A DNA stretch of 64,000 bases from Bacteroidales bacterium (GTDB taxonomy: Bacteria; Bacteroidota; Bacteroidia; Bacteroidales; JAGONC01), in NCBI GenBank assembly GCA_028716265.1, contig JAQUQD010000004.1, positions 1 through 64,000 on the forward strand, read 5' to 3'. Under the pieces are notes generated by a model that was not told the origin of the DNA, did not search any database, and worked only from the letters and a program-made list of their open reading frames with translations. Made by a program: the position numbers and the translations under genes. This document shows positions 1 through 64,000 of the stretch, in pieces. The number at the start of each line of letters is the position of its first letter. Position 1 is the stretch's first letter.

Positions 1-1
1 A

Positions 2-802
2 GTATATTCTATCAGAGAAGATCTGGATGGAATCCTTTATGCGGGGGTAACAGATTTTATGGGGGGAGAGGGGGTTTATTGCTCCACAGACCAGGGTGAA
101 ACATGGACGAATTTTGGATTGACTAATGCCTATGTCACTTCCCTTGCAATCAATTCAAACAACGAACTCTTTGCAGGCGCCCAGGGACATCAGTATTTAT
201 TCGAGGAAGGTTCGGGTGTTTATAAATATGATAAGGATTTACAGGGCTGGATACACTTAAAAGATAGTCTAATTGTTGTTTCTATGGTAATTAATTCATT
301 GAATGATATATATGTTGGACTCTCAAACGATTGGGGAACCTATGGTGGAGTCTATGCTTCATATGACAATGGAATGACCTGGGATTTACTGGAAGAAGGA
401 TTGGGTAAAGACTATATGAAACAACTTATGTTAAATTCTCAGGAGTATCTTTATACGATCAGCGGATGGGATACCAATACAATACATAAAAGTGTAAATT
501 CTACTGTTGGGTTAAGCCCTATCGTAAATCCTATTACAGCACTGGTCTACAATTATCCGAATCCTTTTCATGAAGAAACCATGATTTACTGGGCTTTACC
601 TAATGAAATAACTGGGGATTTGTCTTTTAGTGTTTATGATTTGTCGGGTAGCCAAGTTGTCAGGAAACAATTTAAGACTTTCAGAAAGAGCTGGGGCCAA
701 TTACATTTCAGTGCATCTGGATTTTCCAGTGGGGTTTATTTATTTGAGATTATATCCGGAAAGTACCGTATCGGGAATAAGATGGTTATTAAAAAGCAAT
801 AA
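2..802 (+). CDS. T9SS type A sorting domain protein, BNR/propeller-like (5' partial)
   Basis: The reading frame is already open at base 2, so the true start lies before the window; the first visible ATG (59) is internal. The visible 267 residues contain repeats of the exo-sialidase/BNR or two-component-propeller kind (YCSTDQGETW, YASYDNGMTWDLL), which normally build a beta-propeller. The last ~85 residues form a T9SS type A sorting domain: YNYPNPFHEETMI, then SVYDLSGSQV, GVYLFEI and a basic KMVIKKQ end. The protein is therefore expected to cross the outer membrane by the type IX system and be released or anchored at the surface; its substrate is unknown. The gene is visibly more AT-rich than the peptidase gene after it, which may reflect separate ancestry. 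Family assignment is secure; function is not. Confidence 0.85.
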   Translation, partial: VYSIREDLDGILYAGVTDFMGGEGVYCSTDQGETWTNFGLTNAYVTSLAINSNNELFAGAQGHQYLFEEGSGVYKYDKDLQGWIHLKDSLIVVSMVINSLNDIYVGLSNDWGTYGGVYASYDNGMTWDLLEEGLGKDYMKQLMLNSQEYLYTISGWDTNTIHKSVNSTVGLSPIVNPITALVYNYPNPFHEETMIYWALPNEITGDLSFSVYDLSGSQVVRKQFKTFRKSWGQLHFSASGFSSGVYLFEIISGKYRIGNKMVIKKQ

Positions 803-845
803 CAGACCATCTTCATCTTTTTCTTACTTTTGTTCCCCTAACTTT

Positions 846-886
846 CCCCCGTCCCCTTCTCCATGTTGGAGAGGGGGCTAAGGGGG
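846..886. repeat. GC-rich intergenic hairpin
   Basis: An imperfect palindrome lies between the T9SS gene and the peptidase gene. The inner arms CCCCTTCTCC (853-862) and GGAGAGGGGG (868-877) pair with one G-T wobble around a 5-base loop, and outer arms CCCCC (846-850) and GGGGG (882-886) extend it. A second element with the same C-run/G-run design is at 58748-58797. It could act as a transcript-end structure, but there is no T-tract after it. Confidence 0.55.
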
Positions 887-900
887 TGAGGTAATTTACC

Positions 901-2103
901 ATGAAACATTTAATTGTCACCATCATTCTGACCTGGCTGCTGATTCCCTTTGCCCTGACAGCACAGGAAGAAAAACCGGCAAAACCTGAAGAGGGCTATG
1001 TCTTTACGATCGTCAAAGAGGTGAAAACCACACCCGTCGAGAACCAGTACCGGTCGAGCACCTGCTGGAGCTTCTCCTCCACTGCATTTCTCGAATCCGA
1101 ACTGCTGAGGATGCATGACGATGAATACGACCTGTCGGAAATGTTCGTCATCTACTATACGTATCTGGATAAAGCGTTGAAATACATGAGGCTTCAGGGG
1201 AACATCAATCTCGCCGGCGGCGGGGCCTTCCATGACGTCACTGACGTGATGCGCGACTACGGGATGGTGCCCGAAAGCGCGTACACCGGGATGGTGATCG
1301 GCGAGGAGAATCCGGTCCACAACGAGATGGACAAGGTGATCAAGGCATACATGGATGCGGTCATCAGTAATCCCAACGGCAAGCTGACACCGGCATGGAA
1401 AGCGGGGCTCAAGGGAATCCTCGACGCCTATCTTGGCGAGATCCCGGGGGAGTTCAAATACAACGGGAAAAACTATACCCCGAAAAGCTTTGCCGAAAGC
1501 CTGGACCTCGATCCCGACGATTACGTGGAGATCGGATCCTACACCCACCACCCGTTCTACCAGCCCTTCATCATCGAGCTGCCCGACAACTGGCGCTGGG
1601 GTAATGTATACAACGTCCCCCTGAACGAAATGGAAGAGATCATCGACAACGCGCTGAACAACGGGTACTCGGTGGCCTGGGGCGCCGACATCAGCGACAA
1701 GGGATTCTCGTGGAAGAATGGTGTGGCCATCGTGCCCGAAAAAAAGCTCACCGACCTGACGGGAACGGAAAAGGAAAAATGGGAAAAACTGACGGAAAAG
1801 GAGAAACAGGAAGCGCTGTATAAATTCGCCGGCCCGATGAAGGAGAAAACGATCACGCAGGAGATGCGGCAGGAAGCGTTCGACAACTACAGCCTGACCG
1901 ACGACCATGGCATGCAGATCACCGGGATCGCAAAAGACCAAAACGGTAACGTGTATTACCTGGTGAAAAACTCATGGGGCACAGACCAGAAATACAAGGG
2001 CTACCTGTATGCTTCAAAGCCATACGTACTGCTGAACACCATCGACATCATGGTGCATAAGGATGCGATACCAAAGCAGATCCGAAAAAAGCTTGGTTTA
2101 TAA
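901..2103 (+). CDS. Exported C1 (papain-like) peptidase, bleomycin hydrolase/PepC type
   Basis: A cysteine peptidase of clan CA, family C1, closest in layout to aminopeptidase C/bleomycin hydrolase. Residues 1-21 are a signal peptide ([20 protein letters not shown], cut before Q-E-E), so the protein is exported, unlike classical cytosolic PepC. The catalytic set is visible: oxyanion Gln49 and Cys55 in [13 protein letters not shown], His336 in DDHGMQITG, and Asn357 in VKNSWG. At 400 residues it is slightly shorter than PepC (~440). A lysine/glutamate-rich insert occupies about residues 280-310. It probably degrades peptides in the periplasm. Its stop codon overlaps the next start (TAATG), which implies co-transcription with the glycosyltransferase. 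Confidence 0.9.
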
Positions 2104-2828
2104 TGATCCTTTCCATCATCATCCCCGCTTACAACGAAGCAAAGACCATTCACCTGATCCTGGATAAGGTGTTGGCGGTCAGGCTGATCAACGACATTGA
2201 GAAAGAGATCATCATCGTCAACGACTGCTCGAAGGATGCCACTGTGACCGTCGTGGAGCAATACATCGAAACGCATCCTGACCATACTATCCGCCTGTTC
2301 AACCAGCCAAGGAACATGGGTAAAGGTGCGGCGCTGCACCGGGGAATTAATGAGGCAAAAGGGGATTATATCATCATCCAGGATGCCGACCTGGAATATG
2401 ATCCGGAAGAATATAACCTGCTGCTAAAACCCATCATTAGTGGTTTTGCCGATATTGTTTATGGTTCCCGTTTCCTTGGAGGAAATCCTCACCGCATCCT
2501 CTTCTACTGGCACAGCATCGGCAACAAATTCCTGACAAACCTCTCCAACATGTTCACCAACCTGAACCTGACGGACATGGAAACCTGCTATAAGCTATTC
2601 CGGGCGGAGATCATCAAAAAAGTGTATTTCAAAGAGAACCGGTTTGGCTTCGAGCCTGAAGTAACGGCAAAAATTGCACGGTTAAGGGGAATCCGCATCT
2701 ATGAGGTGGGAATATCCTATTATGGGAGAACATACGACGAGGGGAAAAAAATTAACGCCAGGGATGGATTTCGAGCCATTTACTGCATTTTAAAGTATAA
2801 TCTGTTCAATCGCAAGTATCTGAAATGA
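2103..2828 (+). CDS. Glycosyltransferase family 2, polyprenol-phosphate sugar transferase type
   Basis: A 241-residue GT-A fold enzyme resembling dolichol/undecaprenyl-phosphate mannosyl- or glucosyltransferases. Visible motifs are the N-terminal [13 protein letters not shown], the nucleotide-binding [10 protein letters not shown], and the metal-binding [12 protein letters not shown]. The region [11 protein letters not shown] with YKLFRAEI is typical of the DPM1-like subgroup. There are no transmembrane helices. It likely makes a lipid-linked sugar donor in the cytoplasm for membrane glycosyltransferases such as the PMT-like proteins at 4731-6797 and 15791-17242. That link is inference from context. 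It overlaps the peptidase stop by one base and ends at a strong hairpin terminator. Confidence 0.9.
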
Positions 2829-2864
2829 TCTTACCCCGGATACCACATACACACACCGGATATT

Positions 2865-2910
2865 AGTACCGTAATGTCCAATACACATTTGGACGGTACT
2901 TTCATTTTTT
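2865..2910 (+). terminator. Rho-independent terminator
   Basis: Left arm AGTACC plus GTCCAA (2865-2881, with a 5-base bulge) pairs with TTGGACGGTACT (2889-2900). A T-rich tail TTCATTTTTT (2901-2910) follows, so it terminates the plus-strand glycosyltransferase. It overlaps the 3' end of the convergent phosphoesterase gene and may also fold in that transcript. Confidence 0.75.
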
Positions 2911-3798
2911 AATAATTCTTTCCTGCTGGGCAATCAATAAGCTATCCAGGTTATGGAACTGCCAGTTCATCGTACGGGAAGATAAATGATATTCCAGGAT
3001 CAGTACCGCATTCAGGGGGGAGTTGTTCAGTCCGCACGCCATAAAATGGATCTCATCCACTGAATCCATTGAAAAAGGTGTGCCACTCGTATCCCCCATG
3101 ATACATATCACTTCGGTCCCGCGTTTTTTTACCTCCACAAGCCTTGGATAAATCGTTTTTACAAATGTACTGCCGGACGAATCGCAATTGGAGTTCCAGT
3201 ATACAAAATCACTGTGTGAATAGGCGGCAGGATTGGGCAGATTGGGCACACCGCGCCAAATCCCGTGGTGCATTATCAGAACAAGATGGGATGAAAAATG
3301 TATGGTATCACAGACATCCATCAGGATTTTATATTGCTTCTCAATATTTTCGCAATCGGTGGGGACCAGGTTTGTATTCATGACAATGGAAGTAATTCCC
3401 TTGTTATAATGCGTGAAATAGGTTTCGCGCCCTGTAAATTCCTTCAACCACTCCAGGTTACCATTTCTGGCATCATGGTTACCGAGGGCCCAGTAGGTTG
3501 TGGGACTGGTCAGATCGAATATAGAATCTATATACTGGAGAGTGGAATATTCCAGTGTGGCTTCCGATTGAACATCTCCTCCCAGCCATATTCCTTCGTA
3601 TCCGCTCAGATCAAGCTGTTCCACCCTGGGATCGATTTTATGGTCGGAACTGTATATATGTCCCATAAAAATATACCGCAGGGTATCCTGGTCCTGACCT
3701 GTCGTCCAAAACGGACTCCAAAACAGAATGAAAAGAAATGCCCGGATGATTTTATTGTTTTTTCTCACTGAATCTTTTAATGATCCATTCATTAGCAT
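2902..3798 (-). CDS. Metallophosphoesterase (calcineurin-like), exported
   Basis: A 298-residue calcineurin-like phosphoesterase. An N-terminal hydrophobic stretch (about residues 18-35, FLFILFWSPFW) looks like a signal peptide or anchor. Metal-binding motifs appear in order: MGHIYSSD, WLGGDV, the signature LGNHDARNG, and IMHHGI. The central GGD and GNHD blocks are intact, so the dinuclear metal site is probably functional; the first Asp of the family appears replaced by the His-containing MGH motif. Substrate cannot be told from sequence. It stands alone, convergent with the GT2 gene. Either of two close Met codons (residues 1 and 3) could start it. A TAAATTTG -7 element lies at 3821-3828 on the same strand. 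Confidence 0.85.
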   Translation of the reverse strand: MLMNGSLKDSVRKNNKIIRAFLFILFWSPFWTTGQDQDTLRYIFMGHIYSSDHKIDPRVEQLDLSGYEGIWLGGDVQSEATLEYSTLQYIDSIFDLTSPTTYWALGNHDARNGNLEWLKEFTGRETYFTHYNKGITSIVMNTNLVPTDCENIEKQYKILMDVCDTIHFSSHLVLIMHHGIWRGVPNLPNPAAYSHSDFVYWNSNCDSSGSTFVKTIYPRLVEVKKRGTEVICIMGDTSGTPFSMDSVDEIHFMACGLNNSPLNAVLILEYHLSSRTMNWQFHNLDSLLIAQQERIIKK

Positions 3799-3820
3799 TC
3801 CGATGGATTATTTCATCTAT

Positions 3821-3828
3821 CAAATTTA
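3821..3828 (-). promoter_or_regulatory. Putative -7 promoter element (TAAATTTG)
   Basis: The minus strand reads TAAATTTG, matching the Bacteroidetes TAnnTTTG -7 box, about 23 bases before the phosphoesterase start. No clear TTG -33 element sits at the expected spacing, so this is tentative. The remaining 3829-3979 stretch holds only AT-rich sequence and a CCACAGAGGCG tract. Confidence 0.4.
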
Positions 3829-3979
3829 TAACAAAGTCACATCAGAAGGTATTTTAAAGATCAAAAATGATATTATTATTGCTGGAATCTTATCCGGGAT
3901 TCGATCTGAGGGTCTCCGTGATTAAAAATAATTTTACCACAGAGGCGAAGGAAGTAAACACTGAGGCGTGCGGAGGGGT

Positions 3980-4720
3980 TTAGTGGTACATTTCCGACTT
4001 CAGGAGCCCGACGCGGTTCAGGAAATGCGCCAGGGATGTCTTCAGCACCCCGAACGCATAGATGGTGCTGTTCCGTAAATTGATGGAGGATGCTTCCTTG
4101 AAGTACTTCGTGGGGCAGGTGATCTCAGCAACCGGGAATCCCGCATAGATGATCTGCGACAGCATCTGGTTGTCGAACACGAAATTATCCGAGTTGGTAT
4201 TGTAGTTCACCTTTTCCAGCACCTCCCTCGAGAACGCCCTGTAGCCGGTGTGGTATTCTGATAATTTCTGTCCCACCAGCAAATTCTGTATGAAGGTCAG
4301 GAAGCGGTTGGAAACGTACTTGACCCACGGCATCCCGCCTTTAAGGGCGCCGTTGCCCAGGATGCGCGAGCCCAGTACCACGGGATAGACATCGTTGGCG
4401 ATCAAGAATGCCATGGAGTGGATGAGTTTCGGAGTGTACTGGTAATCCGGATGTAGCATGATGACAATGTCGCCTCCAAGCTCCAGCGCCTTGTTGTAGC
4501 AGGTCTTCTGATTGCCTCCGTATCCCTTGTTCCGGTCATGGACCACGATATGCCGGATTCCGATCCGGTGCGCCAGTTCGGCTGTCCGATCGAGGCTTTT
4601 ATCGTCCACCAGCACTACCTCATCCACGATATCAAAGGGGATCTCCTGATACGTCTGTTCCAGCGTCATCTCTGCATTATATGCGGGCAGGACGACGATT
4701 ATTTTCTTGCCGTTGATCAT
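3980..4720 (-). CDS. Glycosyltransferase family 2
   Basis: A 246-residue GT2 enzyme. Visible motifs are VVLPAYNAEMTLEQT at the N-terminus, VLVDDKSLD for the nucleotide site, the acceptor-side DRNKGYGGNQKTCY, and HPDYQYTPKLI at the DxD-equivalent position (HPD). No transmembrane helix is obvious. The KGYGGNQKT block is typical of bacterial GT2 enzymes annotated near dolichyl-phosphate mannose synthases. It is the last gene of a minus-strand cluster, starting 10 bases after the stop of the membrane glycosyltransferase. A plausible role is making the polyprenyl-phosphate sugar used by that membrane enzyme (inference). Confidence 0.9.
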   Translation of the reverse strand: MINGKKIIVVLPAYNAEMTLEQTYQEIPFDIVDEVVLVDDKSLDRTAELAHRIGIRHIVVHDRNKGYGGNQKTCYNKALELGGDIVIMLHPDYQYTPKLIHSMAFLIANDVYPVVLGSRILGNGALKGGMPWVKYVSNRFLTFIQNLLVGQKLSEYHTGYRAFSREVLEKVNYNTNSDNFVFDNQMLSQIIYAGFPVAEITCPTKYFKEASSINLRNSTIYAFGVLKTSLAHFLNRVGLLKSEMYH

Positions 4721-4730
4721 ATCCGGCTGA

Positions 4731-6797
4731 TTAGTTGAGTTTTACGATCTCCAGATCGTCGAAATGAACGGTTTGTTTTCCGCTGTTCCAAAGGTACACC
4801 TTCAGCGGATCATCTCCAAGACCTTCGGGAACCGTCACGTACATCACCAGCTGTCTCCACCCTTTCGCGTCCGTACGGATGTTGTCGTTCACTGCTTTGT
4901 AGAACACGCCAGGTTTGTCAGAGGCTGCCACCAGGTGGCTTTCATAATAATCTTCAAGCCGCCAGACGCTGAGCCGGTAGCGGTCGCCGGATTTAAGTCC
5001 CGTGAGGGCATACTCCAGTCCGAAGCGGTTCTTTGTGTCAAGCTTGACAGAACAGGATCCTGACCGGGCCTTTTCCCGGGATTGCAGCCAGCCTCCTCCG
5101 AATGTATATGCCTGGTTGACAAAACAGGAGCGGTCATCCGTAAGAGAATCGGCGTCACAGAAAATCCGTTCGCCGGAAGGTGCATCCAGGCGGGTTATCA
5201 GGGGCTCAATGGCATTGGTATCCAGTTCGTAAAGCGAATGAATACGGCCACGGTACACTTCTTTCAGGGGGAAGCCTTTCCGGCCGATGGTAGCCACTTC
5301 CTCACCGGAGATTGCCCGGCTGATAAAGATGATCTTTTTGCCCGACATCCGCAGGATGTCTTCCATGCTCATCTCTGCTTCCCAGTTGTAAAAGAGGTAT
5401 GTCCTGCCATCATAGAACCAGGTTTCGGGGTACACCGCTTTCCGCTCGGGCAGGATCATTCGTTTGGCATAGGCACTCTCGAACTTCAGCGCGGAGAATT
5501 TGTTGATGGTGTTGGGATAGTAATATACCCGTGTAAAGCCGGCAAATTGAGCATCGACGCGAGAAAGAGTGGCATCCGTTTCCTCGTTCGTGATGCGGTA
5601 GTAATGATCTGCAGTCTTCAGGTAGGGTATGTTTCCTATTACGAAAATGACCACCAGACCGGTAAACAGGACCGGTGAGGCGATCCGTGTCAGTGCTGGC
5701 CTCCTGATGAGGCGTTCAAGGCTCAGGATGATCAGAAAGACGGCCAGTCCAAGGAATCCCTGTGCGGGAAGAAGGTAGTGGTTGGCATGGTAGTGTTTGG
5801 CCACGATCACGATGCTGAGGGCGATCATGAATGTAATGGCGGAGAGAAGCTTCACCGAGGGTATGGGGCCGTCATGCTTTTCGACAGGCGCCCGCCGGAT
5901 GATCTTTCGGATCAGGAAGGTGGCCAGCAGCGTCAGGGAAACGAAGAAAACCGCTGTCATCACGGGATTCGTAACGAAGATCTGAGCAATGTTGCTGAGA
6001 TAGGTCTGTGTATCTATGACGCCCCTGCTGCCCTGTCCGTAAATGCCTGTATGCGTGGATAGCCGGTAGAACCAGTCGAACATGTGTCGGTACTCCGGGA
6101 AGGCTGGAGAGGTGAATAGAACAAACGTCACCGCCGTTCCGGCGACGAAGAGGCTCTTTCGCAGCCAGCCGCTCAAACGAAGCAGAGGGATGAAGAACAG
6201 AGGGAAATAGGTGGCTTTGGTGGCCAGTCCAAATCCTGAAAGAAGAGCAAAGAGGATCACATATTTCCATGAGTCCCTGTCTGGATCATAGAGATAATAG
6301 ATTAGGGCCATCACCATCAGTGTGGTTACCATGAACAATACGGGTTCCGGCGAGACTTTGGTCCAGACGTGTTCCAGTACGTTGGCCGACAGGAAGGGTG
6401 TGAACTGAAAGATCAGTGCATGCCAGAGGGAGCCCGTTTTCTTCCATCCCACCCATCCCAGCAGGATCAACAAAAGGGCGATGAGTATGATAAAGGTCAC
6501 CCGGATCAGCTGAATGTACCGGTCGGGATCCCGGATCACCCTTTCGATCAGTAAATGGTCATGGTGCCCGTCGAATACGGAGGCCGTTGCCAGGATGGCA
6601 GCATTCATTTCCATCACCGTCGTGCCTGGATTGTCGATATGCCCGACAGGCTTTCCCTTTAACAGGTTCAGCGCGTTGACAAGGTAAATGTAATCGGGAT
6701 CGTTGGCGTAATGGGTCCTGTTGAAGGGGATCCCAAACAGGAGAAAAAGCGCTGGCAGGATCAGTAAGGCAAGGATGGGGGCGGATTTTCTCATCAT
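4731..6797 (-). CDS. Membrane glycosyltransferase (PMT/ArnT-like) with C-terminal jelly-roll module
   Basis: A 688-residue protein. The N-terminal two thirds carry about ten hydrophobic helices. A loop after the first helix contains THYANDPDYIY with the acidic pair expected for GT39/ArnT-like polyprenol-dependent transferases, followed by a second block HIDNPGTTVMEM. Residues about 538-688 form a soluble beta-rich domain resembling a carbohydrate-binding jelly roll. This module is clearly related to residues 41-185 of the CotH-like protein at 8276-11299: both share RSG..S.KL, GW.Q, Y.WN and FDDL in the same order and spacing. The enzyme probably moves a sugar from a lipid carrier to an extracytoplasmic acceptor, with the jelly roll binding the acceptor (inference). 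It lies 10-16 bases from both neighbours, so it is in an operon. Confidence 0.8.
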   Translation of the reverse strand: MMRKSAPILALLILPALFLLFGIPFNRTHYANDPDYIYLVNALNLLKGKPVGHIDNPGTTVMEMNAAILATASVFDGHHDHLLIERVIRDPDRYIQLIRVTFIILIALLLILLGWVGWKKTGSLWHALIFQFTPFLSANVLEHVWTKVSPEPVLFMVTTLMVMALIYYLYDPDRDSWKYVILFALLSGFGLATKATYFPLFFIPLLRLSGWLRKSLFVAGTAVTFVLFTSPAFPEYRHMFDWFYRLSTHTGIYGQGSRGVIDTQTYLSNIAQIFVTNPVMTAVFFVSLTLLATFLIRKIIRRAPVEKHDGPIPSVKLLSAITFMIALSIVIVAKHYHANHYLLPAQGFLGLAVFLIILSLERLIRRPALTRIASPVLFTGLVVIFVIGNIPYLKTADHYYRITNEETDATLSRVDAQFAGFTRVYYYPNTINKFSALKFESAYAKRMILPERKAVYPETWFYDGRTYLFYNWEAEMSMEDILRMSGKKIIFISRAISGEEVATIGRKGFPLKEVYRGRIHSLYELDTNAIEPLITRLDAPSGERIFCDADSLTDDRSCFVNQAYTFGGGWLQSREKARSGSCSVKLDTKNRFGLEYALTGLKSGDRYRLSVWRLEDYYESHLVAASDKPGVFYKAVNDNIRTDAKGWRQLVMYVTVPEGLGDDPLKVYLWNSGKQTVHFDDLEIVKLN

Positions 6798-6813
6798 TGG
6801 ATCGGAAGAAGGA

Positions 6814-7521
6814 TTAGATGGCCACCTGGGACTTAAACAGCAGGATGCCGTTGATGTACTTTGAGTTCTTGATCAGCCGGAACGGTAATTCGCTGGTGAT
6901 CTCATCGGCGACATCGTCCTGGTCAAAATCGTATTTCAGCTCCAGCACCACCTCCGTGTGGATGGAACGGGCCCTCTCAAACTTGTTGGGAAGAGTATAA
7001 ACGTCAAAATACTGCAGCTGGTCGTCAATTGTGATCCTGAAACGGCGATCGTGGCTCTGATAATAACTTCTGTGATACGAGTTCAGGAGTGAGGGCTGAA
7101 GGATGGTCAGCTCATTCTGGACCCATTCAGGTAGTTCTGATTGTGCGAAAACCCTAATTATATCTTCGCCGGTCAATTCCTGGTCAACGTCAAAAGTTAT
7201 AAGGGGAAACGACAGCTTCCGGCCAACATAGCCATTTTTGATCTTGATCTCCAGGACCGGGTTCTGAATTTTGCCAAACAGTTCCCCGTACCATCGTATA
7301 CGGAATTTTTTCCGGTCGGAGCTGCCGTAAATATTATCATAGAAGAAGCGCAGGGAGGGGGTGTCGAAGTACAGGTTGTTGACCTGGCGTTGTTTAAAAA
7401 TGGGTGAAAACACTGCCGGGTGAAACCGGATGATCATTTCTGCCTGAGAACGGGAATACGGGTGGATAAGAAATTTCCTTTCGAACCGTTGCCGGGTCAG
7501 GGGGGTATACTCGGTGTTCAT
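6814..7521 (-). CDS. VTC domain protein (polyphosphate polymerase-like, TTM superfamily)
   Basis: A 235-residue stand-alone VTC domain, related to the catalytic domain of the eukaryotic vacuolar transporter chaperone Vtc4, which makes polyphosphate from nucleoside triphosphate. Tunnel-fold blocks appear in order: RFERKFLIHPY, NNLYFDTPSLRFF, KKFRIRWYG, LEIKIKNG, NSYHRSYY, RFRITIDDQL, VVLELKYD and KNSKYING. The basic and acidic residues that line the TTM tunnel (R/K of the FERKF, FRIRWY and HRSYY blocks, E of LEIK and LELK) are all present, so it may be catalytically competent. It is followed by the membrane glycosyltransferase and preceded by a DUF4956 membrane protein, so product or substrate could move across the membrane. 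The cellular product is not known. Confidence 0.88.
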   Translation of the reverse strand: MNTEYTPLTRQRFERKFLIHPYSRSQAEMIIRFHPAVFSPIFKQRQVNNLYFDTPSLRFFYDNIYGSSDRKKFRIRWYGELFGKIQNPVLEIKIKNGYVGRKLSFPLITFDVDQELTGEDIIRVFAQSELPEWVQNELTILQPSLLNSYHRSYYQSHDRRFRITIDDQLQYFDVYTLPNKFERARSIHTEVVLELKYDFDQDDVADEITSELPFRLIKNSKYINGILLFKSQVAI

Positions 7522-7536
7522 GATCCTGCGACCCGT

Positions 7537-8220
7537 TTAATACCCTTTGTTGTCGATGAAAACCACTTTTACATCGGGGCTGATCTTCTGCAGTTCTTCT
7601 TTGCAATCCTGGAGGTTCCCGGTCTGTTTGATTTCAACCAGAAAAGAGGCCTCTATCAAATGGTTTGATTCGTCGAAGCGTTTCAGTTCGGCAGCGCTGA
7701 AATTCTTACGCACAATGTCGCTGATCGTATTGAGCTGTATAAGGCCGGGTGAAGCACTTGAAATGGTAAGGTAGAGGTTCTGTTTCTCCGATTTGCGGGA
7801 TAAAAAGTGACGGGCCCACAGGATGGCCACAATGATCAGAAAGGCGATCACCACGATATTACGCTGGTTGGCCCCCAGTCCGAGTCCGATAGAAATGCAC
7901 AGAAAAAGGTAGGCCAGCTCTTCGGGCTCTTTGATGGCGTTCCTGAACCTGACGATGGAAAGGGCTCCGACCAGCCCAAGGGAAAGAGCCAGGGAAGACT
8001 TGACGATGGAGATGATCAGCATGGTGGCAAAGGCCAGGAGAATGAAGTTGGAGGCAAAACTTCTCCGGTTCGAAATACTTTTCCCGCATTTGAGATAGGT
8101 CCACCGTAAGATCAGCATCAATACGACAATGATCGCCGAGTTGATCAGAAAGTCGGTGACCGATATCTCTGATGTCTGGGTGATCAAAAACTTTTGAAAC
8201 AATTGCCATTTATCCTGCAT
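7537..8220 (-). CDS. DUF4956 domain membrane protein
   Basis: About 227 residues from the ATG at 8220. The longest open frame starts at 8298 inside the upstream gene and its extra residues are not membrane-protein-like. It has three or four transmembrane helices: about residues 18-38, 55-80, and two after 95. The family signature SLGLVGALSIVRFRNAIK followed by EPEELAYLFLCISIGLGLGA is intact, and a soluble C-terminal domain of ~90 residues follows. DUF4956 proteins are of unknown biochemical function. In my recollection they occur beside VTC-domain and CotH genes in several phyla. The arrangement here (CotH, DUF4956, VTC) fits a joint role, for example membrane transfer or anchoring of the VTC product. 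Confidence 0.88.
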   Translation of the reverse strand: MQDKWQLFQKFLITQTSEISVTDFLINSAIIVVLMLILRWTYLKCGKSISNRRSFASNFILLAFATMLIISIVKSSLALSLGLVGALSIVRFRNAIKEPEELAYLFLCISIGLGLGANQRNIVVIAFLIIVAILWARHFLSRKSEKQNLYLTISSASPGLIQLNTISDIVRKNFSAAELKRFDESNHLIEASFLVEIKQTGNLQDCKEELQKISPDVKVVFIDNKGY

Positions 8221-8275
8221 AACCTGATTTTTAAAGAGTGTAAAAATAGATAAAGTGATTGTATTTGGTTCGTTG

Positions 8276-11200
8276 TTAATAAAACATGGAGGCAACATCC
8301 TTTTTGTCTCCCTGTATGATGCTGTCGTTGAGTGTTACAAGTGATTTCAGTTCCACCCAGGTCGCATGCCGGATATTATCAAGCCGGATATTGGCTGCTT
8401 TGATGGTTCCCTCACCGTATTCTGGTTTTTTCCGGTAGGCAGCCAGGCCATAATTACAGTTAATCATTTCACAATCAAACACATTTAAGACAGAAAGATC
8501 TTTTGCAGCCATACCGATATTGCAATCCGTAACCGTGCAGTTCCGGACCGTCAGTGATGATTTCTCTCCACAGCTGATCCCCTTGTCGCCTGCCCTGACC
8601 ACGCTGCACTCTCTAATCTCAACGGTGCTTCCAGAGAAGTCGATAGCATCGTTACCCAGGTTGATATAGCGGCCGTTGATGACCGTTCCTGTGCAAAAGT
8701 CGTTGTCAAAAGCATCGGCAAAGGTATTTTCAAAGGTCAGGAGATCGGCCGTATAATCGCATCGGATCAGGTTCATCGCATCCTCACAGTGGTTATTGCG
8801 TACCACTGTTTCTTTTATATCCACGTCGGACTCATAGTACGTCACGGCGCCGGTGAGTGTCCATCCTTTATAATCCAGTGTATTAAGGTCTTCAAAGATC
8901 ACATGTTGCATGATGCACCGCTCTTTGGATTGCAAAACAGTGAATCCCATGGCTGTGGAATCGGAGGAGGTAATCATGACCGGATCCTGGGCCGTGCCAT
9001 TGAGAAAGACAGGTGAATTGGATATGAAACCCGCCTTATTAATGATATCCAGCTTGCACCCTGGCTCAAAATATACCCTATGTCCTGCCGGAATGATCAG
9101 GAATTCATCAAGAACATGCTTTCCTTTCGTAAAAATCACTTTATCCTGCTCCCTGACAAAGATCGTATCCCTTTCAAAAACACCCAGCTGTTCCAGCTCC
9201 CTTCTCGGATTACCCTCTGTCGGGTATGGCCAGGGGTTGACCGGGACAATGTAAGTCTTCTCTCGTCCCTTTACCCAGAAATAAAGGAACTGAACAGCCG
9301 TGTCCGATTCAATGAGAACGGACTGGTCCATGCCGGAAACAAAGGCAGGGACCGTGAAGCCGGGAGCGACGGGATAACGCAGCCGGTCAGGGCTTTTACC
9401 TGTACCCAATAAAAGGATCTCCTGGGTGTAATTATTAAAAACCCTCACCCAACATGTGCCTCCATCGGTCTTTTCCCTGTAGGCCTTTACGTACTGGGGC
9501 GGGAAAAGATCGTGGAACGTCGTATCATATTTTGTCAGTATCCTGAAATTTTTCAGAATTCTGGAGGCATAATCCGGATCCTCGCTGACCATTTTTTTAT
9601 ACCGCACCAAGGCTTCACGCACTCCGGCAGCGCTCTTCGATAAAAACTGCCTGTCATACCTGTAAAAAGGAAATTCCTTCTGGATCAGTTCCTCATTTTC
9701 AGTCAGATCGGATTCGATGGACTGCATGAACGTGTTGATAAATTCTCCGGATGAATATTTTTCAAGATACTGAATATATAATTTTATAAATTGTTGATCC
9801 TGAAATAGATAAAAAAGCATTACCTGGTGGGGCTCGATATCGGGTTTGCCGAATTTATCGATCTCGCCCAGAAACGCCTGGTTACCGACCGGCAGGATCG
9901 GCCCGTTGGTATATCCGTCAAAAACAATGGGTTCAAGTTTGCAGAGCACGGGATTATAGTACAGCCGCTGGTTGTGCCACGGAATGGCGTGCCAGGCCTG
10001 TGTCACATCGCAAATGGCGTAGTAGCGGGCCAGTTTGTCGAGATCAAACAACTCCGAAGGAGGCTGGAGGGTGTTTTTGAATTCATAGGCAAGGTTCTGT
10101 GCAATAAGGAACTCGGCCATGAGGGCCGGATCGGTCATGGTGCGTTTGACATTAAACGGCTCGATGACCGATGTTTCAAAACAGGGAAGCATATGATACT
10201 TTTTCGTCAGGAAGGCCACCTGCTGGATGGCCCAGAAAGCCTCTTCCGTCAATTTCAGGATGGGTCCTTCCCTGCGGTTCCTGGATTCGACCAGGTGTTT
10301 GTCGAAGTGTTCCTCGTAGGCATACAGGCCAAGACTTCGGTCGGTCAGATAGACCGGTATGAATTCGTATGAAGTGTTCAGTACATCCTCCTGGTCGCAC
10401 AGGCGGTGGGCCGCCCACTCATTGAGAAAATCGCGGGCCATAGGTGTTTGGATGGAAAATGTACGCATGTGCCTCCAGCCGTATTCCTTTCCAAGCTTGA
10501 TCCGGAACGACCATTTATCGCCGTACAGGTGATCGAGCCAGTCGCCTTTCAGGCGGACCTTTGCTTCCATCATATCACCGTCCTGGCCGAAAAACAGGAT
10601 ACCGGGTACCCAGGAGGAGGCATCCGTTTCGAGCACACCCTGTCCGAACGCTTTCATCCTGTCGCGCTGAATGGTGATCATGTCCACTGAATCGATGAAC
10701 AGGCGCAGGGGGCTCTGGCTGTATTCAGGGTATTGTTTCCGTGGTGAGGAAAAAACATGCAGGTCGTCGAAATAGATCGTGGTGGTGTCGGGATTCCAGA
10801 CGTAGATGATCATTTCAGCCTGGTCAATCGTGGGGGGAATAAAAAATTCAAGGCGGATCTGTTCCCAGCCACTGGGGTCAGTCTCCACCACATCCCGGGA
10901 AGCCTGGTAAAAATCATTATCCAGGATATCGGCCACCAGCACGCCGACACCTTTCGTTCCTTTTTTCCAGACCCTCAGGTCAAAATACTCATCGGCCGTG
11001 ACCATTGGAAGGGTGCATTTCAATCCGTACTGTTCATCAGGGGTTAGTTTTATAGAAGATTTCCCCGAACGGGACTGCTCTGCCGTCCGAAGATACGCAC
11101 TGCCCAACCGGTAGCTGGTATCTGTCGTAGTAAACGATGCCCCATCTGAGCTGACACTTTCCAGGTCGCTGAAAAAATCCCTCCCCGGATTGACTTTCTT

Positions 11201-11299
11201 TTCTTCCATGCAGGATATCAGCGAAAGAATCATAAAGAGCCCTCCGACAATCTGGAGGAATCTTCTTTTCCGCTTTAGATAGTGATCAAAAAGAAACAT
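8276..11299 (-). CDS. CotH-kinase-like lipoprotein with jelly-roll and right-handed beta-helix domains
   Basis: A 1007-residue envelope protein. The N-terminus has a basic stretch, a hydrophobic core and a lipobox (SLISC, Cys30), so it is probably a lipoprotein. Residues ~41-185 are a jelly-roll-like module also found in the membrane glycosyltransferase of the same cluster. Residues ~195-560 resemble CotH, the atypical spore-coat protein kinase: KVRLKGDWLD, WSFRIKLGKEYG, GLYAYEEHFDKH (Glu330), ICDVTQAWHAIPWHN (Asp431) and KLEPIVFDG (Asp461, the likely metal-binding Asp). Residues ~740-1007 carry short repeats of a right-handed parallel beta-helix (ECSVVRAGDKGISC, NCTVTDCNIGMAA). Likely role: extracytoplasmic phosphotransfer to a surface protein or polysaccharide (inference). 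It is the first gene of the minus-strand cluster. Confidence 0.82.
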   Translation of the reverse strand: MFLFDHYLKRKRRFLQIVGGLFMILSLISCMEEKKVNPGRDFFSDLESVSSDGASFTTTDTSYRLGSAYLRTAEQSRSGKSSIKLTPDEQYGLKCTLPMVTADEYFDLRVWKKGTKGVGVLVADILDNDFYQASRDVVETDPSGWEQIRLEFFIPPTIDQAEMIIYVWNPDTTTIYFDDLHVFSSPRKQYPEYSQSPLRLFIDSVDMITIQRDRMKAFGQGVLETDASSWVPGILFFGQDGDMMEAKVRLKGDWLDHLYGDKWSFRIKLGKEYGWRHMRTFSIQTPMARDFLNEWAAHRLCDQEDVLNTSYEFIPVYLTDRSLGLYAYEEHFDKHLVESRNRREGPILKLTEEAFWAIQQVAFLTKKYHMLPCFETSVIEPFNVKRTMTDPALMAEFLIAQNLAYEFKNTLQPPSELFDLDKLARYYAICDVTQAWHAIPWHNQRLYYNPVLCKLEPIVFDGYTNGPILPVGNQAFLGEIDKFGKPDIEPHQVMLFYLFQDQQFIKLYIQYLEKYSSGEFINTFMQSIESDLTENEELIQKEFPFYRYDRQFLSKSAAGVREALVRYKKMVSEDPDYASRILKNFRILTKYDTTFHDLFPPQYVKAYREKTDGGTCWVRVFNNYTQEILLLGTGKSPDRLRYPVAPGFTVPAFVSGMDQSVLIESDTAVQFLYFWVKGREKTYIVPVNPWPYPTEGNPRRELEQLGVFERDTIFVREQDKVIFTKGKHVLDEFLIIPAGHRVYFEPGCKLDIINKAGFISNSPVFLNGTAQDPVMITSSDSTAMGFTVLQSKERCIMQHVIFEDLNTLDYKGWTLTGAVTYYESDVDIKETVVRNNHCEDAMNLIRCDYTADLLTFENTFADAFDNDFCTGTVINGRYINLGNDAIDFSGSTVEIRECSVVRAGDKGISCGEKSSLTVRNCTVTDCNIGMAAKDLSVLNVFDCEMINCNYGLAAYRKKPEYGEGTIKAANIRLDNIRHATWVELKSLVTLNDSIIQGDKKDVASMFY

Positions 11300-11300
11300 T

Positions 11301-11350
11301 TGTACTTTTGTAGAAGGTGAATCCTGTTATCCTGCAATTACAAAAGTACA
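11301..11350. promoter_or_regulatory. Inverted repeat with opposed TACTTTTG -7 boxes in a divergent intergenic region
   Basis: A perfect 12-base inverted repeat, TGTACTTTTGTA (11301-11312) and TACAAAAGTACA (11339-11350), sits between the CotH-like gene (minus) and the propeller gene (plus). Each arm carries TACTTTTG, a match to the TAnnTTTG -7 box, pointing towards its own downstream gene (plus 11303-11310, minus 11348-11341). No clear -33 TTG was found at the usual distance on either strand. It could be a pair of face-to-face promoters or an operator. Confidence 0.45.
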
Positions 11351-11387
11351 TAATTTTAGAAAACCGGGCAGTTTTCGCCACTATCCC

Positions 11388-12860
11388 ATGAATCCCAAGA
11401 AAAATCACATTATCCTGACATTGCTCCTGTGCTTCCTGCTGACTGCCGGCATGGCTCAGAAGCCGACCGGGAATACATTCGGGGGAGCATTGAATGAACA
11501 GGGAATTTGCTTTGACCTGACGGGCGACAATGGTTTCATCATTGCCGGGAATACACGGAGCATGGGAGCGGGAAGTAACGACATTTACCTGGTGAAGGTG
11601 AATCAGTTCGGGATGCCCGAATGGGAATATTCGTACGGGATCCAGTACCATGATTTCGGGATGTGGGTGGAACAGACGCGGGACATGGGATTCATCGTAA
11701 CGGGATACAAATGGGGGCAGGGACACGGCGGGGAGGATGTCGTATTGCTGAAGACTGATGCATTCGGTGAACAGCAATGGAAAAAATACATCGGTCACCA
11801 GCACCGGGACCAGGGATTCTGTGTCAGGGAACTGTCGGACGGATACATCATCACCGGCCATACGATGAGTTACACCGAACCCGGCGACATTTATGCGGTG
11901 AGAACGGATACAGAGGGCAACGTGATTTGGGATAACTATTTTGGGACCAATCAGATAGATTACAGTTATGACATCACCCCGGCTCCAGACGGACAGTTCC
12001 TCATTGCCGGTACCATGGGTGGATTTTACAATGTGGACCTGACCATTTTCCGTATCCCGGATTGCGATGCGCTGCTTGTCCGGATCAACGGTGAGGGGGA
12101 GCAGGTCTGGCAAAAACTTTATGGTGGAGACGGCCATGACTGGTTCTGGTCGGTGAGTCCCTCTCCCCAGGAAGGATATTACTGCCTGGGGTCCACCCAG
12201 AGCTATGGCTGGGGAAGTTTTGACATGTACCTGGTGAAAATTGACGATGCGGGAGAGGAACTGTGGTATAAGACCTTCGGGGGTAGCCGGTTCGATTATG
12301 GGCAATCGCTCAGCGTAGCCCCGGACGGGAACCTGTATCTTTTAGGCACAACACAAAGCTTCGGGCAAAATGGATCCACAGACCTGTACCTGGTCAAGAC
12401 CGATCCGCTGGGCGAAAAGATCTGGGAGCTGGTGATCGGGGGTGATTATTCGGATTACGGGCACTGCGTCAGGGCCACCCCGGAAGGGGGGTGTGTCATT
12501 CTCGGCGACTACCAGTGGGCGGATGAGACCAAAGATATATACCTGATCCGGATCGACAGCCTGGGTAACATCATATCGCTGGGAAGCGATGACGATCTGG
12601 CGGGGGAGAGTAACCTCTTCATCTATCCGAATCCTTTTACCAGCCAGGCCATGCTGCTGGTCAAAGACAGTTCCGCCCTGAAAGGGTACGACCTCATGAT
12701 CTTTAACCAGAATGGCCAGCTGGTGGAGCAGACAAAGAACCTGAGGTCCCAGAGCGTTCCCCTCAAACGCAGGCACATGGAGCCGGGCTCCTATTACATA
12801 AAGATCTCCTTTCCCGACACGCCGGGGAAAGTCCTGGTGGGAACCTTTATCGTCTACTGA
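11388..12860 (+). CDS. Secreted seven-repeat beta-propeller protein with T9SS type A sorting domain
   Basis: A 490-residue secreted protein with a signal peptide (about residues 1-23, ending in GMAQ). Seven repeats of ~50 residues follow. Each has the pattern GFIIAGxTxSxGxGxxDxYLVKxDxxGxxxW followed by a short YGG or FGG turn, consistent with a seven-bladed propeller. The last ~80 residues are a T9SS type A sorting domain (FIYPNPFTSQAMLL, LMIFNQNGQLVEQ, GSYYIKI, VGTFIVY). It is expected at the cell surface or outside the cell. Ligand or enzymatic activity is unknown; such repeats are often annotated as delta-60-like. It is transcribed away from the CotH-like gene, with which it shares a 12-base inverted repeat. 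Confidence 0.85.
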   Translation: MNPKKNHIILTLLLCFLLTAGMAQKPTGNTFGGALNEQGICFDLTGDNGFIIAGNTRSMGAGSNDIYLVKVNQFGMPEWEYSYGIQYHDFGMWVEQTRDMGFIVTGYKWGQGHGGEDVVLLKTDAFGEQQWKKYIGHQHRDQGFCVRELSDGYIITGHTMSYTEPGDIYAVRTDTEGNVIWDNYFGTNQIDYSYDITPAPDGQFLIAGTMGGFYNVDLTIFRIPDCDALLVRINGEGEQVWQKLYGGDGHDWFWSVSPSPQEGYYCLGSTQSYGWGSFDMYLVKIDDAGEELWYKTFGGSRFDYGQSLSVAPDGNLYLLGTTQSFGQNGSTDLYLVKTDPLGEKIWELVIGGDYSDYGHCVRATPEGGCVILGDYQWADETKDIYLIRIDSLGNIISLGSDDDLAGESNLFIYPNPFTSQAMLLVKDSSALKGYDLMIFNQNGQLVEQTKNLRSQSVPLKRRHMEPGSYYIKISFPDTPGKVLVGTFIVY

Positions 12861-12954
12861 TCTTTCCATGCTGTGAGATCAGCAGGCTGTCGGGAGAATC
12901 GCACCGGGCATTCCAGCAGATAAAATCAATATACTGAAAGCACTACATGTCCAG

Positions 12955-14286
12955 CTATTCCATCCTGGGATCGATCTTGTTCCTTTTTTCACGTAACTTC
13001 TTATCCACAATCCAGACTGCGTCAATATGGATCATTTCGTCGACAGTAGCATTCCTTTTGGCAGCCTTTTCCCTGATCAGCTCCATCCACTCCTTGTTGT
13101 TCCGGATGTTGCGTTCTGCCTCAGCGATCATGGCTGCCCTTTCAACAGCCGCTTTTCTCCCCTCCACCGTAATCATATCGTACACCTGGTCGGTGAATCC
13201 AAAATCAAAATTAGACAACGTTGCATCAGTGGCCATTAAAATCACAAAATCCGCTGATCTCAGTTCAGCAGGAATATCCAGATCTTTCACCTGCTGATCT
13301 TTAGGATAGGGACCGTATGCTGCACGGAAATAGTACCAGAACTTATCCTGGCTATAGATCTTCTGAGTTATGCCCTTGCCAAAAAGGTTCCAGTTATAGC
13401 TGTCGGCAATGGTGATTACCACTGGTTTGAACGTAGATGCGTCCTCCCTGTAGTAAAATTCAGGATAGGGCATTGCATAGTGCGGGACATCGAAAATCAG
13501 ATTCATACCCCGGGCAATGTCATAATCAGGTACCCGTAATTCATGTGACATAGTCACTTCATTCCATCCAAAATCCACCATCGTTTTACCCTTATCCCGT
13601 TCCATGTATCTTATGATTGAATCCAGGACCAGCCCTTCACCGTAACTGCTCCAGTGAATGCCGGTCTTCGGGTAAAGCGGATAGGGCGCCTTGTCTTTGA
13701 TCAATGTGAACCATTGATTGGCATCGATGAACCGGATCTGTTTTTCTTTCAGTCTTTGCATCAGGTACTCCTGGTTAGTGGTATCCTTTTGCCAGGGTTT
13801 GAATTTATCAGGGATATATTCGGGGAAAAAAGTGCCTTTGCCCGGGGCAAAAACGATCAGCAGGGTGGTGCCGTTCCTGTCAAGGCTGTCGCTGATAGCT
13901 TTGAGCTTTTCGGAGTACCTGTCCCATTTTTCGGTTCCTGTGAAATCTCTTCCAAGATACGCCTTGATATAAAAAACTTCAAAAAGGAAGCCTTTCTTCC
14001 CGAGGATGACATCCTGTGCCAGGGCCATATTAAAACATGAAAAAGCGATCTGGTTATTGATCCTGACCAGGGCGGGCCGGAACCCGATGTGCTGTTCAAA
14101 ATAAGGAGTGTACAAATCCTGGAACGTACTGTTAAAGAAATCATGGAATGAAAAAGCAGGCTCTTTTGCCAGGACATAGGAGCCCTCAAGGGGTTTCACC
14201 CTGACCACCGGCAACACTTTCTGGAACAGAGGCAAAAAGAGCGCCACGACAATAACAGCATAGGTGATGTATTTAATCCTTGTCAT
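12955..14286 (-). CDS. AlgX/AlgJ-like SGNH O-acetyltransferase-family protein
   Basis: A 443-residue protein anchored by an N-terminal helix (about residues 6-23), with most of the chain outside the cytoplasm. It resembles the SGNH-hydrolase-like domain of alginate O-acetylation proteins AlgJ/AlgX. Visible are VILGKKGFLF near the start of the domain, the LLIVFAPGKGTFFPEYIP strand, GIHWSSYG (equivalent of the catalytic T-H-W motif), and VITIADSYNWN (the nucleophile Ser block). The C-terminal ~50 residues are charged and helical. It starts 4 bases after the MBOAT gene stop. The pair probably passes acetyl groups across the membrane to a polysaccharide; no alginate synthesis genes are nearby, so the acceptor is unknown. 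Confidence 0.85.
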   Translation of the reverse strand: MTRIKYITYAVIVVALFLPLFQKVLPVVRVKPLEGSYVLAKEPAFSFHDFFNSTFQDLYTPYFEQHIGFRPALVRINNQIAFSCFNMALAQDVILGKKGFLFEVFYIKAYLGRDFTGTEKWDRYSEKLKAISDSLDRNGTTLLIVFAPGKGTFFPEYIPDKFKPWQKDTTNQEYLMQRLKEKQIRFIDANQWFTLIKDKAPYPLYPKTGIHWSSYGEGLVLDSIIRYMERDKGKTMVDFGWNEVTMSHELRVPDYDIARGMNLIFDVPHYAMPYPEFYYREDASTFKPVVITIADSYNWNLFGKGITQKIYSQDKFWYYFRAAYGPYPKDQQVKDLDIPAELRSADFVILMATDATLSNFDFGFTDQVYDMITVEGRKAAVERAAMIAEAERNIRNNKEWMELIREKAAKRNATVDEMIHIDAVWIVDKKLREKRNKIDPRME

Positions 14287-14290
14287 GGAA

Positions 14291-15712
14291 TCAGAAACGG
14301 AAATAGATGAATGGATTGAATCCCTGGGATGTGATGGAGCTGGCGCAGATGATCAGCAGAAGCAGTCCTCCTGCGGCCATAGTCAGGATGATCCGGTCGT
14401 TTTGTTGCTTTGAAAAAACCCTTACCTGCCAGGCTTCGATGGCCCTGAAACCGCCGTAGAAGGCAAACAGGGCGCCCAGGGCCAGCATGGTCCAGAACCG
14501 CTTATCGAAGTCAAAGGCAGTTGCCGTGAAATCCAATGCGAACATCTGTCCGAGGTACGACCAGGCTGCCGGCAGGCCGTCGGCCCTGAAAAGCACCCAG
14601 CCGATCAGGGTAATGAAGAAGGTGATGACAATGCTGGGTATTTTGCCGATCTTTTTATACACCTTCAGTAAAAACAGTCGGTCGAGGACGAGAAAGGTCC
14701 CGTGAAAAGCGCCCCATACCACAAAATTCCACGCAGCGCCATGCCAGAGGCCGGAAAGGAGGAATACCAGCCAAAGATTGAAGTACATCCGCAGGGTGGA
14801 GACACGGTTACCGCCCAGAGGTATATACAGGTACCCTTTCATGAACCGTCCAAGGGTCATGTGCCACCGGCGCCAGAATTCAGAGATACTTTGCGAAATG
14901 TAAGGATTGTTGAAGTTTTCCGGGAATTCAAATCCGATCATACGGCCCAGCCCGATGGCCATATCCGAGTATCCTGAGAAATCGTAATAGATCTGGAAAG
15001 CGTAAGCCACCACTCCGATCCATGCCAGGGGTGTGGTCAGTTCAGCGGGAGAAAGGGCAAACACTTTGTCCACATATTCTCCCAATACATTGGCAATCAG
15101 TACTTTTTTAGCGAGGCCTATGGTGAACCTGAAGAAGCCGGTAAGGCGGTTATCCAGGTTTTCGTTGGCCTGGCGATCGTTGATCTGGTCAGCCACCTCC
15201 ACATACCTGACGATGGGCCCTGCGATCAGCTGGGGAAACATCAGGATGTACATGGCAAAATCCCACACATTGTCCAGGGGACCATGCACCTTTCGGTACA
15301 CATCGATGGGGTAGGTCATTTTCTGGAACGTAAAGAAGGATATCCCGATGGGGAGGGCGACGCCCGCCCAGGAAATTTCACCGGCCCCAACATTCTGGAG
15401 GATGGCGTTCAGGTTGTCAACAAAGAAATTAGCGTACTTGAAATATCCGAGCAGGGCGATGTTATGGATGACCGACAGGGTAACGATCTGTTTTCTTTTT
15501 CTGCCTGTGCTCCGGTGCATCCATCTGACCAGGTAGAAATCCAGGGTGATGGAAGCCAGAACAATGAAAATGAATTTGGGTGCGCCCCAGGCATAGAAAA
15601 ATATGCTGGCAATCAGCAGGATGATGTTCTTGTACCGTTTGTCGGACAGATAATATGCCAGCAGAAAGACCGGCAGAAAATAAAAGATGAAGAGGCTGCT
15701 GCTGAATACCAT
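14291..15712 (-). CDS. MBOAT family O-acyltransferase (AlgI/DltB-like)
   Basis: A 473-residue polytopic membrane protein. Hallmarks of AlgI-type membrane-bound O-acyltransferases are present: the N-terminal FSSSLFIFYFLPVF, PIGISFFTFQKMTYPIDVYR, MFPQLIAGPIVRY, YDFSGYSDMAIGLGRMIGF, SISEFWRRWHMTLGRF, and the invariant His in GLWHGAAWNFVVWG. About ten helices are visible. It likely takes acetyl groups from cytoplasmic acetyl-CoA and hands them to the AlgX-like partner encoded 4 bases downstream. The pair forms a short operon. A TAAATTTG -7 element sits at 15756-15763 on the same strand. Confidence 0.93.
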   Translation of the reverse strand: MVFSSSLFIFYFLPVFLLAYYLSDKRYKNIILLIASIFFYAWGAPKFIFIVLASITLDFYLVRWMHRSTGRKRKQIVTLSVIHNIALLGYFKYANFFVDNLNAILQNVGAGEISWAGVALPIGISFFTFQKMTYPIDVYRKVHGPLDNVWDFAMYILMFPQLIAGPIVRYVEVADQINDRQANENLDNRLTGFFRFTIGLAKKVLIANVLGEYVDKVFALSPAELTTPLAWIGVVAYAFQIYYDFSGYSDMAIGLGRMIGFEFPENFNNPYISQSISEFWRRWHMTLGRFMKGYLYIPLGGNRVSTLRMYFNLWLVFLLSGLWHGAAWNFVVWGAFHGTFLVLDRLFLLKVYKKIGKIPSIVITFFITLIGWVLFRADGLPAAWSYLGQMFALDFTATAFDFDKRFWTMLALGALFAFYGGFRAIEAWQVRVFSKQQNDRIILTMAAGGLLLLIICASSITSQGFNPFIYFRF

Positions 15713-15755
15713 ATCACGGACTTATAACCAACGCAGAATCGATTTTTCCGGCCGT

Positions 15756-15763
15756 CAAATTTA
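15756..15763 (-). promoter_or_regulatory. Putative -7 promoter element (TAAATTTG) for the MBOAT/AlgX pair
   Basis: The minus strand reads TAAATTTG, matching TAnnTTTG, about 44 bases before the MBOAT start codon. No -33 TTG is seen at the usual spacing. This is the only candidate in the 78-base gap. Confidence 0.35.
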
Positions 15764-15790
15764 AAGGAATTTTATAAATATCCGATATTT

Positions 15791-17242
15791 TCATCTCTTG
15801 CTCTCTTTCGCCTGGCGCCTTGCTTCCCGTTCTTGTCTTTGTTTTGAGAGCTTTTCCTGAAGGCCTTTATAATCAGGGTATTCCAGATACTGATAATATT
15901 CTTTAGTAGGTTTCATTTTGCCGAAAGTCTCCCAATAGGCTTTTTTGGTCATGGAAGCAAAATGGATGGCACCGTGAATGTACTGATTGACCTGGAAATT
16001 ATTAAAAAAAATGAGAAAGGCCAGGAAGATAACAGAAGAAATACGAATCCAGATCTTTTTTGTCAGGATCCACTGGATCAGTGCAGCCAGGGGTAAAGCC
16101 AGAATACCATAGGAATCAATGAAAGCCCGAAGGCCAAAACTACCTCCGTACCACCAGTCACACCAGGACGATATGATATAAATATTAACGAGGGTAAATA
16201 ACAGCACGGGCCAGAAAGAGCCCCTCATGTATCTGGGAAGCAAGGGAATGCCGGCAAGGGCAAGTGCCATTACCGGGGTGTAGAGCAGCCAGCCTTTACG
16301 GTAACTGAACAGCACATTGATGATTTCCGGATCATGAAAGAAAAATCCGGCCTTGGAGCCATATGAAAAATAAAAATACGATCCCGCGACTGTTTTCCAG
16401 TACAACAACTGTGGTATCCAGACCAGGCATGCGAACAAAAGGATGATGATCAGTTTCTTATATTCCCGGATGAACAGCTTCAACCTGTTTATCGGGCCGT
16501 GCAACGACGTTGTGCCCCAAAAAAGAAAGAGAATGACCACAACTGCATTCGTGGGACGTATCAGTGTAATGATGCCGCCTAACAGTCCAAGTACGATGGA
16601 TGTCAGATAACGGGGATTTTCATACCACTTGATGACGGTATATAAAAATCCGGTTATAAGTGCAAAACTGTAAGCGTGGGACATCGGTGCCTCTATCGTT
16701 GCATAATAGAGTAAATTAGTCCCAATTACAACCGTGAACAGGGTGATGGACGACGTTATTTCGGAGACATAACGTGAAAGTATCTTTCGAAGAAAAAGAA
16801 GGCCGAGCCCTAAATAGAAGATACAGCTGACCAGCAGGGCAATTTTGTATGTAAGGGTATAACCGTTGGCTTCAAATCCAAGCAGGGGTGCCATTCCATG
16901 GGCTATAAGAAAAAAGGGCGAATAAAGGATAGAAAGGCCACAGGTGAATTGTATCACTCCTTTCCCGGTGGGGCTTTTCAGAAACCAGACCTTGTCCATA
17001 TAGAACTCAACATCCTCTTTAATAAAGTCCAGATAAAGGTCATTGCCATGGATGACGACAGCAGGAAGATAAAGATAATAGCCCATTACATCGCTTACTA
17101 TCGGTTTATTTCCTGTATTCCAAATCTTATAACTAAGGTTATAAATGATAAGAAGAAGAAGAATGAACCAGACAGTGAGCTTGGGTAGTTTTTTTAAAAG
17201 GCCGGGAATAGTGATCTTTAGTCCTTTAAAACGCATCATCAT
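15791..17242 (-). CDS. Multi-pass membrane protein, glycosyltransferase-like (GT39-type fold suspected)
   Basis: A 483-residue protein with about eleven hydrophobic helices. After the first helix a loop holds KPIVSDVMGYYLYLPAVVI, where the acidic residue in SDVMGYY is placed like the catalytic Asp of PMT/ArnT-type (GT-C) transferases. The C-terminal 50 residues are hydrophilic and end in a basic tail (REARRQAKESKR). No motif fixes the substrate. The gene overlaps the PBP1A gene by 17 bases and is co-directional, suggesting translational coupling to the cell-wall cluster. Its sequence is more AT-rich than neighbouring genes. The GT-C assignment is moderate; an O-antigen ligase-type protein is an alternative. 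Confidence 0.7.
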   Translation of the reverse strand: MMMRFKGLKITIPGLLKKLPKLTVWFILLLLIIYNLSYKIWNTGNKPIVSDVMGYYLYLPAVVIHGNDLYLDFIKEDVEFYMDKVWFLKSPTGKGVIQFTCGLSILYSPFFLIAHGMAPLLGFEANGYTLTYKIALLVSCIFYLGLGLLFLRKILSRYVSEITSSITLFTVVIGTNLLYYATIEAPMSHAYSFALITGFLYTVIKWYENPRYLTSIVLGLLGGIITLIRPTNAVVVILFLFWGTTSLHGPINRLKLFIREYKKLIIILLFACLVWIPQLLYWKTVAGSYFYFSYGSKAGFFFHDPEIINVLFSYRKGWLLYTPVMALALAGIPLLPRYMRGSFWPVLLFTLVNIYIISSWCDWWYGGSFGLRAFIDSYGILALPLAALIQWILTKKIWIRISSVIFLAFLIFFNNFQVNQYIHGAIHFASMTKKAYWETFGKMKPTKEYYQYLEYPDYKGLQEKLSKQRQEREARRQAKESKR

Positions 17243-19484
17243 CGTAATCTTTCTGTTTCTGGGTACCTTGCCCTCCGAAACAGTCTAGATCTACTGAAAG
17301 GGGACTCAGGGGTTTTTCAAAATCTCCCATGGATATATGAAGATCCGGGTCACTGTAAACTTTTTTCATATAGATGGCCCAGATCGGCAGGGCCGTGTTG
17401 GCTCCCTGCCCGAGAGTCAGCGACCGGTAATGGGCGGCGCGGTCCTCACAGCCGGCCCAGATGCCTGTCACCAGCTCCGGCGTCATGCCGATGAACCATC
17501 CGTCGGACTGATTCTGCGTGGTGCCGGTCTTCCCGGCAATGGGATTGGTGAATCCGTACCTGTACCGCAGCCGGACCCCCGTACCGGTCTGCACCACCCC
17601 TTTCATCAGCTCGATCATCAGATAGGCGGTCTCTTCGCTCATGGCCTCATTGATCCGCGGGACAAACCGTTCCAGCACATTACCATAGGCATCTTCGATG
17701 CGCGTGATGAAGATCGGTTCAATATAAACGCCTTTGTTGACAAATGTGTTGAGCGCTCCCACCATCTCATAGAGCGAAAGATCAGCAGATCCCAGGGCTA
17801 TGGAGTACACCGCCGGAATGTCACTGGTTACGCCCATTTTCCGGGTGATGGTGATGACCGATTCCGGGGAGTAGCGCTTTATCAGAAAAGCAGATATCCA
17901 GTTATTGGAATGAGCCAGGGCCTCTTTCAAACTGATCATCTGCCCCAGCTTGTATTCTGATGTGTTCTTTGGTTCCCAGAGACTTCCGTCATATAATTGG
18001 ATACTGTAAGGGATGTTGGGAACCTCTGTACATGGCGAAAACTCACCCTGCTGCATGGCCAGGGTATACAAAAAGGGTTTGAAGGTGGAACCCACCTGGC
18101 GCTTGCCCACCGTCACATTGTCATACTGGAAATATTTGAAGTCCGGACCTCCCACGTATGCTCTGACAAATCCCGTGTTCGGTTCCACCGACATGAGCGA
18201 GGCGCGGTATATGAATTTATAATACCGGATGGAATCCATCGGGCTCATGACCGTATCAACGGGCCCGTCCCACGAAAATACCGTCATGGGGATCCGTGTA
18301 TTGAAAACCAGCTGGATCGAGTCATCCGGCATTCCGGCTTCTTTCATGCCGCGGTACCGGTCACTGCGTTTCATGGCCTGGGTCATCAGCTTTTTGATCT
18401 CCGTGGCAGGGTCGGAATCAGGGAAGACAAAAGGCGCATTGGGTACGTTCTTCCAGTGTTTGTAGAAATCAGGCTGGATGTTCCTGCTCAAATGTTCCCT
18501 GACTGCTTCCTCAGCATACCGCTGATACACGGAGTTAATGGTTGTATAGATCTTCAGTCCGTCCATGTACAGGTTGTACGTCGTGCCATCGGCTTTCCTG
18601 TGGGTCTCGCACCACTCGTTCAGCCTGACGCGGATCGCCTCCCTGAAATACTGGGCGATACCTGAGGTATGATCAAGGATCATATACTTCGTCATATCCA
18701 GGGGCAGTTGATGGATGGAGTCGTATTCCGCCTGGGTTATGAAATCATACTTTCTCATCTGGCCCAGGACGGTTTCCCTTCGTTGCAACGCCCTGTCGGG
18801 ATGCCTGACCGGACTGTAATAGGACGGTGCTTTCAGGATTCCGATCAGCAGAGCAGATTCCTCGATGGTCAGATCGATCGGCTCCTTGTTGAAAAATGTA
18901 CGTGATGCCAGTCTGGCGCCAAACGCCTGGCTGCCAAACGACACCGAATTCAGGTACATCGCGGCAATTTCCTCTTTGGTGTAATTGCGCTCCAGCTTGG
19001 TGGCCGTGATCCATTCCTTTAACTTGAAAAGCACCAGCTCTGCCTTGCCGATATCGGATTTGCGGGGAAAAAGATTTTTGGCCAGCTGTTGTGTGATGGT
19101 GCTGCCTCCTCCCATGTCCTGGCCAGTCAACAGCCCGAATGCCACGCGGAAATTAGCCTTGAAATCAATACCCGAATGTTTGGAGAAACGTATGTCTTCC
19201 GTGGCTAGCAGGGCATGAATCAAATGAGGTGAGATCTCACGGTAAGTCACGTTCGACCGGTTCTCAATGTAATAGGTTCCCAGAGTTTGCTGATCAGCCG
19301 ATATGATTTCCGATGCCAAGTTGCTCTTGGGATTTTCCAGCTCTTCGAACGAAGGCATGAATCCGAACAAACCCATGGATATGCCCAGGAATATCAAAAA
19401 GATGAACCCGATAGTGGAAAGGTAAGCTATCCAGAACCTCCTGATGTATTTCCTGTAGTTATCCGGTATATTCTTTGACTTCAT
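17226..19484 (-). CDS. Penicillin-binding protein 1A (bifunctional transglycosylase/transpeptidase)
   Basis: A 752-residue class A PBP that polymerises lipid II and cross-links peptidoglycan. There is one N-terminal membrane anchor (residues ~17-42). The GT51 domain has ALLATEDIRFSKHSGID with catalytic Glu96, and GGGSTITQQLAKNL. The transpeptidase domain has all three motifs: GSTFK with nucleophile Ser466 and Lys469, SNN at 526-528, and KTGTT at 652-656. The C-terminal tail is acidic (DYDDDAF). The order delta'-RicT-GldH-PBP1A is common in Bacteroidetes and supports the call. Confidence 0.96.
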   Translation of the reverse strand: MKSKNIPDNYRKYIRRFWIAYLSTIGFIFLIFLGISMGLFGFMPSFEELENPKSNLASEIISADQQTLGTYYIENRSNVTYREISPHLIHALLATEDIRFSKHSGIDFKANFRVAFGLLTGQDMGGGSTITQQLAKNLFPRKSDIGKAELVLFKLKEWITATKLERNYTKEEIAAMYLNSVSFGSQAFGARLASRTFFNKEPIDLTIEESALLIGILKAPSYYSPVRHPDRALQRRETVLGQMRKYDFITQAEYDSIHQLPLDMTKYMILDHTSGIAQYFREAIRVRLNEWCETHRKADGTTYNLYMDGLKIYTTINSVYQRYAEEAVREHLSRNIQPDFYKHWKNVPNAPFVFPDSDPATEIKKLMTQAMKRSDRYRGMKEAGMPDDSIQLVFNTRIPMTVFSWDGPVDTVMSPMDSIRYYKFIYRASLMSVEPNTGFVRAYVGGPDFKYFQYDNVTVGKRQVGSTFKPFLYTLAMQQGEFSPCTEVPNIPYSIQLYDGSLWEPKNTSEYKLGQMISLKEALAHSNNWISAFLIKRYSPESVITITRKMGVTSDIPAVYSIALGSADLSLYEMVGALNTFVNKGVYIEPIFITRIEDAYGNVLERFVPRINEAMSEETAYLMIELMKGVVQTGTGVRLRYRYGFTNPIAGKTGTTQNQSDGWFIGMTPELVTGIWAGCEDRAAHYRSLTLGQGANTALPIWAIYMKKVYSDPDLHISMGDFEKPLSPLSVDLDCFGGQGTQKQKDYDDDAF

Positions 19485-19505
19485 GGCAGGATTTCTCTCT
19501 CGGCA

Positions 19506-19976
19506 TTAATACCTTTCGATGCGCAATCCCACATCATGGATCCCTTTCAGGTAATTTTCCCTCATGGCCTGTTCAATGCGGAAAACATACGTTCCTTTCA
19601 TTGGTAAATGAATTCCTTTTCTAAACGGATAACGGTTGTCTTTTATTTTACCCAGGCCCCTTCCTCGCCATTTGCCAGAAGGATCCGCGAGGACATACTC
19701 CACCGTGTCCCTGTAGAGCTGTCCGTCGGGAAAACGGGTGTGAACAAAAAAATAGATGTTGCTGTAAGGATATTCATTGGTATGCCTGAGGTTGATGTAC
19801 AAATTATAAATGGAAATGGTGTCGGCGATCTCCACCCTGAATTCCTTTGCATCACGCGGTATCCATCCTTCCGGATTGACCGGTTCATTGCTGTCGAACA
19901 CCCGGTTCGGATCACACGCCCCCGTCATCACTACCAAAACACCGATAATCAAATATATATACGTCCCATTTTTCAT
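19506..19976 (-). CDS. gldH: Gliding motility lipoprotein GldH
   Basis: A 156-residue lipoprotein with signal peptide and lipobox (MTGACD, Cys21). The body matches the GldH family: ADTISIYNLYINLRHT, YPYSNIYFFVHTRFPDG, DPSGKWRGRGLGKIKDN, and a C-terminal GTYVFRIEQAMRE with GIHDVGLRIER. In gliding Flavobacteria GldH is needed for motility, with its exact role in the T9SS/gliding machinery unresolved; here it may serve secretion. It lies 21 bases upstream of the PBP1A gene, the usual arrangement in the phylum. Confidence 0.92.
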   Translation of the reverse strand: MKNGTYIYLIIGVLVVMTGACDPNRVFDSNEPVNPEGWIPRDAKEFRVEIADTISIYNLYINLRHTNEYPYSNIYFFVHTRFPDGQLYRDTVEYVLADPSGKWRGRGLGKIKDNRYPFRKGIHLPMKGTYVFRIEQAMRENYLKGIHDVGLRIERY

Positions 19977-20060
19977 ACAACCCTCTAAACATCCATCACT
20001 ACAATACTGGAACCCCTACAGGGTTCTCCTTTTATCAAAACACCTTTGTGCCGCAGCTTG

Positions 20061-20077
20061 TCCCGACGAAGTCGGGA
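20061..20077. repeat. TCCCGAC...GTCGGGA intergenic hairpin
   Basis: A perfect 7-base stem with a 3-base loop in the 116-base gap between ricT and gldH. A related stem (TCCCGATA/TATCGGGA) is at 58840-58857. It could moderate transcription between the two genes. There is no T-tract on the minus-strand side. Confidence 0.55.
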
Positions 20078-20092
20078 TGCCTCTGTGCCTTT

Positions 20093-21226
20093 TCAAATAA
20101 CCACCGAGATCTCATTCCCGCTGTCAAACCGTCTGAGATCATCCTGGCCGACCACATTTTCAAAGTCAACCTTTTGTTCTTTGATCTTGGCAAAATCCTC
20201 CAGCTTTTCAGGGAAAACTCCCTTGGTGTTCTGTTCGATGATCTCCCTTACTTTCTCCACGGGGATGGCCATCAGGTTATTGGGATCCACGACATAGGAA
20301 TACCACATAATCTGGCTGAAGATGTCTGTCTTCTGGTGCACTGCTTCTCCCTTTCGGGTTTTCAGGATGATCTCGCTGTTGGGGAAATGTTTCAGTGCAT
20401 CGATGTAGACTTCGTACTCATATCTCAGGCAGCACTTGAGCTTGCTGCATTGTCCGGCCAGTTTCTGCGGATTGGGCGACAGTTGCTGGACGCGGGCCAT
20501 ATTGGTGCTGACCGACCGGAAATCGGTCAGCCAGGTCGAGCAGCACAATTCCCTTCCGCAGGTACCGATCCCTCCCAGTCTGCCGGATTCCTGGCGAACG
20601 CCAATCTGGCGCATTTCGATCCTGACTTTGAAATTCTCGGCCAGCACTTTGATCAATTCCCTGAAATCCACCCGTTCATCGGCCGTGTAGTAAAAGATGG
20701 CCTTGGTCCCGTCGCCCTGGTATTCCACGTCGTTGATCTTCATCTTCAGTCCGATCCGGGAGGCGATACGCCTGGCCCTGTGCATGGTCTGGTCTTCCTG
20801 ATCCACCATGCTGATCCACTTCTCAATGTCGGATATCCGGGCTTTCCGGTACACCTTCTTTATGTCGTCGGAGGCGGGATTGACTCTTTTCCTGCGCATC
20901 TGCAGACGGACCACCTCACCCGTTAGGGTGATGATCCCGATATCGTGCCCCGGAGAAGCTTCCACTGCAACGATATCGCCCTCATTAAACCAGCTCCCGG
21001 ACGGAATCCTGTAAAAGTCTTTTCTGCTGTTCTTGAAACGTACCTCAATACAGTCAAATCTATCCTGGGAATCAGGAAGGATAATCTCTTTGAGCCAGTT
21101 ATAACTGTCCAGTTTGCTGCAGCCATGCGCATAAACCATCTCATTGTGATACTGCGGTCTGGGTGGCTGGCAACAGCCACGCGACAAAAAGGAATTCTCT
21201 TCGCTGTTCTTGATCTGGTCTTCCAT
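20093..21226 (-). CDS. ricT: PSP1 domain protein, RicT-like iron-sulfur protein
   Basis: A 377-residue PSP1-domain protein. The core has the cysteine-rich signature of RicT (YaaT): GGIGTCGRELCCSTWL followed about 30 residues later by GQCSKLKCCLRYE. In Bacillus, RicT forms a complex with RicA/RicF that carries iron-sulfur clusters and affects RNA maturation. No RicA or RicF is visible here, which is the usual Bacteroidetes situation, so its role may differ. An extra N-terminal stretch contains CCQPPRPQYHN. It is encoded 43 bases downstream of holB, as commonly seen in the phylum. Confidence 0.9.
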   Translation of the reverse strand: MEDQIKNSEENSFLSRGCCQPPRPQYHNEMVYAHGCSKLDSYNWLKEIILPDSQDRFDCIEVRFKNSRKDFYRIPSGSWFNEGDIVAVEASPGHDIGIITLTGEVVRLQMRRKRVNPASDDIKKVYRKARISDIEKWISMVDQEDQTMHRARRIASRIGLKMKINDVEYQGDGTKAIFYYTADERVDFRELIKVLAENFKVRIEMRQIGVRQESGRLGGIGTCGRELCCSTWLTDFRSVSTNMARVQQLSPNPQKLAGQCSKLKCCLRYEYEVYIDALKHFPNSEIILKTRKGEAVHQKTDIFSQIMWYSYVVDPNNLMAIPVEKVREIIEQNTKGVFPEKLEDFAKIKEQKVDFENVVGQDDLRRFDSGNEISVVI

Positions 21227-21269
21227 AGGATGAACCTCTGGTCTGCAAAGGTATAAATTTAACTGATCA

Positions 21270-22409
21270 CTATCTGCCGGGCTTCATTTTTAACAACTTA
21301 CCAAAGGTAAGGGACAGGTCCATGAACAACAGGGAGGGATTGGCGTTACGTTCAATATGAGCAAGGGCACGGTTCAGTTCTTCCGTGAACAGGATCCCGT
21401 TGGCTTTATGTATGAACGGTGCGAAGTTCACAGCAAACTCCTTTTCTGCAGGGGTCAGCCGAGAAAGTGCCTGATCGGCGTATGGCAGCATCATGGATTC
21501 CCGGATGAAACGAAGGGCGTACAAGAGGAAGCTCTTCTGCCGCTCCCTACCCTGTTCCGTAAGACCATCAATGAATGCGGAGAGCCCTGCAGCCTTCTGT
21601 TGATAGCATAATCGCATCCACTTGGCGAACCGTCCAAACAGGTCCACTTCCAGCTGACCGTCATTCCATCCGAGAGCCAGGTTCAGGTTGCCGTCAACCT
21701 GACGCACCAGCGAGGTTAACTCATCGCCGGAAAGAGCAAGCCTGGTTCTCAGGACTTCACGAACCGCAGCATCATCGGCTTTGAAGAATTTCACCGGCTG
21801 GGTACGGGACAGGATCGTGGAAATGATCTGATCGTGGTTTGCGCTGATGAGAATAAAAAGTGTCTTGTCGGGGGGTTCTTCAAGGATCTTGAGGATCTTG
21901 GGCGCTGCTGCATGATAAAGCTTTTCCACCATCCAGATGATCATCACCTTGTATTCCGCTTCATAGGCCTTGTAATTCAGCGTTTTAATGATCTCGTTGC
22001 AGTCATCGGCGTTGATGATGGCCTGTTTGTTCTCAAGATCGATCTTTTGGTACCAGTCGTCGAGTGCGACAAAACATCCCCTGGTGATCAGCAGCTCGCG
22101 CCAGTCAGACAGGAACTCCCTGGTGAGGGGATTTTTGGGTACTTTTTTTGTAACCGCCACCGGAAGGATGAAATGCAGGTCGGGGTGAATGAGCTTCTCA
22201 TATTTGATACAGGAGGGGCAGCGGCCGCAGGAATCCTCCTCTGTCCGGTCAGTGCAGTTGATATACTGGGCATAGGCGATGGCCATGGCCAGTTTGCCGG
22301 CTCCCTCGGGTCCGAAGAACAGCTGGGCGTGACTTATACGGCTCTCCCGCACCGTCTGGATCAGGCGGCGTTTGATGTTATTCTGACCGGGGATGGAGGA
22401 AAATCTCAT
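21270..22409 (-). CDS. holB: DNA polymerase III subunit delta'
   Basis: About 379 residues from the ATG at 22409 (MRFSSIPGQNNIKRRL). An in-frame start 24 bases earlier would lie inside a repeat and is unlikely. It has an AAA+ clamp-loader architecture: P-loop GPEGAGKLAMA, a zinc module CTDRTEEDSCGRCPSCIKYE with four cysteines, and the sensor block ILISANHDQIISTILSRTQ. In delta' the P-loop usually does not hydrolyse ATP; here GxxGxGK is nearly intact. It acts in the clamp loader that places the sliding clamp on DNA. It is the first gene of the holB-ricT-gldH-pbp1A series. Confidence 0.92.
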   Translation of the reverse strand: MRFSSIPGQNNIKRRLIQTVRESRISHAQLFFGPEGAGKLAMAIAYAQYINCTDRTEEDSCGRCPSCIKYEKLIHPDLHFILPVAVTKKVPKNPLTREFLSDWRELLITRGCFVALDDWYQKIDLENKQAIINADDCNEIIKTLNYKAYEAEYKVMIIWMVEKLYHAAAPKILKILEEPPDKTLFILISANHDQIISTILSRTQPVKFFKADDAAVREVLRTRLALSGDELTSLVRQVDGNLNLALGWNDGQLEVDLFGRFAKWMRLCYQQKAAGLSAFIDGLTEQGRERQKSFLLYALRFIRESMMLPYADQALSRLTPAEKEFAVNFAPFIHKANGILFTEELNRALAHIERNANPSLLFMDLSLTFGKLLKMKPGR

Positions 22410-22410
22410 G

Positions 22411-22437
22411 AATTGACAATTGTCAATTGTCAATTGT
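22411..22437. repeat. Short palindromic repeat run (TGACAATTGTCA)
   Basis: Directly before the holB start codon, the 27 bases 22411-22437 repeat TGACAATTGTCA-type palindromes about three times (a 9-base period of AATTGTC-containing units). A related ACATTGACAATTAACAATC stretch ends near 22473. Such low-complexity intergenic runs are common in Bacteroidetes. No function can be stated. Confidence 0.6.
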
Positions 22438-22480
22438 CAATCCCATCGAACATTGTACATTGACAATTAACAATCGGTAA

Positions 22481-23236
22481 TCATACAGTTTTCTGTCCGC
22501 AGACCTTGGCTTTCCAGAACTCGCGGTTCATGCGGGCAATGTTGGTGATCTTGATCCCTTTGGGGCATTCGGCCTCACAGGCATAGGAATTCGTACAGTT
22601 ACCGAATCCCAGCTCGTCCATCCTGGCCACCATGCGTTGCACGCGGCGTTTGGCCTCCACCTTTCCCTGTGGCAGCAGTGCAAACTGTGACACTTTGGCT
22701 GAGACGAACAGCATGGCCGAGGCATTCTTGCAGGCTGCCACACAGGCCCCGCACCCGATGCAAACAGCTGAATCGTACGATTCGTCGGCGTTCTCCTTCT
22801 GAATCTTTGTGGTGTTGGATTCTGCCGCCTGGCCTGTGTCAACCGATATATAACCGCCAGCCACCAGGATCTTTTCAAGCGAGGTCCGGTCCACGATCAG
22901 GTCCCTGATCACCGGGAAAGGCCTGGCGCGCCAGGGCTCCACAACGATAGTCTGTCCGTCCCTGAAAACCCGCATATACAAATGACACGTGGTGGCCAGC
23001 TTCTGTGGACCGTGGGGATGGCCGTTGATGTACAATCCGCAGCTGCCGCAGATCCCCTCGCGGCAGTCGTGCTCGAAGGCCACAGGCATCTCCCCTTTTT
23101 CCACCAGTGTTCCATTCAGCGAATCCAGCATCTCGAGAAAAGACATTTCGGGGGATACGTTATCCATGTCGTAGGTGGCGAACTTTCCTTTTTCAGTGGC
23201 ATTTGGCTGGCGCCATATCTTGAGCCTTAGTTTCAT
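22481..23236 (-). CDS. sdhB: Succinate dehydrogenase/fumarate reductase iron-sulfur subunit
   Basis: A 251-residue subunit B. The N-terminal ferredoxin domain binds [2Fe-2S] with [16 protein letters not shown]. The C-terminal domain has [14 protein letters not shown] and a [15 protein letters not shown] block for the [4Fe-4S] and [3Fe-4S] clusters. It carries electrons between the flavoprotein and the cytochrome b subunit at the inner face of the cytoplasmic membrane. It is the last gene of an sdhC-A-B set and starts 15 bases after the stop of sdhA. Direction of the reaction (succinate oxidation or fumarate reduction) cannot be read from sequence. Confidence 0.96.
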
Positions 23237-23251
23237 GGCTGTTTCAGTTTG

Positions 23252-25171
23252 TTATTTGTAACTTCTTTCTTTTAACTCCACATTTTCGAACACCAGGGGT
23301 TCTTTATGCAGAACAGGTGTGCCGGCCTCGTCCGTATACTCCCAGGCCGCAACGTAGGAATATGTCGAATCGATCCGCTGGGCTTCCCCTGATCCGGTCT
23401 GGCTCTCCTCGCGGAAATGGGCACCGCAGGATTCTTTACGGTCAAGGGCATCGGTGATCATTAGTTTGGCCAGTCCGAAGAAATCGGCAATACGGATTGC
23501 TTTTTCAAGCTCCTGGTTCAACTCGTTGGGTGTTCCCGGGATCCTGACGTCCTTCCAGAATTCCTTTTCCAGCTCTTCCACCATGTCATAGGCTTTCTTC
23601 AGGCCTTCTTCGTTGCGTGCCATCCCGCAATGGTTCCACATGATGTTGCCTAGCCGTTTATGGAACGATAGGGCTGTCTTCCGGCCATTGACCTTCATCA
23701 GTTTATCGATCCTGCCGGTAACATTTTTCTCCGCTTCCTCAAAGGCTTTGTCGTCGGTGGCTATATGCGGTGTCCTGATCTCGGCTGCAAGATAGTCGCT
23801 GAGGGTATACGGGAGGATGAAATATCCGTCGCCCGCACACTGCATCAGTGAGGAAGCTCCCAGCCTGTTGGCCCCGTGATCCGAAAAATTGGATTCCCCG
23901 ATGGCGAACAGCCCGTTGATGGTGGTCATCAGGCCATAGTCCACCCACAATCCTCCCATGGTATAATGCCCTGCCGGGTAGATGCGCATGGGCTCTTCAT
24001 AGGGATCGCTTCCTGTGACGCGATGGTACAGCTCGAAAAGATTTCCGTACTTGGCTGCAATGGCCTTTTTACCCTGTTTTTGGATCGCATCCTTGAAATC
24101 AAGGTACACCGAAAGGCCCGTGGGGCCTACGCCATAGCCCGCATCACAGCGTTCCTTGGCTGCCCTAGACCCCACATCCCGTGGCACCAGGTTGCCGTAA
24201 GCCGGATACCTGCGTTCCAGGTAGTAATCCCTGTCCTCCTCCGGAATATGATTGGGATGCCGTTTGTCCTCCTTGTCCTTCGGCACCCAGATGCGGCCGT
24301 CGTTACGAAGCGATTCCGACATCAGGGTAAGCTTCGACTGGTACTCGTTCAGCACCGGCAAGCTGGTCGGGTGTATCTGGACAAAGCTGGGATTGCCAAA
24401 AAAGGCTCCGCGTTTATAGGCTGCCCAAGCTGCCGTAGCGTTGGAGTTGACGGCCAGCGTGGAAAGGTAATAAATGGTTCCGTATCCGCCGGTGGCGAGT
24501 ACCACGGCATGGGCGGCATGCCGTTCGATCACGCCGGTGACAAGGTTGCGGGCTACCACGCCCCGCGCCTTTCCGTCGATCACGACGATATCCAGCACAT
24601 CCCGCCGGGGATACATGGTCACTGTTCCCAGGTCAACCTGGCGGCACAATCCCGAATAGCATCCCAGCAGTACCTGCTGTCCTGTCTGTCCCTGTGCATA
24701 AAACGTGCGTGAAACCTGCACCCCGCCGAACGAACGGTTCGCCAGCGTACCACCATATTCCCTGGCAAAGGGTACACCCTGTGCAACCAGCTGGTCAATG
24801 GAGGCATTGCTCACTTCAGCGGCACGGTAAACATTAGCCTCCCGCGAACGGTAATCACCCCCCTTGATCATGTCATAGAACAAACGGAAGACGCTGTCGC
24901 CGTCGTTCTTATAGTTCTTGGCTGCGTTGATCCCACCTTGCGCCGCCACTGAATGGGCCCTCCGCGGCATGTCCTGATAACAGAAAACCTTCACGTTGTA
25001 TCCCATCTCTCCCAGCGTGGCAGCTGCCGAACTCCCGGCAATGCCGGTACCCACTACGATGATATCCAGCTTTTTGCGGTTGGCGGGATTCACGAGCCGG
25101 GCATGTTCCTTATAATGGGTCCATTTTTCTGCCAGAGGCCCCTGGGGTATTTTCGAATCTAGTTTTGTCAT
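23252..25171 (-). CDS. sdhA: Succinate dehydrogenase/fumarate reductase flavoprotein subunit
   Basis: A 639-residue subunit A that interconverts succinate and fumarate. The FAD Rossmann motif is [19 protein letters not shown]. The [16 protein letters not shown] block carries the His that normally holds FAD covalently. The active-site region includes [11 protein letters not shown] and the Arg-rich [13 protein letters not shown] block. The C-terminus has CGAHFREE. The length is typical of the Bacteroidetes and epsilonproteobacterial type. Between this gene and sdhC lies a 110-base segment with a large inverted repeat, unusual inside a three-subunit operon. Confidence 0.96.
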
Positions 25172-25187
25172 GGTTGTTTTGGTTTTT

Positions 25188-25297
25188 GTTTAGGGGTTAA
25201 GGTTAGGAGGCCAGTGTGGTTCAGTGGTCAGGTTCGGAGGATTTTACCCTGATCGTTACCCTGAACCAAACCGGCATCTTAACCTTTGCCCCTAAAC
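25188..25297. repeat. Long imperfect inverted repeat between sdhC and sdhA
   Basis: The arm GTTTAGGGGTTAAGGTTA (25188-25205) pairs with TTAACCTTTGCCCCTAAAC (25279-25297), with two internal mismatches. An inner pair, GGTTCAG (25218-25224) and CTGAACC (25261-25267), extends the fold. In the sdhCAB transcript this would form a long hairpin in the leader of sdhA, so it could set the ratio of subunits or stabilise the processed mRNA (inference). It could equally be a mobile palindromic repeat. Confidence 0.65.
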
Positions 25298-25314
25298 GAA
25301 TATTCATCATTCTT

Positions 25315-25983
25315 TCAAAAAATAAGAAAATATAACGGAATGCAAATGAAGCCCAAGGGGACGATGACAGAGTAAGCGTACCCCAGCCACCGGATAATGG
25401 GCGTATACTTACTGTGGTTCAGTCCCAGTGACTGGAAGGCAGACTGAAAGGCATGGCTGAGATGAAATCCCAGCAGGATGAGCAGTACGATGTAAATAAC
25501 GGCATACGTTGTATTGGAAAACAGATTGACCGCCATGTGATAAAAATCATGGTCGCCAAGGACCGGGGCCTGGCCCGTGGGAGGGGCGGTCCATCCCAGT
25601 TTCACAAAATAGAAATTGATAAAATGAATCACCAGGAAAATCAGGATGATGATCCCGGTATGGATCATGAATTTAGAAAAGAAAGAGGTCTGAGACCAGC
25701 CCTCCCTTCTGTACCGTTTTGGCCTGGCTATCCAGTTCTGGATCTGGAGAATGATCCCGTAAACCATATGGATGAGGAACGTCAGAAACAGGACGATCTC
25801 AATAACCTTTACCAACGGATTGGAGGTCATAAATTGTACGGCCTGCCCGAAGATCTCCTGATGATTCACGGTAATGGGCAGGATGAACAGATTAATGCCC
25901 AGATGGACCAGTAAAAAGAGCACAAGGAATATCCCCGCAAAGGCCATGATGAATTTCTTTGTAAGTGACGACTGCTTAATCAT
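25315..25983 (-). CDS. sdhC: Succinate dehydrogenase/fumarate reductase cytochrome b subunit
   Basis: A 222-residue membrane anchor of the Bacteroidetes/Bacillus b558 type, with five transmembrane helices (about residues 11-33, 55-80, 100-125, 150-175, 195-220). His residues suited to ligate two b hemes lie in the helices: FLLVHLGINLF, FLTFLIHMVYGI, FLVIHFINFYF and GFHLSHAFQSAF. It passes electrons between the iron-sulfur subunit and the quinone pool. It is the first gene of the operon, and a well-spaced TTG-N19-TAnnTTTG promoter lies about 80 bases upstream. Confidence 0.95.
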   Translation of the reverse strand: MIKQSSLTKKFIMAFAGIFLVLFLLVHLGINLFILPITVNHQEIFGQAVQFMTSNPLVKVIEIVLFLTFLIHMVYGIILQIQNWIARPKRYRREGWSQTSFFSKFMIHTGIIILIFLVIHFINFYFVKLGWTAPPTGQAPVLGDHDFYHMAVNLFSNTTYAVIYIVLLILLGFHLSHAFQSAFQSLGLNHSKYTPIIRWLGYAYSVIVPLGFICIPLYFLIF

Positions 25984-26064
25984 TTCCCTGAATTTAAGTG
26001 TCTAAAAATAGGTGATCGGTCTCCTGATTAAAGAAAATTTAGTTCTTTTGTATTTGGATGCGAA

Positions 26065-26094
26065 CAAAATTAGGATATGTTAGTTGAATAACAA
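26065..26094 (-). promoter_or_regulatory. Promoter of the sdhCAB operon
   Basis: On the minus strand, a TTG (-33 element, 26094-26092) is followed after 19 bases by TAATTTTG (26072-26065). This matches the Bacteroidetes housekeeping promoter (TTG, 19-21 bases, TAnnTTTG). It points to sdhC, giving a leader of roughly 75 bases. Confidence 0.65.
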
Positions 26095-26155
26095 CTGCGG
26101 GTAATTTATTTTTAGAGATTATAAATAACCTTTGGTGTACCCAAACCTGTCATGC

Positions 26156-27442
26156 ATGAGATACGAATCCATTGATAATCGCTTGTTCATAAAGAATCGC
26201 CTGAAGCTCAGGGAGATGTTGCCTAAAAATGCGCTGGTCGTTGTCAACTCCAATGATGAGCTTTTGCGTTCGGGCGACCAGTATTACCCGTTTCGTCAGA
26301 ATTCGGATCTTTTTTACCTTACAGGTCTCGATCAGGAAAAATGCATTCTTACCATATGTCCCGATCATCCTAACGAGAAATACAGGGAGATCGTCTTCAC
26401 ACTGAAAGCGGATGAGCTGACCGAAACCTGGAACGGGCACAAGTACACCAAACGGGAGATCAGGGCCATTTCGGGCATCGAAACCATTGAGTGGCTCGAC
26501 GATTTCGAGATCACTTTCCGCTATCTGATGGCCTCTGCCGGGGTAGTCTTTCTCAATCAGAACGAGTACATCAAGCTGACCAACGAGGTGCCGCTTCGCG
26601 ACCTGCGTTTTGCGCAAAAGATCCGGGATGCCTTCCCTGTACACCGGTATGAGCGTCTTGCGCCCCTGCTGACCGAGCTGCGACTGGTCAAGGAGCCGGA
26701 GGAGGTCGCCCTGATCAGACGGGCCTGCCATCTCACCGGACAGGCATTCCGGCGGGTACTGCAGTTTGTCAGGCCGGGTGTCATGGAATACGAGGTGGAA
26801 GCGGAGATGACCCATGAGTTCATAAGGAACGGTTCCAGCGGCCATGCCTTCCAGCCCATCATTGGATCCGGGCGCAACGGCCTCGTCCTGCACTATACGG
26901 ATAACCACGATTGTTGCCGGGACGGTGACCTTTTGCTGATGGACTTCGGAGCTGAGTACGCCAATTATATCGCCGACTGCACCCGTACCATCCCTGTCAA
27001 CGGCCGGTTCTCCCCCAGACAACTGCAATGTTATGAGGCGGTGCTCCGTGTCATGAAACAGGCAACATCCTTCTTCGTGCCGGGTAATTCATCTGATTTT
27101 GTCACAAAAGAAACCCATCGGCTCATGGAAAAAGAGATGATCGGCCTTGGCCTGTTCACCCAGGAGCAGGTCGACCGGGAGGATCCGGACAAACCGCTGT
27201 ACTTTAAATATTTGATGCACAACGTATGCCACCCGATCGGGCTGGATGTCCACGACGTGGGCAGTAAACATACTCCCTTCAAAAAAGGAATGGTCCTGAC
27301 GCTCGAACCAGGCCTGTACATTCCGGAAGAAGGGATCGGTATCCGGATAGAAGATGACATCATGGTGGATGATGAACCAGTCGACCTGATGGCCTCCATC
27401 CCGCGCGAGGCGGATGAAGTCGAGGGATTGATGAAGCATTAA
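26156..27442 (+). CDS. Xaa-Pro aminopeptidase (M24B), first of a tandem pair
   Basis: About 428 residues from the ATG at 26156 (MRYESIDNRLF); a TTG eight codons earlier is a weaker alternative. The N-terminal creatinase-like domain has YYPFRQNSDLFYLTGLDQ, typical of aminopeptidase P. The C-terminal pita-bread domain carries the dinuclear metal ligands: Asp in LLMDFGAEY, Asp in ADCTRTIPV, His in HNVCHPIGLDVHDVG, Glu in LTLEPGLYI, and Glu in GIRIEDDI. It removes N-terminal residues ahead of proline. There is no signal peptide, so it is cytosolic. It pairs with a second M24 gene 79 bases downstream and with proline dehydrogenase beyond, suggesting a proline-peptide salvage group (inference). Confidence 0.93.
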   Translation: MRYESIDNRLFIKNRLKLREMLPKNALVVVNSNDELLRSGDQYYPFRQNSDLFYLTGLDQEKCILTICPDHPNEKYREIVFTLKADELTETWNGHKYTKREIRAISGIETIEWLDDFEITFRYLMASAGVVFLNQNEYIKLTNEVPLRDLRFAQKIRDAFPVHRYERLAPLLTELRLVKEPEEVALIRRACHLTGQAFRRVLQFVRPGVMEYEVEAEMTHEFIRNGSSGHAFQPIIGSGRNGLVLHYTDNHDCCRDGDLLLMDFGAEYANYIADCTRTIPVNGRFSPRQLQCYEAVLRVMKQATSFFVPGNSSDFVTKETHRLMEKEMIGLGLFTQEQVDREDPDKPLYFKYLMHNVCHPIGLDVHDVGSKHTPFKKGMVLTLEPGLYIPEEGIGIRIEDDIMVDDEPVDLMASIPREADEVEGLMKH

Positions 27443-27471
27443 GCAGTTGGCAGTTGGCAATTAGCATTAAG

Positions 27472-27508
27472 ACAATTTAACAATTTAACAATTTAACAAT
27501 TTAACAAT
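27472..27508. repeat. Tandem 8-base repeat (ACAATTTA)n
   Basis: Four and a half exact copies of ACAATTTA fill the gap between the two M24 peptidase genes, ending 13 bases before the second start codon. Copy number could vary by slippage and change the spacing or structure ahead of the downstream gene. Confidence 0.85.
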
Positions 27509-27521
27509 AAATCAATTAACC

Positions 27522-28910
27522 ATGTTCAGCAAAAACCTTTACACTGGCCGCCGTAAAAAGCTCGCGGCCAAGATCCGTTCCGGAATCATTCTGATCCAGG
27601 GGAACGCCGAAGCAGCCATGAATTATACGGCGAACACCTATCATTTCAGGCAGGACAGCAACTTTCTTTATTTTTTCGGGCTGGACCAGCCGGATCTGAT
27701 CGGCATCATTGACGCGGACAATCATAAGGAGTATATTTTCGGCAACGACACCGACATTGAAGACATCATCTGGATGGGTCCCCAGCCCACCATAAAAGAA
27801 CTCGCCTCAGACGTAGGGGTGGAGAACACCGGTCCTCTGGATAAAGTGGCTGAGTTGCTGGCTGCAGGCATTAAATCGGGAAGGAAGATCCATTTTCTGC
27901 CCACATACCGTGGCGAGCAGGTGATCCAACTCCACCGGCTGTTGGGTCTGATCCACTCCCGGGTGAACGATTATGCTTCCATGGAGCTGATCCGTGCCGT
28001 GGTTGACCTTCGGTCGGTAAAAGACAGGTACGAGGTTGCAGAGATCGAAAAGGCGATCGACATCGCATACGACATGTTCACCACGGGAATGAAAATGGCT
28101 CACCCGGGAGTATACGAACGGGAAATCGTCGGCGTCATGGAGGGCATATCCATAGCGGGCGGAAATCCCACATCGTTCCCCGTCATCCTTTCGATCAACG
28201 GACAGACGCTGCACAATCACAAGCATGGAAACAAGCTTGTCCCTAACCGCATGCTGATGATGGATGCGGGCTCGGAAAGTCAGATGCATTATGCAAGCGA
28301 TATCACGCGCACGGTGCCCGTTGGCGGTAAATTCTCATCCAAACAGAAAGAGGTATACCAGATCGTCCTCGAAGCCAACATGAAAAGCATCGATGCCATC
28401 CATCCGGGTGTCACCTACAAGAGCATACACCTGTTTGCCGCCAGGACCATTGCCCAGGGCCTGAAAGAGCTCGGCCTGATGAAAGGCAATGTGGAAGAGG
28501 CGGTGGCCAGCGGGGCTCATGCGTTGTTTTTTCCCCATGGACTCGGCCATATGCTGGGACTGGATGTGCATGACATGGAGGGGCTCGGAGAAAACAACGT
28601 GGGCTACGACCACACTGTCATGCGAAGTGACCAGTTCGGGCTGGCTTACCTGCGCATGGCGAAAACCCTTGTCCCGGGATATGTTCTGACCGTCGAGCCC
28701 GGCATTTATTTCATACCGGAACTGATCGACCAGTGGAAAGCGGAAAAGAAATTCGCCGGATTCATCAATTACGATAAGATTGCAGGCTATATGGAGATCG
28801 GCGGTGCCCGCATCGAAGACGATGTCCTGGTGACACCCGAAGGGCACAAGGTACTGGGCCGGCCCATCCCAAAAACCGTAGGGGAAGTCGAAACGACCGT
28901 AAGGGGATAA
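27522..28910 (+). CDS. Xaa-Pro aminopeptidase (M24B), second of a tandem pair
   Basis: A 462-residue M24B peptidase. The N-terminal domain holds NTYHFRQDSNFLYFFGLDQ. All five metal ligands appear: MMDAGSESQMHYASDITRTVPV (two Asp), FFPHGLGHMLGLDVHDMEG (His), LTVEPGIYF (Glu) and GGARIEDDVLV (Glu). The LGHMLGLDVHDMEGLGE block resembles human/yeast prolidase and eukaryotic-type aminopeptidase P more than the first copy does. The two copies differ enough that they are probably old paralogues with different substrate length preferences (prolidase versus aminopeptidase P). It ends 13 bases from the convergent proline dehydrogenase gene. Confidence 0.93.
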   Translation: MFSKNLYTGRRKKLAAKIRSGIILIQGNAEAAMNYTANTYHFRQDSNFLYFFGLDQPDLIGIIDADNHKEYIFGNDTDIEDIIWMGPQPTIKELASDVGVENTGPLDKVAELLAAGIKSGRKIHFLPTYRGEQVIQLHRLLGLIHSRVNDYASMELIRAVVDLRSVKDRYEVAEIEKAIDIAYDMFTTGMKMAHPGVYEREIVGVMEGISIAGGNPTSFPVILSINGQTLHNHKHGNKLVPNRMLMMDAGSESQMHYASDITRTVPVGGKFSSKQKEVYQIVLEANMKSIDAIHPGVTYKSIHLFAARTIAQGLKELGLMKGNVEEAVASGAHALFFPHGLGHMLGLDVHDMEGLGENNVGYDHTVMRSDQFGLAYLRMAKTLVPGYVLTVEPGIYFIPELIDQWKAEKKFAGFINYDKIAGYMEIGGARIEDDVLVTPEGHKVLGRPIPKTVGEVETTVRG

Positions 28911-28923
28911 CTTGCTCCGGGCC

Positions 28924-29835
28924 TTAATGTTTTACGAAGATGGCCTTGATGATCTGCGTGGCCATTTTGGGATTCTCCTTCAGGCGGCGGGTAGAATATC
29001 CAAACCACTGCTTCCCGTAGGGAACGTACACGCGCATGTGGTGTCCTTTGTCCACCAGCGTCTTCCTGCGCTCGGGAGTAACACCGTACAGCATCTGGAA
29101 CTCATACTTGTCCCTGGGAACGTTATATTTTTCGATAAGACGCAACGCCCCTTCGATCAGGGGAATATCATGGGTGGCAATGCAAGGGTAAATGCTATTG
29201 CGGAACATGAATTCCAGGTTCTCGAGATAATGCCGGTTGACCTCATGGTACTTTTTATAGGCAATCTCTGCGGGCTCTACGTATATTCCCTTGCATAGCC
29301 TGTAATTGAGGGGCATTTCCCTGCTGTGCAGGTCCATCAGATCCTCCAGGTCCTTACTGGTCCGTTTCAGGTAGGCCTGTACCACCAGACCGACATTTTT
29401 TGGGAATTCTTGTTTCAGCCTGCGAAAAAGAGCGATCTCCATATCGGTGCACTGGGAATCCTCCATATCGATCCGTATAAAGTTATCGTATTTTGCAGCA
29501 CGGGCCACAATTTCCCGTATCATCCGGTAGCACACCTCCTCATCGAGCAACAGTCCGAACAAGGTGGGTTTTACGGAAAGATTCCCGCCGATCCCGCTTT
29601 GCTGTATCACATCGATCACGTTCAGGTATTCCACTTTGTTTTCCTCGGCCTGATCCAGGTTGGTGATGAACTCTCCCAATACATCCATGGTCACCAGTAT
29701 ACCATTTGCGTTAAGTTCTTTCGACACCCGGATGGCGTCTTCCAGCGTCTCTCCAGCTATATACTTCCTGGAAAAAATCCAGACGAATTTCTTCGGGAAA
29801 TAAGGCAACATCGCTGCAATCATCTTATTGATCAT
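28924..29835 (-). CDS. Proline dehydrogenase family protein
   Basis: A 303-residue stand-alone PRODH barrel. Motifs of the FAD-binding alpha8-beta8 domain are in order: SVKPTLFGLLLDEE, FIRIDMEDSQCTD, VVQAYLKRTSKDL, RLCKGIYVEPAEIA (substrate and FAD-binding Arg/Lys), ATHDIPLIEGALR, YEFQMLYGVTPERR and the closing RVYVPYGKQWFGYSTRRL. It oxidises proline to pyrroline-5-carboxylate and reduces quinone. The neighbouring proline-specific peptidases could supply substrate. A TACTTTTG -7 element is at 29879-29886 on the same strand. Confidence 0.93.
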   Translation of the reverse strand: MINKMIAAMLPYFPKKFVWIFSRKYIAGETLEDAIRVSKELNANGILVTMDVLGEFITNLDQAEENKVEYLNVIDVIQQSGIGGNLSVKPTLFGLLLDEEVCYRMIREIVARAAKYDNFIRIDMEDSQCTDMEIALFRRLKQEFPKNVGLVVQAYLKRTSKDLEDLMDLHSREMPLNYRLCKGIYVEPAEIAYKKYHEVNRHYLENLEFMFRNSIYPCIATHDIPLIEGALRLIEKYNVPRDKYEFQMLYGVTPERRKTLVDKGHHMRVYVPYGKQWFGYSTRRLKENPKMATQIIKAIFVKH

Positions 29836-29878
29836 ACCTTATGAAATTATATGAAACTATTGTTAATAAAATAACAGA

Positions 29879-29886
29879 CAAAAGTA
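29879..29886 (-). promoter_or_regulatory. Putative -7 promoter element (TACTTTTG) for proline dehydrogenase
   Basis: The minus strand reads TACTTTTG about 44 bases before the start codon. The -33 position holds TCG rather than TTG, so support is partial. Confidence 0.4.
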
Positions 29887-29983
29887 AAGGATTTTTATTT
29901 TTCTACGAATGGGAGCGATTTTATTTTCAGGAGTTTTAATCAATCCCTCCCCCTGCGAGGTTTGTCAAAATGAATGTTTTTTA

Positions 29984-30078
29984 TTAAACCACAGAGATCA
30001 CGGAGGAGAACGGAGAATACAGAGGACTGATAACGAGTTATTTAAACTCCGTGAATCCTCCGTGCACTCTGTGGTTAA
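29984..30078. repeat. Large imperfect palindrome (CCACAGAG...CTCTGTGG)
   Basis: Arms 29984-30007 and 30056-30078 are complementary at about 21 of 24 positions, with a 48-base spacer. They carry ACCACAGAG and CACGGAGGA on the left and TCCTCCGTG and CTCTGTGGT on the right. It sits between two divergent genes, so it is not a normal terminator. The same CCACAGAG word starts a short tract at 3938. It resembles dispersed palindromic elements or a miniature mobile element remnant. The rest of the 29887-30230 gap shows nothing else. Confidence 0.65.
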
Positions 30079-30230
30079 AATGTATTTTGACACAGCCCCG
30101 TCCTATTGATGAATCCCCGGCACTTGCACTAGATTTCTGTTCCGGACCCGATCCATGGAGATACCCCGGAATTCATACCAGTAAATATCCTGAATACCAA
30201 TAACAAAAGAATCGCGTTGAAGACTGGCGG

Positions 30231-30261
30231 TTGAAAATGTGAAAAAAAAATACTACCTTTG
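30231..30261 (+). promoter_or_regulatory. Promoter of the GT5/DUF4270/glmS group
   Basis: TTG at 30231-30233, a 20-base spacer, then TACCTTTG at 30254-30261: a full match to the Bacteroidetes TTG/TAnnTTTG promoter. The expected transcript would have a leader of about 20 bases before the ATG at 30288. Confidence 0.7.
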
Positions 30262-30287
30262 CAAACCCTTCGTAACACCTCCGGCCT

Positions 30288-31112
30288 ATGGAAAAAATTA
30301 AAGTTTTATTTGTTAATCAGGAGATTACACCTTATCTCAAAGAAAGTCACATGGGTAAGGTAGGGCGGTACTTGCCCCAGGGTATCCAGGAAAAGGGAAA
30401 AGAGATCCGCACGTTCATGCCCCGGTACGGGAACATCAACGAAAGGCGGAACCAACTGCACGAAGTGATCCGGCTTTCAGGAATGAACCTCATCATTGAC
30501 GACACCGATCACCCCCTGATCATTAAGGTTGCCTCGATCCAATCTGCGCGTATGCAGATCTATTTCATCGACAATGAGGATTATTTTCAGCGAAAAGCGA
30601 TGTTTACGGATAAGGACGGCGGATTTTTTGAAGATAACGACGAAAGGGCCATCTTTTATTCCCGCGGAGTCCTGGAAACCGTTAAAAAACTGGGATGGAG
30701 TCCCGATATCGTGCATTGCCACGGGTGGATAACCAGCCTGATCCCCCTCTATATCAAGCGTGCCTTCCGCGAGAACCCGCTCTTCAGTGAAACGCGTGTC
30801 ATATACTCGATTTACAACGATGACTTCCCTGGATTCTTTAAAAAAGACTTTCATAAAAAACTGAAAATGGATGGGATCACCAGCGAGGATCTGAAGCTTT
30901 ACAAAGAACCCAACTTTCTCAATGTTACTAAGGGGGCCATTCACTATTCGGATGCCGTGATTCTGGGAAGCGAAAAAATGAATCCCGAAATTCTTGAACA
31001 CCTGTCCTCCGTCAGCAAACCCTTTCTGAATTACATACCCCTGGATCAGTGTGTCGACGCCTATTCTGATTTCTATGACAGGGTTCTTTCCAATGGGCTC
31101 ATTGATAGGTAA
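30288..31112 (+). CDS. GT5 N-terminal-domain protein (annotated elsewhere as glycogen/starch synthase)
   Basis: A 274-residue protein similar only to the N-terminal (acceptor-side) half of GlgA: MEKIKVLFVNQEITPYL, FMPRYGNINERR, YFIDNEDYFQRKAMF, RAIFYSRGVLETVKKLGW, DIVHCHGWITSLIPLY. The C-terminal Rossmann domain that binds the sugar nucleotide in GT5 enzymes is absent, and the family's KTGGL loop reads HMGKVGRYL. It therefore probably does not make glycogen alone. It may be a regulatory or scaffolding relative, or work with a partner that provides the second domain. Such short copies next to DUF4270 and glmS are common in Bacteroidetes. The start is set by a good promoter 27 bases upstream. 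Confidence 0.8.
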   Translation: MEKIKVLFVNQEITPYLKESHMGKVGRYLPQGIQEKGKEIRTFMPRYGNINERRNQLHEVIRLSGMNLIIDDTDHPLIIKVASIQSARMQIYFIDNEDYFQRKAMFTDKDGGFFEDNDERAIFYSRGVLETVKKLGWSPDIVHCHGWITSLIPLYIKRAFRENPLFSETRVIYSIYNDDFPGFFKKDFHKKLKMDGITSEDLKLYKEPNFLNVTKGAIHYSDAVILGSEKMNPEILEHLSSVSKPFLNYIPLDQCVDAYSDFYDRVLSNGLIDR

Positions 31113-31150
31113 AATAATCCGGCGAATTTTTCGTTTTGGAACAGAATCCC

Positions 31151-32473
31151 ATGAACGTAAAAACCGTTAATTCCTTTTTTATACTGATCGCGGCAGGTAT
31201 CCTCCTGCTGTCGTCATTTTTTCTCTCCTGTAAGAAAGATCCTCAGACCCTTGGTTATGATCTGGTTGAAAACAATCCCCTGGAGGTGGTTTTCTGTGAT
31301 ACGGTCACTGTGGTGGCTTACTCCGAGGTGGAAGATTCGGTCCGTACTGACGAAACCACGTACAGCCTGCTGGGTTCCCTCTATGATCCGGTGTTCGGGA
31401 AAACCTCTGCCTCCGTCTTCACGCAGATCAGCCTATCGTCGACAAATCCTGATTTCGGAACCAATCCGCAGTGTGATTCTCTGGTCTTCTCCCTTCAGTA
31501 TACGGGTTATTACGGTGACACCACGACCGTTCAGACCATCCGTCTGTACGAGATAACGGAGTCGCTCTTTCTTGACTCGACCTATTACTCTTCTCATATG
31601 GTTGCTTACGACGCCGTTGAGCTGGCGTCCTACACATTCGCACCTCACCCTAACGACTCGGTGCTCATCGATACCACCTATTACGAGCCCCACCTGCGGT
31701 TCACCATGCCTCCCGCCCTGGGCAACAAGATTCTGACGGCACCTTCGACAGCGCTGGACAGCATCAGTTCCTTCAAGGAATATTTCAAAGGGCTGGCCAT
31801 CCTGCCCGACGATGTTGCCACCGGTCCCGGAATGGGTTCCCTGCTCTATTTTAACTTTTATGCCAATATTTCCCGCATCAACCTGTACTATCATAACGAC
31901 GAAAAGGATTCCCTGTCGTACCGGATCGCCCTGAACGCGACGTCAAATGCCCGTTTTGTGCATTTTGACCACTACGGATACCAGCAGGCGGATGATCTTT
32001 TCCGCCAACAGATCCTTCTGGGCGACACCGCCCTCGGCAACAGCCTCTTATACCTTCAGTCGACTTCCGGTGTAAAGACCAGGATCGAATTCCCTTACCT
32101 GATGAACCTGGTAGGGGATAACAACATTGCTATCAATGAAGCGCAACTGATTGTTTACAATCAGGATCCGCAAAGCGTTTATCCTCCTCCCCAGGAGCTG
32201 GCGCTATACGGGACCAACGACAGTACCCTCTTTTACCTGCCCGACCAGTCGGAAGATGCGGATTATTTTGACGGAAAATACAACGAGCCCCGCTACCGGT
32301 TCAGGATCAGCCGTTATATCCAGGAGACACTCCTTGGAGATCAAAGCAACATCGGCCTGTACCTCTTTACCACGGGTGCCTCCATCAACGCCAACAGGGT
32401 GGTCTTGTATGGCACCGGTACCTCCGGAAACAGAATGAAATTACGGCTTATTTATACCAGACCCAATATTTGA
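31151..32473 (+). CDS. DUF4270 family lipoprotein
   Basis: About 440 residues from the ATG at 31151 (MNVKTVNSFF); a TTG five codons earlier is less likely. The N-terminus is a lipoprotein signal with lipobox LSSFFLSCKKD. The body matches DUF4270: QTLGYDLVENNPLEVVFCDTV region, SLLGSLYDPVFGKTSASVFTQ, and a C-terminal beta-rich part. It is probably a surface or periplasmic lipoprotein of unknown function. It follows the GT5-like gene by 38 bases and precedes glmS by 31 bases, suggesting one transcript. A link to cell-envelope sugar supply is inferred from position only. Confidence 0.88.
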   Translation: MNVKTVNSFFILIAAGILLLSSFFLSCKKDPQTLGYDLVENNPLEVVFCDTVTVVAYSEVEDSVRTDETTYSLLGSLYDPVFGKTSASVFTQISLSSTNPDFGTNPQCDSLVFSLQYTGYYGDTTTVQTIRLYEITESLFLDSTYYSSHMVAYDAVELASYTFAPHPNDSVLIDTTYYEPHLRFTMPPALGNKILTAPSTALDSISSFKEYFKGLAILPDDVATGPGMGSLLYFNFYANISRINLYYHNDEKDSLSYRIALNATSNARFVHFDHYGYQQADDLFRQQILLGDTALGNSLLYLQSTSGVKTRIEFPYLMNLVGDNNIAINEAQLIVYNQDPQSVYPPPQELALYGTNDSTLFYLPDQSEDADYFDGKYNEPRYRFRISRYIQETLLGDQSNIGLYLFTTGASINANRVVLYGTGTSGNRMKLRLIYTRPNI

Positions 32474-32504
32474 TCTAGGATATAACACCTAAACGCTCAT
32501 CATC

Positions 32505-34343
32505 ATGTGTGGCATAGTAGCCTATCTGGGGCATCGGCAAGCCTATCCGATCCTTATCAACGGCCTTCGGAGACTCGAATACCGGGGGTACGACAGTGCA
32601 GGGATCGCCATTATCAATGAAACCATCCATCTTTACAAAAACCAGGGGAAAGTCTCTGACCTGGTCAAACGGATAAAGAACCTTCCCGTGCCAGGTACCG
32701 TTGGAATTGCCCATACCCGCTGGGCAACGCACGGCGCCCCCAACGACGTGAACGCCCATCCGCACTTCTCGCAATCTGGCAATCTGGCCATCATCCACAA
32801 CGGGATCATTGAGAACTATGCCAGCCTGAAAAAGATCCTTCTGGAGAGAGGCTGCCGGTTTCGCAGCGAAACCGACTCCGAGGTCCTGGTACAACTGATC
32901 GAAGATATTCTCAACAATGGGCAGGTTAGTCTTGTAGAGGCAGTACAACAGGCTCTCAATCAGGTTATTGGCGCCTACGCGATCGTGGTGCTCTCTAGGA
33001 ATGAACCCGACATGCTGGTGGCCGCCCGCAAAAGTAGTCCGCTGGTCATCGGTATTGGGGAAGGGGAGTTTTTTCTTGCTTCCGATGCAACTCCTATCGT
33101 GGAATACACTAAGGATGTCGTGTATCTGAACGACGAAGAGATCGCCATCATCAAAAGAAATGAGGATCTGAAGATCAAGACCATCAAGAACGCCGACAAG
33201 ATCCCCTACATACAGAAGCTCGAAATGAACCTGAGTGCGCTTGAAAAAGGAGGTTTTGCCCATTTCATGCTCAAAGAGATATTTGAGCAGCCGGCTTCGG
33301 TCAGGGACAGTATGAGGGGGCGTCTGGACACGGAAAAGGGGATCATCTCCCTTGGCGGGATCCGGGATTATCTTCGAAAACTTATCCAAGCCGACCGGAT
33401 CATCATCGTAGGATGTGGAACATCGTGGCATGCCGGATTGGTCGGAGAGTACCTGATCGAAGAGCTGGCACGTATTCCCGTTGAAGTGGAATATGCCTCT
33501 GAATTCCGTTACCGCAACCCGATCCTTTCCGAAAAAGACATTGTCATTGCCATCTCTCAGTCGGGTGAAACGGCCGATACGCTGGCGGCGATCCAGCTGG
33601 CCAAATCCAAAGAGGCCACCATTCTTGGGATTTGCAATGTGGTCGGCTCCACCATTGCACGTGAAAGTCATGCCGGGTCGTACACCCATGCCGGTCCCGA
33701 GATCGGGGTGGCATCCACAAAAGCTTTTACTGCACAGGTCACGGTCCTTACCCTGCTGGCCCTTGAAATAGCCAAGGCCAAGGGAACGATCACCCAGTCC
33801 CGGTTCTTTCAGATCATCCGGGAGCTTGACAGGATCCCTGAAAAGATTGAAAAGGTGCTCGAAACGAACGGAAAGATCCTTGAGATTGCCCGCAATTACA
33901 GCCATGTGCGCAATTTTCTGTATCTGGGACGAGGGTATAACTTTCCCGTGGCCCTCGAAGGTGCACTCAAACTGAAAGAGATATCATACATCCATGCAGA
34001 AGGATACCCCGCCGCGGAAATGAAACACGGTCCCATCGCCCTGATCGACGAAGAGATGCCCTGTGTGGTCATTGCCACCAACAAAGGCACCTATGAAAAA
34101 GTCGTCTCCAACATCATGGAGATCAAGTCCCGCAAAGGAGAGATCATTGCTATCGTGACAAAGGGTGACAGGCGCGTAAGGGAACAGGCAAATTATGTGA
34201 TCGAGATCCCGGAAACGGAAGAACTGCTGGTCCCGCTGCTGGCGACCATCCCCCTTCAGTTGCTTTCGTACCACATCGCCATCCTGCGCGGGTGCGACGT
34301 GGATCAGCCGCGAAATCTTGCTAAGTCTGTCACAGTGGAATAG
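32505..34343 (+). CDS. glmS: Glutamine--fructose-6-phosphate aminotransferase (isomerizing)
   Basis: A 612-residue, full-length GlmS. The N-terminal class II glutaminase starts MCGIVAYLGHRQAYP, so the catalytic Cys becomes residue 1 after Met removal, followed by RLEYRGYDSAGIA, HTRWATHG and HNGIIENY. Two SIS domains follow: VGCGTSWHAGLVGEYLIE, ISQSGETADTLAAI, and EGALKLKEISYIHAEGYPA. It ends in the typical DQPRNLAKSVTVE. It makes glucosamine-6-phosphate, the first step to UDP-GlcNAc for peptidoglycan and lipopolysaccharide. No glmS ribozyme-like leader is seen in the 31-base gap upstream. Confidence 0.97.
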   Translation: MCGIVAYLGHRQAYPILINGLRRLEYRGYDSAGIAIINETIHLYKNQGKVSDLVKRIKNLPVPGTVGIAHTRWATHGAPNDVNAHPHFSQSGNLAIIHNGIIENYASLKKILLERGCRFRSETDSEVLVQLIEDILNNGQVSLVEAVQQALNQVIGAYAIVVLSRNEPDMLVAARKSSPLVIGIGEGEFFLASDATPIVEYTKDVVYLNDEEIAIIKRNEDLKIKTIKNADKIPYIQKLEMNLSALEKGGFAHFMLKEIFEQPASVRDSMRGRLDTEKGIISLGGIRDYLRKLIQADRIIIVGCGTSWHAGLVGEYLIEELARIPVEVEYASEFRYRNPILSEKDIVIAISQSGETADTLAAIQLAKSKEATILGICNVVGSTIARESHAGSYTHAGPEIGVASTKAFTAQVTVLTLLALEIAKAKGTITQSRFFQIIRELDRIPEKIEKVLETNGKILEIARNYSHVRNFLYLGRGYNFPVALEGALKLKEISYIHAEGYPAAEMKHGPIALIDEEMPCVVIATNKGTYEKVVSNIMEIKSRKGEIIAIVTKGDRRVREQANYVIEIPETEELLVPLLATIPLQLLSYHIAILRGCDVDQPRNLAKSVTVE

Positions 34344-34369
34344 TTGATGGTCGAATTCCAGACAAATCC

Positions 34370-34387
34370 CACCCCTGGGGGGTGTTT
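34370..34387 (+). terminator. Weak hairpin terminator after glmS
   Basis: CACCCC (34370-34375) and GGGGTG (34379-34384) form a 6-base GC stem with a 3-base loop followed by only TTT. It lies in the short gap between the convergent glmS and sodB genes. Confidence 0.4.
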
Positions 34388-34398
34388 CCGCCGACTGG

Positions 34399-34974
34399 CT
34401 ACAGCCTGCTGGCAACAGCCCCCCAATCAACGATCTTCCAGAAATCGGCAATATAATCCGGTCGCCGGTTCTGTTTGTCAAGATAGTAGGCGTGTTCCCA
34501 AACATCACAGGTGAGGAGGGGTGTCAGTCCATGCCTGAGCGGATTGCCCGCATTGCTTTCCTGAACGATGGTAAGTGAACCGTCGGGATGCATGACCAGC
34601 CAGGCCCATCCGGAACCGAACAGGGTGGCCGAAGCCTGGGTGAACTTCTGTTTGAACTCGTCCAGCGACCCGAATGAGGTTTCCAGCTGCTTCAGCAAAG
34701 CGGCGGAAGGCCTCTGATCCACTTTCGGCGACAGACAGTTCCAGTAAAAGGTATGGTTCCATACCTGGGCGCCGTTGTTGAAAATCCCTCCTTCGGCCTT
34801 TTTCACAATTTCTTCCAGGGAGCTGTTCTCAAACGGGGTTCCCGGGATCAGCCTGTTCAGATTGTCCACATAGGCGCGGTGGTGCTTGCCGTAATGGAAC
34901 TCCAGGGTTTGCTTCGAAATGAACGGCTCCAGGGCGTTCATTTCGTAGGGTAATTTCGGTAATTCAAAAGCCAT
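34399..34974 (-). CDS. sodB: Superoxide dismutase, iron type
   Basis: About 191 residues from the ATG at 34974 (MAFELPKLPYEMNAL). Metal ligands are recognisable: His in TLEFHYGKHHRAYV, His in AQVWNHTFYWNCLSP, and Asp and His in CDVWEHAYYLD. AQVWNHTFYW is the signature of iron rather than manganese enzymes, although cambialistic forms occur in Bacteroidales. No signal peptide, so cytosolic. It removes superoxide, suiting an anaerobe with brief oxygen exposure. It follows the S41 protease gene by 13 bases. Confidence 0.95.
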   Translation of the reverse strand: MAFELPKLPYEMNALEPFISKQTLEFHYGKHHRAYVDNLNRLIPGTPFENSSLEEIVKKAEGGIFNNGAQVWNHTFYWNCLSPKVDQRPSAALLKQLETSFGSLDEFKQKFTQASATLFGSGWAWLVMHPDGSLTIVQESNAGNPLRHGLTPLLTCDVWEHAYYLDKQNRRPDYIADFWKIVDWGAVASRL

Positions 34975-34987
34975 GATATACAATTTT

Positions 34988-36655
34988 TTAATTTGGTATT
35001 TTCCTCAATGTGTCAACCGCTTTCAGAAAGATTTTATCATCCTCGTTCAGGATGGGATAAAACGCTTCGTCGTCAAATAAATTCCTGCCGATGTATGCCT
35101 TAAGCAACCGTGCGATCATATCACGCGTCGATCTCAGATCGCGGTCGTTCCGCCGGACACCCTTGGCCTCGCTGTAGGTGATCAGCTGGTTGAACAGTGT
35201 GTCTTCAACGGTAAACCGTTCAATGAATCCGGTAGCGTCAACATAGGTCTTTGACAGTTTCTCGCGGTTCTTATCTGCGAAATCGTAAGCGAACTGGTAG
35301 ATCAGCCCTTTGTTGATCAGCTGGTTATAATAGGAATAATACTGTCCTGTATCGATGGGGACGTAAACATCAGGCATGATTCCGCCGCCGCCGTAAACCA
35401 CTTTACCACGGGGCGTAATGAATTTGAGTGAGTCGGGAAACCGGATACTATCCTGATTGTTCAGTTCGCCGATTTTCAGTCGAAGCAGGAGATCGTCGTA
35501 ATATGCTTCTTCGCCGTTGTTATACGGCCGCTGAATGCATCTTCCCGTTGGGGTGAAATAGCGTGCAACCGTCAGTCTGACAGCGGATCCGTCGTCAAGT
35601 TCGATCTGTTGCTGCACCAGTCCCTTTCCAAACGATCTGCGTCCGATGATGATTCCCCTGTCGTTATCCTGAATGGCACCGGCAAGGATTTCACTGGCAG
35701 AGGCGGAGCCCTCATCGATCAGGATAGCCAGTGCCTGGTCTTCAAACTTTCCCGACTGGGTCGCATAGGCATATTGTCGGGGACGGTTGTTTCCTTCCGT
35801 GTACACGATCAGCTTTTCGTTGCCCAGAAACTCGTCGGCCAGCTTGACGGCAGATTCCAGGTATCCCCCCACATTGCCGCGAAGGTCAAGGATGAGGCGG
35901 GTACTGCCCTGGTCCTTGAGTTTTTGCAGTGCATCGTCGAGTTCTTCGGGGGTGGTGAGTGAAAATTTGCTGACCTTGATATAGCCGATCGAATCATCCG
36001 CCATGTAGGAAATATCCACGCTGTACAGGGGAATGATATCCCGTGTGATGACAAAATCCACCGTTTCTGCGAAATCCGGCCGGTACACTGTAACTTTTAC
36101 CCGGGTACCTCTGGGCCCTTTGAGTTTCTTTACCACCTGCTGGTTGTCCAACTTGAATCCGGTTACGATCGTATCGTTGATCTTTATGATGCGGTCTCCG
36201 TTCCGGAGCCCGATCTTTTCCGAAGGTCCCCCGGGGATCACCTGGATCACATTGATCGTATCGTCCACGACGCGGAATTCGATCCCGATCCCTTCAAAGT
36301 TGCCAAGCAACGATTCATTCGCATCTTGCAGCATTTCCGCACTCATATACTGGGAATGGGGATCCAGTTCGTCCAGCATGCCTTTGATGGCATCTTCCCT
36401 TATTTTATCACCCGAAACGGAATCAACATAATCCTGTTCGATAAAACGAAGCACCTCCATCACCTTGTCGTTCCGGAAAACAGGGATCACAATCCGCTCG
36501 TCGCTCCGGTTCAGGTACCTGACAAGCTGAGTGCCGGCATAAATGCCTATGATCAGTACCAGCAGGATCAGCAGTGGCATACTGATCTGCAGTCCCCTTG
36601 GCCGTTCATTCCCTGATTTTGATTCCATCATATTTTGTTTCGATGCCATTTTCAT
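34988..36655 (-). CDS. C-terminal processing peptidase, S41 family
   Basis: About 555 residues if translation starts at 36655; other Met codons at 36649, 36631 and 36628 are possible, all overlapping the upstream gene. There is one N-terminal transmembrane segment (ISMPLLILLVLIIGIYAGTQL). A PDZ domain follows (GIGIEFRVVDDTINVIQVIPG region and GLRNGDRIIKIND). The S41 catalytic core has LILDLRGNVGGYL, ILIDEGSASASEILAGAIQD with the nucleophile Ser, and GRRSFGKGLVQQQ with the general-base Lys. The remaining ~180 residues are a helical C-terminal domain typical of Bacteroidetes. It probably trims or degrades periplasmic proteins. It is co-transcribed with the MORN-repeat gene and sodB. Confidence 0.93.
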   Translation of the reverse strand: MKMASKQNMMESKSGNERPRGLQISMPLLILLVLIIGIYAGTQLVRYLNRSDERIVIPVFRNDKVMEVLRFIEQDYVDSVSGDKIREDAIKGMLDELDPHSQYMSAEMLQDANESLLGNFEGIGIEFRVVDDTINVIQVIPGGPSEKIGLRNGDRIIKINDTIVTGFKLDNQQVVKKLKGPRGTRVKVTVYRPDFAETVDFVITRDIIPLYSVDISYMADDSIGYIKVSKFSLTTPEELDDALQKLKDQGSTRLILDLRGNVGGYLESAVKLADEFLGNEKLIVYTEGNNRPRQYAYATQSGKFEDQALAILIDEGSASASEILAGAIQDNDRGIIIGRRSFGKGLVQQQIELDDGSAVRLTVARYFTPTGRCIQRPYNNGEEAYYDDLLLRLKIGELNNQDSIRFPDSLKFITPRGKVVYGGGGIMPDVYVPIDTGQYYSYYNQLINKGLIYQFAYDFADKNREKLSKTYVDATGFIERFTVEDTLFNQLITYSEAKGVRRNDRDLRSTRDMIARLLKAYIGRNLFDDEAFYPILNEDDKIFLKAVDTLRKIPN

Positions 36656-38153
36656 ACGAAATAACAATAAAAAGTGTTCCGTCGGGATCATACTTGACCC
36701 AATCACCTTCTTTCAATCCCATGATATACCTTCCTTCTTCCCTGAGCTTTCCGTTTCCCCAGTAATAAACGTGCTTCCCGTTCGGGTTGTCATCAATGAA
36801 GTCTCCAGTGAAACGAAGCTGCCCGTCCTGATAATAGGAAGACCATGTTCCGTTTCGAAGGCCATTGCGGTAGATGCCCTCTTCAAGACAGCCATCGATG
36901 TTGTAGAACCACTTTCCCTCTTCGTTTCCCTCGATGAATTCTCCAGAGGTGACGATGCTCCCGTTTTCATCATACTCCAACGACAGGCCGTCAGCCGATC
37001 CGTTCAGGTAGTTCTCTTCACGGTGCAGCAGTCCGGAAGGGTAATACCACTTCCATAAACCCTCCGTAAGGCCCTCGGTGTTGTAATAGCCCTCCTGTTC
37101 AAGGGTACCGTCAGGATAGTAATATTTCCATCCACCCACCTTTTTGCCTTTGTCGTATTTTCCTTCTGCTTTCAGCTGTCCATCGTAATAATACTCTTTC
37201 CAGGGCCCCTGCTTGATCCCCTCTTCGGTCATGATTCCCTGTCCTGTCATTTTTCCTTCTCTGAACGTAAATGCCATGAGGATCCTTCCGTCTTCCGAAT
37301 ATTCCCTTCGTATCCCTTCAGGAACTCCGTCCTTGAAGCTGGCCACGGTTTTGATCTTTCCGCTGGGATAATAGTCGGTCCTGACATCGAGCTCCACCAG
37401 TTCAGCCACGTTTTCCTGAAGGGTATCATCAATGTATTTCTCAACCACCACTAGGTTTCCATTCCTGTCATACTGCTTGAAATACCCATTCTTCATATCA
37501 TCCCTGTATGCACCTTCCATCCGGATGTACCCATTGTCATAGAAATAGACCCATCTTCCCTGCTTCAGGTTGTTACGGTCCCTGCGATTGATCCTGTCGC
37601 GATTGACAATAAATCCTCTCTTGTACTCGATCATGGTGATGATGGTCCCGTCGTGATCATATTCATACGCCATGCCGTCTTCGATGCCGTTGACAAAAGG
37701 CACCTTCATCCTGAGGTTCCCATCCGGGTAAAAATAAAGCGTGTTACCCTGCTTGATGTCATTGGCAAAATTTTCTTCGACGATTTCATTCTCCATGTAA
37801 GAGCGTCGGATGCCATTCTTTTTATCGTTCTTGTAGGTAATCTCCAGCATCAGTCTGGCATTTTCATCGTAAAATTTCCAAACGCTGTCCAGCATGAAGT
37901 CTTTCCGGTTGCCTTCCGATTTCAGGATTCCGTTCTCATAATAGGTCTTCCAGTATCCGTCAGGCTTTCCGCCGACCATGGTCCCCTCGCTTGAGATCTG
38001 CCCGTTTTCGTAATAGAAGGTGTTGTATCCGTCGGGGATGACCTTGTTTTGCTGGGCATGAACAACACAGGCCACCACCATGAAAAGGGAGGAAAATAAA
38101 TAGTTCACACACTGTGATTTCCAGGCAGAATACCGGGTTTTTCGACGTTCCAT
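36606..38153 (-). CDS. Exported MORN/YwqK-type repeat protein
   Basis: A 515-residue protein with a signal peptide (residues ~1-33, ending VVHAQ). The rest is about twenty repeats of ~23 residues of the form GxWKxYYxxGxLxxEGxYxxGKxxG, for example DGYWKTYYENGILKSEG, GGWKYYYPDGTLEQEG and GTWSSYYQDGQLRFTG. These belong to the MORN_2/YwqK class, often labelled toxin-antitoxin YwqK family antitoxin; no toxin gene is present and the exported location argues against such a role. It likely forms an extended beta-sheet surface for binding. Its 3' end overlaps the start of the S41 protease gene. Confidence 0.88.
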   Translation of the reverse strand: MERRKTRYSAWKSQCVNYLFSSLFMVVACVVHAQQNKVIPDGYNTFYYENGQISSEGTMVGGKPDGYWKTYYENGILKSEGNRKDFMLDSVWKFYDENARLMLEITYKNDKKNGIRRSYMENEIVEENFANDIKQGNTLYFYPDGNLRMKVPFVNGIEDGMAYEYDHDGTIITMIEYKRGFIVNRDRINRRDRNNLKQGRWVYFYDNGYIRMEGAYRDDMKNGYFKQYDRNGNLVVVEKYIDDTLQENVAELVELDVRTDYYPSGKIKTVASFKDGVPEGIRREYSEDGRILMAFTFREGKMTGQGIMTEEGIKQGPWKEYYYDGQLKAEGKYDKGKKVGGWKYYYPDGTLEQEGYYNTEGLTEGLWKWYYPSGLLHREENYLNGSADGLSLEYDENGSIVTSGEFIEGNEEGKWFYNIDGCLEEGIYRNGLRNGTWSSYYQDGQLRFTGDFIDDNPNGKHVYYWGNGKLREEGRYIMGLKEGDWVKYDPDGTLFIVISYENGIETKYDGIKIRE

Positions 38154-38170
38154 GGAATGATATTTTTCTG

Positions 38171-39103
38171 TCAGGACAGTTCAAGCATACGTTCGATGGG
38201 CTTTTTAGCCTTAAGAATCAGGTCACCTGACAATTTGATTTCAGGCTTTTCGTTTTTAAGGCATAAATATAGCTTTTCTACGGTATTCAGTTTCATATAG
38301 GGGCAATCATTACATGCGCAGGTCTGATCCGAGGGAACGACAAAAAACTCCTTGTCAGGTGAAGCTTTTTTCATTGGATGCAGTATTCCTGTTTCAGTAG
38401 CCACTATATATTTCCGGGAGCTGTCCCTGATGGTAAACTTCAGCAGGGCGGTAGTGGATCCAATGAAATCGGCCAGTGCCAGTATCTGGGCTTTGCATTC
38501 AGGATGAGCGATCAGTTTTGCATCCGGGTGCTCCGATTTCAGCCGGATTATCTGTTCAACCGAAAGAATATCATGTACTTCGCAGGTTCCGTTCCAAAGA
38601 ACCATGTTTCTTCCCGTGACTTGGTTCACGTACCCGCCCAGGTTCTTATCCGGGGCAAAAATGATGGGCTGATCTTCAGGAAAGGAGTTGACGATCTGAA
38701 CCGCATTGCTTGACGTGCATATCACATCCGACATGGCCTTTATGGCAGCAGAACAATTGATATAGGAAATGACCACATGATCAGGATATTTTTCTTTGAA
38801 TGCAGCGAATTCCTGCGGTGGACAGGAATCGGCCAGTGAACACCCGGCTTTCATGTCTGGTAGAAGCACTTTACTGTCTGGACTTAATATTTTTGCAGTC
38901 TCGGCCATAAAATGAACGCCGGCAAACACGATGATACCGGCCCTGACACGGGCTGCCTGCTGGGATAGTCCAAGACTGTCGCCAACCACATCAGCCAGAT
39001 CCTGTATTTCAGGTACCTGATAATAGTGGGCCAGCAGGATGGCATTTTTTTCTTGCTTCAGGCGTTTTATCTCTTCAATCAGCTTTTGATGATCCTTTTT
39101 CAT
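38171..39103 (-). CDS. nadA: Quinolinate synthase A
   Basis: A 310-residue NadA that condenses iminoaspartate with dihydroxyacetone phosphate to quinolinate in NAD biosynthesis. The three-domain repeat is visible: [63 protein letters not shown] and [11 protein letters not shown]. Candidate cysteine ligands of the [4Fe-4S] cluster lie in AGCSLAD (Cys88), NGTCEVH/HPEC (Cys173, Cys203) and [11 protein letters not shown] (Cys262-267). No nadB or nadC is adjacent. It is the first gene to the left of the proposed replication origin and is transcribed away from it. Confidence 0.95.
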
Positions 39104-39119
39104 TTCTTTGCTTTTCTTC

Positions 39120-39188
39120 CTATGAACAGCACGAATTAATAAATAATTTTAATAAAAAATAGTATATATTATTAATAGCTGTTCATAG
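39120..39188. repeat. AT-rich inverted repeat upstream of nadA
   Basis: CTATGAACAGC (39120-39130) is the exact complement of GCTGTTCATAG (39178-39188). Inside these, ATTAATAA (39135-39142) pairs with TTATTAAT (39169-39176), giving a long stem with a small asymmetric bulge and an AT-only loop. It could be part of the origin, an operator for nadA, or a cruciform-forming site. Confidence 0.65.
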
Positions 39189-39601
39189 TGTTTAAAAAAT
39201 GCAGTCATTCTTCTTGGTATTTTCAATATTAAGGAACGGCTAACAGAATTCATGAATATACAAACAGTTACTTGTATGATTATACAGATGATGGCCGGTT
39301 ATCAACAGGGTGTTTATAACCTTCAGTGTTAATAAAAAAATCATGTTCTATCGGTTTTTTCTGTTTATAAAAAGTTCACATTATTTGATAAAATGTCGGT
39401 TATTTTTATGGATCGCTATGCATGACCGATTTCATGTTTTTATAAATAGTTGATAACAAAATTAAACAGTTATTAACAATGAATTGTTTAAATGTTTTAA
39501 AAAATTGATCTTTAGTTAAATAGATAAAAAACAGAACGGCATGCAACCGGTTATGAAGGTCCAAAATTAAGATGTTCCGGTGTACATCACCGGGTATGAG
39601 T

Positions 39602-39609
39602 TATTTTTG
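39602..39609 (+). promoter_or_regulatory. Putative -7 promoter element (TATTTTTG) for rpiB
   Basis: TATTTTTG matches TAnnTTTG and ends 19 bases before the rpiB ATG. No TTG is found at the -33 distance. Confidence 0.4.
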
Positions 39610-39627
39610 TGAAAGTAAACACCAATT

Positions 39628-40065
39628 ATGAAAACAATTGCCATTGGATGTGATCATGCGGGGTTTGAACTCAAGGAATATTTAAAGGAACGCCTTTTAT
39701 CCCATGGTTATCTGGTGAAGGATTTCGGGACAAACAGCATCGAAAGCGTTGATTATCCCGATATCATTCATCCGCTGGCGGCAGCCGTCGATAAGCACCT
39801 TTTTGAAACAGCGGTCATCATATGCGGTACAGGGCTAGGGGCAAGCATGGTTGCCAACAAATATCCCGGTGTGCGGGCAGCATTATGCTGGTTACCGGAA
39901 ATTGCATTGCTGGCGCGAAAACACAACAATGCCAATGTGCTTGCTCTTCCGGGAAGATTTATCAGTCCGGATGTGGCCTGGAAGGTGGTGATGGCATTTC
40001 TTTCCACTTCTTTTGAAGGCGGCCGTCATGAACGCCGGGTAAATAAAATATCACCGATCCTGTAA
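39628..40065 (+). CDS. rpiB: Ribose-5-phosphate isomerase B
   Basis: A 145-residue enzyme of the RpiB/LacAB family that interconverts ribose-5-phosphate and ribulose-5-phosphate. Motifs are AIGCDHAGFELKEYL, DFGTNSIESVDYPD, and CGTGLGASMVANKYPGVRAALCW, in which the first Cys is the usual catalytic base. His residues of HNNANVLALPGRF and the C-terminal FEGGRHERRVNKI complete the site. Length is normal. It is the first gene to the right of the proposed origin and starts a run of sixteen plus-strand genes. No transketolase gene is adjacent. Confidence 0.95.
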   Translation: MKTIAIGCDHAGFELKEYLKERLLSHGYLVKDFGTNSIESVDYPDIIHPLAAAVDKHLFETAVIICGTGLGASMVANKYPGVRAALCWLPEIALLARKHNNANVLALPGRFISPDVAWKVVMAFLSTSFEGGRHERRVNKISPIL

Positions 40066-40077
40066 CCACTCATCATC

Positions 40078-41451
40078 ATGTCCACTCAGCGTGTACGGTT
40101 TCTGGAACAGTCAGAGCGCAAAGCCTTTGATACGAAACACAGGAAGACCATCAACCATAATATTTCGCGGTATGAGGATGCCGTGAGCAACGGTGTCCTG
40201 CAATTTGCCAGCCTGGAAAACGCCAAAGAGCGTGCATCCAATATCAAACACAAGGTCATCGAGCATCTGGATGAATACCTGATCGAGTTTGAGTCCAATC
40301 TGAAACACATGGGAGGCAGGGTGGTATGGGCCCTGAACAAGAAGGATGCTGTCAGGGAGATTCTGAAAATCCTGAAGGAACATGATGTGAACATGGTGGT
40401 CAAATCCAAGTCGGTAACCACTGAAGAGCTGGAGTTGAACGAAATGCTGTCGCGGAACGGTATCGAACCGGTTGAAACCGACCTGGGAGAATATATCGTG
40501 CAGGTAGCAGGGGAGAAGCCCTATCACATTCTAACCCCTGCGATGCACAAGTCAAAAGAGGATGTGGCCGCTCTTTTTCATGATAAATTTGGCATTCCTG
40601 CCGACAGTACTCCGGAGCAAATAACCTTGTTTGTCAGGGAAAAGCTCCGGGAGAAGTTTCTTCAGGCTGGCGCGGGAATGACCGGTGCCAATTTCCTGAT
40701 CGCCGACACAGGGGCGGTCGCGGTCACTGAAAACGAAGGCAATGCGTTGATGTCAATGGCCTTTCCAAAACTCCACATTGTGGTTGCCGGCATCGAAAAG
40801 ATCATCCCCTCGCTGTCCGACCTGCACCTTTTCTGGCCCCTGCTGTCCAGTCATGGTTCTGGTCAGAACATCACCGTGTACAATACGCTGCTGACCGGGC
40901 CCAGGAAAGAAAAGGAGACCGACGGGCCGGATGAGATGATCGTGGTGCTGATAGACAACGGAAGGACGGATCTGCTTAAACAGACGCCTCACCGCCGGGC
41001 CCTGTCGTGCATCCACTGCGGCGCTTGCCTGAACGTCTGCCCGGTCTACAAAAACATCGGAGGCCACGCCTATGATGCTACCTATACGGGACCCATCGGA
41101 TCGGTGATCAATCCCTATCTTCATGACTTCAGTCAGTACATTCACCTGAGCTTTGCCTCTTCCCTTTGCGGGCGTTGCACAGCAACCTGCCCGGTGAAAA
41201 TAAACCTCCATGAATTGCTGCTGTTTAACCGTTACGAGTCTGTCAGACGGGGACAGCTTCATCCCGGAGAAAAGGTGATCATGAAAGGATGGAAGTACAT
41301 TATGCTCAAACGTTACAGGATGGATTTTTTCAGGGCTACCACCAAAAACAGAGCCCTTGCGTACTTTTTCGGCCAGGCATGGGGTCAGCGCCGCATACTG
41401 CCTATCATCCGAAAGAAATCATTCCGCCAGCTGTGGACGGAGAATGGATGA
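40078..41451 (+). CDS. lutB: LutB-type iron-sulfur protein (lactate utilisation)
   Basis: A 457-residue protein of the LutB/YkgF family. The N-terminal LUD domain is recognisable (VVKSKSVTTEELELN, GANFLIADTGAVAVTENEGNA split over the domain). The C-terminal half has two [4Fe-4S] motifs: CIHCGACLNVCPVYK and LCGRCTATCPVK. In the LutABC complex it carries electrons during L-lactate oxidation. LutA and LutC are not next to it, so they are elsewhere or it serves another electron-transfer route. It starts 12 bases after rpiB, so the two are likely co-transcribed. Confidence 0.9.
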   Translation: MSTQRVRFLEQSERKAFDTKHRKTINHNISRYEDAVSNGVLQFASLENAKERASNIKHKVIEHLDEYLIEFESNLKHMGGRVVWALNKKDAVREILKILKEHDVNMVVKSKSVTTEELELNEMLSRNGIEPVETDLGEYIVQVAGEKPYHILTPAMHKSKEDVAALFHDKFGIPADSTPEQITLFVREKLREKFLQAGAGMTGANFLIADTGAVAVTENEGNALMSMAFPKLHIVVAGIEKIIPSLSDLHLFWPLLSSHGSGQNITVYNTLLTGPRKEKETDGPDEMIVVLIDNGRTDLLKQTPHRRALSCIHCGACLNVCPVYKNIGGHAYDATYTGPIGSVINPYLHDFSQYIHLSFASSLCGRCTATCPVKINLHELLLFNRYESVRRGQLHPGEKVIMKGWKYIMLKRYRMDFFRATTKNRALAYFFGQAWGQRRILPIIRKKSFRQLWTENG

Positions 41452-41473
41452 TCCATCATGAGGATTCTTTGCG

Positions 41474-41481
41474 TACCTTTG
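41474..41481 (+). promoter_or_regulatory. Putative -7 promoter element (TACCTTTG)
   Basis: TACCTTTG, the same word as in the strong promoter at 30254, lies 48 bases before the DUF4175 gene start in the 78-base gap after lutB. No -33 TTG is at the expected spacing. Confidence 0.45.
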
Positions 41482-41529
41482 CACCCGACCGCGATTATAG
41501 AGAAATTCTCACGGTTGTAAACCGGCAGC

Positions 41530-44500
41530 ATGAACGACAACTATCAGTTTCTGATCCGCAAACTGGATCATTTTATCAGAAAATACTATAAAAATCAAAT
41601 CATCAGGGGTTTGATCTATAGTGTTGCCCTTGTTGCGCTGTTCTACCTGGTAGTCAGCCTTCTTGAATTTCTCGGTCATTTCGGGATGACGGTCCGCACC
41701 CTGCTCTTTTACGGATTTCTTGGCGCCATCCTGCTGGTGCTTGTTCGGCTCATCGTGATACCGACGTTCAAGCTGTTCAGGATTGGCAGGATCATCACAC
41801 GCGAGCAGGCAGCGGAGATCATCGGGAGTCATTTTCCTGAAGTACGGGATAAATTATTGAACACATTGCAACTGAGCCAGATGGAGGATGATTCCAACCG
41901 GGATCTGATCGAGGCCAGCGTTAACCAGAAAATACGGCAGCTCAAACCCGTTCCTTTCCATGCCGCCGTCAATATTCGAGAAAACAGGAAATATATCAAA
42001 TACGCGGTCGTGCCCCTTGGCGTGCTCCTGTTCATCCTGATTGCTTCTCCCAGCATGATCAAGGGACCCACCCAGAGGATCGTAAAGCATAACGTCTATT
42101 TCGAAAGGGAGCTCCCTTTTACAGTAATTGTTGAAAATCAAGAACTTAAAGCCTTGCGCAACACAGATTTCAAACTCTTGATCGGTGTTGCAGGGGATCA
42201 GATTCCTGAAATGTTTTTCCTGGAGATAGAAGGCCAGAGCCTGAAGCTGTCGCGTGAAACCAGCGGGCGCTTCAGCTATCTTTTCCGGAATATTCAGAAA
42301 AATGTCAGTTTCGTCATTACGGCTGACAGGTACCGTTCCGACAGGAAAGAGATCGTTGTCATTCCCAGCCCGGTCATCGGGCGGTTTGAGATAGATGTAT
42401 CACCTCCTTCCTATACGGGTAAGAAAAAGGAGGTGCTGGAAAATACCGGGGACCTGGTGGTATCCGAAGGAACAAGGCTTTCCTGGAAGTTCTTTACCAC
42501 AGATACGGATTCCCTTCGGTTTACCATTGAAGGCAACACCACCACCATCCCTCCGAAAAGCAACAACCTGTTTGTGGCTGATCATTCCTGTTTCCGCAGC
42601 TCCTATTATTCGGTCAGGACCATCAACCGGTACGTCCAGGATCCGGATTCCCTGTTTTATACAATTAACGTGATACCTGACCTGTATCCGACGATCCTGT
42701 GCGACGAATACCATGACACCCTTTTTGCCGGCAGGCTGTATTTCAGGGGAAACATAAAGGACGATTATGGTTTTACGCGGTTGCTTTTTCATTATGAAAG
42801 GAAAGGTTCGCAGGAAATCTGGGAGCATGCTGCCGATTCCGTTCAGCTGATTGCCATTAACCCCAGTCAGTCGCAGCAATCGTTCTACCATTTTTTTGAC
42901 GTTTCAACCCTGGTGCTTTCCCCTGGCGAGGAGATCGACTATTTTTTCGAGGTCTGGGATAACGATGGCGTCAATGGGAGCAAGTCAAGCCGCACACCGC
43001 GAATGACATTCAGGGCGCCATCGCTAGAAGAGATCGATCAGCAGGCCCAGGCTGCCAGTGAGTCCATCAAGAACGAGATGCAATCTGCCCTGATGGATCT
43101 GAAGGGCATGCAGAAAGAGATCGAAGAGCTTCACAAGAGCCTGATCGACAAGAAGAGCCTCAACTGGCAGGAACAGCAACAACTGGAACAACTTATACAA
43201 AAGCAGCAGTCCCTCCAGGACCGCATGGAAGAACTGAACCTGATGAACATGGAAAAATCGCTCAGGGAACAGCAATACAAGGAGGTAGATCCGGATGTCA
43301 TTGAAAAACAAAAAGAACTGGAGAAACTGTTTAACGAGATCCTGTCGGAAGATGTCAGAAAACTGTTTGAGGAGTTTCAGAAAATGATCGACGAAATGGA
43401 TAAGGAGAAGGTCAACGAGATGCTCGAAAAGATGAAATGGGCCAACGAAGACATTGAGGAGCAACTCGACAGAAGCTTTGAACTTTTTAAGAAGCTTGAG
43501 TTTGAAAAGAAGCTGGGAGAAACGATCAGTAAGCTCGATAAGTTGGCCGGGAAACAGGAAGATCTGTCGGAGGAAACCGACAAGAGCCGGGATGAAGAAT
43601 CCGGTAATTTGTTAAAGGAGCAGGAGGAAGTGGAGGAAGAATTCGAACAGATCAGCCAGGACCTCGATGAACTGGATCAGATGAACCAGGAACTGGAAGA
43701 TCCGAACCAGCTGGAGAATACCGATCAGCAGGAGGAGGATATCCGAAACGACATGCAACACAGCAAGAATGAGCTTTCCACGAAAAAGATGTCAAAAGCC
43801 TCCAAATCTCAGAAAAGTGCAGCCCAGAAGATGAAGAACCTAAGCAACAACCTGATGAACATGATGAACAGTATGATGTCGGATCAGCTTGGGGAAGACA
43901 TCTGGACCCTGCGCGAGATCCTGGAGAACCTGCTGCAGGTCTCATTTGACCAGGAGGACCTGATGGATGGGCTGAGGGTCGTCAACAGGAATGACCCGGT
44001 ATACAACCGCATTGTCCAGGATCAGAAAAAGCTCAGGGACGACCTGCTGATGATCGAGGACTCTCTTACGGCGCTGGGGAAGCGGCAGATTTCCATTAAG
44101 TCTGTTGTGCAGCGGGAGATCAATGAAATCAACGACAAGATATCAAGGACGCTGGAAGACCTTATCGATAAAGATATCAGCAACGCACAGATGAACCAGC
44201 AGTATGTGATGACCTCCGTTAACAACCTTGCCCTGTTGCTGTCAGAGGCACTTCAGAACATGCAGTCACAGATGAATCAGATGAGCCAGAATGCGGGAGG
44301 AGGAAGCTGTCCCAATCCGGGAATGGGAACCCCATCGATCAGCACGATGCGGCAGCTGCAGGAGCAGCTCAACAGGCAGCTCGAGCAAATGAAAAAGGGT
44401 ATGGACCAGGGAAAGGAGGGGCAAGGGATGCCTACCATGAGCGAACAGCTTGCACGGCTGGCCGCTCAGCAGGAAGCGCTTCGCAATCAGCTCCAGCAGT

Positions 44501-44862
44501 ACATGGACGAACTGAAGGAACAGGGTATCGGAGACGACGGCAGCATGAAGAAAATGCTTGAGGATATGGAGAAAACGGAGACGGAACTGGTGAACAAAAT
44601 GATCACCAATCAGACCCTGATGCGGCAGCAGGATATCCTGACACGGCTGCTGGAATCCGAGAAAGCCGAACGCATGCGGGAGATGGAAGAAAAGAGGGAA
44701 TCAAAGGAAAGTAAAAATCAAAAAATAAGTAACCCTGAAGAATTTTTTAAGTATAAAGGTATAAAAGACAATCAGACCGAAATCCTAAAGAGCATTCCAC
44801 CAGGCTTAAAACCCTTCTACAAAAGAAAAGTGAACGAATATTTATTTAACTTTGAAGACTGA
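41530..44862 (+). CDS. DUF4175 family large membrane-anchored coiled-coil protein
   Basis: An 1110-residue protein. Two N-terminal transmembrane helices (about residues 26-45 and 57-78) are followed by a third (about 155-173). A beta-rich extracytoplasmic region reaches about residue 500. From ~510 to ~1080 it is almost continuous coiled coil rich in Glu, Gln, Lys and Met (for example EEIDQQAQAASES, EQQQLEQLIQKQQSLQD, QMNQMSQNAGGG). The pattern matches Bacteroidetes DUF4175 proteins, which have no assigned activity. Architecture suggests a tethered scaffold spanning the periplasm (inference). It precedes an RsbW-like ATPase by 11 bases, so the two may be linked. Confidence 0.88.
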   Translation: MNDNYQFLIRKLDHFIRKYYKNQIIRGLIYSVALVALFYLVVSLLEFLGHFGMTVRTLLFYGFLGAILLVLVRLIVIPTFKLFRIGRIITREQAAEIIGSHFPEVRDKLLNTLQLSQMEDDSNRDLIEASVNQKIRQLKPVPFHAAVNIRENRKYIKYAVVPLGVLLFILIASPSMIKGPTQRIVKHNVYFERELPFTVIVENQELKALRNTDFKLLIGVAGDQIPEMFFLEIEGQSLKLSRETSGRFSYLFRNIQKNVSFVITADRYRSDRKEIVVIPSPVIGRFEIDVSPPSYTGKKKEVLENTGDLVVSEGTRLSWKFFTTDTDSLRFTIEGNTTTIPPKSNNLFVADHSCFRSSYYSVRTINRYVQDPDSLFYTINVIPDLYPTILCDEYHDTLFAGRLYFRGNIKDDYGFTRLLFHYERKGSQEIWEHAADSVQLIAINPSQSQQSFYHFFDVSTLVLSPGEEIDYFFEVWDNDGVNGSKSSRTPRMTFRAPSLEEIDQQAQAASESIKNEMQSALMDLKGMQKEIEELHKSLIDKKSLNWQEQQQLEQLIQKQQSLQDRMEELNLMNMEKSLREQQYKEVDPDVIEKQKELEKLFNEILSEDVRKLFEEFQKMIDEMDKEKVNEMLEKMKWANEDIEEQLDRSFELFKKLEFEKKLGETISKLDKLAGKQEDLSEETDKSRDEESGNLLKEQEEVEEEFEQISQDLDELDQMNQELEDPNQLENTDQQEEDIRNDMQHSKNELSTKKMSKASKSQKSAAQKMKNLSNNLMNMMNSMMSDQLGEDIWTLREILENLLQVSFDQEDLMDGLRVVNRNDPVYNRIVQDQKKLRDDLLMIEDSLTALGKRQISIKSVVQREINEINDKISRTLEDLIDKDISNAQMNQQYVMTSVNNLALLLSEALQNMQSQMNQMSQNAGGGSCPNPGMGTPSISTMRQLQEQLNRQLEQMKKGMDQGKEGQGMPTMSEQLARLAAQQEALRNQLQQYMDELKEQGIGDDGSMKKMLEDMEKTETELVNKMITNQTLMRQQDILTRLLESEKAERMREMEEKRESKESKNQKISNPEEFFKYKGIKDNQTEILKSIPPGLKPFYKRKVNEYLFNFED

Positions 44863-44873
44863 TCCGAGGACAT

Positions 44874-45374
44874 ATGAGATTTGAACGGTTAGCCATCAGG
44901 ATTCCTTCAGGCATGAAATACATTCACCTGGTGGAACAGTTTATTGAAGAGATCTGCGACAGGTACAACATTGGGATGGATTATTACGGTAACATTGCTG
45001 CCGCCGTGATGGAGGCTGTTGAAAACAGCATTATCCATGGCAACGGATTACAGGAAGATAAAATGATCGATCTTCTTTTTGAGGCCAAGCCCGGCAGGCT
45101 GATCTTTCAGATCCAGGACAAAGGCGACGGATTCGATGTGAACAAGATCACCGATCCGACGGATACCAACCAGCCTTCCTCCGAACTTGAGGGACGCGGG
45201 CTGTTTATCATCCGGCGGCTGGCCGACGAAGTCCATTTCAACGAGAAAGGCAACTGCATCAAGCTTCATTTCAAGATCAGCGGAATCCGTGAAGCCGTAA
45301 ATATTGACCGCCAGAAGAAGATGGAGTCGTTCAAGAAGACAGAAAAGAAGCCTTCACACGAGGAAAATAGATAA
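44874..45374 (+). CDS. RsbW-like anti-sigma-factor-type ATP-binding protein
   Basis: A 166-residue GHKL-fold protein. The Bergerat motifs are present: N-box AAAVMEAVENSIIHGN, G1-box QIQDKGDGFDVN, and G2-like LEGRGLFIIRRLADEV. This fits serine kinase/anti-sigma factors such as RsbW or SpoIIAB. No partner sigma factor or anti-anti-sigma (STAS) gene is nearby, so its target is unknown. The C-terminal 25 residues are charged (KKMESFKKTEKKPSHEEN). It sits between DUF4175 and ybeY, with gaps of 11 and 13 bases, so it is part of the same transcript. Confidence 0.9.
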   Translation: MRFERLAIRIPSGMKYIHLVEQFIEEICDRYNIGMDYYGNIAAAVMEAVENSIIHGNGLQEDKMIDLLFEAKPGRLIFQIQDKGDGFDVNKITDPTDTNQPSSELEGRGLFIIRRLADEVHFNEKGNCIKLHFKISGIREAVNIDRQKKMESFKKTEKKPSHEENR

Positions 45375-45387
45375 TCCACCGGCGGTT

Positions 45388-45825
45388 ATGGAAGATCAAA
45401 AGATCCACTTCTTTCATGAAGGCATTGATTATCAGCTTAAAAACAAAACCACACTGCGTCAATGGATCGATATGGTCATCACCATGGAGCACGAAGAATA
45501 CCATGATGTCAACATCATCCTGTGTTCCGACGAATTCTTAAACCAGCTGAGCCTCACCTATCTTTCCCAGGATCATTTCACCGATGTGATGACCTTTGAC
45601 TTTTCGGAAGGCGATCAGGTTGTATCGGGGGATATTTACATCAGCCTGCCCAGGGTAAGAGAGAACGCAAATAAATACGCAAGTTATCTCAAAGACGAAA
45701 TACACAGGGTGATCATTCACGGCATCCTGCATCTGTCGGGCTATAATGACAAACGGCCCAGGGACAGACACCGGATGACCGAAAAGGAAAATCTTTACCT
45801 ATCTTTACGCCCGAAAGGACTCTGA
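45388..45825 (+). CDS. ybeY: Endoribonuclease YbeY
   Basis: About 145 residues from the ATG at 45388 (MEDQKIHFFHEG); a start 84 bases earlier would overlap the preceding gene and is not family-like. The zinc site is HGILHLSGYNDKRPRDRHRM, corresponding to the family motif HGxLHLxGyDH with the third His displaced by a few residues. Upstream DVMTFDFSEG and SGDIYISLPRVRENA are typical. YbeY is a metallo-RNase acting in 16S rRNA maturation and ribosome quality control. It lies just before the parS site and mnmG. Confidence 0.93.
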   Translation: MEDQKIHFFHEGIDYQLKNKTTLRQWIDMVITMEHEEYHDVNIILCSDEFLNQLSLTYLSQDHFTDVMTFDFSEGDQVVSGDIYISLPRVRENANKYASYLKDEIHRVIIHGILHLSGYNDKRPRDRHRMTEKENLYLSLRPKGL

Positions 45826-45831
45826 AGTCCT

Positions 45832-45847
45832 TGTTTCACGTGAAACA
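45832..45847. promoter_or_regulatory. parS site (perfect)
   Basis: The 16-base palindrome TGTTTCACGTGAAACA matches the bacterial parS consensus (TGTTNCACGTGAAACA) at every position. ParB/Spo0J binds parS near the origin to partition chromosomes. It lies in the gap between ybeY and mnmG. If mnmG were started at the TTG 45831, parS would be translated as MFHVKH, a known annotation artefact pattern. Confidence 0.9.
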
Positions 45848-45857
45848 TTCCGGTGCT

Positions 45858-47729
45858 ATGTCTGGTGAATATGATGTCATTGTTGTCGGAGGAGGCCATG
45901 CAGGCTGTGAGGCCGCTGCTGCAGCCGCACGCATGGGTTCCCGTGTGCTGCTGATCACCATGGGCATGACCACCATCGCCCAGATGAGCTGTAATCCCGC
46001 CATGGGAGGTATCGCCAAAGGACAGATCGTCAGGGAGATCGACGCCCTTGGTGGCTTTTCAGGGATCGTCACCGACCGGACCATGATTCAGTTCCGGATG
46101 CTCAACCGTTCCAAGGGCCCCGCCATGTGGAGCCCCAGGGCCCAGAGCGACCGCGCCCTCTTTTCCAGGGAATGGCGTCACGTGCTGGAAAGCATCCCTA
46201 CCCTTTTCTTTCGAGAAGATATGGTGACTGGTCTGGTTTGCACTGACCATCAGGTGAAGGGCGTGACCACCCAGATGGGACAAACCATCTATTCCAGGGC
46301 GGTCATCCTTACCAACGGAACCTTTCTCAATGGCGTGATCCATATTGGCGAAAGCCATTGGGAGGGAGGACGGATCGGTGAAAGAGCAGTGCGGTGCCTG
46401 ACCGAAAACCTGGTTAGCCTGGGTTTTGAAACGGACCGGATGAAAACAGGTACCCCTGTCCGACTGGATGGACGCACCATTGATTATTCAAAACTCGAGG
46501 AACAGAAAGGAGATGACGTACCGGGCCGATTTTCATTTACGGACACCCCCCCGCTGAACCGTCAGCGCAGTTGTTACCTTGCCTGGACAAATGAAAAAGT
46601 GCATGCCGTCCTGCGGACCGGATTCGACAGGTCCCCTCTGTTCGTAGGCCGGATAAAAGGAATCGGGCCAAGATACTGTCCCTCCATCGAAGACAAAATC
46701 GAACGGTTCAGCGATAAGCTCTCTCATCAGCTGTTTGTGGAACCGGAGGGGTGGGATACCGTTGAGGTCTACCTGAACGGTTTTTCATCTTCATTGCCGG
46801 AAGATGTTCAATACAATGCCCTGCGGCTCATTGAGGGCTTTGAAAACGTAAAGATCTTCCGCCCGGGATATGCCATTGAATATGATTATTTTCCCCCGGT
46901 ACAGCTACAGGGTTCTCTTGAGACCAAACGGATCAGGCATCTCTTTTTTGCAGGCCAGATCAACGGCACCACCGGATACGAAGAAGCCGCCGCACAGGGG
47001 ATCATGGCAGGCATCAACGCTCACCTCAGGATCAACGGACAATCCGAATGCATCCTTAAGCGCTCCGAAGCATACATCGGCGTCCTGATCGACGATCTGA
47101 TCACCAAAGGAGTAGATGAGCCTTACCGGATGTTCACCTCACGGGCAGAATACCGGATATTGCTGCGACAGGATAATGCCGACCAACGCCTGACACCGCT
47201 TGCTTTCCGGCTTGGACTGGCAGGCCCTGACCGTATGCAGCGCCTGGAACAAAAGACCGGGAACATCGGCAGGCTCCGGAAATTTCTTTTTACCTCCAGT
47301 GTTGCACCCGATGAGGTCAACGCCTACCTGGCCCTGGGCAATTCAGCCCCGCTGGATCAAAGCGTGAAAATGGCTTCCCTGCTTCTGCGTCCCCAGGTCA
47401 GCATACAGGGATTGCAGTCATGCCTTCCCTCCCTTCGGGAGTTTGTTCAAAAAATGGGATCCTGCGGACCGGAAGTTATGGAAGAAACGGAGATCATGAT
47501 CAAATACGAGGGTTATATCAGCAGGGAAGAAGAAATGGCCTACCACCTGTCGAAGGTGGATGATATCTTTCTCAAGGATACGATCGACTATCATTCAATA
47601 AATGCGCTTTCTTTTGAAGCCAGGGAAAAACTGAACAAAATCCGGCCCAGGACCATCGGCCAGGCTTCCAGGATACCCGGGGTTTCTCCGGCAGATATAT
47701 CCGTATTACTCGTCTTTTTAAGAAGATAA
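45858..47729 (+). CDS. mnmG: tRNA uridine-5-carboxymethylaminomethyl modification enzyme MnmG
   Basis: About 623 residues from the ATG at 45858 (MSGEYDVIVVGGGHAG); the longer frame from a TTG at 45831 runs through a parS site. FAD motifs are VIVVGGGHAGCEAAAAAARMG and VILTNGTFLNGVIHIG. Other family blocks are SCNPAMGGIAKGQIVREIDALGG, RMLNRSKGPAMWSPRAQSDR, RSCYLAWTNEKVH, GPRYCPSIEDKI and GTTGYEEAAAQG. With MnmE it modifies wobble uridine of several tRNAs. mnmG (gidA) is classically found near replication origins, in line with the parS sites on both sides. Confidence 0.96.
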   Translation: MSGEYDVIVVGGGHAGCEAAAAAARMGSRVLLITMGMTTIAQMSCNPAMGGIAKGQIVREIDALGGFSGIVTDRTMIQFRMLNRSKGPAMWSPRAQSDRALFSREWRHVLESIPTLFFREDMVTGLVCTDHQVKGVTTQMGQTIYSRAVILTNGTFLNGVIHIGESHWEGGRIGERAVRCLTENLVSLGFETDRMKTGTPVRLDGRTIDYSKLEEQKGDDVPGRFSFTDTPPLNRQRSCYLAWTNEKVHAVLRTGFDRSPLFVGRIKGIGPRYCPSIEDKIERFSDKLSHQLFVEPEGWDTVEVYLNGFSSSLPEDVQYNALRLIEGFENVKIFRPGYAIEYDYFPPVQLQGSLETKRIRHLFFAGQINGTTGYEEAAAQGIMAGINAHLRINGQSECILKRSEAYIGVLIDDLITKGVDEPYRMFTSRAEYRILLRQDNADQRLTPLAFRLGLAGPDRMQRLEQKTGNIGRLRKFLFTSSVAPDEVNAYLALGNSAPLDQSVKMASLLLRPQVSIQGLQSCLPSLREFVQKMGSCGPEVMEETEIMIKYEGYISREEEMAYHLSKVDDIFLKDTIDYHSINALSFEAREKLNKIRPRTIGQASRIPGVSPADISVLLVFLRR

Positions 47730-47734
47730 CCATA

Positions 47735-47750
47735 CGTTCCACGTGAAACA
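47735..47750. promoter_or_regulatory. parS-like site (15 of 16 bases)
   Basis: CGTTCCACGTGAAACA matches TGTTNCACGTGAAACA except for the first base. It lies between the mnmG stop codon and the methyltransferase start, 1.9 kb from the perfect site. Confidence 0.8.
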
Positions 47751-47756
47751 CTACCT

Positions 47757-48653
47757 ATGAAAACGATCACAGCCTGTCCCGTCTGCCTGTCGCTGCTTCC
47801 GGATCCGATAATGGACATCCGTGATCATTTTCTGACCGGCGAAACGTTCCACCTGATGAAATGCCAGCGATGCGGCTGTGGGGTGACAGACCCGTGGCCA
47901 GAAGGACAGGAAATGAACAGGTATTACCGGACAGAGGATTACATTTCCCATTCTTCCTCACCCAAAGGGATCATCAATAAACTTTACCTTCTTATCCGAA
48001 CCTTCACCCTGCGGAAAAAATACAGGTTGGTGTGCCGTATCACCGGCTGTTCAAGGGGATCGATTCTGGATGTGGGTTGCGGATCGGGAGAACTGCTGCA
48101 TCTGTTCAGTAAGAAGCAATGGGTCGCCTTCGGGATAGAACCTGATGAAAATACGCGAAACAAAGCCATCGCCAGATACCGCCTCCAGGTTGGGGACAGC
48201 GGTTCCCTGCAGGATTTGTTGCCCGGGACGTTCCATGTGATCACATGCTGGCACTCACTCGAGCATATCGCCCTTCTTTCGGAAACACTCCATCAACTCA
48301 GGCGGATCCTTGCCCCGGACGGCACCCTGATCGTAGCCGTTCCCAACCATGATTCAAGGGATGCCATGATCTACGGCCCGTTCTGGGCCGCATGGGATAT
48401 GCCAAGACACCTCCTCCATTTTACCCGCACCGCCATGGAGACATTGATGAAACAACATCACTTCCGGATCATTGAAACACTACCGCTGAAAATGGATGCG
48501 TATTATATCAGCATGCTGAGCGAGAAGTACAAATCCGGGAAAATCCATTATGTACGGGCGCTTGCGAACGGATACCGATCCAACCGTTACGCCCGTGCCA
48601 ATAAAAATACCTATTCCAGCCTGATCTATGTTTTGAAACAGGAAAATGCGTAA
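47757..48653 (+). CDS. Class I SAM-dependent methyltransferase with N-terminal zinc ribbon
   Basis: A 298-residue protein. Residues 6-9 (CPVC) and 36-41 (CQRCGC) form a small zinc-binding ribbon. The SAM-binding fold follows: ILDVGCGSGELLHLF, then FGIEPDENTRNKA, FHVITCWHSLEHIA and GTLIVAVPNHDS. The arrangement resembles methyltransferases acting on sugars or lipopolysaccharide parts. The C-terminal MPRHLLHFTRTAMETLM is common in these. Substrate is not identifiable. It lies between mnmG and the histidine kinase; gaps are 27 and 24 bases. Confidence 0.9.
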   Translation: MKTITACPVCLSLLPDPIMDIRDHFLTGETFHLMKCQRCGCGVTDPWPEGQEMNRYYRTEDYISHSSSPKGIINKLYLLIRTFTLRKKYRLVCRITGCSRGSILDVGCGSGELLHLFSKKQWVAFGIEPDENTRNKAIARYRLQVGDSGSLQDLLPGTFHVITCWHSLEHIALLSETLHQLRRILAPDGTLIVAVPNHDSRDAMIYGPFWAAWDMPRHLLHFTRTAMETLMKQHHFRIIETLPLKMDAYYISMLSEKYKSGKIHYVRALANGYRSNRYARANKNTYSSLIYVLKQENA

Positions 48654-48677
48654 TTTAGTCTGATTTCACCAACCGGC

Positions 48678-51600
48678 ATGACAATCCCAGCATCCCATAC
48701 CAGGAGTATCCTTCTGACCTTCGCGGTATCCCTCTTGTTTCTGGTAATGGCCGTTATTACCGACCGTGGATTGACCCGGAGCCACTCACCAGAAAAAATA
48801 TGCCGCCGCATGGAAACGGTTCTGGCAGATCAATACAACCTCCTCGGTACATATCTTGAACAGCTCCGGGCAATAGAGCCCACAAATCAGGCAGACAACC
48901 AAACAGCGCTGTATGATCTGTACCGGCTCTACGAAAAAAGGGATATGGTCCTTCTGGAATACCATGCTGATTCACTGGTGATGTGGACGTCCAGTGCACT
49001 ACCCATGGATTCGTCGTGGTCACCGGATCAATTCAACCGCCGGATCATGTTTTTTCAGAATGGATGGTACCTCATCCGGAAAACAACCCAGGCCGACAGA
49101 ACCCTGGTGGGGCTTTATCATCTGAAAAATGATTATTCCTATCAAAATAAGTATCTTGACAACGCGTTCAGCAAGTCATTGAATATACCATATAATATAT
49201 TGATAACTAATAAAATAACAGATTATCCAATCCATTACACCGATGGAACTTATTTGTTTTCCCTGGTTTTCCCTCCCACAATGGGTTTAACCGGGAGTCA
49301 GATCTATGTTGTATTCGGGCTGTATTTTTTATTCCTGATTTTTTTTATAGCCGGAATGTACCAGGTGTACCAATGGTTCCGCGAATTTTTAAAGATCAGC
49401 ACCCCGTTGTTGTTCCTGGCGTTTACCTTGGATGTTGCCATCGTCAGGGTGCTTATCCTGGTGTTTCAGCTGCCACACAACCTTTATCAGACCGACCTGT
49501 TCAAACCCCTGTACTATGGCTCATCATTTCTGTTTCCATCGGTTGGCGATCTCGTTGTGAACGTACTTTTACTCTTGTTCATCGCATATGCGTTTTTCGT
49601 CATGGTTCGACCCACACTGAAAGCCAGAAGGATCAGGCGAGTCTTTCGGTATATCCTATCCATCTTTTTCTTCCTGTTCATCTTTTTTCTGATGGATGGA
49701 GTCCTTTACCTGGTGCGGGGGTTGATCCTGGATTCCAATTTTTCGCTCGACCTGAGCAGCCTTTTTGATATCACCTTTTCCAGCATCCTGGGCTTTGGAG
49801 TCATTGCCTGCCTGCTGATATGCTTTTTCATGATGGCTTACACCCTTTTTGTCTGGATCTATCTTTACCTTTTATCGCTCAAACAGTTTGTTCTTTTTCT
49901 GGTCTCTACCCTGATCCTATATTACATCCCGGCCAGTATCCTGGGGTATTCTCCCGATCCGGTCATCATCGGATTCCTGGCCGTCTTCCTGATCTCTTTG
50001 TGGGTGATCCGCGATAAACGGATTCCCCTGCCCTCCTTTAGCGCCCTGGTATACCTTTGTTTTCTCTTTGCTGCATTTTCGACCTATTTCCTTCATTCCT
50101 ATCATCAGGAGAAGGAAAAGGAACAAAGAAAATGGATGGCGATCAAACTTTCGATCGAAAGGGACCAGATCACCGAATACCTGTTTTCGGATACAGAAAA
50201 AAGGATCGCAACCGACAGCATTCTAAGGAGCGACATTTTCTCTGCCGTCACCACTGATTCGGTCGAGCAACGACTCATCCGGATGGTTGAAGAGCGTTAC
50301 CTGTCTTCCTACAGGGATACTTACAGCTATCAGGTCACTATCTGTGACCAGAAGCAAGTCTTGCAGATCCAGCCGGAAAATTACGAAGCAGGATGTATCG
50401 GATTCTTTACGGATATGATCCGTCAGATCGGAAAACCCACCGCCGCCACTACGCTTTACTTTCTTGACGATGGAACCGATGATATCAATTACCTGGCGCG
50501 GTTCTCCTTTGTTTCTCCAACAGGGGCCGATACTGCGGGGCTCTTCATCGAACTTTATTCCAAGTATATACCTAAAGCCCTGGGATATCCCGAGTTGCTG
50601 ATCGATCAGAAGACCTCGGTATTCACCGACCTGACCAACTACTCCTACGCCATTTACAACCGTCATGTGCTGACAAAGAGCGTTGGTAAGTTCTTTTACC
50701 CGATCAATGAGAACGAACTGGGACACTCTGCGGAAGAATTCACGTTTTTCAGCAAGGACGACTACAGCCATCTGCATTATACGGCCGGACCCGACCGCGA
50801 CATCATCGTCAGCACCCAGAGGGATACACTCTGGAGCCTTCTTTCTCCCTTTGCCTACCTAATCCTGTTTTACGGCATCGCCCTGCTGGTACTCCTGATC
50901 ATCCTTAATCCCCCGATGAAAACCAGGATGTCAACTGCCAGTTTTAAATCCCGCCTTCAGGTTGCGGTGATCACCATCATTTTCGTCTCCTTCCTGGTCA
51001 TAGGAATCACCTCTCTGTTCTACCTTGATAACCTGAACACAAAAAAGAACATGGATATTCTAAGCGAGAAGACACATTCGGTGCTGATCGAGCTGGAACA
51101 TAAACTTTCTACCGAACCTTCACTGTCCACCAATCTTACCGGCTACCTGACCGGGCTTCTGAATAAATTTTCCCAGGTATTCTTTACCGACATCAACCTG
51201 TACGACACAACGGGCTATTTACTGGCTTCTTCACGGAACGAGATCTTTGAGGAAGGTTTGCAGTCAAGACAGATGGACCCCATGGCCTTTCACCAGATGG
51301 CATTTCAGAACAAGACGGTATTCATCCACAAGGAACGGATCGGGAGCTATGAATACCTTTCCGCCTATGTGCCCTTTCAGAACAATGCGAATAAAACGAT
51401 CGCGTTTGTCAACCTGCCTTATTTCGCGCGCCAGACTGAACTTCGCCAGGAAATTTCCACTTTTCTGACCACGTTCGTCAACATCAACGTGATATTGATC
51501 GCCCTTGCCACATTTGTTGCCCTGATCGTATCGAGTTACATCACCCGCCCCATGGAGCTGATCCGGGATAAGATGAGGAAGCTGAAACTGGGCAGGACCA

Positions 51601-52391
51601 ACGAGAAGATCAACTGGCCAGGCAAGGATGAGATCGGTAATCTGGTGGAAGAATATAACCGGATGATCGATGAACTGGCAAACAGCGCTGAGCTTCTGGC
51701 CCGCTCGGAACGGGAAAGCGCATGGAGGGAGATGGCCAAGCAGGTTGCCCACGAGATCAAAAATCCCCTCACACCCATGAAACTGAGCATCCAGTATTTG
51801 CAGAAAGCCTGGGACGAAAAAGCCCCCGACTGGGATGTACGGTTGAAACGGTTTACCGACACTATTATTCAACAGATTGATAATCTATCACTTATAGCAA
51901 ATGAATTTTCTGATTTTGCCAAAATGCCCCAGCCGGTCCTTGAAAAGGTTGACCTGAAGGAGGTCATTTTGCACGCGGTGGACCTGTACAACGACATCCA
52001 GCATATCACATTCATTACCTCCGACATGCCCCAGGAGCTATGCCTTGTCAGGGCCGACCGAAAACAGATGCTCAGGGTGTTCAACAACCTGATCAAAAAC
52101 TCCGTGCAGGCCATACCTTCCCGGCAATCCGGGCTGATATCGGTATCCATCCATCCTGAAGAATCTGCCTGCCTGGTGCAGGTGAAAGATAACGGTATCG
52201 GGATACCTGCTGAACAGATCCCCCGGATCTTTACCCCCAGTTTCACCACAAAAACGGGCGGAATGGGCATGGGGCTGGCCATTGTCAAAAGCATCATAGT
52301 GAACTCCGGTGGCGAAATCTGGTTTGAATCACGGGAAGGGGAAGGGACAGTATTCTCTTTCAGGCTGCCCCTCTACCCGGAGAAGAAATAG
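48678..52391 (+). CDS. Large membrane sensor histidine kinase (NtrY-like)
   Basis: A 1237-residue kinase. About twelve transmembrane helices are seen: one near residue 20, a cluster of eight between ~215 and ~480, and three more near 725, 765 and 945, with extracytoplasmic regions between. A HAMP-like segment at ~958-1010 (PMELIRDKMRKLK) precedes the dimerisation helix with phospho-acceptor His1025 in AKQVAHEIKNPLTPMKLSI. The ATPase domain has N-box RVFNNLIKNSVQA, G1 VKDNGIGIPAEQIPR and G2 GMGMGLAIVKSII. No response regulator is nearby. Signal unknown; the surrounding envelope genes make a cell-envelope stimulus plausible (inference). Confidence 0.92.
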   Translation: MTIPASHTRSILLTFAVSLLFLVMAVITDRGLTRSHSPEKICRRMETVLADQYNLLGTYLEQLRAIEPTNQADNQTALYDLYRLYEKRDMVLLEYHADSLVMWTSSALPMDSSWSPDQFNRRIMFFQNGWYLIRKTTQADRTLVGLYHLKNDYSYQNKYLDNAFSKSLNIPYNILITNKITDYPIHYTDGTYLFSLVFPPTMGLTGSQIYVVFGLYFLFLIFFIAGMYQVYQWFREFLKISTPLLFLAFTLDVAIVRVLILVFQLPHNLYQTDLFKPLYYGSSFLFPSVGDLVVNVLLLLFIAYAFFVMVRPTLKARRIRRVFRYILSIFFFLFIFFLMDGVLYLVRGLILDSNFSLDLSSLFDITFSSILGFGVIACLLICFFMMAYTLFVWIYLYLLSLKQFVLFLVSTLILYYIPASILGYSPDPVIIGFLAVFLISLWVIRDKRIPLPSFSALVYLCFLFAAFSTYFLHSYHQEKEKEQRKWMAIKLSIERDQITEYLFSDTEKRIATDSILRSDIFSAVTTDSVEQRLIRMVEERYLSSYRDTYSYQVTICDQKQVLQIQPENYEAGCIGFFTDMIRQIGKPTAATTLYFLDDGTDDINYLARFSFVSPTGADTAGLFIELYSKYIPKALGYPELLIDQKTSVFTDLTNYSYAIYNRHVLTKSVGKFFYPINENELGHSAEEFTFFSKDDYSHLHYTAGPDRDIIVSTQRDTLWSLLSPFAYLILFYGIALLVLLIILNPPMKTRMSTASFKSRLQVAVITIIFVSFLVIGITSLFYLDNLNTKKNMDILSEKTHSVLIELEHKLSTEPSLSTNLTGYLTGLLNKFSQVFFTDINLYDTTGYLLASSRNEIFEEGLQSRQMDPMAFHQMAFQNKTVFIHKERIGSYEYLSAYVPFQNNANKTIAFVNLPYFARQTELRQEISTFLTTFVNINVILIALATFVALIVSSYITRPMELIRDKMRKLKLGRTNEKINWPGKDEIGNLVEEYNRMIDELANSAELLARSERESAWREMAKQVAHEIKNPLTPMKLSIQYLQKAWDEKAPDWDVRLKRFTDTIIQQIDNLSLIANEFSDFAKMPQPVLEKVDLKEVILHAVDLYNDIQHITFITSDMPQELCLVRADRKQMLRVFNNLIKNSVQAIPSRQSGLISVSIHPEESACLVQVKDNGIGIPAEQIPRIFTPSFTTKTGGMGMGLAIVKSIIVNSGGEIWFESREGEGTVFSFRLPLYPEKK

Positions 52392-52408
52392 AGGTGCAAT
52401 AATTTTCC

Positions 52409-52416
52409 TATTTTTG
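52409..52416 (+). promoter_or_regulatory. Putative -7 promoter element (TATTTTTG) for the flippase gene
   Basis: TATTTTTG matches TAnnTTTG and ends 26 bases before the TTG start of the next gene. No -33 TTG is at the usual spacing. Confidence 0.4.
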
Positions 52417-52442
52417 CGCACAGAGGTAAATTCCACAACGGA

Positions 52443-53936
52443 TTGAATCCACTTCGACAACTTGCCGGCCAGACGCTGATCTACGGAATGGGAACCATCG
52501 TTCCCAGGGTTTTGAATTACCTGCTGCTGACACCGTTCTACACGCGTGTGTTCATTACCGGGGAATATGGTGTGATCACGGAACTCTATGCCTATGTTGC
52601 CTTTCTGATGGTGTTGCTAACATACGGGATGGAGACGGCGTTCTTCCGGTATGCGGAAAGTGAGACCGACAAGGAGAAGGTCTACCGCACATCCCTTACT
52701 TCCCTGTTTTTTACCACGCTGCTTTTCCTGGTGGTAGTGATCCTGTTTGCACAACCCATTGCCAACCTGATCAACTACTCTTCCCATAAAGAGTACATCC
52801 TGTATTTTGCCCTGATCGTGGCGATCGATGCATTCACCGCCATTCCGTTTGCCCGTCTCCGGCAGCAGCAGCAGGCCGCCCGGTTTACCATGATCCGGAT
52901 CGTCAATGTGCTGGTGAACATTGGATTGAATGTATTTTTTCTGTATGTGTGTCCAAGGGTCCTTGCGCATCACCCCGATTCCGTCGTCCGGTTCATTTAC
53001 TCCCCCGGGATAGGCGTGGGCTATGCGTTCATCTCCAACCTGATCGCCAGCGCAACCACGCTGCTGCTCCTGTTGCCTGAGCTTTTGCGTTTCAGGATCC
53101 GCTTTGATCCTGTCCTGCTCAGGCAGCTGTTGGCGTACGCACTTCCTTTGCTGGTGGTGGGCCTGGCGGGCATGGTCAACGAAGTGTCGGATAAGATTTT
53201 ATTGAAATACCTGGTGGTGCCTCCTCCGGGAACTTCCGATCCGGAAGCCTATGCCATGGGGCAGGTGGGCATCTACGGTGCGAATTTCAAACTGGCGGTA
53301 CTCATGACCCTTTTCATCCAGATGTTTCGCTTTGCGGCCGAACCGTTCTTCTTTGCTCAGGCCAAACAGGATAATCCGCAGAAGATCTATGCTGACGTCA
53401 TGAAATACTTTGTCATCTTCTGCCTGCTGATCTTTCTTGCCGTCACCCTTTATATGAACCTTTTCCAGTACCTCATCGGGAAAGATTTCAGGGAAGGACT
53501 TCATATTGTTCCTATTGTATTGATTGCCAATCTTTTACTTGGCGTGTTCTACAATCAGTCGATCTGGTACAAGCTAACCAACCTCACGCGGTACGGAGCC
53601 TACATCGCCCTGATGGGTGCGGCGATCACCGTGATCGTCAACGTGGCGCTGGTTCCCCTGATGGGATATGTGGGATCCGCCCTCGGACATTTGGCCTGTT
53701 ACTCGGGGATGGTCACCGTGTCCTATTTCATTGGGCAGAAGCACTACCCAGTTCCTTATGATATCCGGACCATGGCATTCTATTTCATCATTGCGGCGGT
53801 GCTGTTTGGCATCAGCCTGCTGCTGCCGGATCTGTCCCTCTTCCTGAAGACAGCAGCGCACACCGGATTATTTCTTGTTTTCGTACTTCTTGTCCTCATC
53901 AGGGAAAAGCCGCTTCGGGCAGGCCGGTTTACCTGA
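52443..53936 (+). CDS. Oligosaccharide flippase family protein (Wzx-like, MATE/MOP superfamily)
   Basis: A 497-residue membrane protein with about 14 helices. The N-terminus NPLRQLAGQTLIYGMGTIVPR is typical of Bacteroidetes polysaccharide biosynthesis/export proteins. A later segment FVIFCLLIFLAVTL is a characteristic MOP helix. The start codon appears to be TTG at 52443, since family members begin at exactly this block and there is no ATG before residue 16. It probably flips a lipid-linked oligosaccharide across the inner membrane. No polymerase or glycosyltransferase is adjacent; those at 2-17 kb are candidates. Confidence 0.88.
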   Translation: MNPLRQLAGQTLIYGMGTIVPRVLNYLLLTPFYTRVFITGEYGVITELYAYVAFLMVLLTYGMETAFFRYAESETDKEKVYRTSLTSLFFTTLLFLVVVILFAQPIANLINYSSHKEYILYFALIVAIDAFTAIPFARLRQQQQAARFTMIRIVNVLVNIGLNVFFLYVCPRVLAHHPDSVVRFIYSPGIGVGYAFISNLIASATTLLLLLPELLRFRIRFDPVLLRQLLAYALPLLVVGLAGMVNEVSDKILLKYLVVPPPGTSDPEAYAMGQVGIYGANFKLAVLMTLFIQMFRFAAEPFFFAQAKQDNPQKIYADVMKYFVIFCLLIFLAVTLYMNLFQYLIGKDFREGLHIVPIVLIANLLLGVFYNQSIWYKLTNLTRYGAYIALMGAAITVIVNVALVPLMGYVGSALGHLACYSGMVTVSYFIGQKHYPVPYDIRTMAFYFIIAAVLFGISLLLPDLSLFLKTAAHTGLFLVFVLLVLIREKPLRAGRFT

Positions 53937-53949
53937 TTGATTATTTCCG

Positions 53950-53957
53950 TAATTTTG
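53950..53957 (+). promoter_or_regulatory. Putative -7 promoter element (TAATTTTG) for dut
   Basis: TAATTTTG, the same word as in the sdh promoter, lies 19 bases before the dut start in the 31-base gap. The -33 element is not clear. Confidence 0.4.
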
Positions 53958-53976
53958 CCCGGTTTAAATGTATCCC

Positions 53977-54411
53977 ATGAAGATCAAGATCGTCAACAGG
54001 TCAAAATACCCATGCCCGGCCTATGAAACCGTTTCTTCCGCCGGCATGGATCTCCGTGCCAACCTCAGGCAGCCGATCAGGCTGGAGCCCATGGAACGGA
54101 TGCTTGTCCCGACGGGATTGTTCATAGAGCTCCCTGCGGGATATGAAGCGCAGGTCAGACCGAGAAGCGGTCTGGCGATCCGTCACGGTATCACGGTGCT
54201 AAATACACCGGGCACTATTGATGCGGATTACCGGGGCGAGATCATGGTTATTATGATTAACCTTTCACGGGAACCATTTGATATTCAGGATGGCGACCGT
54301 ATCGCACAAATGATCATCGCCTCCCATGAAAAGGCCGAATGGGTGGAGGTACGGGAGTTGTTGGATACAGACCGGGGCCAGGGCGGCTTTGGTCATACCG
54401 GAAACCATTAA
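53977..54411 (+). CDS. dut: Deoxyuridine 5'-triphosphate nucleotidohydrolase
   Basis: About 144 residues from the ATG at 53977 (MKIKIVNRS); an ATG three codons earlier is possible. All five trimeric dUTPase motifs are seen: [46 protein letters not shown] and GQGGFGHTG with the nucleotide-capping Phe. It hydrolyses dUTP to dUMP and pyrophosphate, keeping uracil out of DNA and feeding dTMP synthesis. It starts the dut-TPR-DUF4292-EnvC series that is conserved in the phylum. Confidence 0.96.
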
Positions 54412-54428
54412 ACGAACAGATACCTGTT

Positions 54429-56174
54429 ATGAGAAAGAGCGCCATTGTGATCACCGTGCTGGCAGGACTGGTATTTCAATTCGGCTGCAAAGGGCCGCAG
54501 GAAGCCATCCCCTTCGATCCTGCCGCTGTTTCAGCGTACAAGCCCGGGGAGAATTCGGCGCGCGGGATCACGGCACTGTTCATCGACGCAAAAAAGGAGG
54601 CCTTGCTGGGAAATCATATTAAAGCGGGGGCAATGTTTTTATCGGTGATCGATAAAGATCCACGCAGGGATGCTGCCTATCATGAACTGGCACAACTCTA
54701 CGTTCTCCAAAATAACCTGACCGATGCCCAGAAGATGGCCGAAAAAGCCGTGGCATTGGATCCTTCCAACTATTGGTACAAGATCACCCTGGCGGAGATT
54801 TGTCAGCGCAATCAGGATTACACCGGAGCCATCAGGATCTATGAAGAGCTTGTGCGTCTCTTCCCCGGAAATATGGAATATCATTTTCAGCTGGCCGCCT
54901 GCTATGTATATGTAGGGAAAATCAATGATGCGCTGGGAGAGCTCGACCGGATCGAGGAAAAGCTAGGCATCAGCGAAGAGCTGATACGGCAGAAAGAAAA
55001 GCTTTACCTGTACCTGAACAGGGTGGATGAGGCCGCTGCCGGCATACGGAAGCTGATCAGCGCCTATCCGGAGGAAAGCCGTTATTATGGCTGGCTGGCT
55101 GAGTTGTATATGTCGAACAATATGCCAGAGAAAGCCATCGAGGTCTACCAGATCATCGCTGACAGATTTCCGGACGATCCATATATCCATATTTCTTTGT
55201 CCGATTATTACCGGAAACAGGGCGATGACCAGAAAGCGCTGGAGGAGTTAAGGCTTGGTTTTGCCAATCCCCGTCTGGATATTGACACCAAGATCCAGGT
55301 GATGCTGACCTATTATTCGGTCGATGAATTATTTGACAAGATCAGGCCTCAGGCCATGGAGCTGGCGCAGATCCTTATACAGACCCATCCCGACAATCCG
55401 AAAGCGTATTCGATGTATGCTGATTTACTGGTCAGGGACAGTCGGTTCAGTGAGGCCCGTGATCTTTTTCATAAGGTCATCTCCCTCGACAGCAGCAAGT
55501 TCCTGGTATGGGAAAGCCTGCTGAGGGTGGAGGCTGAATTGGAGGATTATCAGGCCATGAAGCATGACAGCCGCCGCATGATCGACCTGTTCCCCCTCCA
55601 GCCCATCGGATATCTGTTCAACGGTGTTGCCCAGATGCAGCTCAGGGAGTACGAGGGAGCCATTGAAGCCTTCAAGGCCGGGTCGGGCCTGGTGGTCGCC
55701 AATAATCTCCTCCTTTCCCAGTTCACAGCATACCTCGGGGATGCTTTCCATCAGCTCGGGGATGTTTCTTCTTCCTTTGAGTACTATGAAAAAACCCTGC
55801 TCCTTGATCCCACCAATTCCTATGTATTGAACAATTATGCCTATTACCTTGCCTTGAGGAAGGAAAAACCCGAAAAAGCTGAATCCATGGCACAAAAAGC
55901 CGTTCAGCTTGATCCGGGGAATTCGTCCAACCTGGATACTTACGGATGGGTGCTATATATTCTGAACCGGTTCGAAGAAGCGGAGTCCTGGATCAGGAAA
56001 GCCCTTGACCGTGGAGGAACAGACAATCCTGTGATCCTGGAACACTACGGGGATGTGCTGTACAGGCTTGGAAGAACGGAAGAAGCACTGAAGTACTGGA
56101 AGAATGCAGTCGGGCAGGGGAAAGGGTCCGACAAGCTCGAACAAAAAGTGAAGGATGGGATTTTATACGAATGA
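54429..56174 (+). CDS. TPR-repeat lipoprotein
   Basis: About 581 residues from the ATG at 54429 (MRKSAIVITVLAGLV); the longer frame begins inside dut. The signal peptide ends with lipobox VFQFGCKG, so it is a lipoprotein. The chain is almost entirely tetratricopeptide repeats (about ten), for example AYHELAQLYVLQNNLTDAQ, DYTGAIRIYEELVRLFPG and RNRFEEAESWIRKALDR-like blocks near the end. It is probably a protein-protein scaffold in the periplasm or under the outer membrane. It starts 17 bases after dut and ends just before the DUF4292 gene, so a shared pathway in envelope assembly is suspected. Confidence 0.9.
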   Translation: MRKSAIVITVLAGLVFQFGCKGPQEAIPFDPAAVSAYKPGENSARGITALFIDAKKEALLGNHIKAGAMFLSVIDKDPRRDAAYHELAQLYVLQNNLTDAQKMAEKAVALDPSNYWYKITLAEICQRNQDYTGAIRIYEELVRLFPGNMEYHFQLAACYVYVGKINDALGELDRIEEKLGISEELIRQKEKLYLYLNRVDEAAAGIRKLISAYPEESRYYGWLAELYMSNNMPEKAIEVYQIIADRFPDDPYIHISLSDYYRKQGDDQKALEELRLGFANPRLDIDTKIQVMLTYYSVDELFDKIRPQAMELAQILIQTHPDNPKAYSMYADLLVRDSRFSEARDLFHKVISLDSSKFLVWESLLRVEAELEDYQAMKHDSRRMIDLFPLQPIGYLFNGVAQMQLREYEGAIEAFKAGSGLVVANNLLLSQFTAYLGDAFHQLGDVSSSFEYYEKTLLLDPTNSYVLNNYAYYLALRKEKPEKAESMAQKAVQLDPGNSSNLDTYGWVLYILNRFEEAESWIRKALDRGGTDNPVILEHYGDVLYRLGRTEEALKYWKNAVGQGKGSDKLEQKVKDGILYE

Positions 56175-56177
56175 TAT

Positions 56178-57026
56178 ATGCTGCGACATTATTCATTCTT
56201 ACTCAATCATTACTCAGTTATCCTCCTGTTCATTCTTTCTGTTCTGTTTCTGGTCACTTCCTGCAGCACCTCCCGCAAAACTGCAGTGGGACCGCTGACG
56301 GACATTAACGCCGATGTTCTTCTGCAAAAGATGACGGAACACGAACTGGAGTTTCAGACGTTTGCCGCCAGATTCAGTGCCTCCTACCAGGAAGGAGAAT
56401 CACGTGCTTCCTTCAGCGGAACACTCCGTATCCACAGGGACAGCATCGTCTGGTTGTCCTTTTCACCGGCGATGGGCATCGAAGTGATGCGGGTGGCCAT
56501 CACTCGGGATTCAGTGAAGGTCCTCGACCGGATCAGTAAAGTCAGTGTCATACAGGATTTCAGGTATCTTCACCGGTGGGTGAATGGACCACTGGATCTG
56601 GGCATGATCCAGGCGCTGTTAACCGGTACATGTCTGGCATACACCGATGGTGACCATTCCAGGGCTTACGTTGACAAAAAACTGTACAGGCTGGATTGTA
56701 CAAGGGCGTATCCCGATGCTGATTCAATATCGGGCCCTGACCAGGCTGAACTCCCCCAGTCGTTTCAGATTTGGCTGGAACCGGAAAATTTTAAGGTCGT
56801 CCGCACGTTTGTAAAGGAAACACAGGGAGCAACCCAGACCATGGAAGCCAGTTACATGGATTTTAAACTTTCCGGAGAGCAGGCAATTCCCTCGGAAGCG
56901 AACTTTCTGGTAAAGGATGGCAGACACCAAATGGAACTTTCGCTTCGCTATGCCCGCGTAAAGCTGAACGAATCCCTGACATTTCCCTTTACCATACCGG
57001 AGGATTATACAAGAGTGACCGAATGA
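56178..57026 (+). CDS. DUF4292 domain lipoprotein
   Basis: A 282-residue lipoprotein with signal peptide and lipobox LVTSCSTSRK. The DUF4292 pattern is visible: LEFQTFAARFSASYQEG, FSGTLRIHRDSIVWLSFSPAMGIEVMRV, ITRDSVKVLDRISK and a long beta-rich C-terminus. The fold is thought to be a half-barrel like LolA/LolB lipoprotein carriers, so a role in outer-membrane lipoprotein or lipid transport is possible but unproven. It overlaps the EnvC-like gene by four bases (ATGA), implying translational coupling. Confidence 0.88.
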   Translation: MLRHYSFLLNHYSVILLFILSVLFLVTSCSTSRKTAVGPLTDINADVLLQKMTEHELEFQTFAARFSASYQEGESRASFSGTLRIHRDSIVWLSFSPAMGIEVMRVAITRDSVKVLDRISKVSVIQDFRYLHRWVNGPLDLGMIQALLTGTCLAYTDGDHSRAYVDKKLYRLDCTRAYPDADSISGPDQAELPQSFQIWLEPENFKVVRTFVKETQGATQTMEASYMDFKLSGEQAIPSEANFLVKDGRHQMELSLRYARVKLNESLTFPFTIPEDYTRVTE

Positions 57027-58294
57027 CCGCAAAAAGCCGTACAGAAAACAGGAAGTCTACGTCAATCCTAGGGATCCTCTTGACGTTATGGATAATATCT
57101 ATATTGATCCTCGGAAGCAGCTTTCCTCTCAGCGCCCAGGTGGGCGACAAAGAGACGCTTCAGCAAAAAAAGACGGAGATTGAAAAGGAGATCGAATACA
57201 CCAACAAACTTCTGGAAGAGACTCAGAAGAATAGGAAAGCTTCCATGAATGAACTGGCGGTGATCAACCGCAAGATCAGCAGGAGGGAAGACCTGATCCA
57301 GACTATTTCCGATGAACTGGTTGTTTTGGACAGGATGATCCTTCAGAACCAACAGTCGTTGAGTGAACTTGATGCCGAGTTAAAGCAGCTCAAGGATGAG
57401 TATGCCCGGATGATCTACCTGGCTTTTTTGAACCGGGGGGCGTATGACAGACTGATGTTTTTGTTTTCTTCAAGAAATTTCAACCAGGCGTACCAGCGGA
57501 TGAAGTACATGCAGCAATACGGCGACTACCGAAAGCAGCAGGCTGCGCGGATCCTGGACAAGCAGAATGAGCTTACGGAAAAGACCCGGGAAATCGAGCA
57601 GCAGAAAGCGGATAAAGAAACATTGCTCTCTTCCAAAGAAAGTGAACTTATCAAACTGGATGGAGAAAAGAATGACAAAAACGTTACCCTTTCACGTCTT
57701 GGACAAAAAGAGAGTGAATTGCGAAAGACGCTGAAAGAAAAGGAAGCGGCTGCCAGAAAGCTTCAGCAGGCCCTTGAGCGGATCATTGCAGAGGAGATCC
57801 GGAAATCCAATGAAATGATGAACACCCGTGCAGGAGCATCTTCCACGACGTTTGCCCTGACACCTGAAGAAAGGGAGCTTTCCAATTCATTCGCATCCAA
57901 CATGGGCAAGCTGCCCTGGCCTACGGAGAGAGGGATTGTCTCGAGCCCTTTTGGTGAACAGGCGCATCCCGTGCTGAAGGGCATCAAGGTAAAGAACAAC
58001 GGGATCGACATTCTGACAAGTTCCGGATCACCCGCCAGGGCCATCTTTGCAGGGGAAGTCACACGTATCATCTCCGTTCCTAAATACCACAACGTTGTCA
58101 TCATCCGGCATGGCGAGTTCTTGTCGGTATATTCGAACCTGGACGAAGTTATGGTCAGCAAAGGGGAAAGCGTTGTGACCAAGCAGGTGATCGGTTCCAT
58201 TCATACCGATGAATCCTCCTCCCGTACCGAACTTCATTTTGAGCTCTGGAAAGGAAAGGAATTGCAGGATCCCCTGCATTGGATTACTCACTGA
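57023..58294 (+). CDS. EnvC-like murein hydrolase activator (degenerate M23 domain)
   Basis: A 423-residue exported protein (signal peptide about residues 12-39). Residues ~45-265 form coiled coil (EKEIEYTNKLLEETQKN, REIEQQKADKETLLSSK). Residues ~300-423 are an M23/LytM domain: GIVSSPFGEQAHPVLKGI, NNGIDILTS, VIIRHGEFLSVYSNL and ELHFELW. Two of the zinc ligands are missing: the His before GxD is Asn (KNNGID), and the first His of HxH is Glu (ELH). As in E. coli EnvC, the domain is thus probably inactive and acts by activating an amidase. No FtsEX or amidase gene is nearby. Confidence 0.88.
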   Translation: MTAKSRTENRKSTSILGILLTLWIISILILGSSFPLSAQVGDKETLQQKKTEIEKEIEYTNKLLEETQKNRKASMNELAVINRKISRREDLIQTISDELVVLDRMILQNQQSLSELDAELKQLKDEYARMIYLAFLNRGAYDRLMFLFSSRNFNQAYQRMKYMQQYGDYRKQQAARILDKQNELTEKTREIEQQKADKETLLSSKESELIKLDGEKNDKNVTLSRLGQKESELRKTLKEKEAAARKLQQALERIIAEEIRKSNEMMNTRAGASSTTFALTPEERELSNSFASNMGKLPWPTERGIVSSPFGEQAHPVLKGIKVKNNGIDILTSSGSPARAIFAGEVTRIISVPKYHNVVIIRHGEFLSVYSNLDEVMVSKGESVVTKQVIGSIHTDESSSRTELHFELWKGKELQDPLHWITH

Positions 58295-58363
58295 GCGATG
58301 GTGAAACAGGATGTTAAAAAATCTAAAAATTGTTCTTAGCAGGCATTTTGGATGTAAATATTG

Positions 58364-58371
58364 TATCTTTG
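58364..58371 (+). promoter_or_regulatory. Putative -7 promoter element (TATCTTTG) for tatA
   Basis: TATCTTTG matches TAnnTTTG and ends 19 bases before the tatA ATG. No -33 TTG sits at the usual spacing (nearest TTG is 31 bases upstream). Confidence 0.45.
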
Positions 58372-58390
58372 TTCATTAAACACTATCAAT

Positions 58391-58597
58391 ATGCTCACTG
58401 GATTGATACTTCTGGGCGTGATTGGACACTGGGAAATCCTTCTTATTGTGCTGGTCATCGTTCTGATTTTCTTTGGCGGGAAAAAAATACCAGAATTAAT
58501 GAAGGGATTAGGAAAGGGTGTTCGAAGTTTCAAGGATGGTATGAACGGAGAGGAATCAAAGGAAGATAAGCTTGACGATCTGACCAAGAAGAATTAG
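58391..58597 (+). CDS. tatA: Twin-arginine translocase subunit TatA/TatE
   Basis: A 68-residue protein from the ATG at 58391 (MLTGLILLG). A single transmembrane helix is followed by the amphipathic segment and [20 protein letters not shown], the signature of TatA/E with the FG-x2-K-P pattern intact. The C-terminal tail is charged. TatA forms the pore for folded proteins with the Tat signal. No tatC is adjacent. A -7 promoter element upstream and a strong terminator downstream suggest it is a single-gene transcript. Confidence 0.93.
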
Positions 58598-58649
58598 GAT
58601 TTTTCATCGGTTAACCTGATTAGAAGCGGTTTTTATCCGTTTCATCCTG

Positions 58650-58682
58650 CCTAATGAGCCCGTTTCGCTTGTTAGGTTTTTT
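58650..58682 (+). terminator. Rho-independent terminator after tatA
   Basis: CCTAATGAGC (58650-58659) pairs with GCTTGTTAGG (58667-58676) with two G-T wobbles and a 7-base loop, followed by TTTTTT (58677-58682). Confidence 0.85.
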
Positions 58683-58747
58683 ATATATAAATAAAAAATA
58701 AAACAAGGAAACGATAAAAGTTTTTTTGGTTTCTTTTTAATGTACCC

Positions 58748-58797
58748 TACCCCTGCACCCCTCCCCGGCTAGCAAGGGAGGGGACGGGGGAGGGGTA
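58748..58797. repeat. GC-rich intergenic palindrome
   Basis: TACCCC (58748-58753) and CCCCTCCC (58758-58765) pair with GGGAGGGG (58776-58783) and AGGGGTA (58791-58797). It has the same design as the element at 846-886 and lies in the 299-base gap between tatA and mltD. The gap also holds TCCCGATA/TATCGGGA at 58840-58857. Confidence 0.55.
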
Positions 58798-58839
58798 TTA
58801 GGCAGAGTCCCCGGTGCTTGCACCTGAATATGAGTCCAG

Positions 58840-58857
58840 TCCCGATATCTATCGGGA
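58840..58857. repeat. TCCCGATA...TATCGGGA hairpin
   Basis: An 8-base perfect stem with a 2-base centre, upstream of mltD. It is related to the hairpin at 20061-20077. Confidence 0.5.
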
Positions 58858-58896
58858 TGACGAGGGATTTATACCAGTGATTTTTAAAAAATACAC

Positions 58897-60690
58897 ATGA
58901 TGATCAAATTCAACAGCAGATATTTCTCATTGCTTATCATGCCCTTTCTCTTTTTTGGTTGGCTGAGATCTCCTGCCACCTGTCAAACAGTGGCAGCGGA
59001 TTCCTCACAAGTGATTTTCTTCCAGCAAGATACATTAACGGATACACTTTCGCCTATCCTCTCCGCCAGCCGGCCTGACTCCCTGAAATTCACCCTTACT
59101 GAAGATTCGCCCATCGTCAGGGCACTGGACAGCCTGGCTGACATCAAATATTTTAGGGAATATTACTTCAATGCGGACACATCGTTCCTTAATGTATACC
59201 CGTATTCCTTTGAGGCTCCCCCCGAGTTCCCGGATACCGTTTACCGCGACCGAATCCGGTTTCTTGACAAGACGACACCGATCGAATTAACGTATAATGA
59301 AGATGTTAAACGATGGATCCTGCTCTATGCTACTCAGAAAAGACAGCTTACCTCCCGCGTTCTCGGACTTGCTCAGGTATATTTTCCGCTGTTTGAAGAA
59401 TGCCTTGACCGGTATGATCTGCCACTGGAACTCAAGTACCTGGCTATTGTTGAATCCGCACTGAATCCCACGGCCCGCTCAAGGGTAGGAGCCAATGGCT
59501 TGTGGCAATTCATGCTGAATACGGGCAAATTATACGGTCTGAAGGTCACTTCTTACGTGGATGACCGCTTTGATCCGTATAAATCGACCGATGCAGCCTG
59601 CAGGCATATGAGAGACCTGTTTGATATCTATGAGGATTGGTTGCTGGCACTGGCAGCCTATAATTCTGGTTCCGGCAATGTGAACAAAGCCATCCGAAGA
59701 TCCGGGAATATAAAGAATTACTGGGCCATACAGCCTTTTCTTCCCCGGGAAACGCAAGGGTATGTCCCAGCATTCATCTCTGTTTGTTATATCATGAATT
59801 ACAGCCAGGAACACCTGCTCTATCCCATCGATCCAGGTATTCTTTACAACGAGATCGATACCGTGGTCGTGAACAACTTTCTGACGTTCGACCAGTTGAA
59901 TGAAATGCTGGGAGTTCCTATGGAAGACCTGACGTTCCTGAATCCATCCTATAAACTGGGGGTAATCCCTTCGGTCAACAATGAACCGTTTGTCCTCCGT
60001 CTGCCTAAGGAATTCATTGGGCCGTTCATCGCCAATGAACAGGCACTGTATCAGTTTAAAACCCAGAAAGGCATCGAGCGCGAGCAGTTGATGACTGAAG
60101 TCAGCAAGGTAAAAGAAACCCGTTACCATACTGTCCGAAGGGGAGAAAACCTTGGGCTGATTGCCAGTAAATACAATGTGAGGCTGACCGATCTGAAAAA
60201 GTGGAACCACATCAAAGGATCAACCATCTATCCGGGACAGCGGCTGATCGTTTACCAGTCGAGTGGATTGTCCCACGTAACCTCTCCGGTAAGCTCTCCT
60301 GCCAGTTCTTCACCCCCATCGGAGGATCCTCCTCCTCAGGATCAGACAACCACTCACATAGTTAAATCAGGAGAATCACTGGCGTCCATCGCTTCAAAAT
60401 ACGGATGTACGGTGGATCAGTTAAAGAGCTGGAACAACCTGACCTCCAATATGATTTATCCCAGGCAGAAACTAACCCTTAGTTCATCTGTCTCCCGTGG
60501 TGATACCAGAGATCAGGTCAGTCAGGGAGAAACCTTCGTCTATCATATTGTACAGTCAGGGCAAACCCTGTGGGATATTGCCAATTTGTATCCAGGGGCC
60601 ACCGTTGAAAAAATCAAGACATGGAATCAAATCACCAATGCCAAAACCATTCAGCCCGGACAGAAACTGAAGATCGCGGTAAAAGAATGA
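58897..60690 (+). CDS. Membrane-bound lytic murein transglycosylase D (MltD-like)
   Basis: A 597-residue exported lytic transglycosylase with a signal peptide (about residues 1-28). The GH23/SLT domain includes AIVESALNPTARSRVGANGL with the catalytic Glu, followed by LWQFMLNTGKLYGL and AAYNSGSGNVNKAIRR. Three LysM peptidoglycan-binding repeats follow: YHTVRRGENLGLIASKYN, THIVKSGESLASIASKYG and YHIVQSGQTLWDIANLYP. Between the first and second lies a Ser/Pro-rich linker. It cleaves glycan strands, releasing anhydro-muropeptides. Its last base pairs overlap the next gene start (ATGA). Confidence 0.95.
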   Translation: MMIKFNSRYFSLLIMPFLFFGWLRSPATCQTVAADSSQVIFFQQDTLTDTLSPILSASRPDSLKFTLTEDSPIVRALDSLADIKYFREYYFNADTSFLNVYPYSFEAPPEFPDTVYRDRIRFLDKTTPIELTYNEDVKRWILLYATQKRQLTSRVLGLAQVYFPLFEECLDRYDLPLELKYLAIVESALNPTARSRVGANGLWQFMLNTGKLYGLKVTSYVDDRFDPYKSTDAACRHMRDLFDIYEDWLLALAAYNSGSGNVNKAIRRSGNIKNYWAIQPFLPRETQGYVPAFISVCYIMNYSQEHLLYPIDPGILYNEIDTVVVNNFLTFDQLNEMLGVPMEDLTFLNPSYKLGVIPSVNNEPFVLRLPKEFIGPFIANEQALYQFKTQKGIEREQLMTEVSKVKETRYHTVRRGENLGLIASKYNVRLTDLKKWNHIKGSTIYPGQRLIVYQSSGLSHVTSPVSSPASSSPPSEDPPPQDQTTTHIVKSGESLASIASKYGCTVDQLKSWNNLTSNMIYPRQKLTLSSSVSRGDTRDQVSQGETFVYHIVQSGQTLWDIANLYPGATVEKIKTWNQITNAKTIQPGQKLKIAVKE

Positions 60691-61751
60691 ATTCTTCATG
60701 GAGCCTGCTGTCTCCGGTCGGTTTGCCGCCCCGGGCACCCGGCAGGCAGATCCTGCACTATTGCCTGATGCTGGGTGTCCTGCTTATGACGATGCTCACA
60801 GCCGGATGCAGGCCAAAGCAGGATAAATCGCCCCGCAAAGAGGATTCCAGCGGTGCTACACTTGAAATCCTTGTTGTGTCAGACAATAAGGAACAATGGA
60901 ATGGATCTCTGGGCGACACGCTGAGGAATTTTTTCGGCCAGTTCCAAACCACCATCTCACAGCCAGAACCCCGCTTCACCCTGGCCCACATCGAGGTGAC
61001 CGGCTTCAGTAAAATGTTCCAGTCCCATCATAACATCCTTATCCTGACCGTGGATTCTCAGAGCCGGAAACCGTTGCTGGAGACACGCAAAGACTTGTGG
61101 GCCGAACCCCAGCGGGTGATCAAGGTCACCGCCCCATCCTATAAGGACCTGATTGACGAGGTCGACAGCAATAAACAGGCATTCATGGATCTGTTCCTGG
61201 AAACGGAATATGCCCGCACTACAAAAACGGATAAAACGCTTCCCGAACATCAACTGATCAGGCAGCTGGAGAATGAATACAAAATATCCCTTGTGATCCC
61301 CGTGGGATACGTACTTGCTAAAAATACCAGCGAATTCATCTGGTTAAGGAAGGAGACCCTCAAGACAAGCCAGGGCATACTTGTATACATCGAGCCCTAC
61401 AAGGATACCCTCCAGTTCAGTAACGACAACATCATCCGGCGAAGGAACCTGTACACTATGAATTGGGTACCCGGTCCCAGCCAGGGATCATTCATGACAA
61501 CGGATGTCAACAACACCAAACCCGTATTTCAACGCATCATGCTGAACGGCCTTTTTGCCGTTGAAACGCGGGGTGCCTGGGAGACCGTAGGCGATTACAT
61601 GGGAGGACCGTTTGTCAGCTACTCGATGGTGGATGAAAAACAAAACCGGCTGGTGACCCTCGAAGGGTATGTTTATGCTCCCAATGCACCTAAAACAATA
61701 CTGCTGCATCACGTGGAGTCCATTTGCCGGACCGTCGGATTCCTGGATTAA
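60687..61751 (+). CDS. DUF4837 family lipoprotein
   Basis: About 354 residues from the ATG at 60687, overlapping the mltD stop by four bases. A signal peptide with lipobox LTAGCRPK marks it as a lipoprotein. The body matches DUF4837 of Bacteroidetes: EILVVSDNKEQWNGSLGD, TLRNFFGQFQTTI, SHHNILILTVDSQSRKP, and the C-terminal GAWETVGDYMGGPFVSY. The family is uncharacterised. Its coupling to mltD suggests a role in peptidoglycan remodelling or outer-membrane maintenance (inference). Its stop codon overlaps that of the convergent GH3 gene by three bases (TTAA). Confidence 0.88.
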   Translation: MNSSWSLLSPVGLPPRAPGRQILHYCLMLGVLLMTMLTAGCRPKQDKSPRKEDSSGATLEILVVSDNKEQWNGSLGDTLRNFFGQFQTTISQPEPRFTLAHIEVTGFSKMFQSHHNILILTVDSQSRKPLLETRKDLWAEPQRVIKVTAPSYKDLIDEVDSNKQAFMDLFLETEYARTTKTDKTLPEHQLIRQLENEYKISLVIPVGYVLAKNTSEFIWLRKETLKTSQGILVYIEPYKDTLQFSNDNIIRRRNLYTMNWVPGPSQGSFMTTDVNNTKPVFQRIMLNGLFAVETRGAWETVGDYMGGPFVSYSMVDEKQNRLVTLEGYVYAPNAPKTILLHHVESICRTVGFLD

Positions 61752-64000
61752 TCGGTTAACGTGAACCGTTCAGTCTGGTTCCCCACAGTCACTTCAAACT
61801 CACCTGGCTCTGTCACCCATTGTGAGTCGGCATTCACAAAGGCAAGCTCGGAGGGGCTTATGACAAAGGAGACGGTGGTGGTCTCCCCTGGAGCAAGTTC
61901 CACTTTCTGAAAACCGCGCTGCCGCTTTACAGATGGCGTGATGGAGGCATACAGATCGGAAACATAGAGCTGGACCACCTCTTTTCCTGCCCGTGCACCT
62001 GTATTGGTCACGGCGATGCTTATTCTGAGGGAATCGGTGCTGCTAAGTTCACTGGTCGAAAGTGCAAGGTTGGCATAGCTGAACGAAGTATAACTTAATC
62101 CGAACCCGAATTCAAACTGGGGGATGGAAATAACCTCAGGCACCCGTTCCGTATATTTATGGTCGTAGTTGATCAGGGCGTTGGGAGAGCTTGGATAGGT
62201 GTAGGGTAACTTTCCGGAGGGATTGACGTTGCCGAACAAAACCTCAGCAATGGCGATGCCACCTTCATTTCCCGGGAGGTAAGCCATCAGGATCGCATCC
62301 ATGTGGTCTGCAAAGGCAGAGATAAGACGCGGTCTTCCTTCGGTTAGCACCAGGATCACAGGTTTGCCTGTTGCCGCCAGGCGGTTTGCCAGCTCCACCT
62401 GTGCAGGTGGCAGCGAAAGGTCGCCGATGGTTCCGGGTTGTTCACAATATGCCATCTCTCCCAGGCACAGAATGACATAATCCGCATCCCGGGCCTGACG
62501 GACAGCTCTGTCGGCATCCGTGATGGAATCGAACCAAGTGCCTTCCACCCAGGAGACGTTCTGCCCGCCAGCGGCCTCCCGGATGGCTTCCAGGATGGTC
62601 AGCTTATCCGAAGCATACCGGTCGGCCTGATCTCCCTGCCAGGTATGCGACCACCCCCCATTAAGGCAGGCCATGGTGTTGGCTGCAAATCCGGTCACCA
62701 GCACGCGGGAGTTTTTAGGCAGGGGAAGGACGTTATCATTGTTTTTCAGTAATGTGATACACTCTCTGGCCGCTTCCAGGCTGGCAAGACGGTGCTTCTC
62801 CGACCCAAAATCAGGGTAATCGGAAGCCGGATAAAACAGATTTTCGAAGAGGCCCAGCTTGACCTTTACCGTCAGGATGCGCCCCACTGCCTCATCAATA
62901 CGCCAGACCGGTACGGACCCCTCTTTGACCAACTCGAGCAGATACTCGTAGAAAGAGTAATCATAAGGGACCATGCTCATGTCAACCCCAGCCATCACTG
63001 CCATTCTCACGGCTTCCTTAGGTGTGGATGCCACGTGGTGCTTGGTGTGTAAACGGATGATATCTTCCCAGTCACTGCAGGCAAGCCCCTCAAATTTCAG
63101 CTCGTTGCGAAGGATCTCTGTGAGCATGTAATGGCTCGCATGCACCGGTACTCCGTTGATCTCACCCGAGTTGATCATCAGGGTGTGGGCTCCGCATGCA
63201 ATAGCCTCCTCAAAAGTGGGCAGGAAGTATTCACGCAGGTAGTTATCCGGAATCCAGGCAGGCGTGCGGTCCTTCCCCGACACCGGAAAGCCGTACCCCG
63301 TATAATGTTTTATGCAGGAGGCCACCTTGTATTTGTCGCTGATGTCTTCTCCCTCGTACCCTCTGACGATGGCCCGCGTCATCTGCCTGGCAAGGAAGAC
63401 GTCTTCACCGAATGTTTCCCAGAGGCGCGACCAGGCAGCGTGCCGCCCGATATCAAGCACGGGGGAAAAATTCCACGGGATGGCAGCCGCACGGGTCTCG
63501 TAAGCCGTAATAGAGGCTGCCTGTTCCATGAGTCCCGGATTCCAGGTGGCCGCCATGGCGATCTGCTGAGGGAACAAAGTCGCCTTCTCGCAGTAGTTGT
63601 TCCCGTGAATGGCATCAATGCCGTAAAGAACCGGAACCTTGCAATGGTTCTGCTCTGTCATCTCCCGGATAGCCGACATGATCTCATACCAGTGCTCACG
63701 TGAATAACAGTGGTTGGCTACATTGAGAATGGAGCCTGCATGATAGTCGACAATGGCTTTACGAAGTTTGCCGGTATCGATCCGGTGCGGCTCCGCGATG
63801 GCTCCGTTTTCGGTCACCGAGACCACATCAATGCACACCTGAGTCATCTGTCCGATCTTTTCTTGCAGGGTGAGCTGCGCTAGCAGTTCGTTCACTTTTG
63901 CATCGGTGGCTGTGGCCGTTTTGTTGCCCTGCGGAGGATTTTCCGGGGCACAGCCCTGAAGGACGATTATCATCATGATTAAAAGAGAAGGGATCAGAGA
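61748..64000 (-). CDS. Glycoside hydrolase family 3 (BglX-like beta-glucosidase), 5' partial
   Basis: The frame stays open past the first visible ATG (63976) to the window edge, where residues read SLIPSLLIMMIIVLQGC, a lipoprotein signal. So the true start lies just beyond base 64000, and the protein is an exported lipoprotein. Over 740 residues are visible. The GH3 barrel holds VLYGIDAIHGNNYC, KVASCIKHYTGYGFPVSG, and the nucleophile Asp in GLACSDWED. The second domain has VLVTGFAANTMACLNGGW, and the C-terminal fibronectin-III-like domain follows GELGLSYTSF-type blocks (LEFGFGLSYTSF). It likely releases glucose from beta-glucosides in the periplasm or at the surface. Confidence 0.92.
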   Translation of the reverse strand, partial: SLIPSLLIMMIIVLQGCAPENPPQGNKTATATDAKVNELLAQLTLQEKIGQMTQVCIDVVSVTENGAIAEPHRIDTGKLRKAIVDYHAGSILNVANHCYSREHWYEIMSAIREMTEQNHCKVPVLYGIDAIHGNNYCEKATLFPQQIAMAATWNPGLMEQAASITAYETRAAAIPWNFSPVLDIGRHAAWSRLWETFGEDVFLARQMTRAIVRGYEGEDISDKYKVASCIKHYTGYGFPVSGKDRTPAWIPDNYLREYFLPTFEEAIACGAHTLMINSGEINGVPVHASHYMLTEILRNELKFEGLACSDWEDIIRLHTKHHVASTPKEAVRMAVMAGVDMSMVPYDYSFYEYLLELVKEGSVPVWRIDEAVGRILTVKVKLGLFENLFYPASDYPDFGSEKHRLASLEAARECITLLKNNDNVLPLPKNSRVLVTGFAANTMACLNGGWSHTWQGDQADRYASDKLTILEAIREAAGGQNVSWVEGTWFDSITDADRAVRQARDADYVILCLGEMAYCEQPGTIGDLSLPPAQVELANRLAATGKPVILVLTEGRPRLISAFADHMDAILMAYLPGNEGGIAIAEVLFGNVNPSGKLPYTYPSSPNALINYDHKYTERVPEVISIPQFEFGFGLSYTSFSYANLALSTSELSSTDSLRISIAVTNTGARAGKEVVQLYVSDLYASITPSVKRQRGFQKVELAPGETTTVSFVISPSELAFVNADSQWVTEPGEFEVTVGNQTERFTLTD

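Follow-up and report, generated by a model that had tools for sequence, protein, structure and literature searches.

What does a bacterium gain by joining a CotH-like kinase region to a parallel β-helix? The question is raised by a gene in the window, a 64,000-nt stretch of Bacteroidales DNA. A sequence-only reading of this gene had recognized the two parts, had judged their fusion unusual among CotH proteins, and had noted that helices of this kind bind or cleave long polysaccharides. We examined the encoded protein, its relatives and their gene neighbourhoods.

Domain organization of the fusion protein

The gene is a single open reading frame, for which the following parts were delineated.

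8276-11299, minus strand: CotH-fold/β-helix fusion gene, single ORF, 1007 aa
11213-11299, minus strand: signal peptide with lipobox (hydrophobic residues 13-32); lipidation predicted at Cys30 (LISC)
10742-11182, minus strand: N-terminal jelly-roll, CBM16/CBM22-like, residues 40-186 (Foldseek)
9665-10711, minus strand: CotH-fold kinase-like domain, residues 197-545 (PF08757 and Foldseek)
9230-9664, minus strand: helical extension and β-sandwich-like linker, residues 546-690 (AlphaFold2 secondary structure)
8312-9157, minus strand: right-handed parallel β-helix, residues ~715-996 (PF13229; AlphaFold2 strands with 22-residue coils)

AlphaFold2 run on 79 aligned family members gave a predicted model with mean pLDDT 93.2 and pTM 0.90; the model from the single sequence was uninformative (pLDDT 34.5). 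When the fusion model was compared with the PDB using Foldseek, Bacillus cereus CotH ranked first, ahead of β-helix enzymes (5jd9, E 3.8e-9, target TM 0.65, 411 columns; 5jda, E ~4e-9). The jelly-roll matched CBM22 (4xup) and CBM16 (2zey) with probability 1.0 and E ~1e-3. Searching the PDB by sequence and profile returned no CotH or β-helix match for the protein, only a weak match to a galactanase CBM, and no NCBIfam model matched. Pfam CotH (PF08757) aligns to residues 248-533 with 29.3 bits against a cut-off of 23.8, and its score reaches 53 bits in relatives. Together with the PF13229 match on the same ORF, this bears out the proposed fusion. Based on its signal peptide and lipobox, the protein is predicted to be a membrane-anchored extracytoplasmic lipoprotein, a prediction that we hold as part of the tentative functional reading developed below. 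The strict lipobox pattern is matched by 39/79 family ORFs, with start sites as called and uncurated.

Conservation differs by part. Across 79 sequences, mean identity is 0.62 for the β-helix, where conservation is highest, 0.55 for the CotH domain and 0.44 for the jelly-roll; linker residues 546-680 average 0.32, the lowest value except for the signal peptide.

The fusion is an established architecture in Bacteroidota

A scan of species genomes yielded 520 confirmed stretches, from which the best 80 loci were taken forward. These contain 78 ORFs that are essentially full length, and they come from Bacteroidales, Marinilabiliales, Prolixibacteraceae, Saprospiraceae, Flavobacteriales and Chitinophagales. 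Nearly all of the 80 are from MAGs; records without a MAG mark include L111 and L113. Within the same order, long relatives are found at 26-80% identity, and a CotH-plus-helix member is present, by row count, in about 8% of the 393 genomes sampled. An 80% identical locus is named Lentimicrobiaceae (L065), which places the window's genome close to that family. No relative was found in the plasmid and phage collections searched. An assembly artefact or chance juxtaposition of domains is ruled out by the 78 near-full-length relatives on other contigs.

A further combination was found at L209 (6939-11000), where a 1354-aa protein consists of an LTD domain, a CotH domain, a probable β-helix and a secretion-tail domain, encoded beside VTC and DUF4956 genes. 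Its helix has an HMM match of 27 bits and no Pfam β-helix call; we regard L209 as a probable independent CotH plus β-helix combination. The fusion is thus a conserved, established architecture across Bacteroidota. It is uncommon among CotH proteins, as had been supposed, but with dozens of Bacteroidota members and the independent L209 it is no oddity of this genome. Exact-phrase searches of the literature, and a broader search among the matches listed, found no description of a CotH plus β-helix fusion or of the histidine substitution described below. Tandem copies of the family gene occur at L083, L085, L087, L129, L144 and L076; the second copy at L144 is fragmented by stops.

A charged ladder runs along one face of the β-helix

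Pfam Beta_helix (PF13229) matches residues 819-956 (E 1.2e-9, 38.4 bits against a cut-off of 25.9), other Pfam β-helix families giving sub-threshold matches only. In the AlphaFold2 model, the β-helix strand pattern spans ~715-996, most blocks of it having pLDDT 95-98. Structure prediction had been named as the check that could overturn the C-terminal helix; the helix is present, and at its N-terminal side the span proposed for it, 8276-9086, departs from the modelled ~8312-9157 by no more than ~25 residues. Foldseek matches to this part are dextranase 6nzs, K1 capsule lyase 7w1c, alginate lyase 6kfn and NosD, with low TM-scores for these enzymes, as the query is multi-domain and the alignments cross several domains. 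A 22-residue period in hydropathy autocorrelation was not significant (19% of shuffles reach the value). Conservation, by contrast, keeps to a 22-residue register, averaging 0.87-0.95 at offsets 0, 3, 5 and 6 and 0.39-0.52 at offsets 10-18. The case for the β-helix rests on this register, the profile match and the predicted model.

The most conserved positions include a set of polar residues stacked on one face.

8498-8782, minus strand: charged ladder, 95-100% conserved in 79 sequences

Its rungs are D840 N843 R846, D862 D865 D867, N883 D884 D887 S889, D905 K906 S909 E912 and K933 D934, followed by K957/K958/E960. A ladder had been anticipated, and one exists, but its composition is not the Asn/Cys/Val first described: Asp, Asn and Lys predominate, and the one conserved Cys, Cys838, is present in 96% of the family. 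From its sequence conservation, the ladder looks like a putative ligand-binding or active-site groove. No Pfam match to a defined lyase family was above cut-off. A GH28-like active site was considered from the Asp ladder and set aside, as no His counterpart was seen. Because the charged groove is invariant, a CBM-like domain is present and the neighbouring genes relate to glycan modification, the suggestion that the protein binds or cleaves long polysaccharides is plausible on sequence and model.

An invariant histidine replaces the catalytic aspartate of CotH

Two residues are central to comparison with characterized CotH kinases.

9989-9991, minus strand: codon of His437, which aligns with the catalytic Asp of CotH kinases (Asp228 in B. 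subtilis)
9917-9919, minus strand: codon of Asp461, equivalent of the metal-site Asp251 (matched in alignment to the 5jd9 PWD motif)

The Asp228 position was compared by aligning 20 family members with 5jd9 and 29 ordinary Bacteroidota CotHs; the helix before the site is gap-free in this alignment. B. subtilis numbering was carried onto 5jd9 by residue spacing and alignment; 5jd9 has a sole Asp pair spaced 23 residues apart, chain 224/247, corresponding to Asp228/Asp251. The position is Asp in 5jd9 and in 29/29 ordinary CotHs, and His in 20/20 aligned family members. In the full family set it is His in 79/79 sequences, and Asp461 is likewise retained in 79/79. Variation is absent or nearly absent at other residues of the CotH pocket too (K262, R289, E329, E344, N443 and R445). 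The usual CotH DxD has lost its second Asp in the family, as it has in some ordinary CotHs. The window's own genome encodes three further CotH proteins, L001, L002 and L003, of which L001 was covered in the catalytic Asp comparison; L001 and L003 have LTD-like and C-terminal sorting-type regions.

The CotH-like kinase assignment therefore holds for the fold and not for the catalytic residue. Since the fold is present and PF08757 scores above its cut-off while the catalytic Asp is absent, these proteins should not be classed as CotH protein kinases; judged from sequence, the accurate label is 'CotH-fold, His-variant, β-helix fusion family'. The substitution is not a feature of the gene cassette discussed below. 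An Asp-bearing CotH adjoins VTC/DUF4956 at L159/L214, and the alignments of L204 and L210 also show Asp. Because CotHs in this setting can keep the Asp, the His is tied to the β-helix-fusion family.

Could the protein nonetheless be an ordinary CotH-type secreted kinase of a surface protein, in which His replaces Asp functionally and the β-helix serves for adhesion or binding rather than catalysis? The above-threshold PF08757 score, a top fold match to a CotH kinase with Mg/AMP, and the retained metal Asp and pocket residues would fit. However, D228Q, at the very position that differs here, inactivates B. subtilis CotH; D251A is described as inactive as well (PMC7821199). In addition, His is invariant in the family and found in 0/29 ordinary CotHs, including one adjacent to VTC/DUF4956 (L159/L214), and the charged ladder seems too specific for a passive adhesin. 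We consider an ordinary kinase unlikely.

A second alternative is that the CotH fold is dead, serving as a structural or nucleotide-sensing platform, and that the β-helix is the enzyme. In a Ca-dependent reaction, it could act as lyase, epimerase or hydrolase on an acidic polysaccharide of the envelope; the metal would sit on the Asp ladder, and a Lys or Arg would be the base. The catalytic Asp is missing in 79/79 sequences, conservation is highest in the β-helix, and the fold matches to that part are glycanases and lyases, all as such a pseudokinase scaffold would predict. On the other hand, K262, R289, E329, E344, H437, N443, R445 and D461 are invariant or nearly so, a degree of constraint unneeded in a mere scaffold, and no active site of a known lyase was matched residue by residue. 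These considerations leave a pseudokinase scaffold somewhat doubtful, less so than an ordinary kinase.

Divergent members bear on how the two sites are related. Eight members without the jelly-roll keep the His and have a nearly intact ladder. L259 has Asn at the His437 position and has lost the whole ladder; L253 has Arg there and has lost most of it. These sequences are suggestive of coupling between His and ladder, on the strength of two losses only. Two further proteins, L255:3482-5050 (523 aa) and L256:2858-4561 (568 aa), keep the His in an ORF that has no β-helix, and hence the two features are not strictly bound together. In L251, His and ladder are kept and Asp461 is apparently lost. 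The joint losses also bear on a third alternative, that the protein is a non-catalytic envelope cross-linker whose β-helix and CotH parts bind calcium or polyanions such as polyphosphate, teichoic-like or uronic polymers. An acidic ladder, a lipoprotein anchor and a CBM-like domain would suit that role, but the mixture of invariant acidic and basic residues in two pockets and the joint loss (in two proteins) are more typical of enzymes, making a cross-linker quite improbable.

Gene neighbourhood

The fusion gene is the first in a same-strand run, in which it is followed by the genes below.

7537-8298, minus strand: DUF4956 membrane protein (PF16316, E 1.7e-16)
6814-7521, minus strand: VTC-domain protein, predicted polyphosphate polymerase (PF09359, E 1.6e-30)
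4731-6797, minus strand: GT-C-like membrane protein (no Pfam hit; C-terminal jelly-roll)
3980-4720, minus strand: family 2 glycosyltransferase, end of the run (PF00535, E 5.2e-17)

Intergenic gaps are 10-55 nt if DUF4956 starts at 8220, which is where homologs align and is probably the true start; the gap between the GT2 and GT-C genes is 10 nt. The DUF4956 protein has three long hydrophobic stretches. For the VTC protein, the closest PDB sequence is that of Vtc4 (3g3q), and the tunnel residues R70, K72, R74, R76, E91, K93, R151, R162, E194, K196 and K221 are at least 95% conserved. The protein thus has the profile and basic tunnel residues of a polyphosphate polymerase, the activity itself being a prediction. 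The C-terminal domain of the GT-C-like protein is the same CBM-like jelly-roll as that of the fusion protein (profile match, E 2.2e-35), and its gene is found with 85% identity and in the same order at a sister locus, L107. Proteins of ~600-700 aa similar to it are numerous across the order.

How general is this arrangement? DUF4956 and VTC genes both lie within 2.5 kb of the fusion gene in 33/56 informative loci, always on the same strand; the close pair is absent from the other 23/56. In the divergent members L250-L254, L257 and L258, one or both of the two genes are kept in altered order. Among VTC loci sampled from the phylum (L201-L220), DUF4956 co-occurs in 20/20, mostly with no CotH neighbour detected. 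The VTC-DUF4956 pair is therefore the core, and the third partner varies.

On the other side of the fusion gene lie the following.

11388-12860: divergent β-propeller-like gene
12955-15712: AlgX-like and MBOAT pair

AlgX-like and MBOAT pairs are typical of polysaccharide O-acetylation, and MBOAT/AlgX-type genes are also near the family gene in about eleven other loci. From the VTC-DUF4956 cassette, the jelly-roll shared with the GT-C-like protein, the GT2 and MBOAT/AlgX genes and the precedent of Gram-positive Pel loci, we infer that the context points to envelope-polysaccharide modification linked to polyphosphate synthesis.

A possible outer arm of a polyphosphate module

We tentatively favour, at less than an even chance, a reading in which the fusion lipoprotein serves a VTC-DUF4956 polyphosphate module as its outer arm, carrying out non-canonical phosphate chemistry on an envelope glycan or a partner. 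A long glycan of the envelope would be held by two parts of the protein, the CBM-like jelly-roll and the charged β-helix face. Either this glycan or a partner protein would undergo a phosphate-related reaction catalysed by the CotH-fold domain, which has His437 where Asp is usual, retains Asp461, and would work by a chemistry unlike that of Bacillus CotH. VTC, by analogy with the yeast enzyme, would make polyphosphate on the cytoplasmic side, and DUF4956 would be its membrane partner, possibly moving polyphosphate outward, although a channel role is a guess.

Several lines of evidence favour this polyphosphate-module reading: a confident model with fold matches for all three parts; the Asp228-to-His change in 79/79 family members versus 0/29 ordinary CotHs, alongside an invariant, register-locked ladder; joint loss of His and ladder in L259 and L253; the cassette in 33/56 loci, the 20/20 VTC-DUF4956 pairing and an intact VTC tunnel; and glycan-related neighbours, seen in the light of the Pel loci (PMC7112168) and yeast VTC (PMC10657179). 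Weighing against it are the 23/56 loci that have no close VTC/DUF4956 pair, where the fusion protein may work alone, the His without helix in L255/L256, the apparent loss of Asp461 in L251, and the fact that the joint loss comprises two proteins.

A more specific version, which we regard as a long shot, is that the protein is an envelope phosphotransferase fed by exported polyphosphate rather than ATP: VTC would make the polymer, DUF4956 would pass it across, and the CotH-fold domain would transfer phosphate to the glycan held by the β-helix, perhaps via phospho-His437. If true, this would explain the phosphate source of a secreted kinase-like enzyme. Where CotH in the spore coat obtains its phosphate donor has been stated as an unanswered question (PMC7821199), and a second question is what cotH-VTC-DUF4956 genes do beside polysaccharide operons (PMC7112168). 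With a widespread CotH-fold family that is His-swapped, fused to a β-helix and linked to VTC, both questions become testable in one operon.

Comparison with known systems

The family resembles the CotH kinases (PF08757; B. subtilis CotH; B. cereus 5jd9/5jda) in fold over ~350 residues, in scoring above the Pfam cut-off, and in retaining the metal Asp (Asp251) and pocket residues. It differs in the replacement of Asp228 by His (79/79), the loss of the second DxD Asp, the fused jelly-roll and β-helix, and its lipoprotein character. With PF13229/pectate-lyase-like enzymes (6nzs, 6kfn, 7w1c) it shares the coil fold, 22-residue turns and conserved charges on one face, whereas its helix is short, is joined to a kinase-like domain and has no identifiable known catalytic set; by profile and model, the protein qualifies as a PF13229 β-helix, with no lyase or glycosidase membership established.

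In yeast, VTC synthesizes polyphosphate at the cytosolic face of the membrane and delivers the product to the other side (PMC10657179). As in the yeast complex of Vtc4 and membrane partners, a VTC-domain enzyme with intact tunnel residues is found here beside a membrane protein. The extracytoplasmic partner is without a known VTC counterpart, and we claim no likeness between DUF4956 and Vtc1.

In Gram-positive bacteria, loci for the Pel polysaccharide include cotH, a polyphosphate polymerase gene and DUF4956 (PMC7112168). The genes annotated here in the window include no identified pel genes, and the window's CotH-fold protein has a β-helix and the His, the latter having been compared with ordinary CotHs of Bacteroidota and with 5jd9. 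What the two settings have in common is the same three kinds of gene, side by side, in a glycan context.
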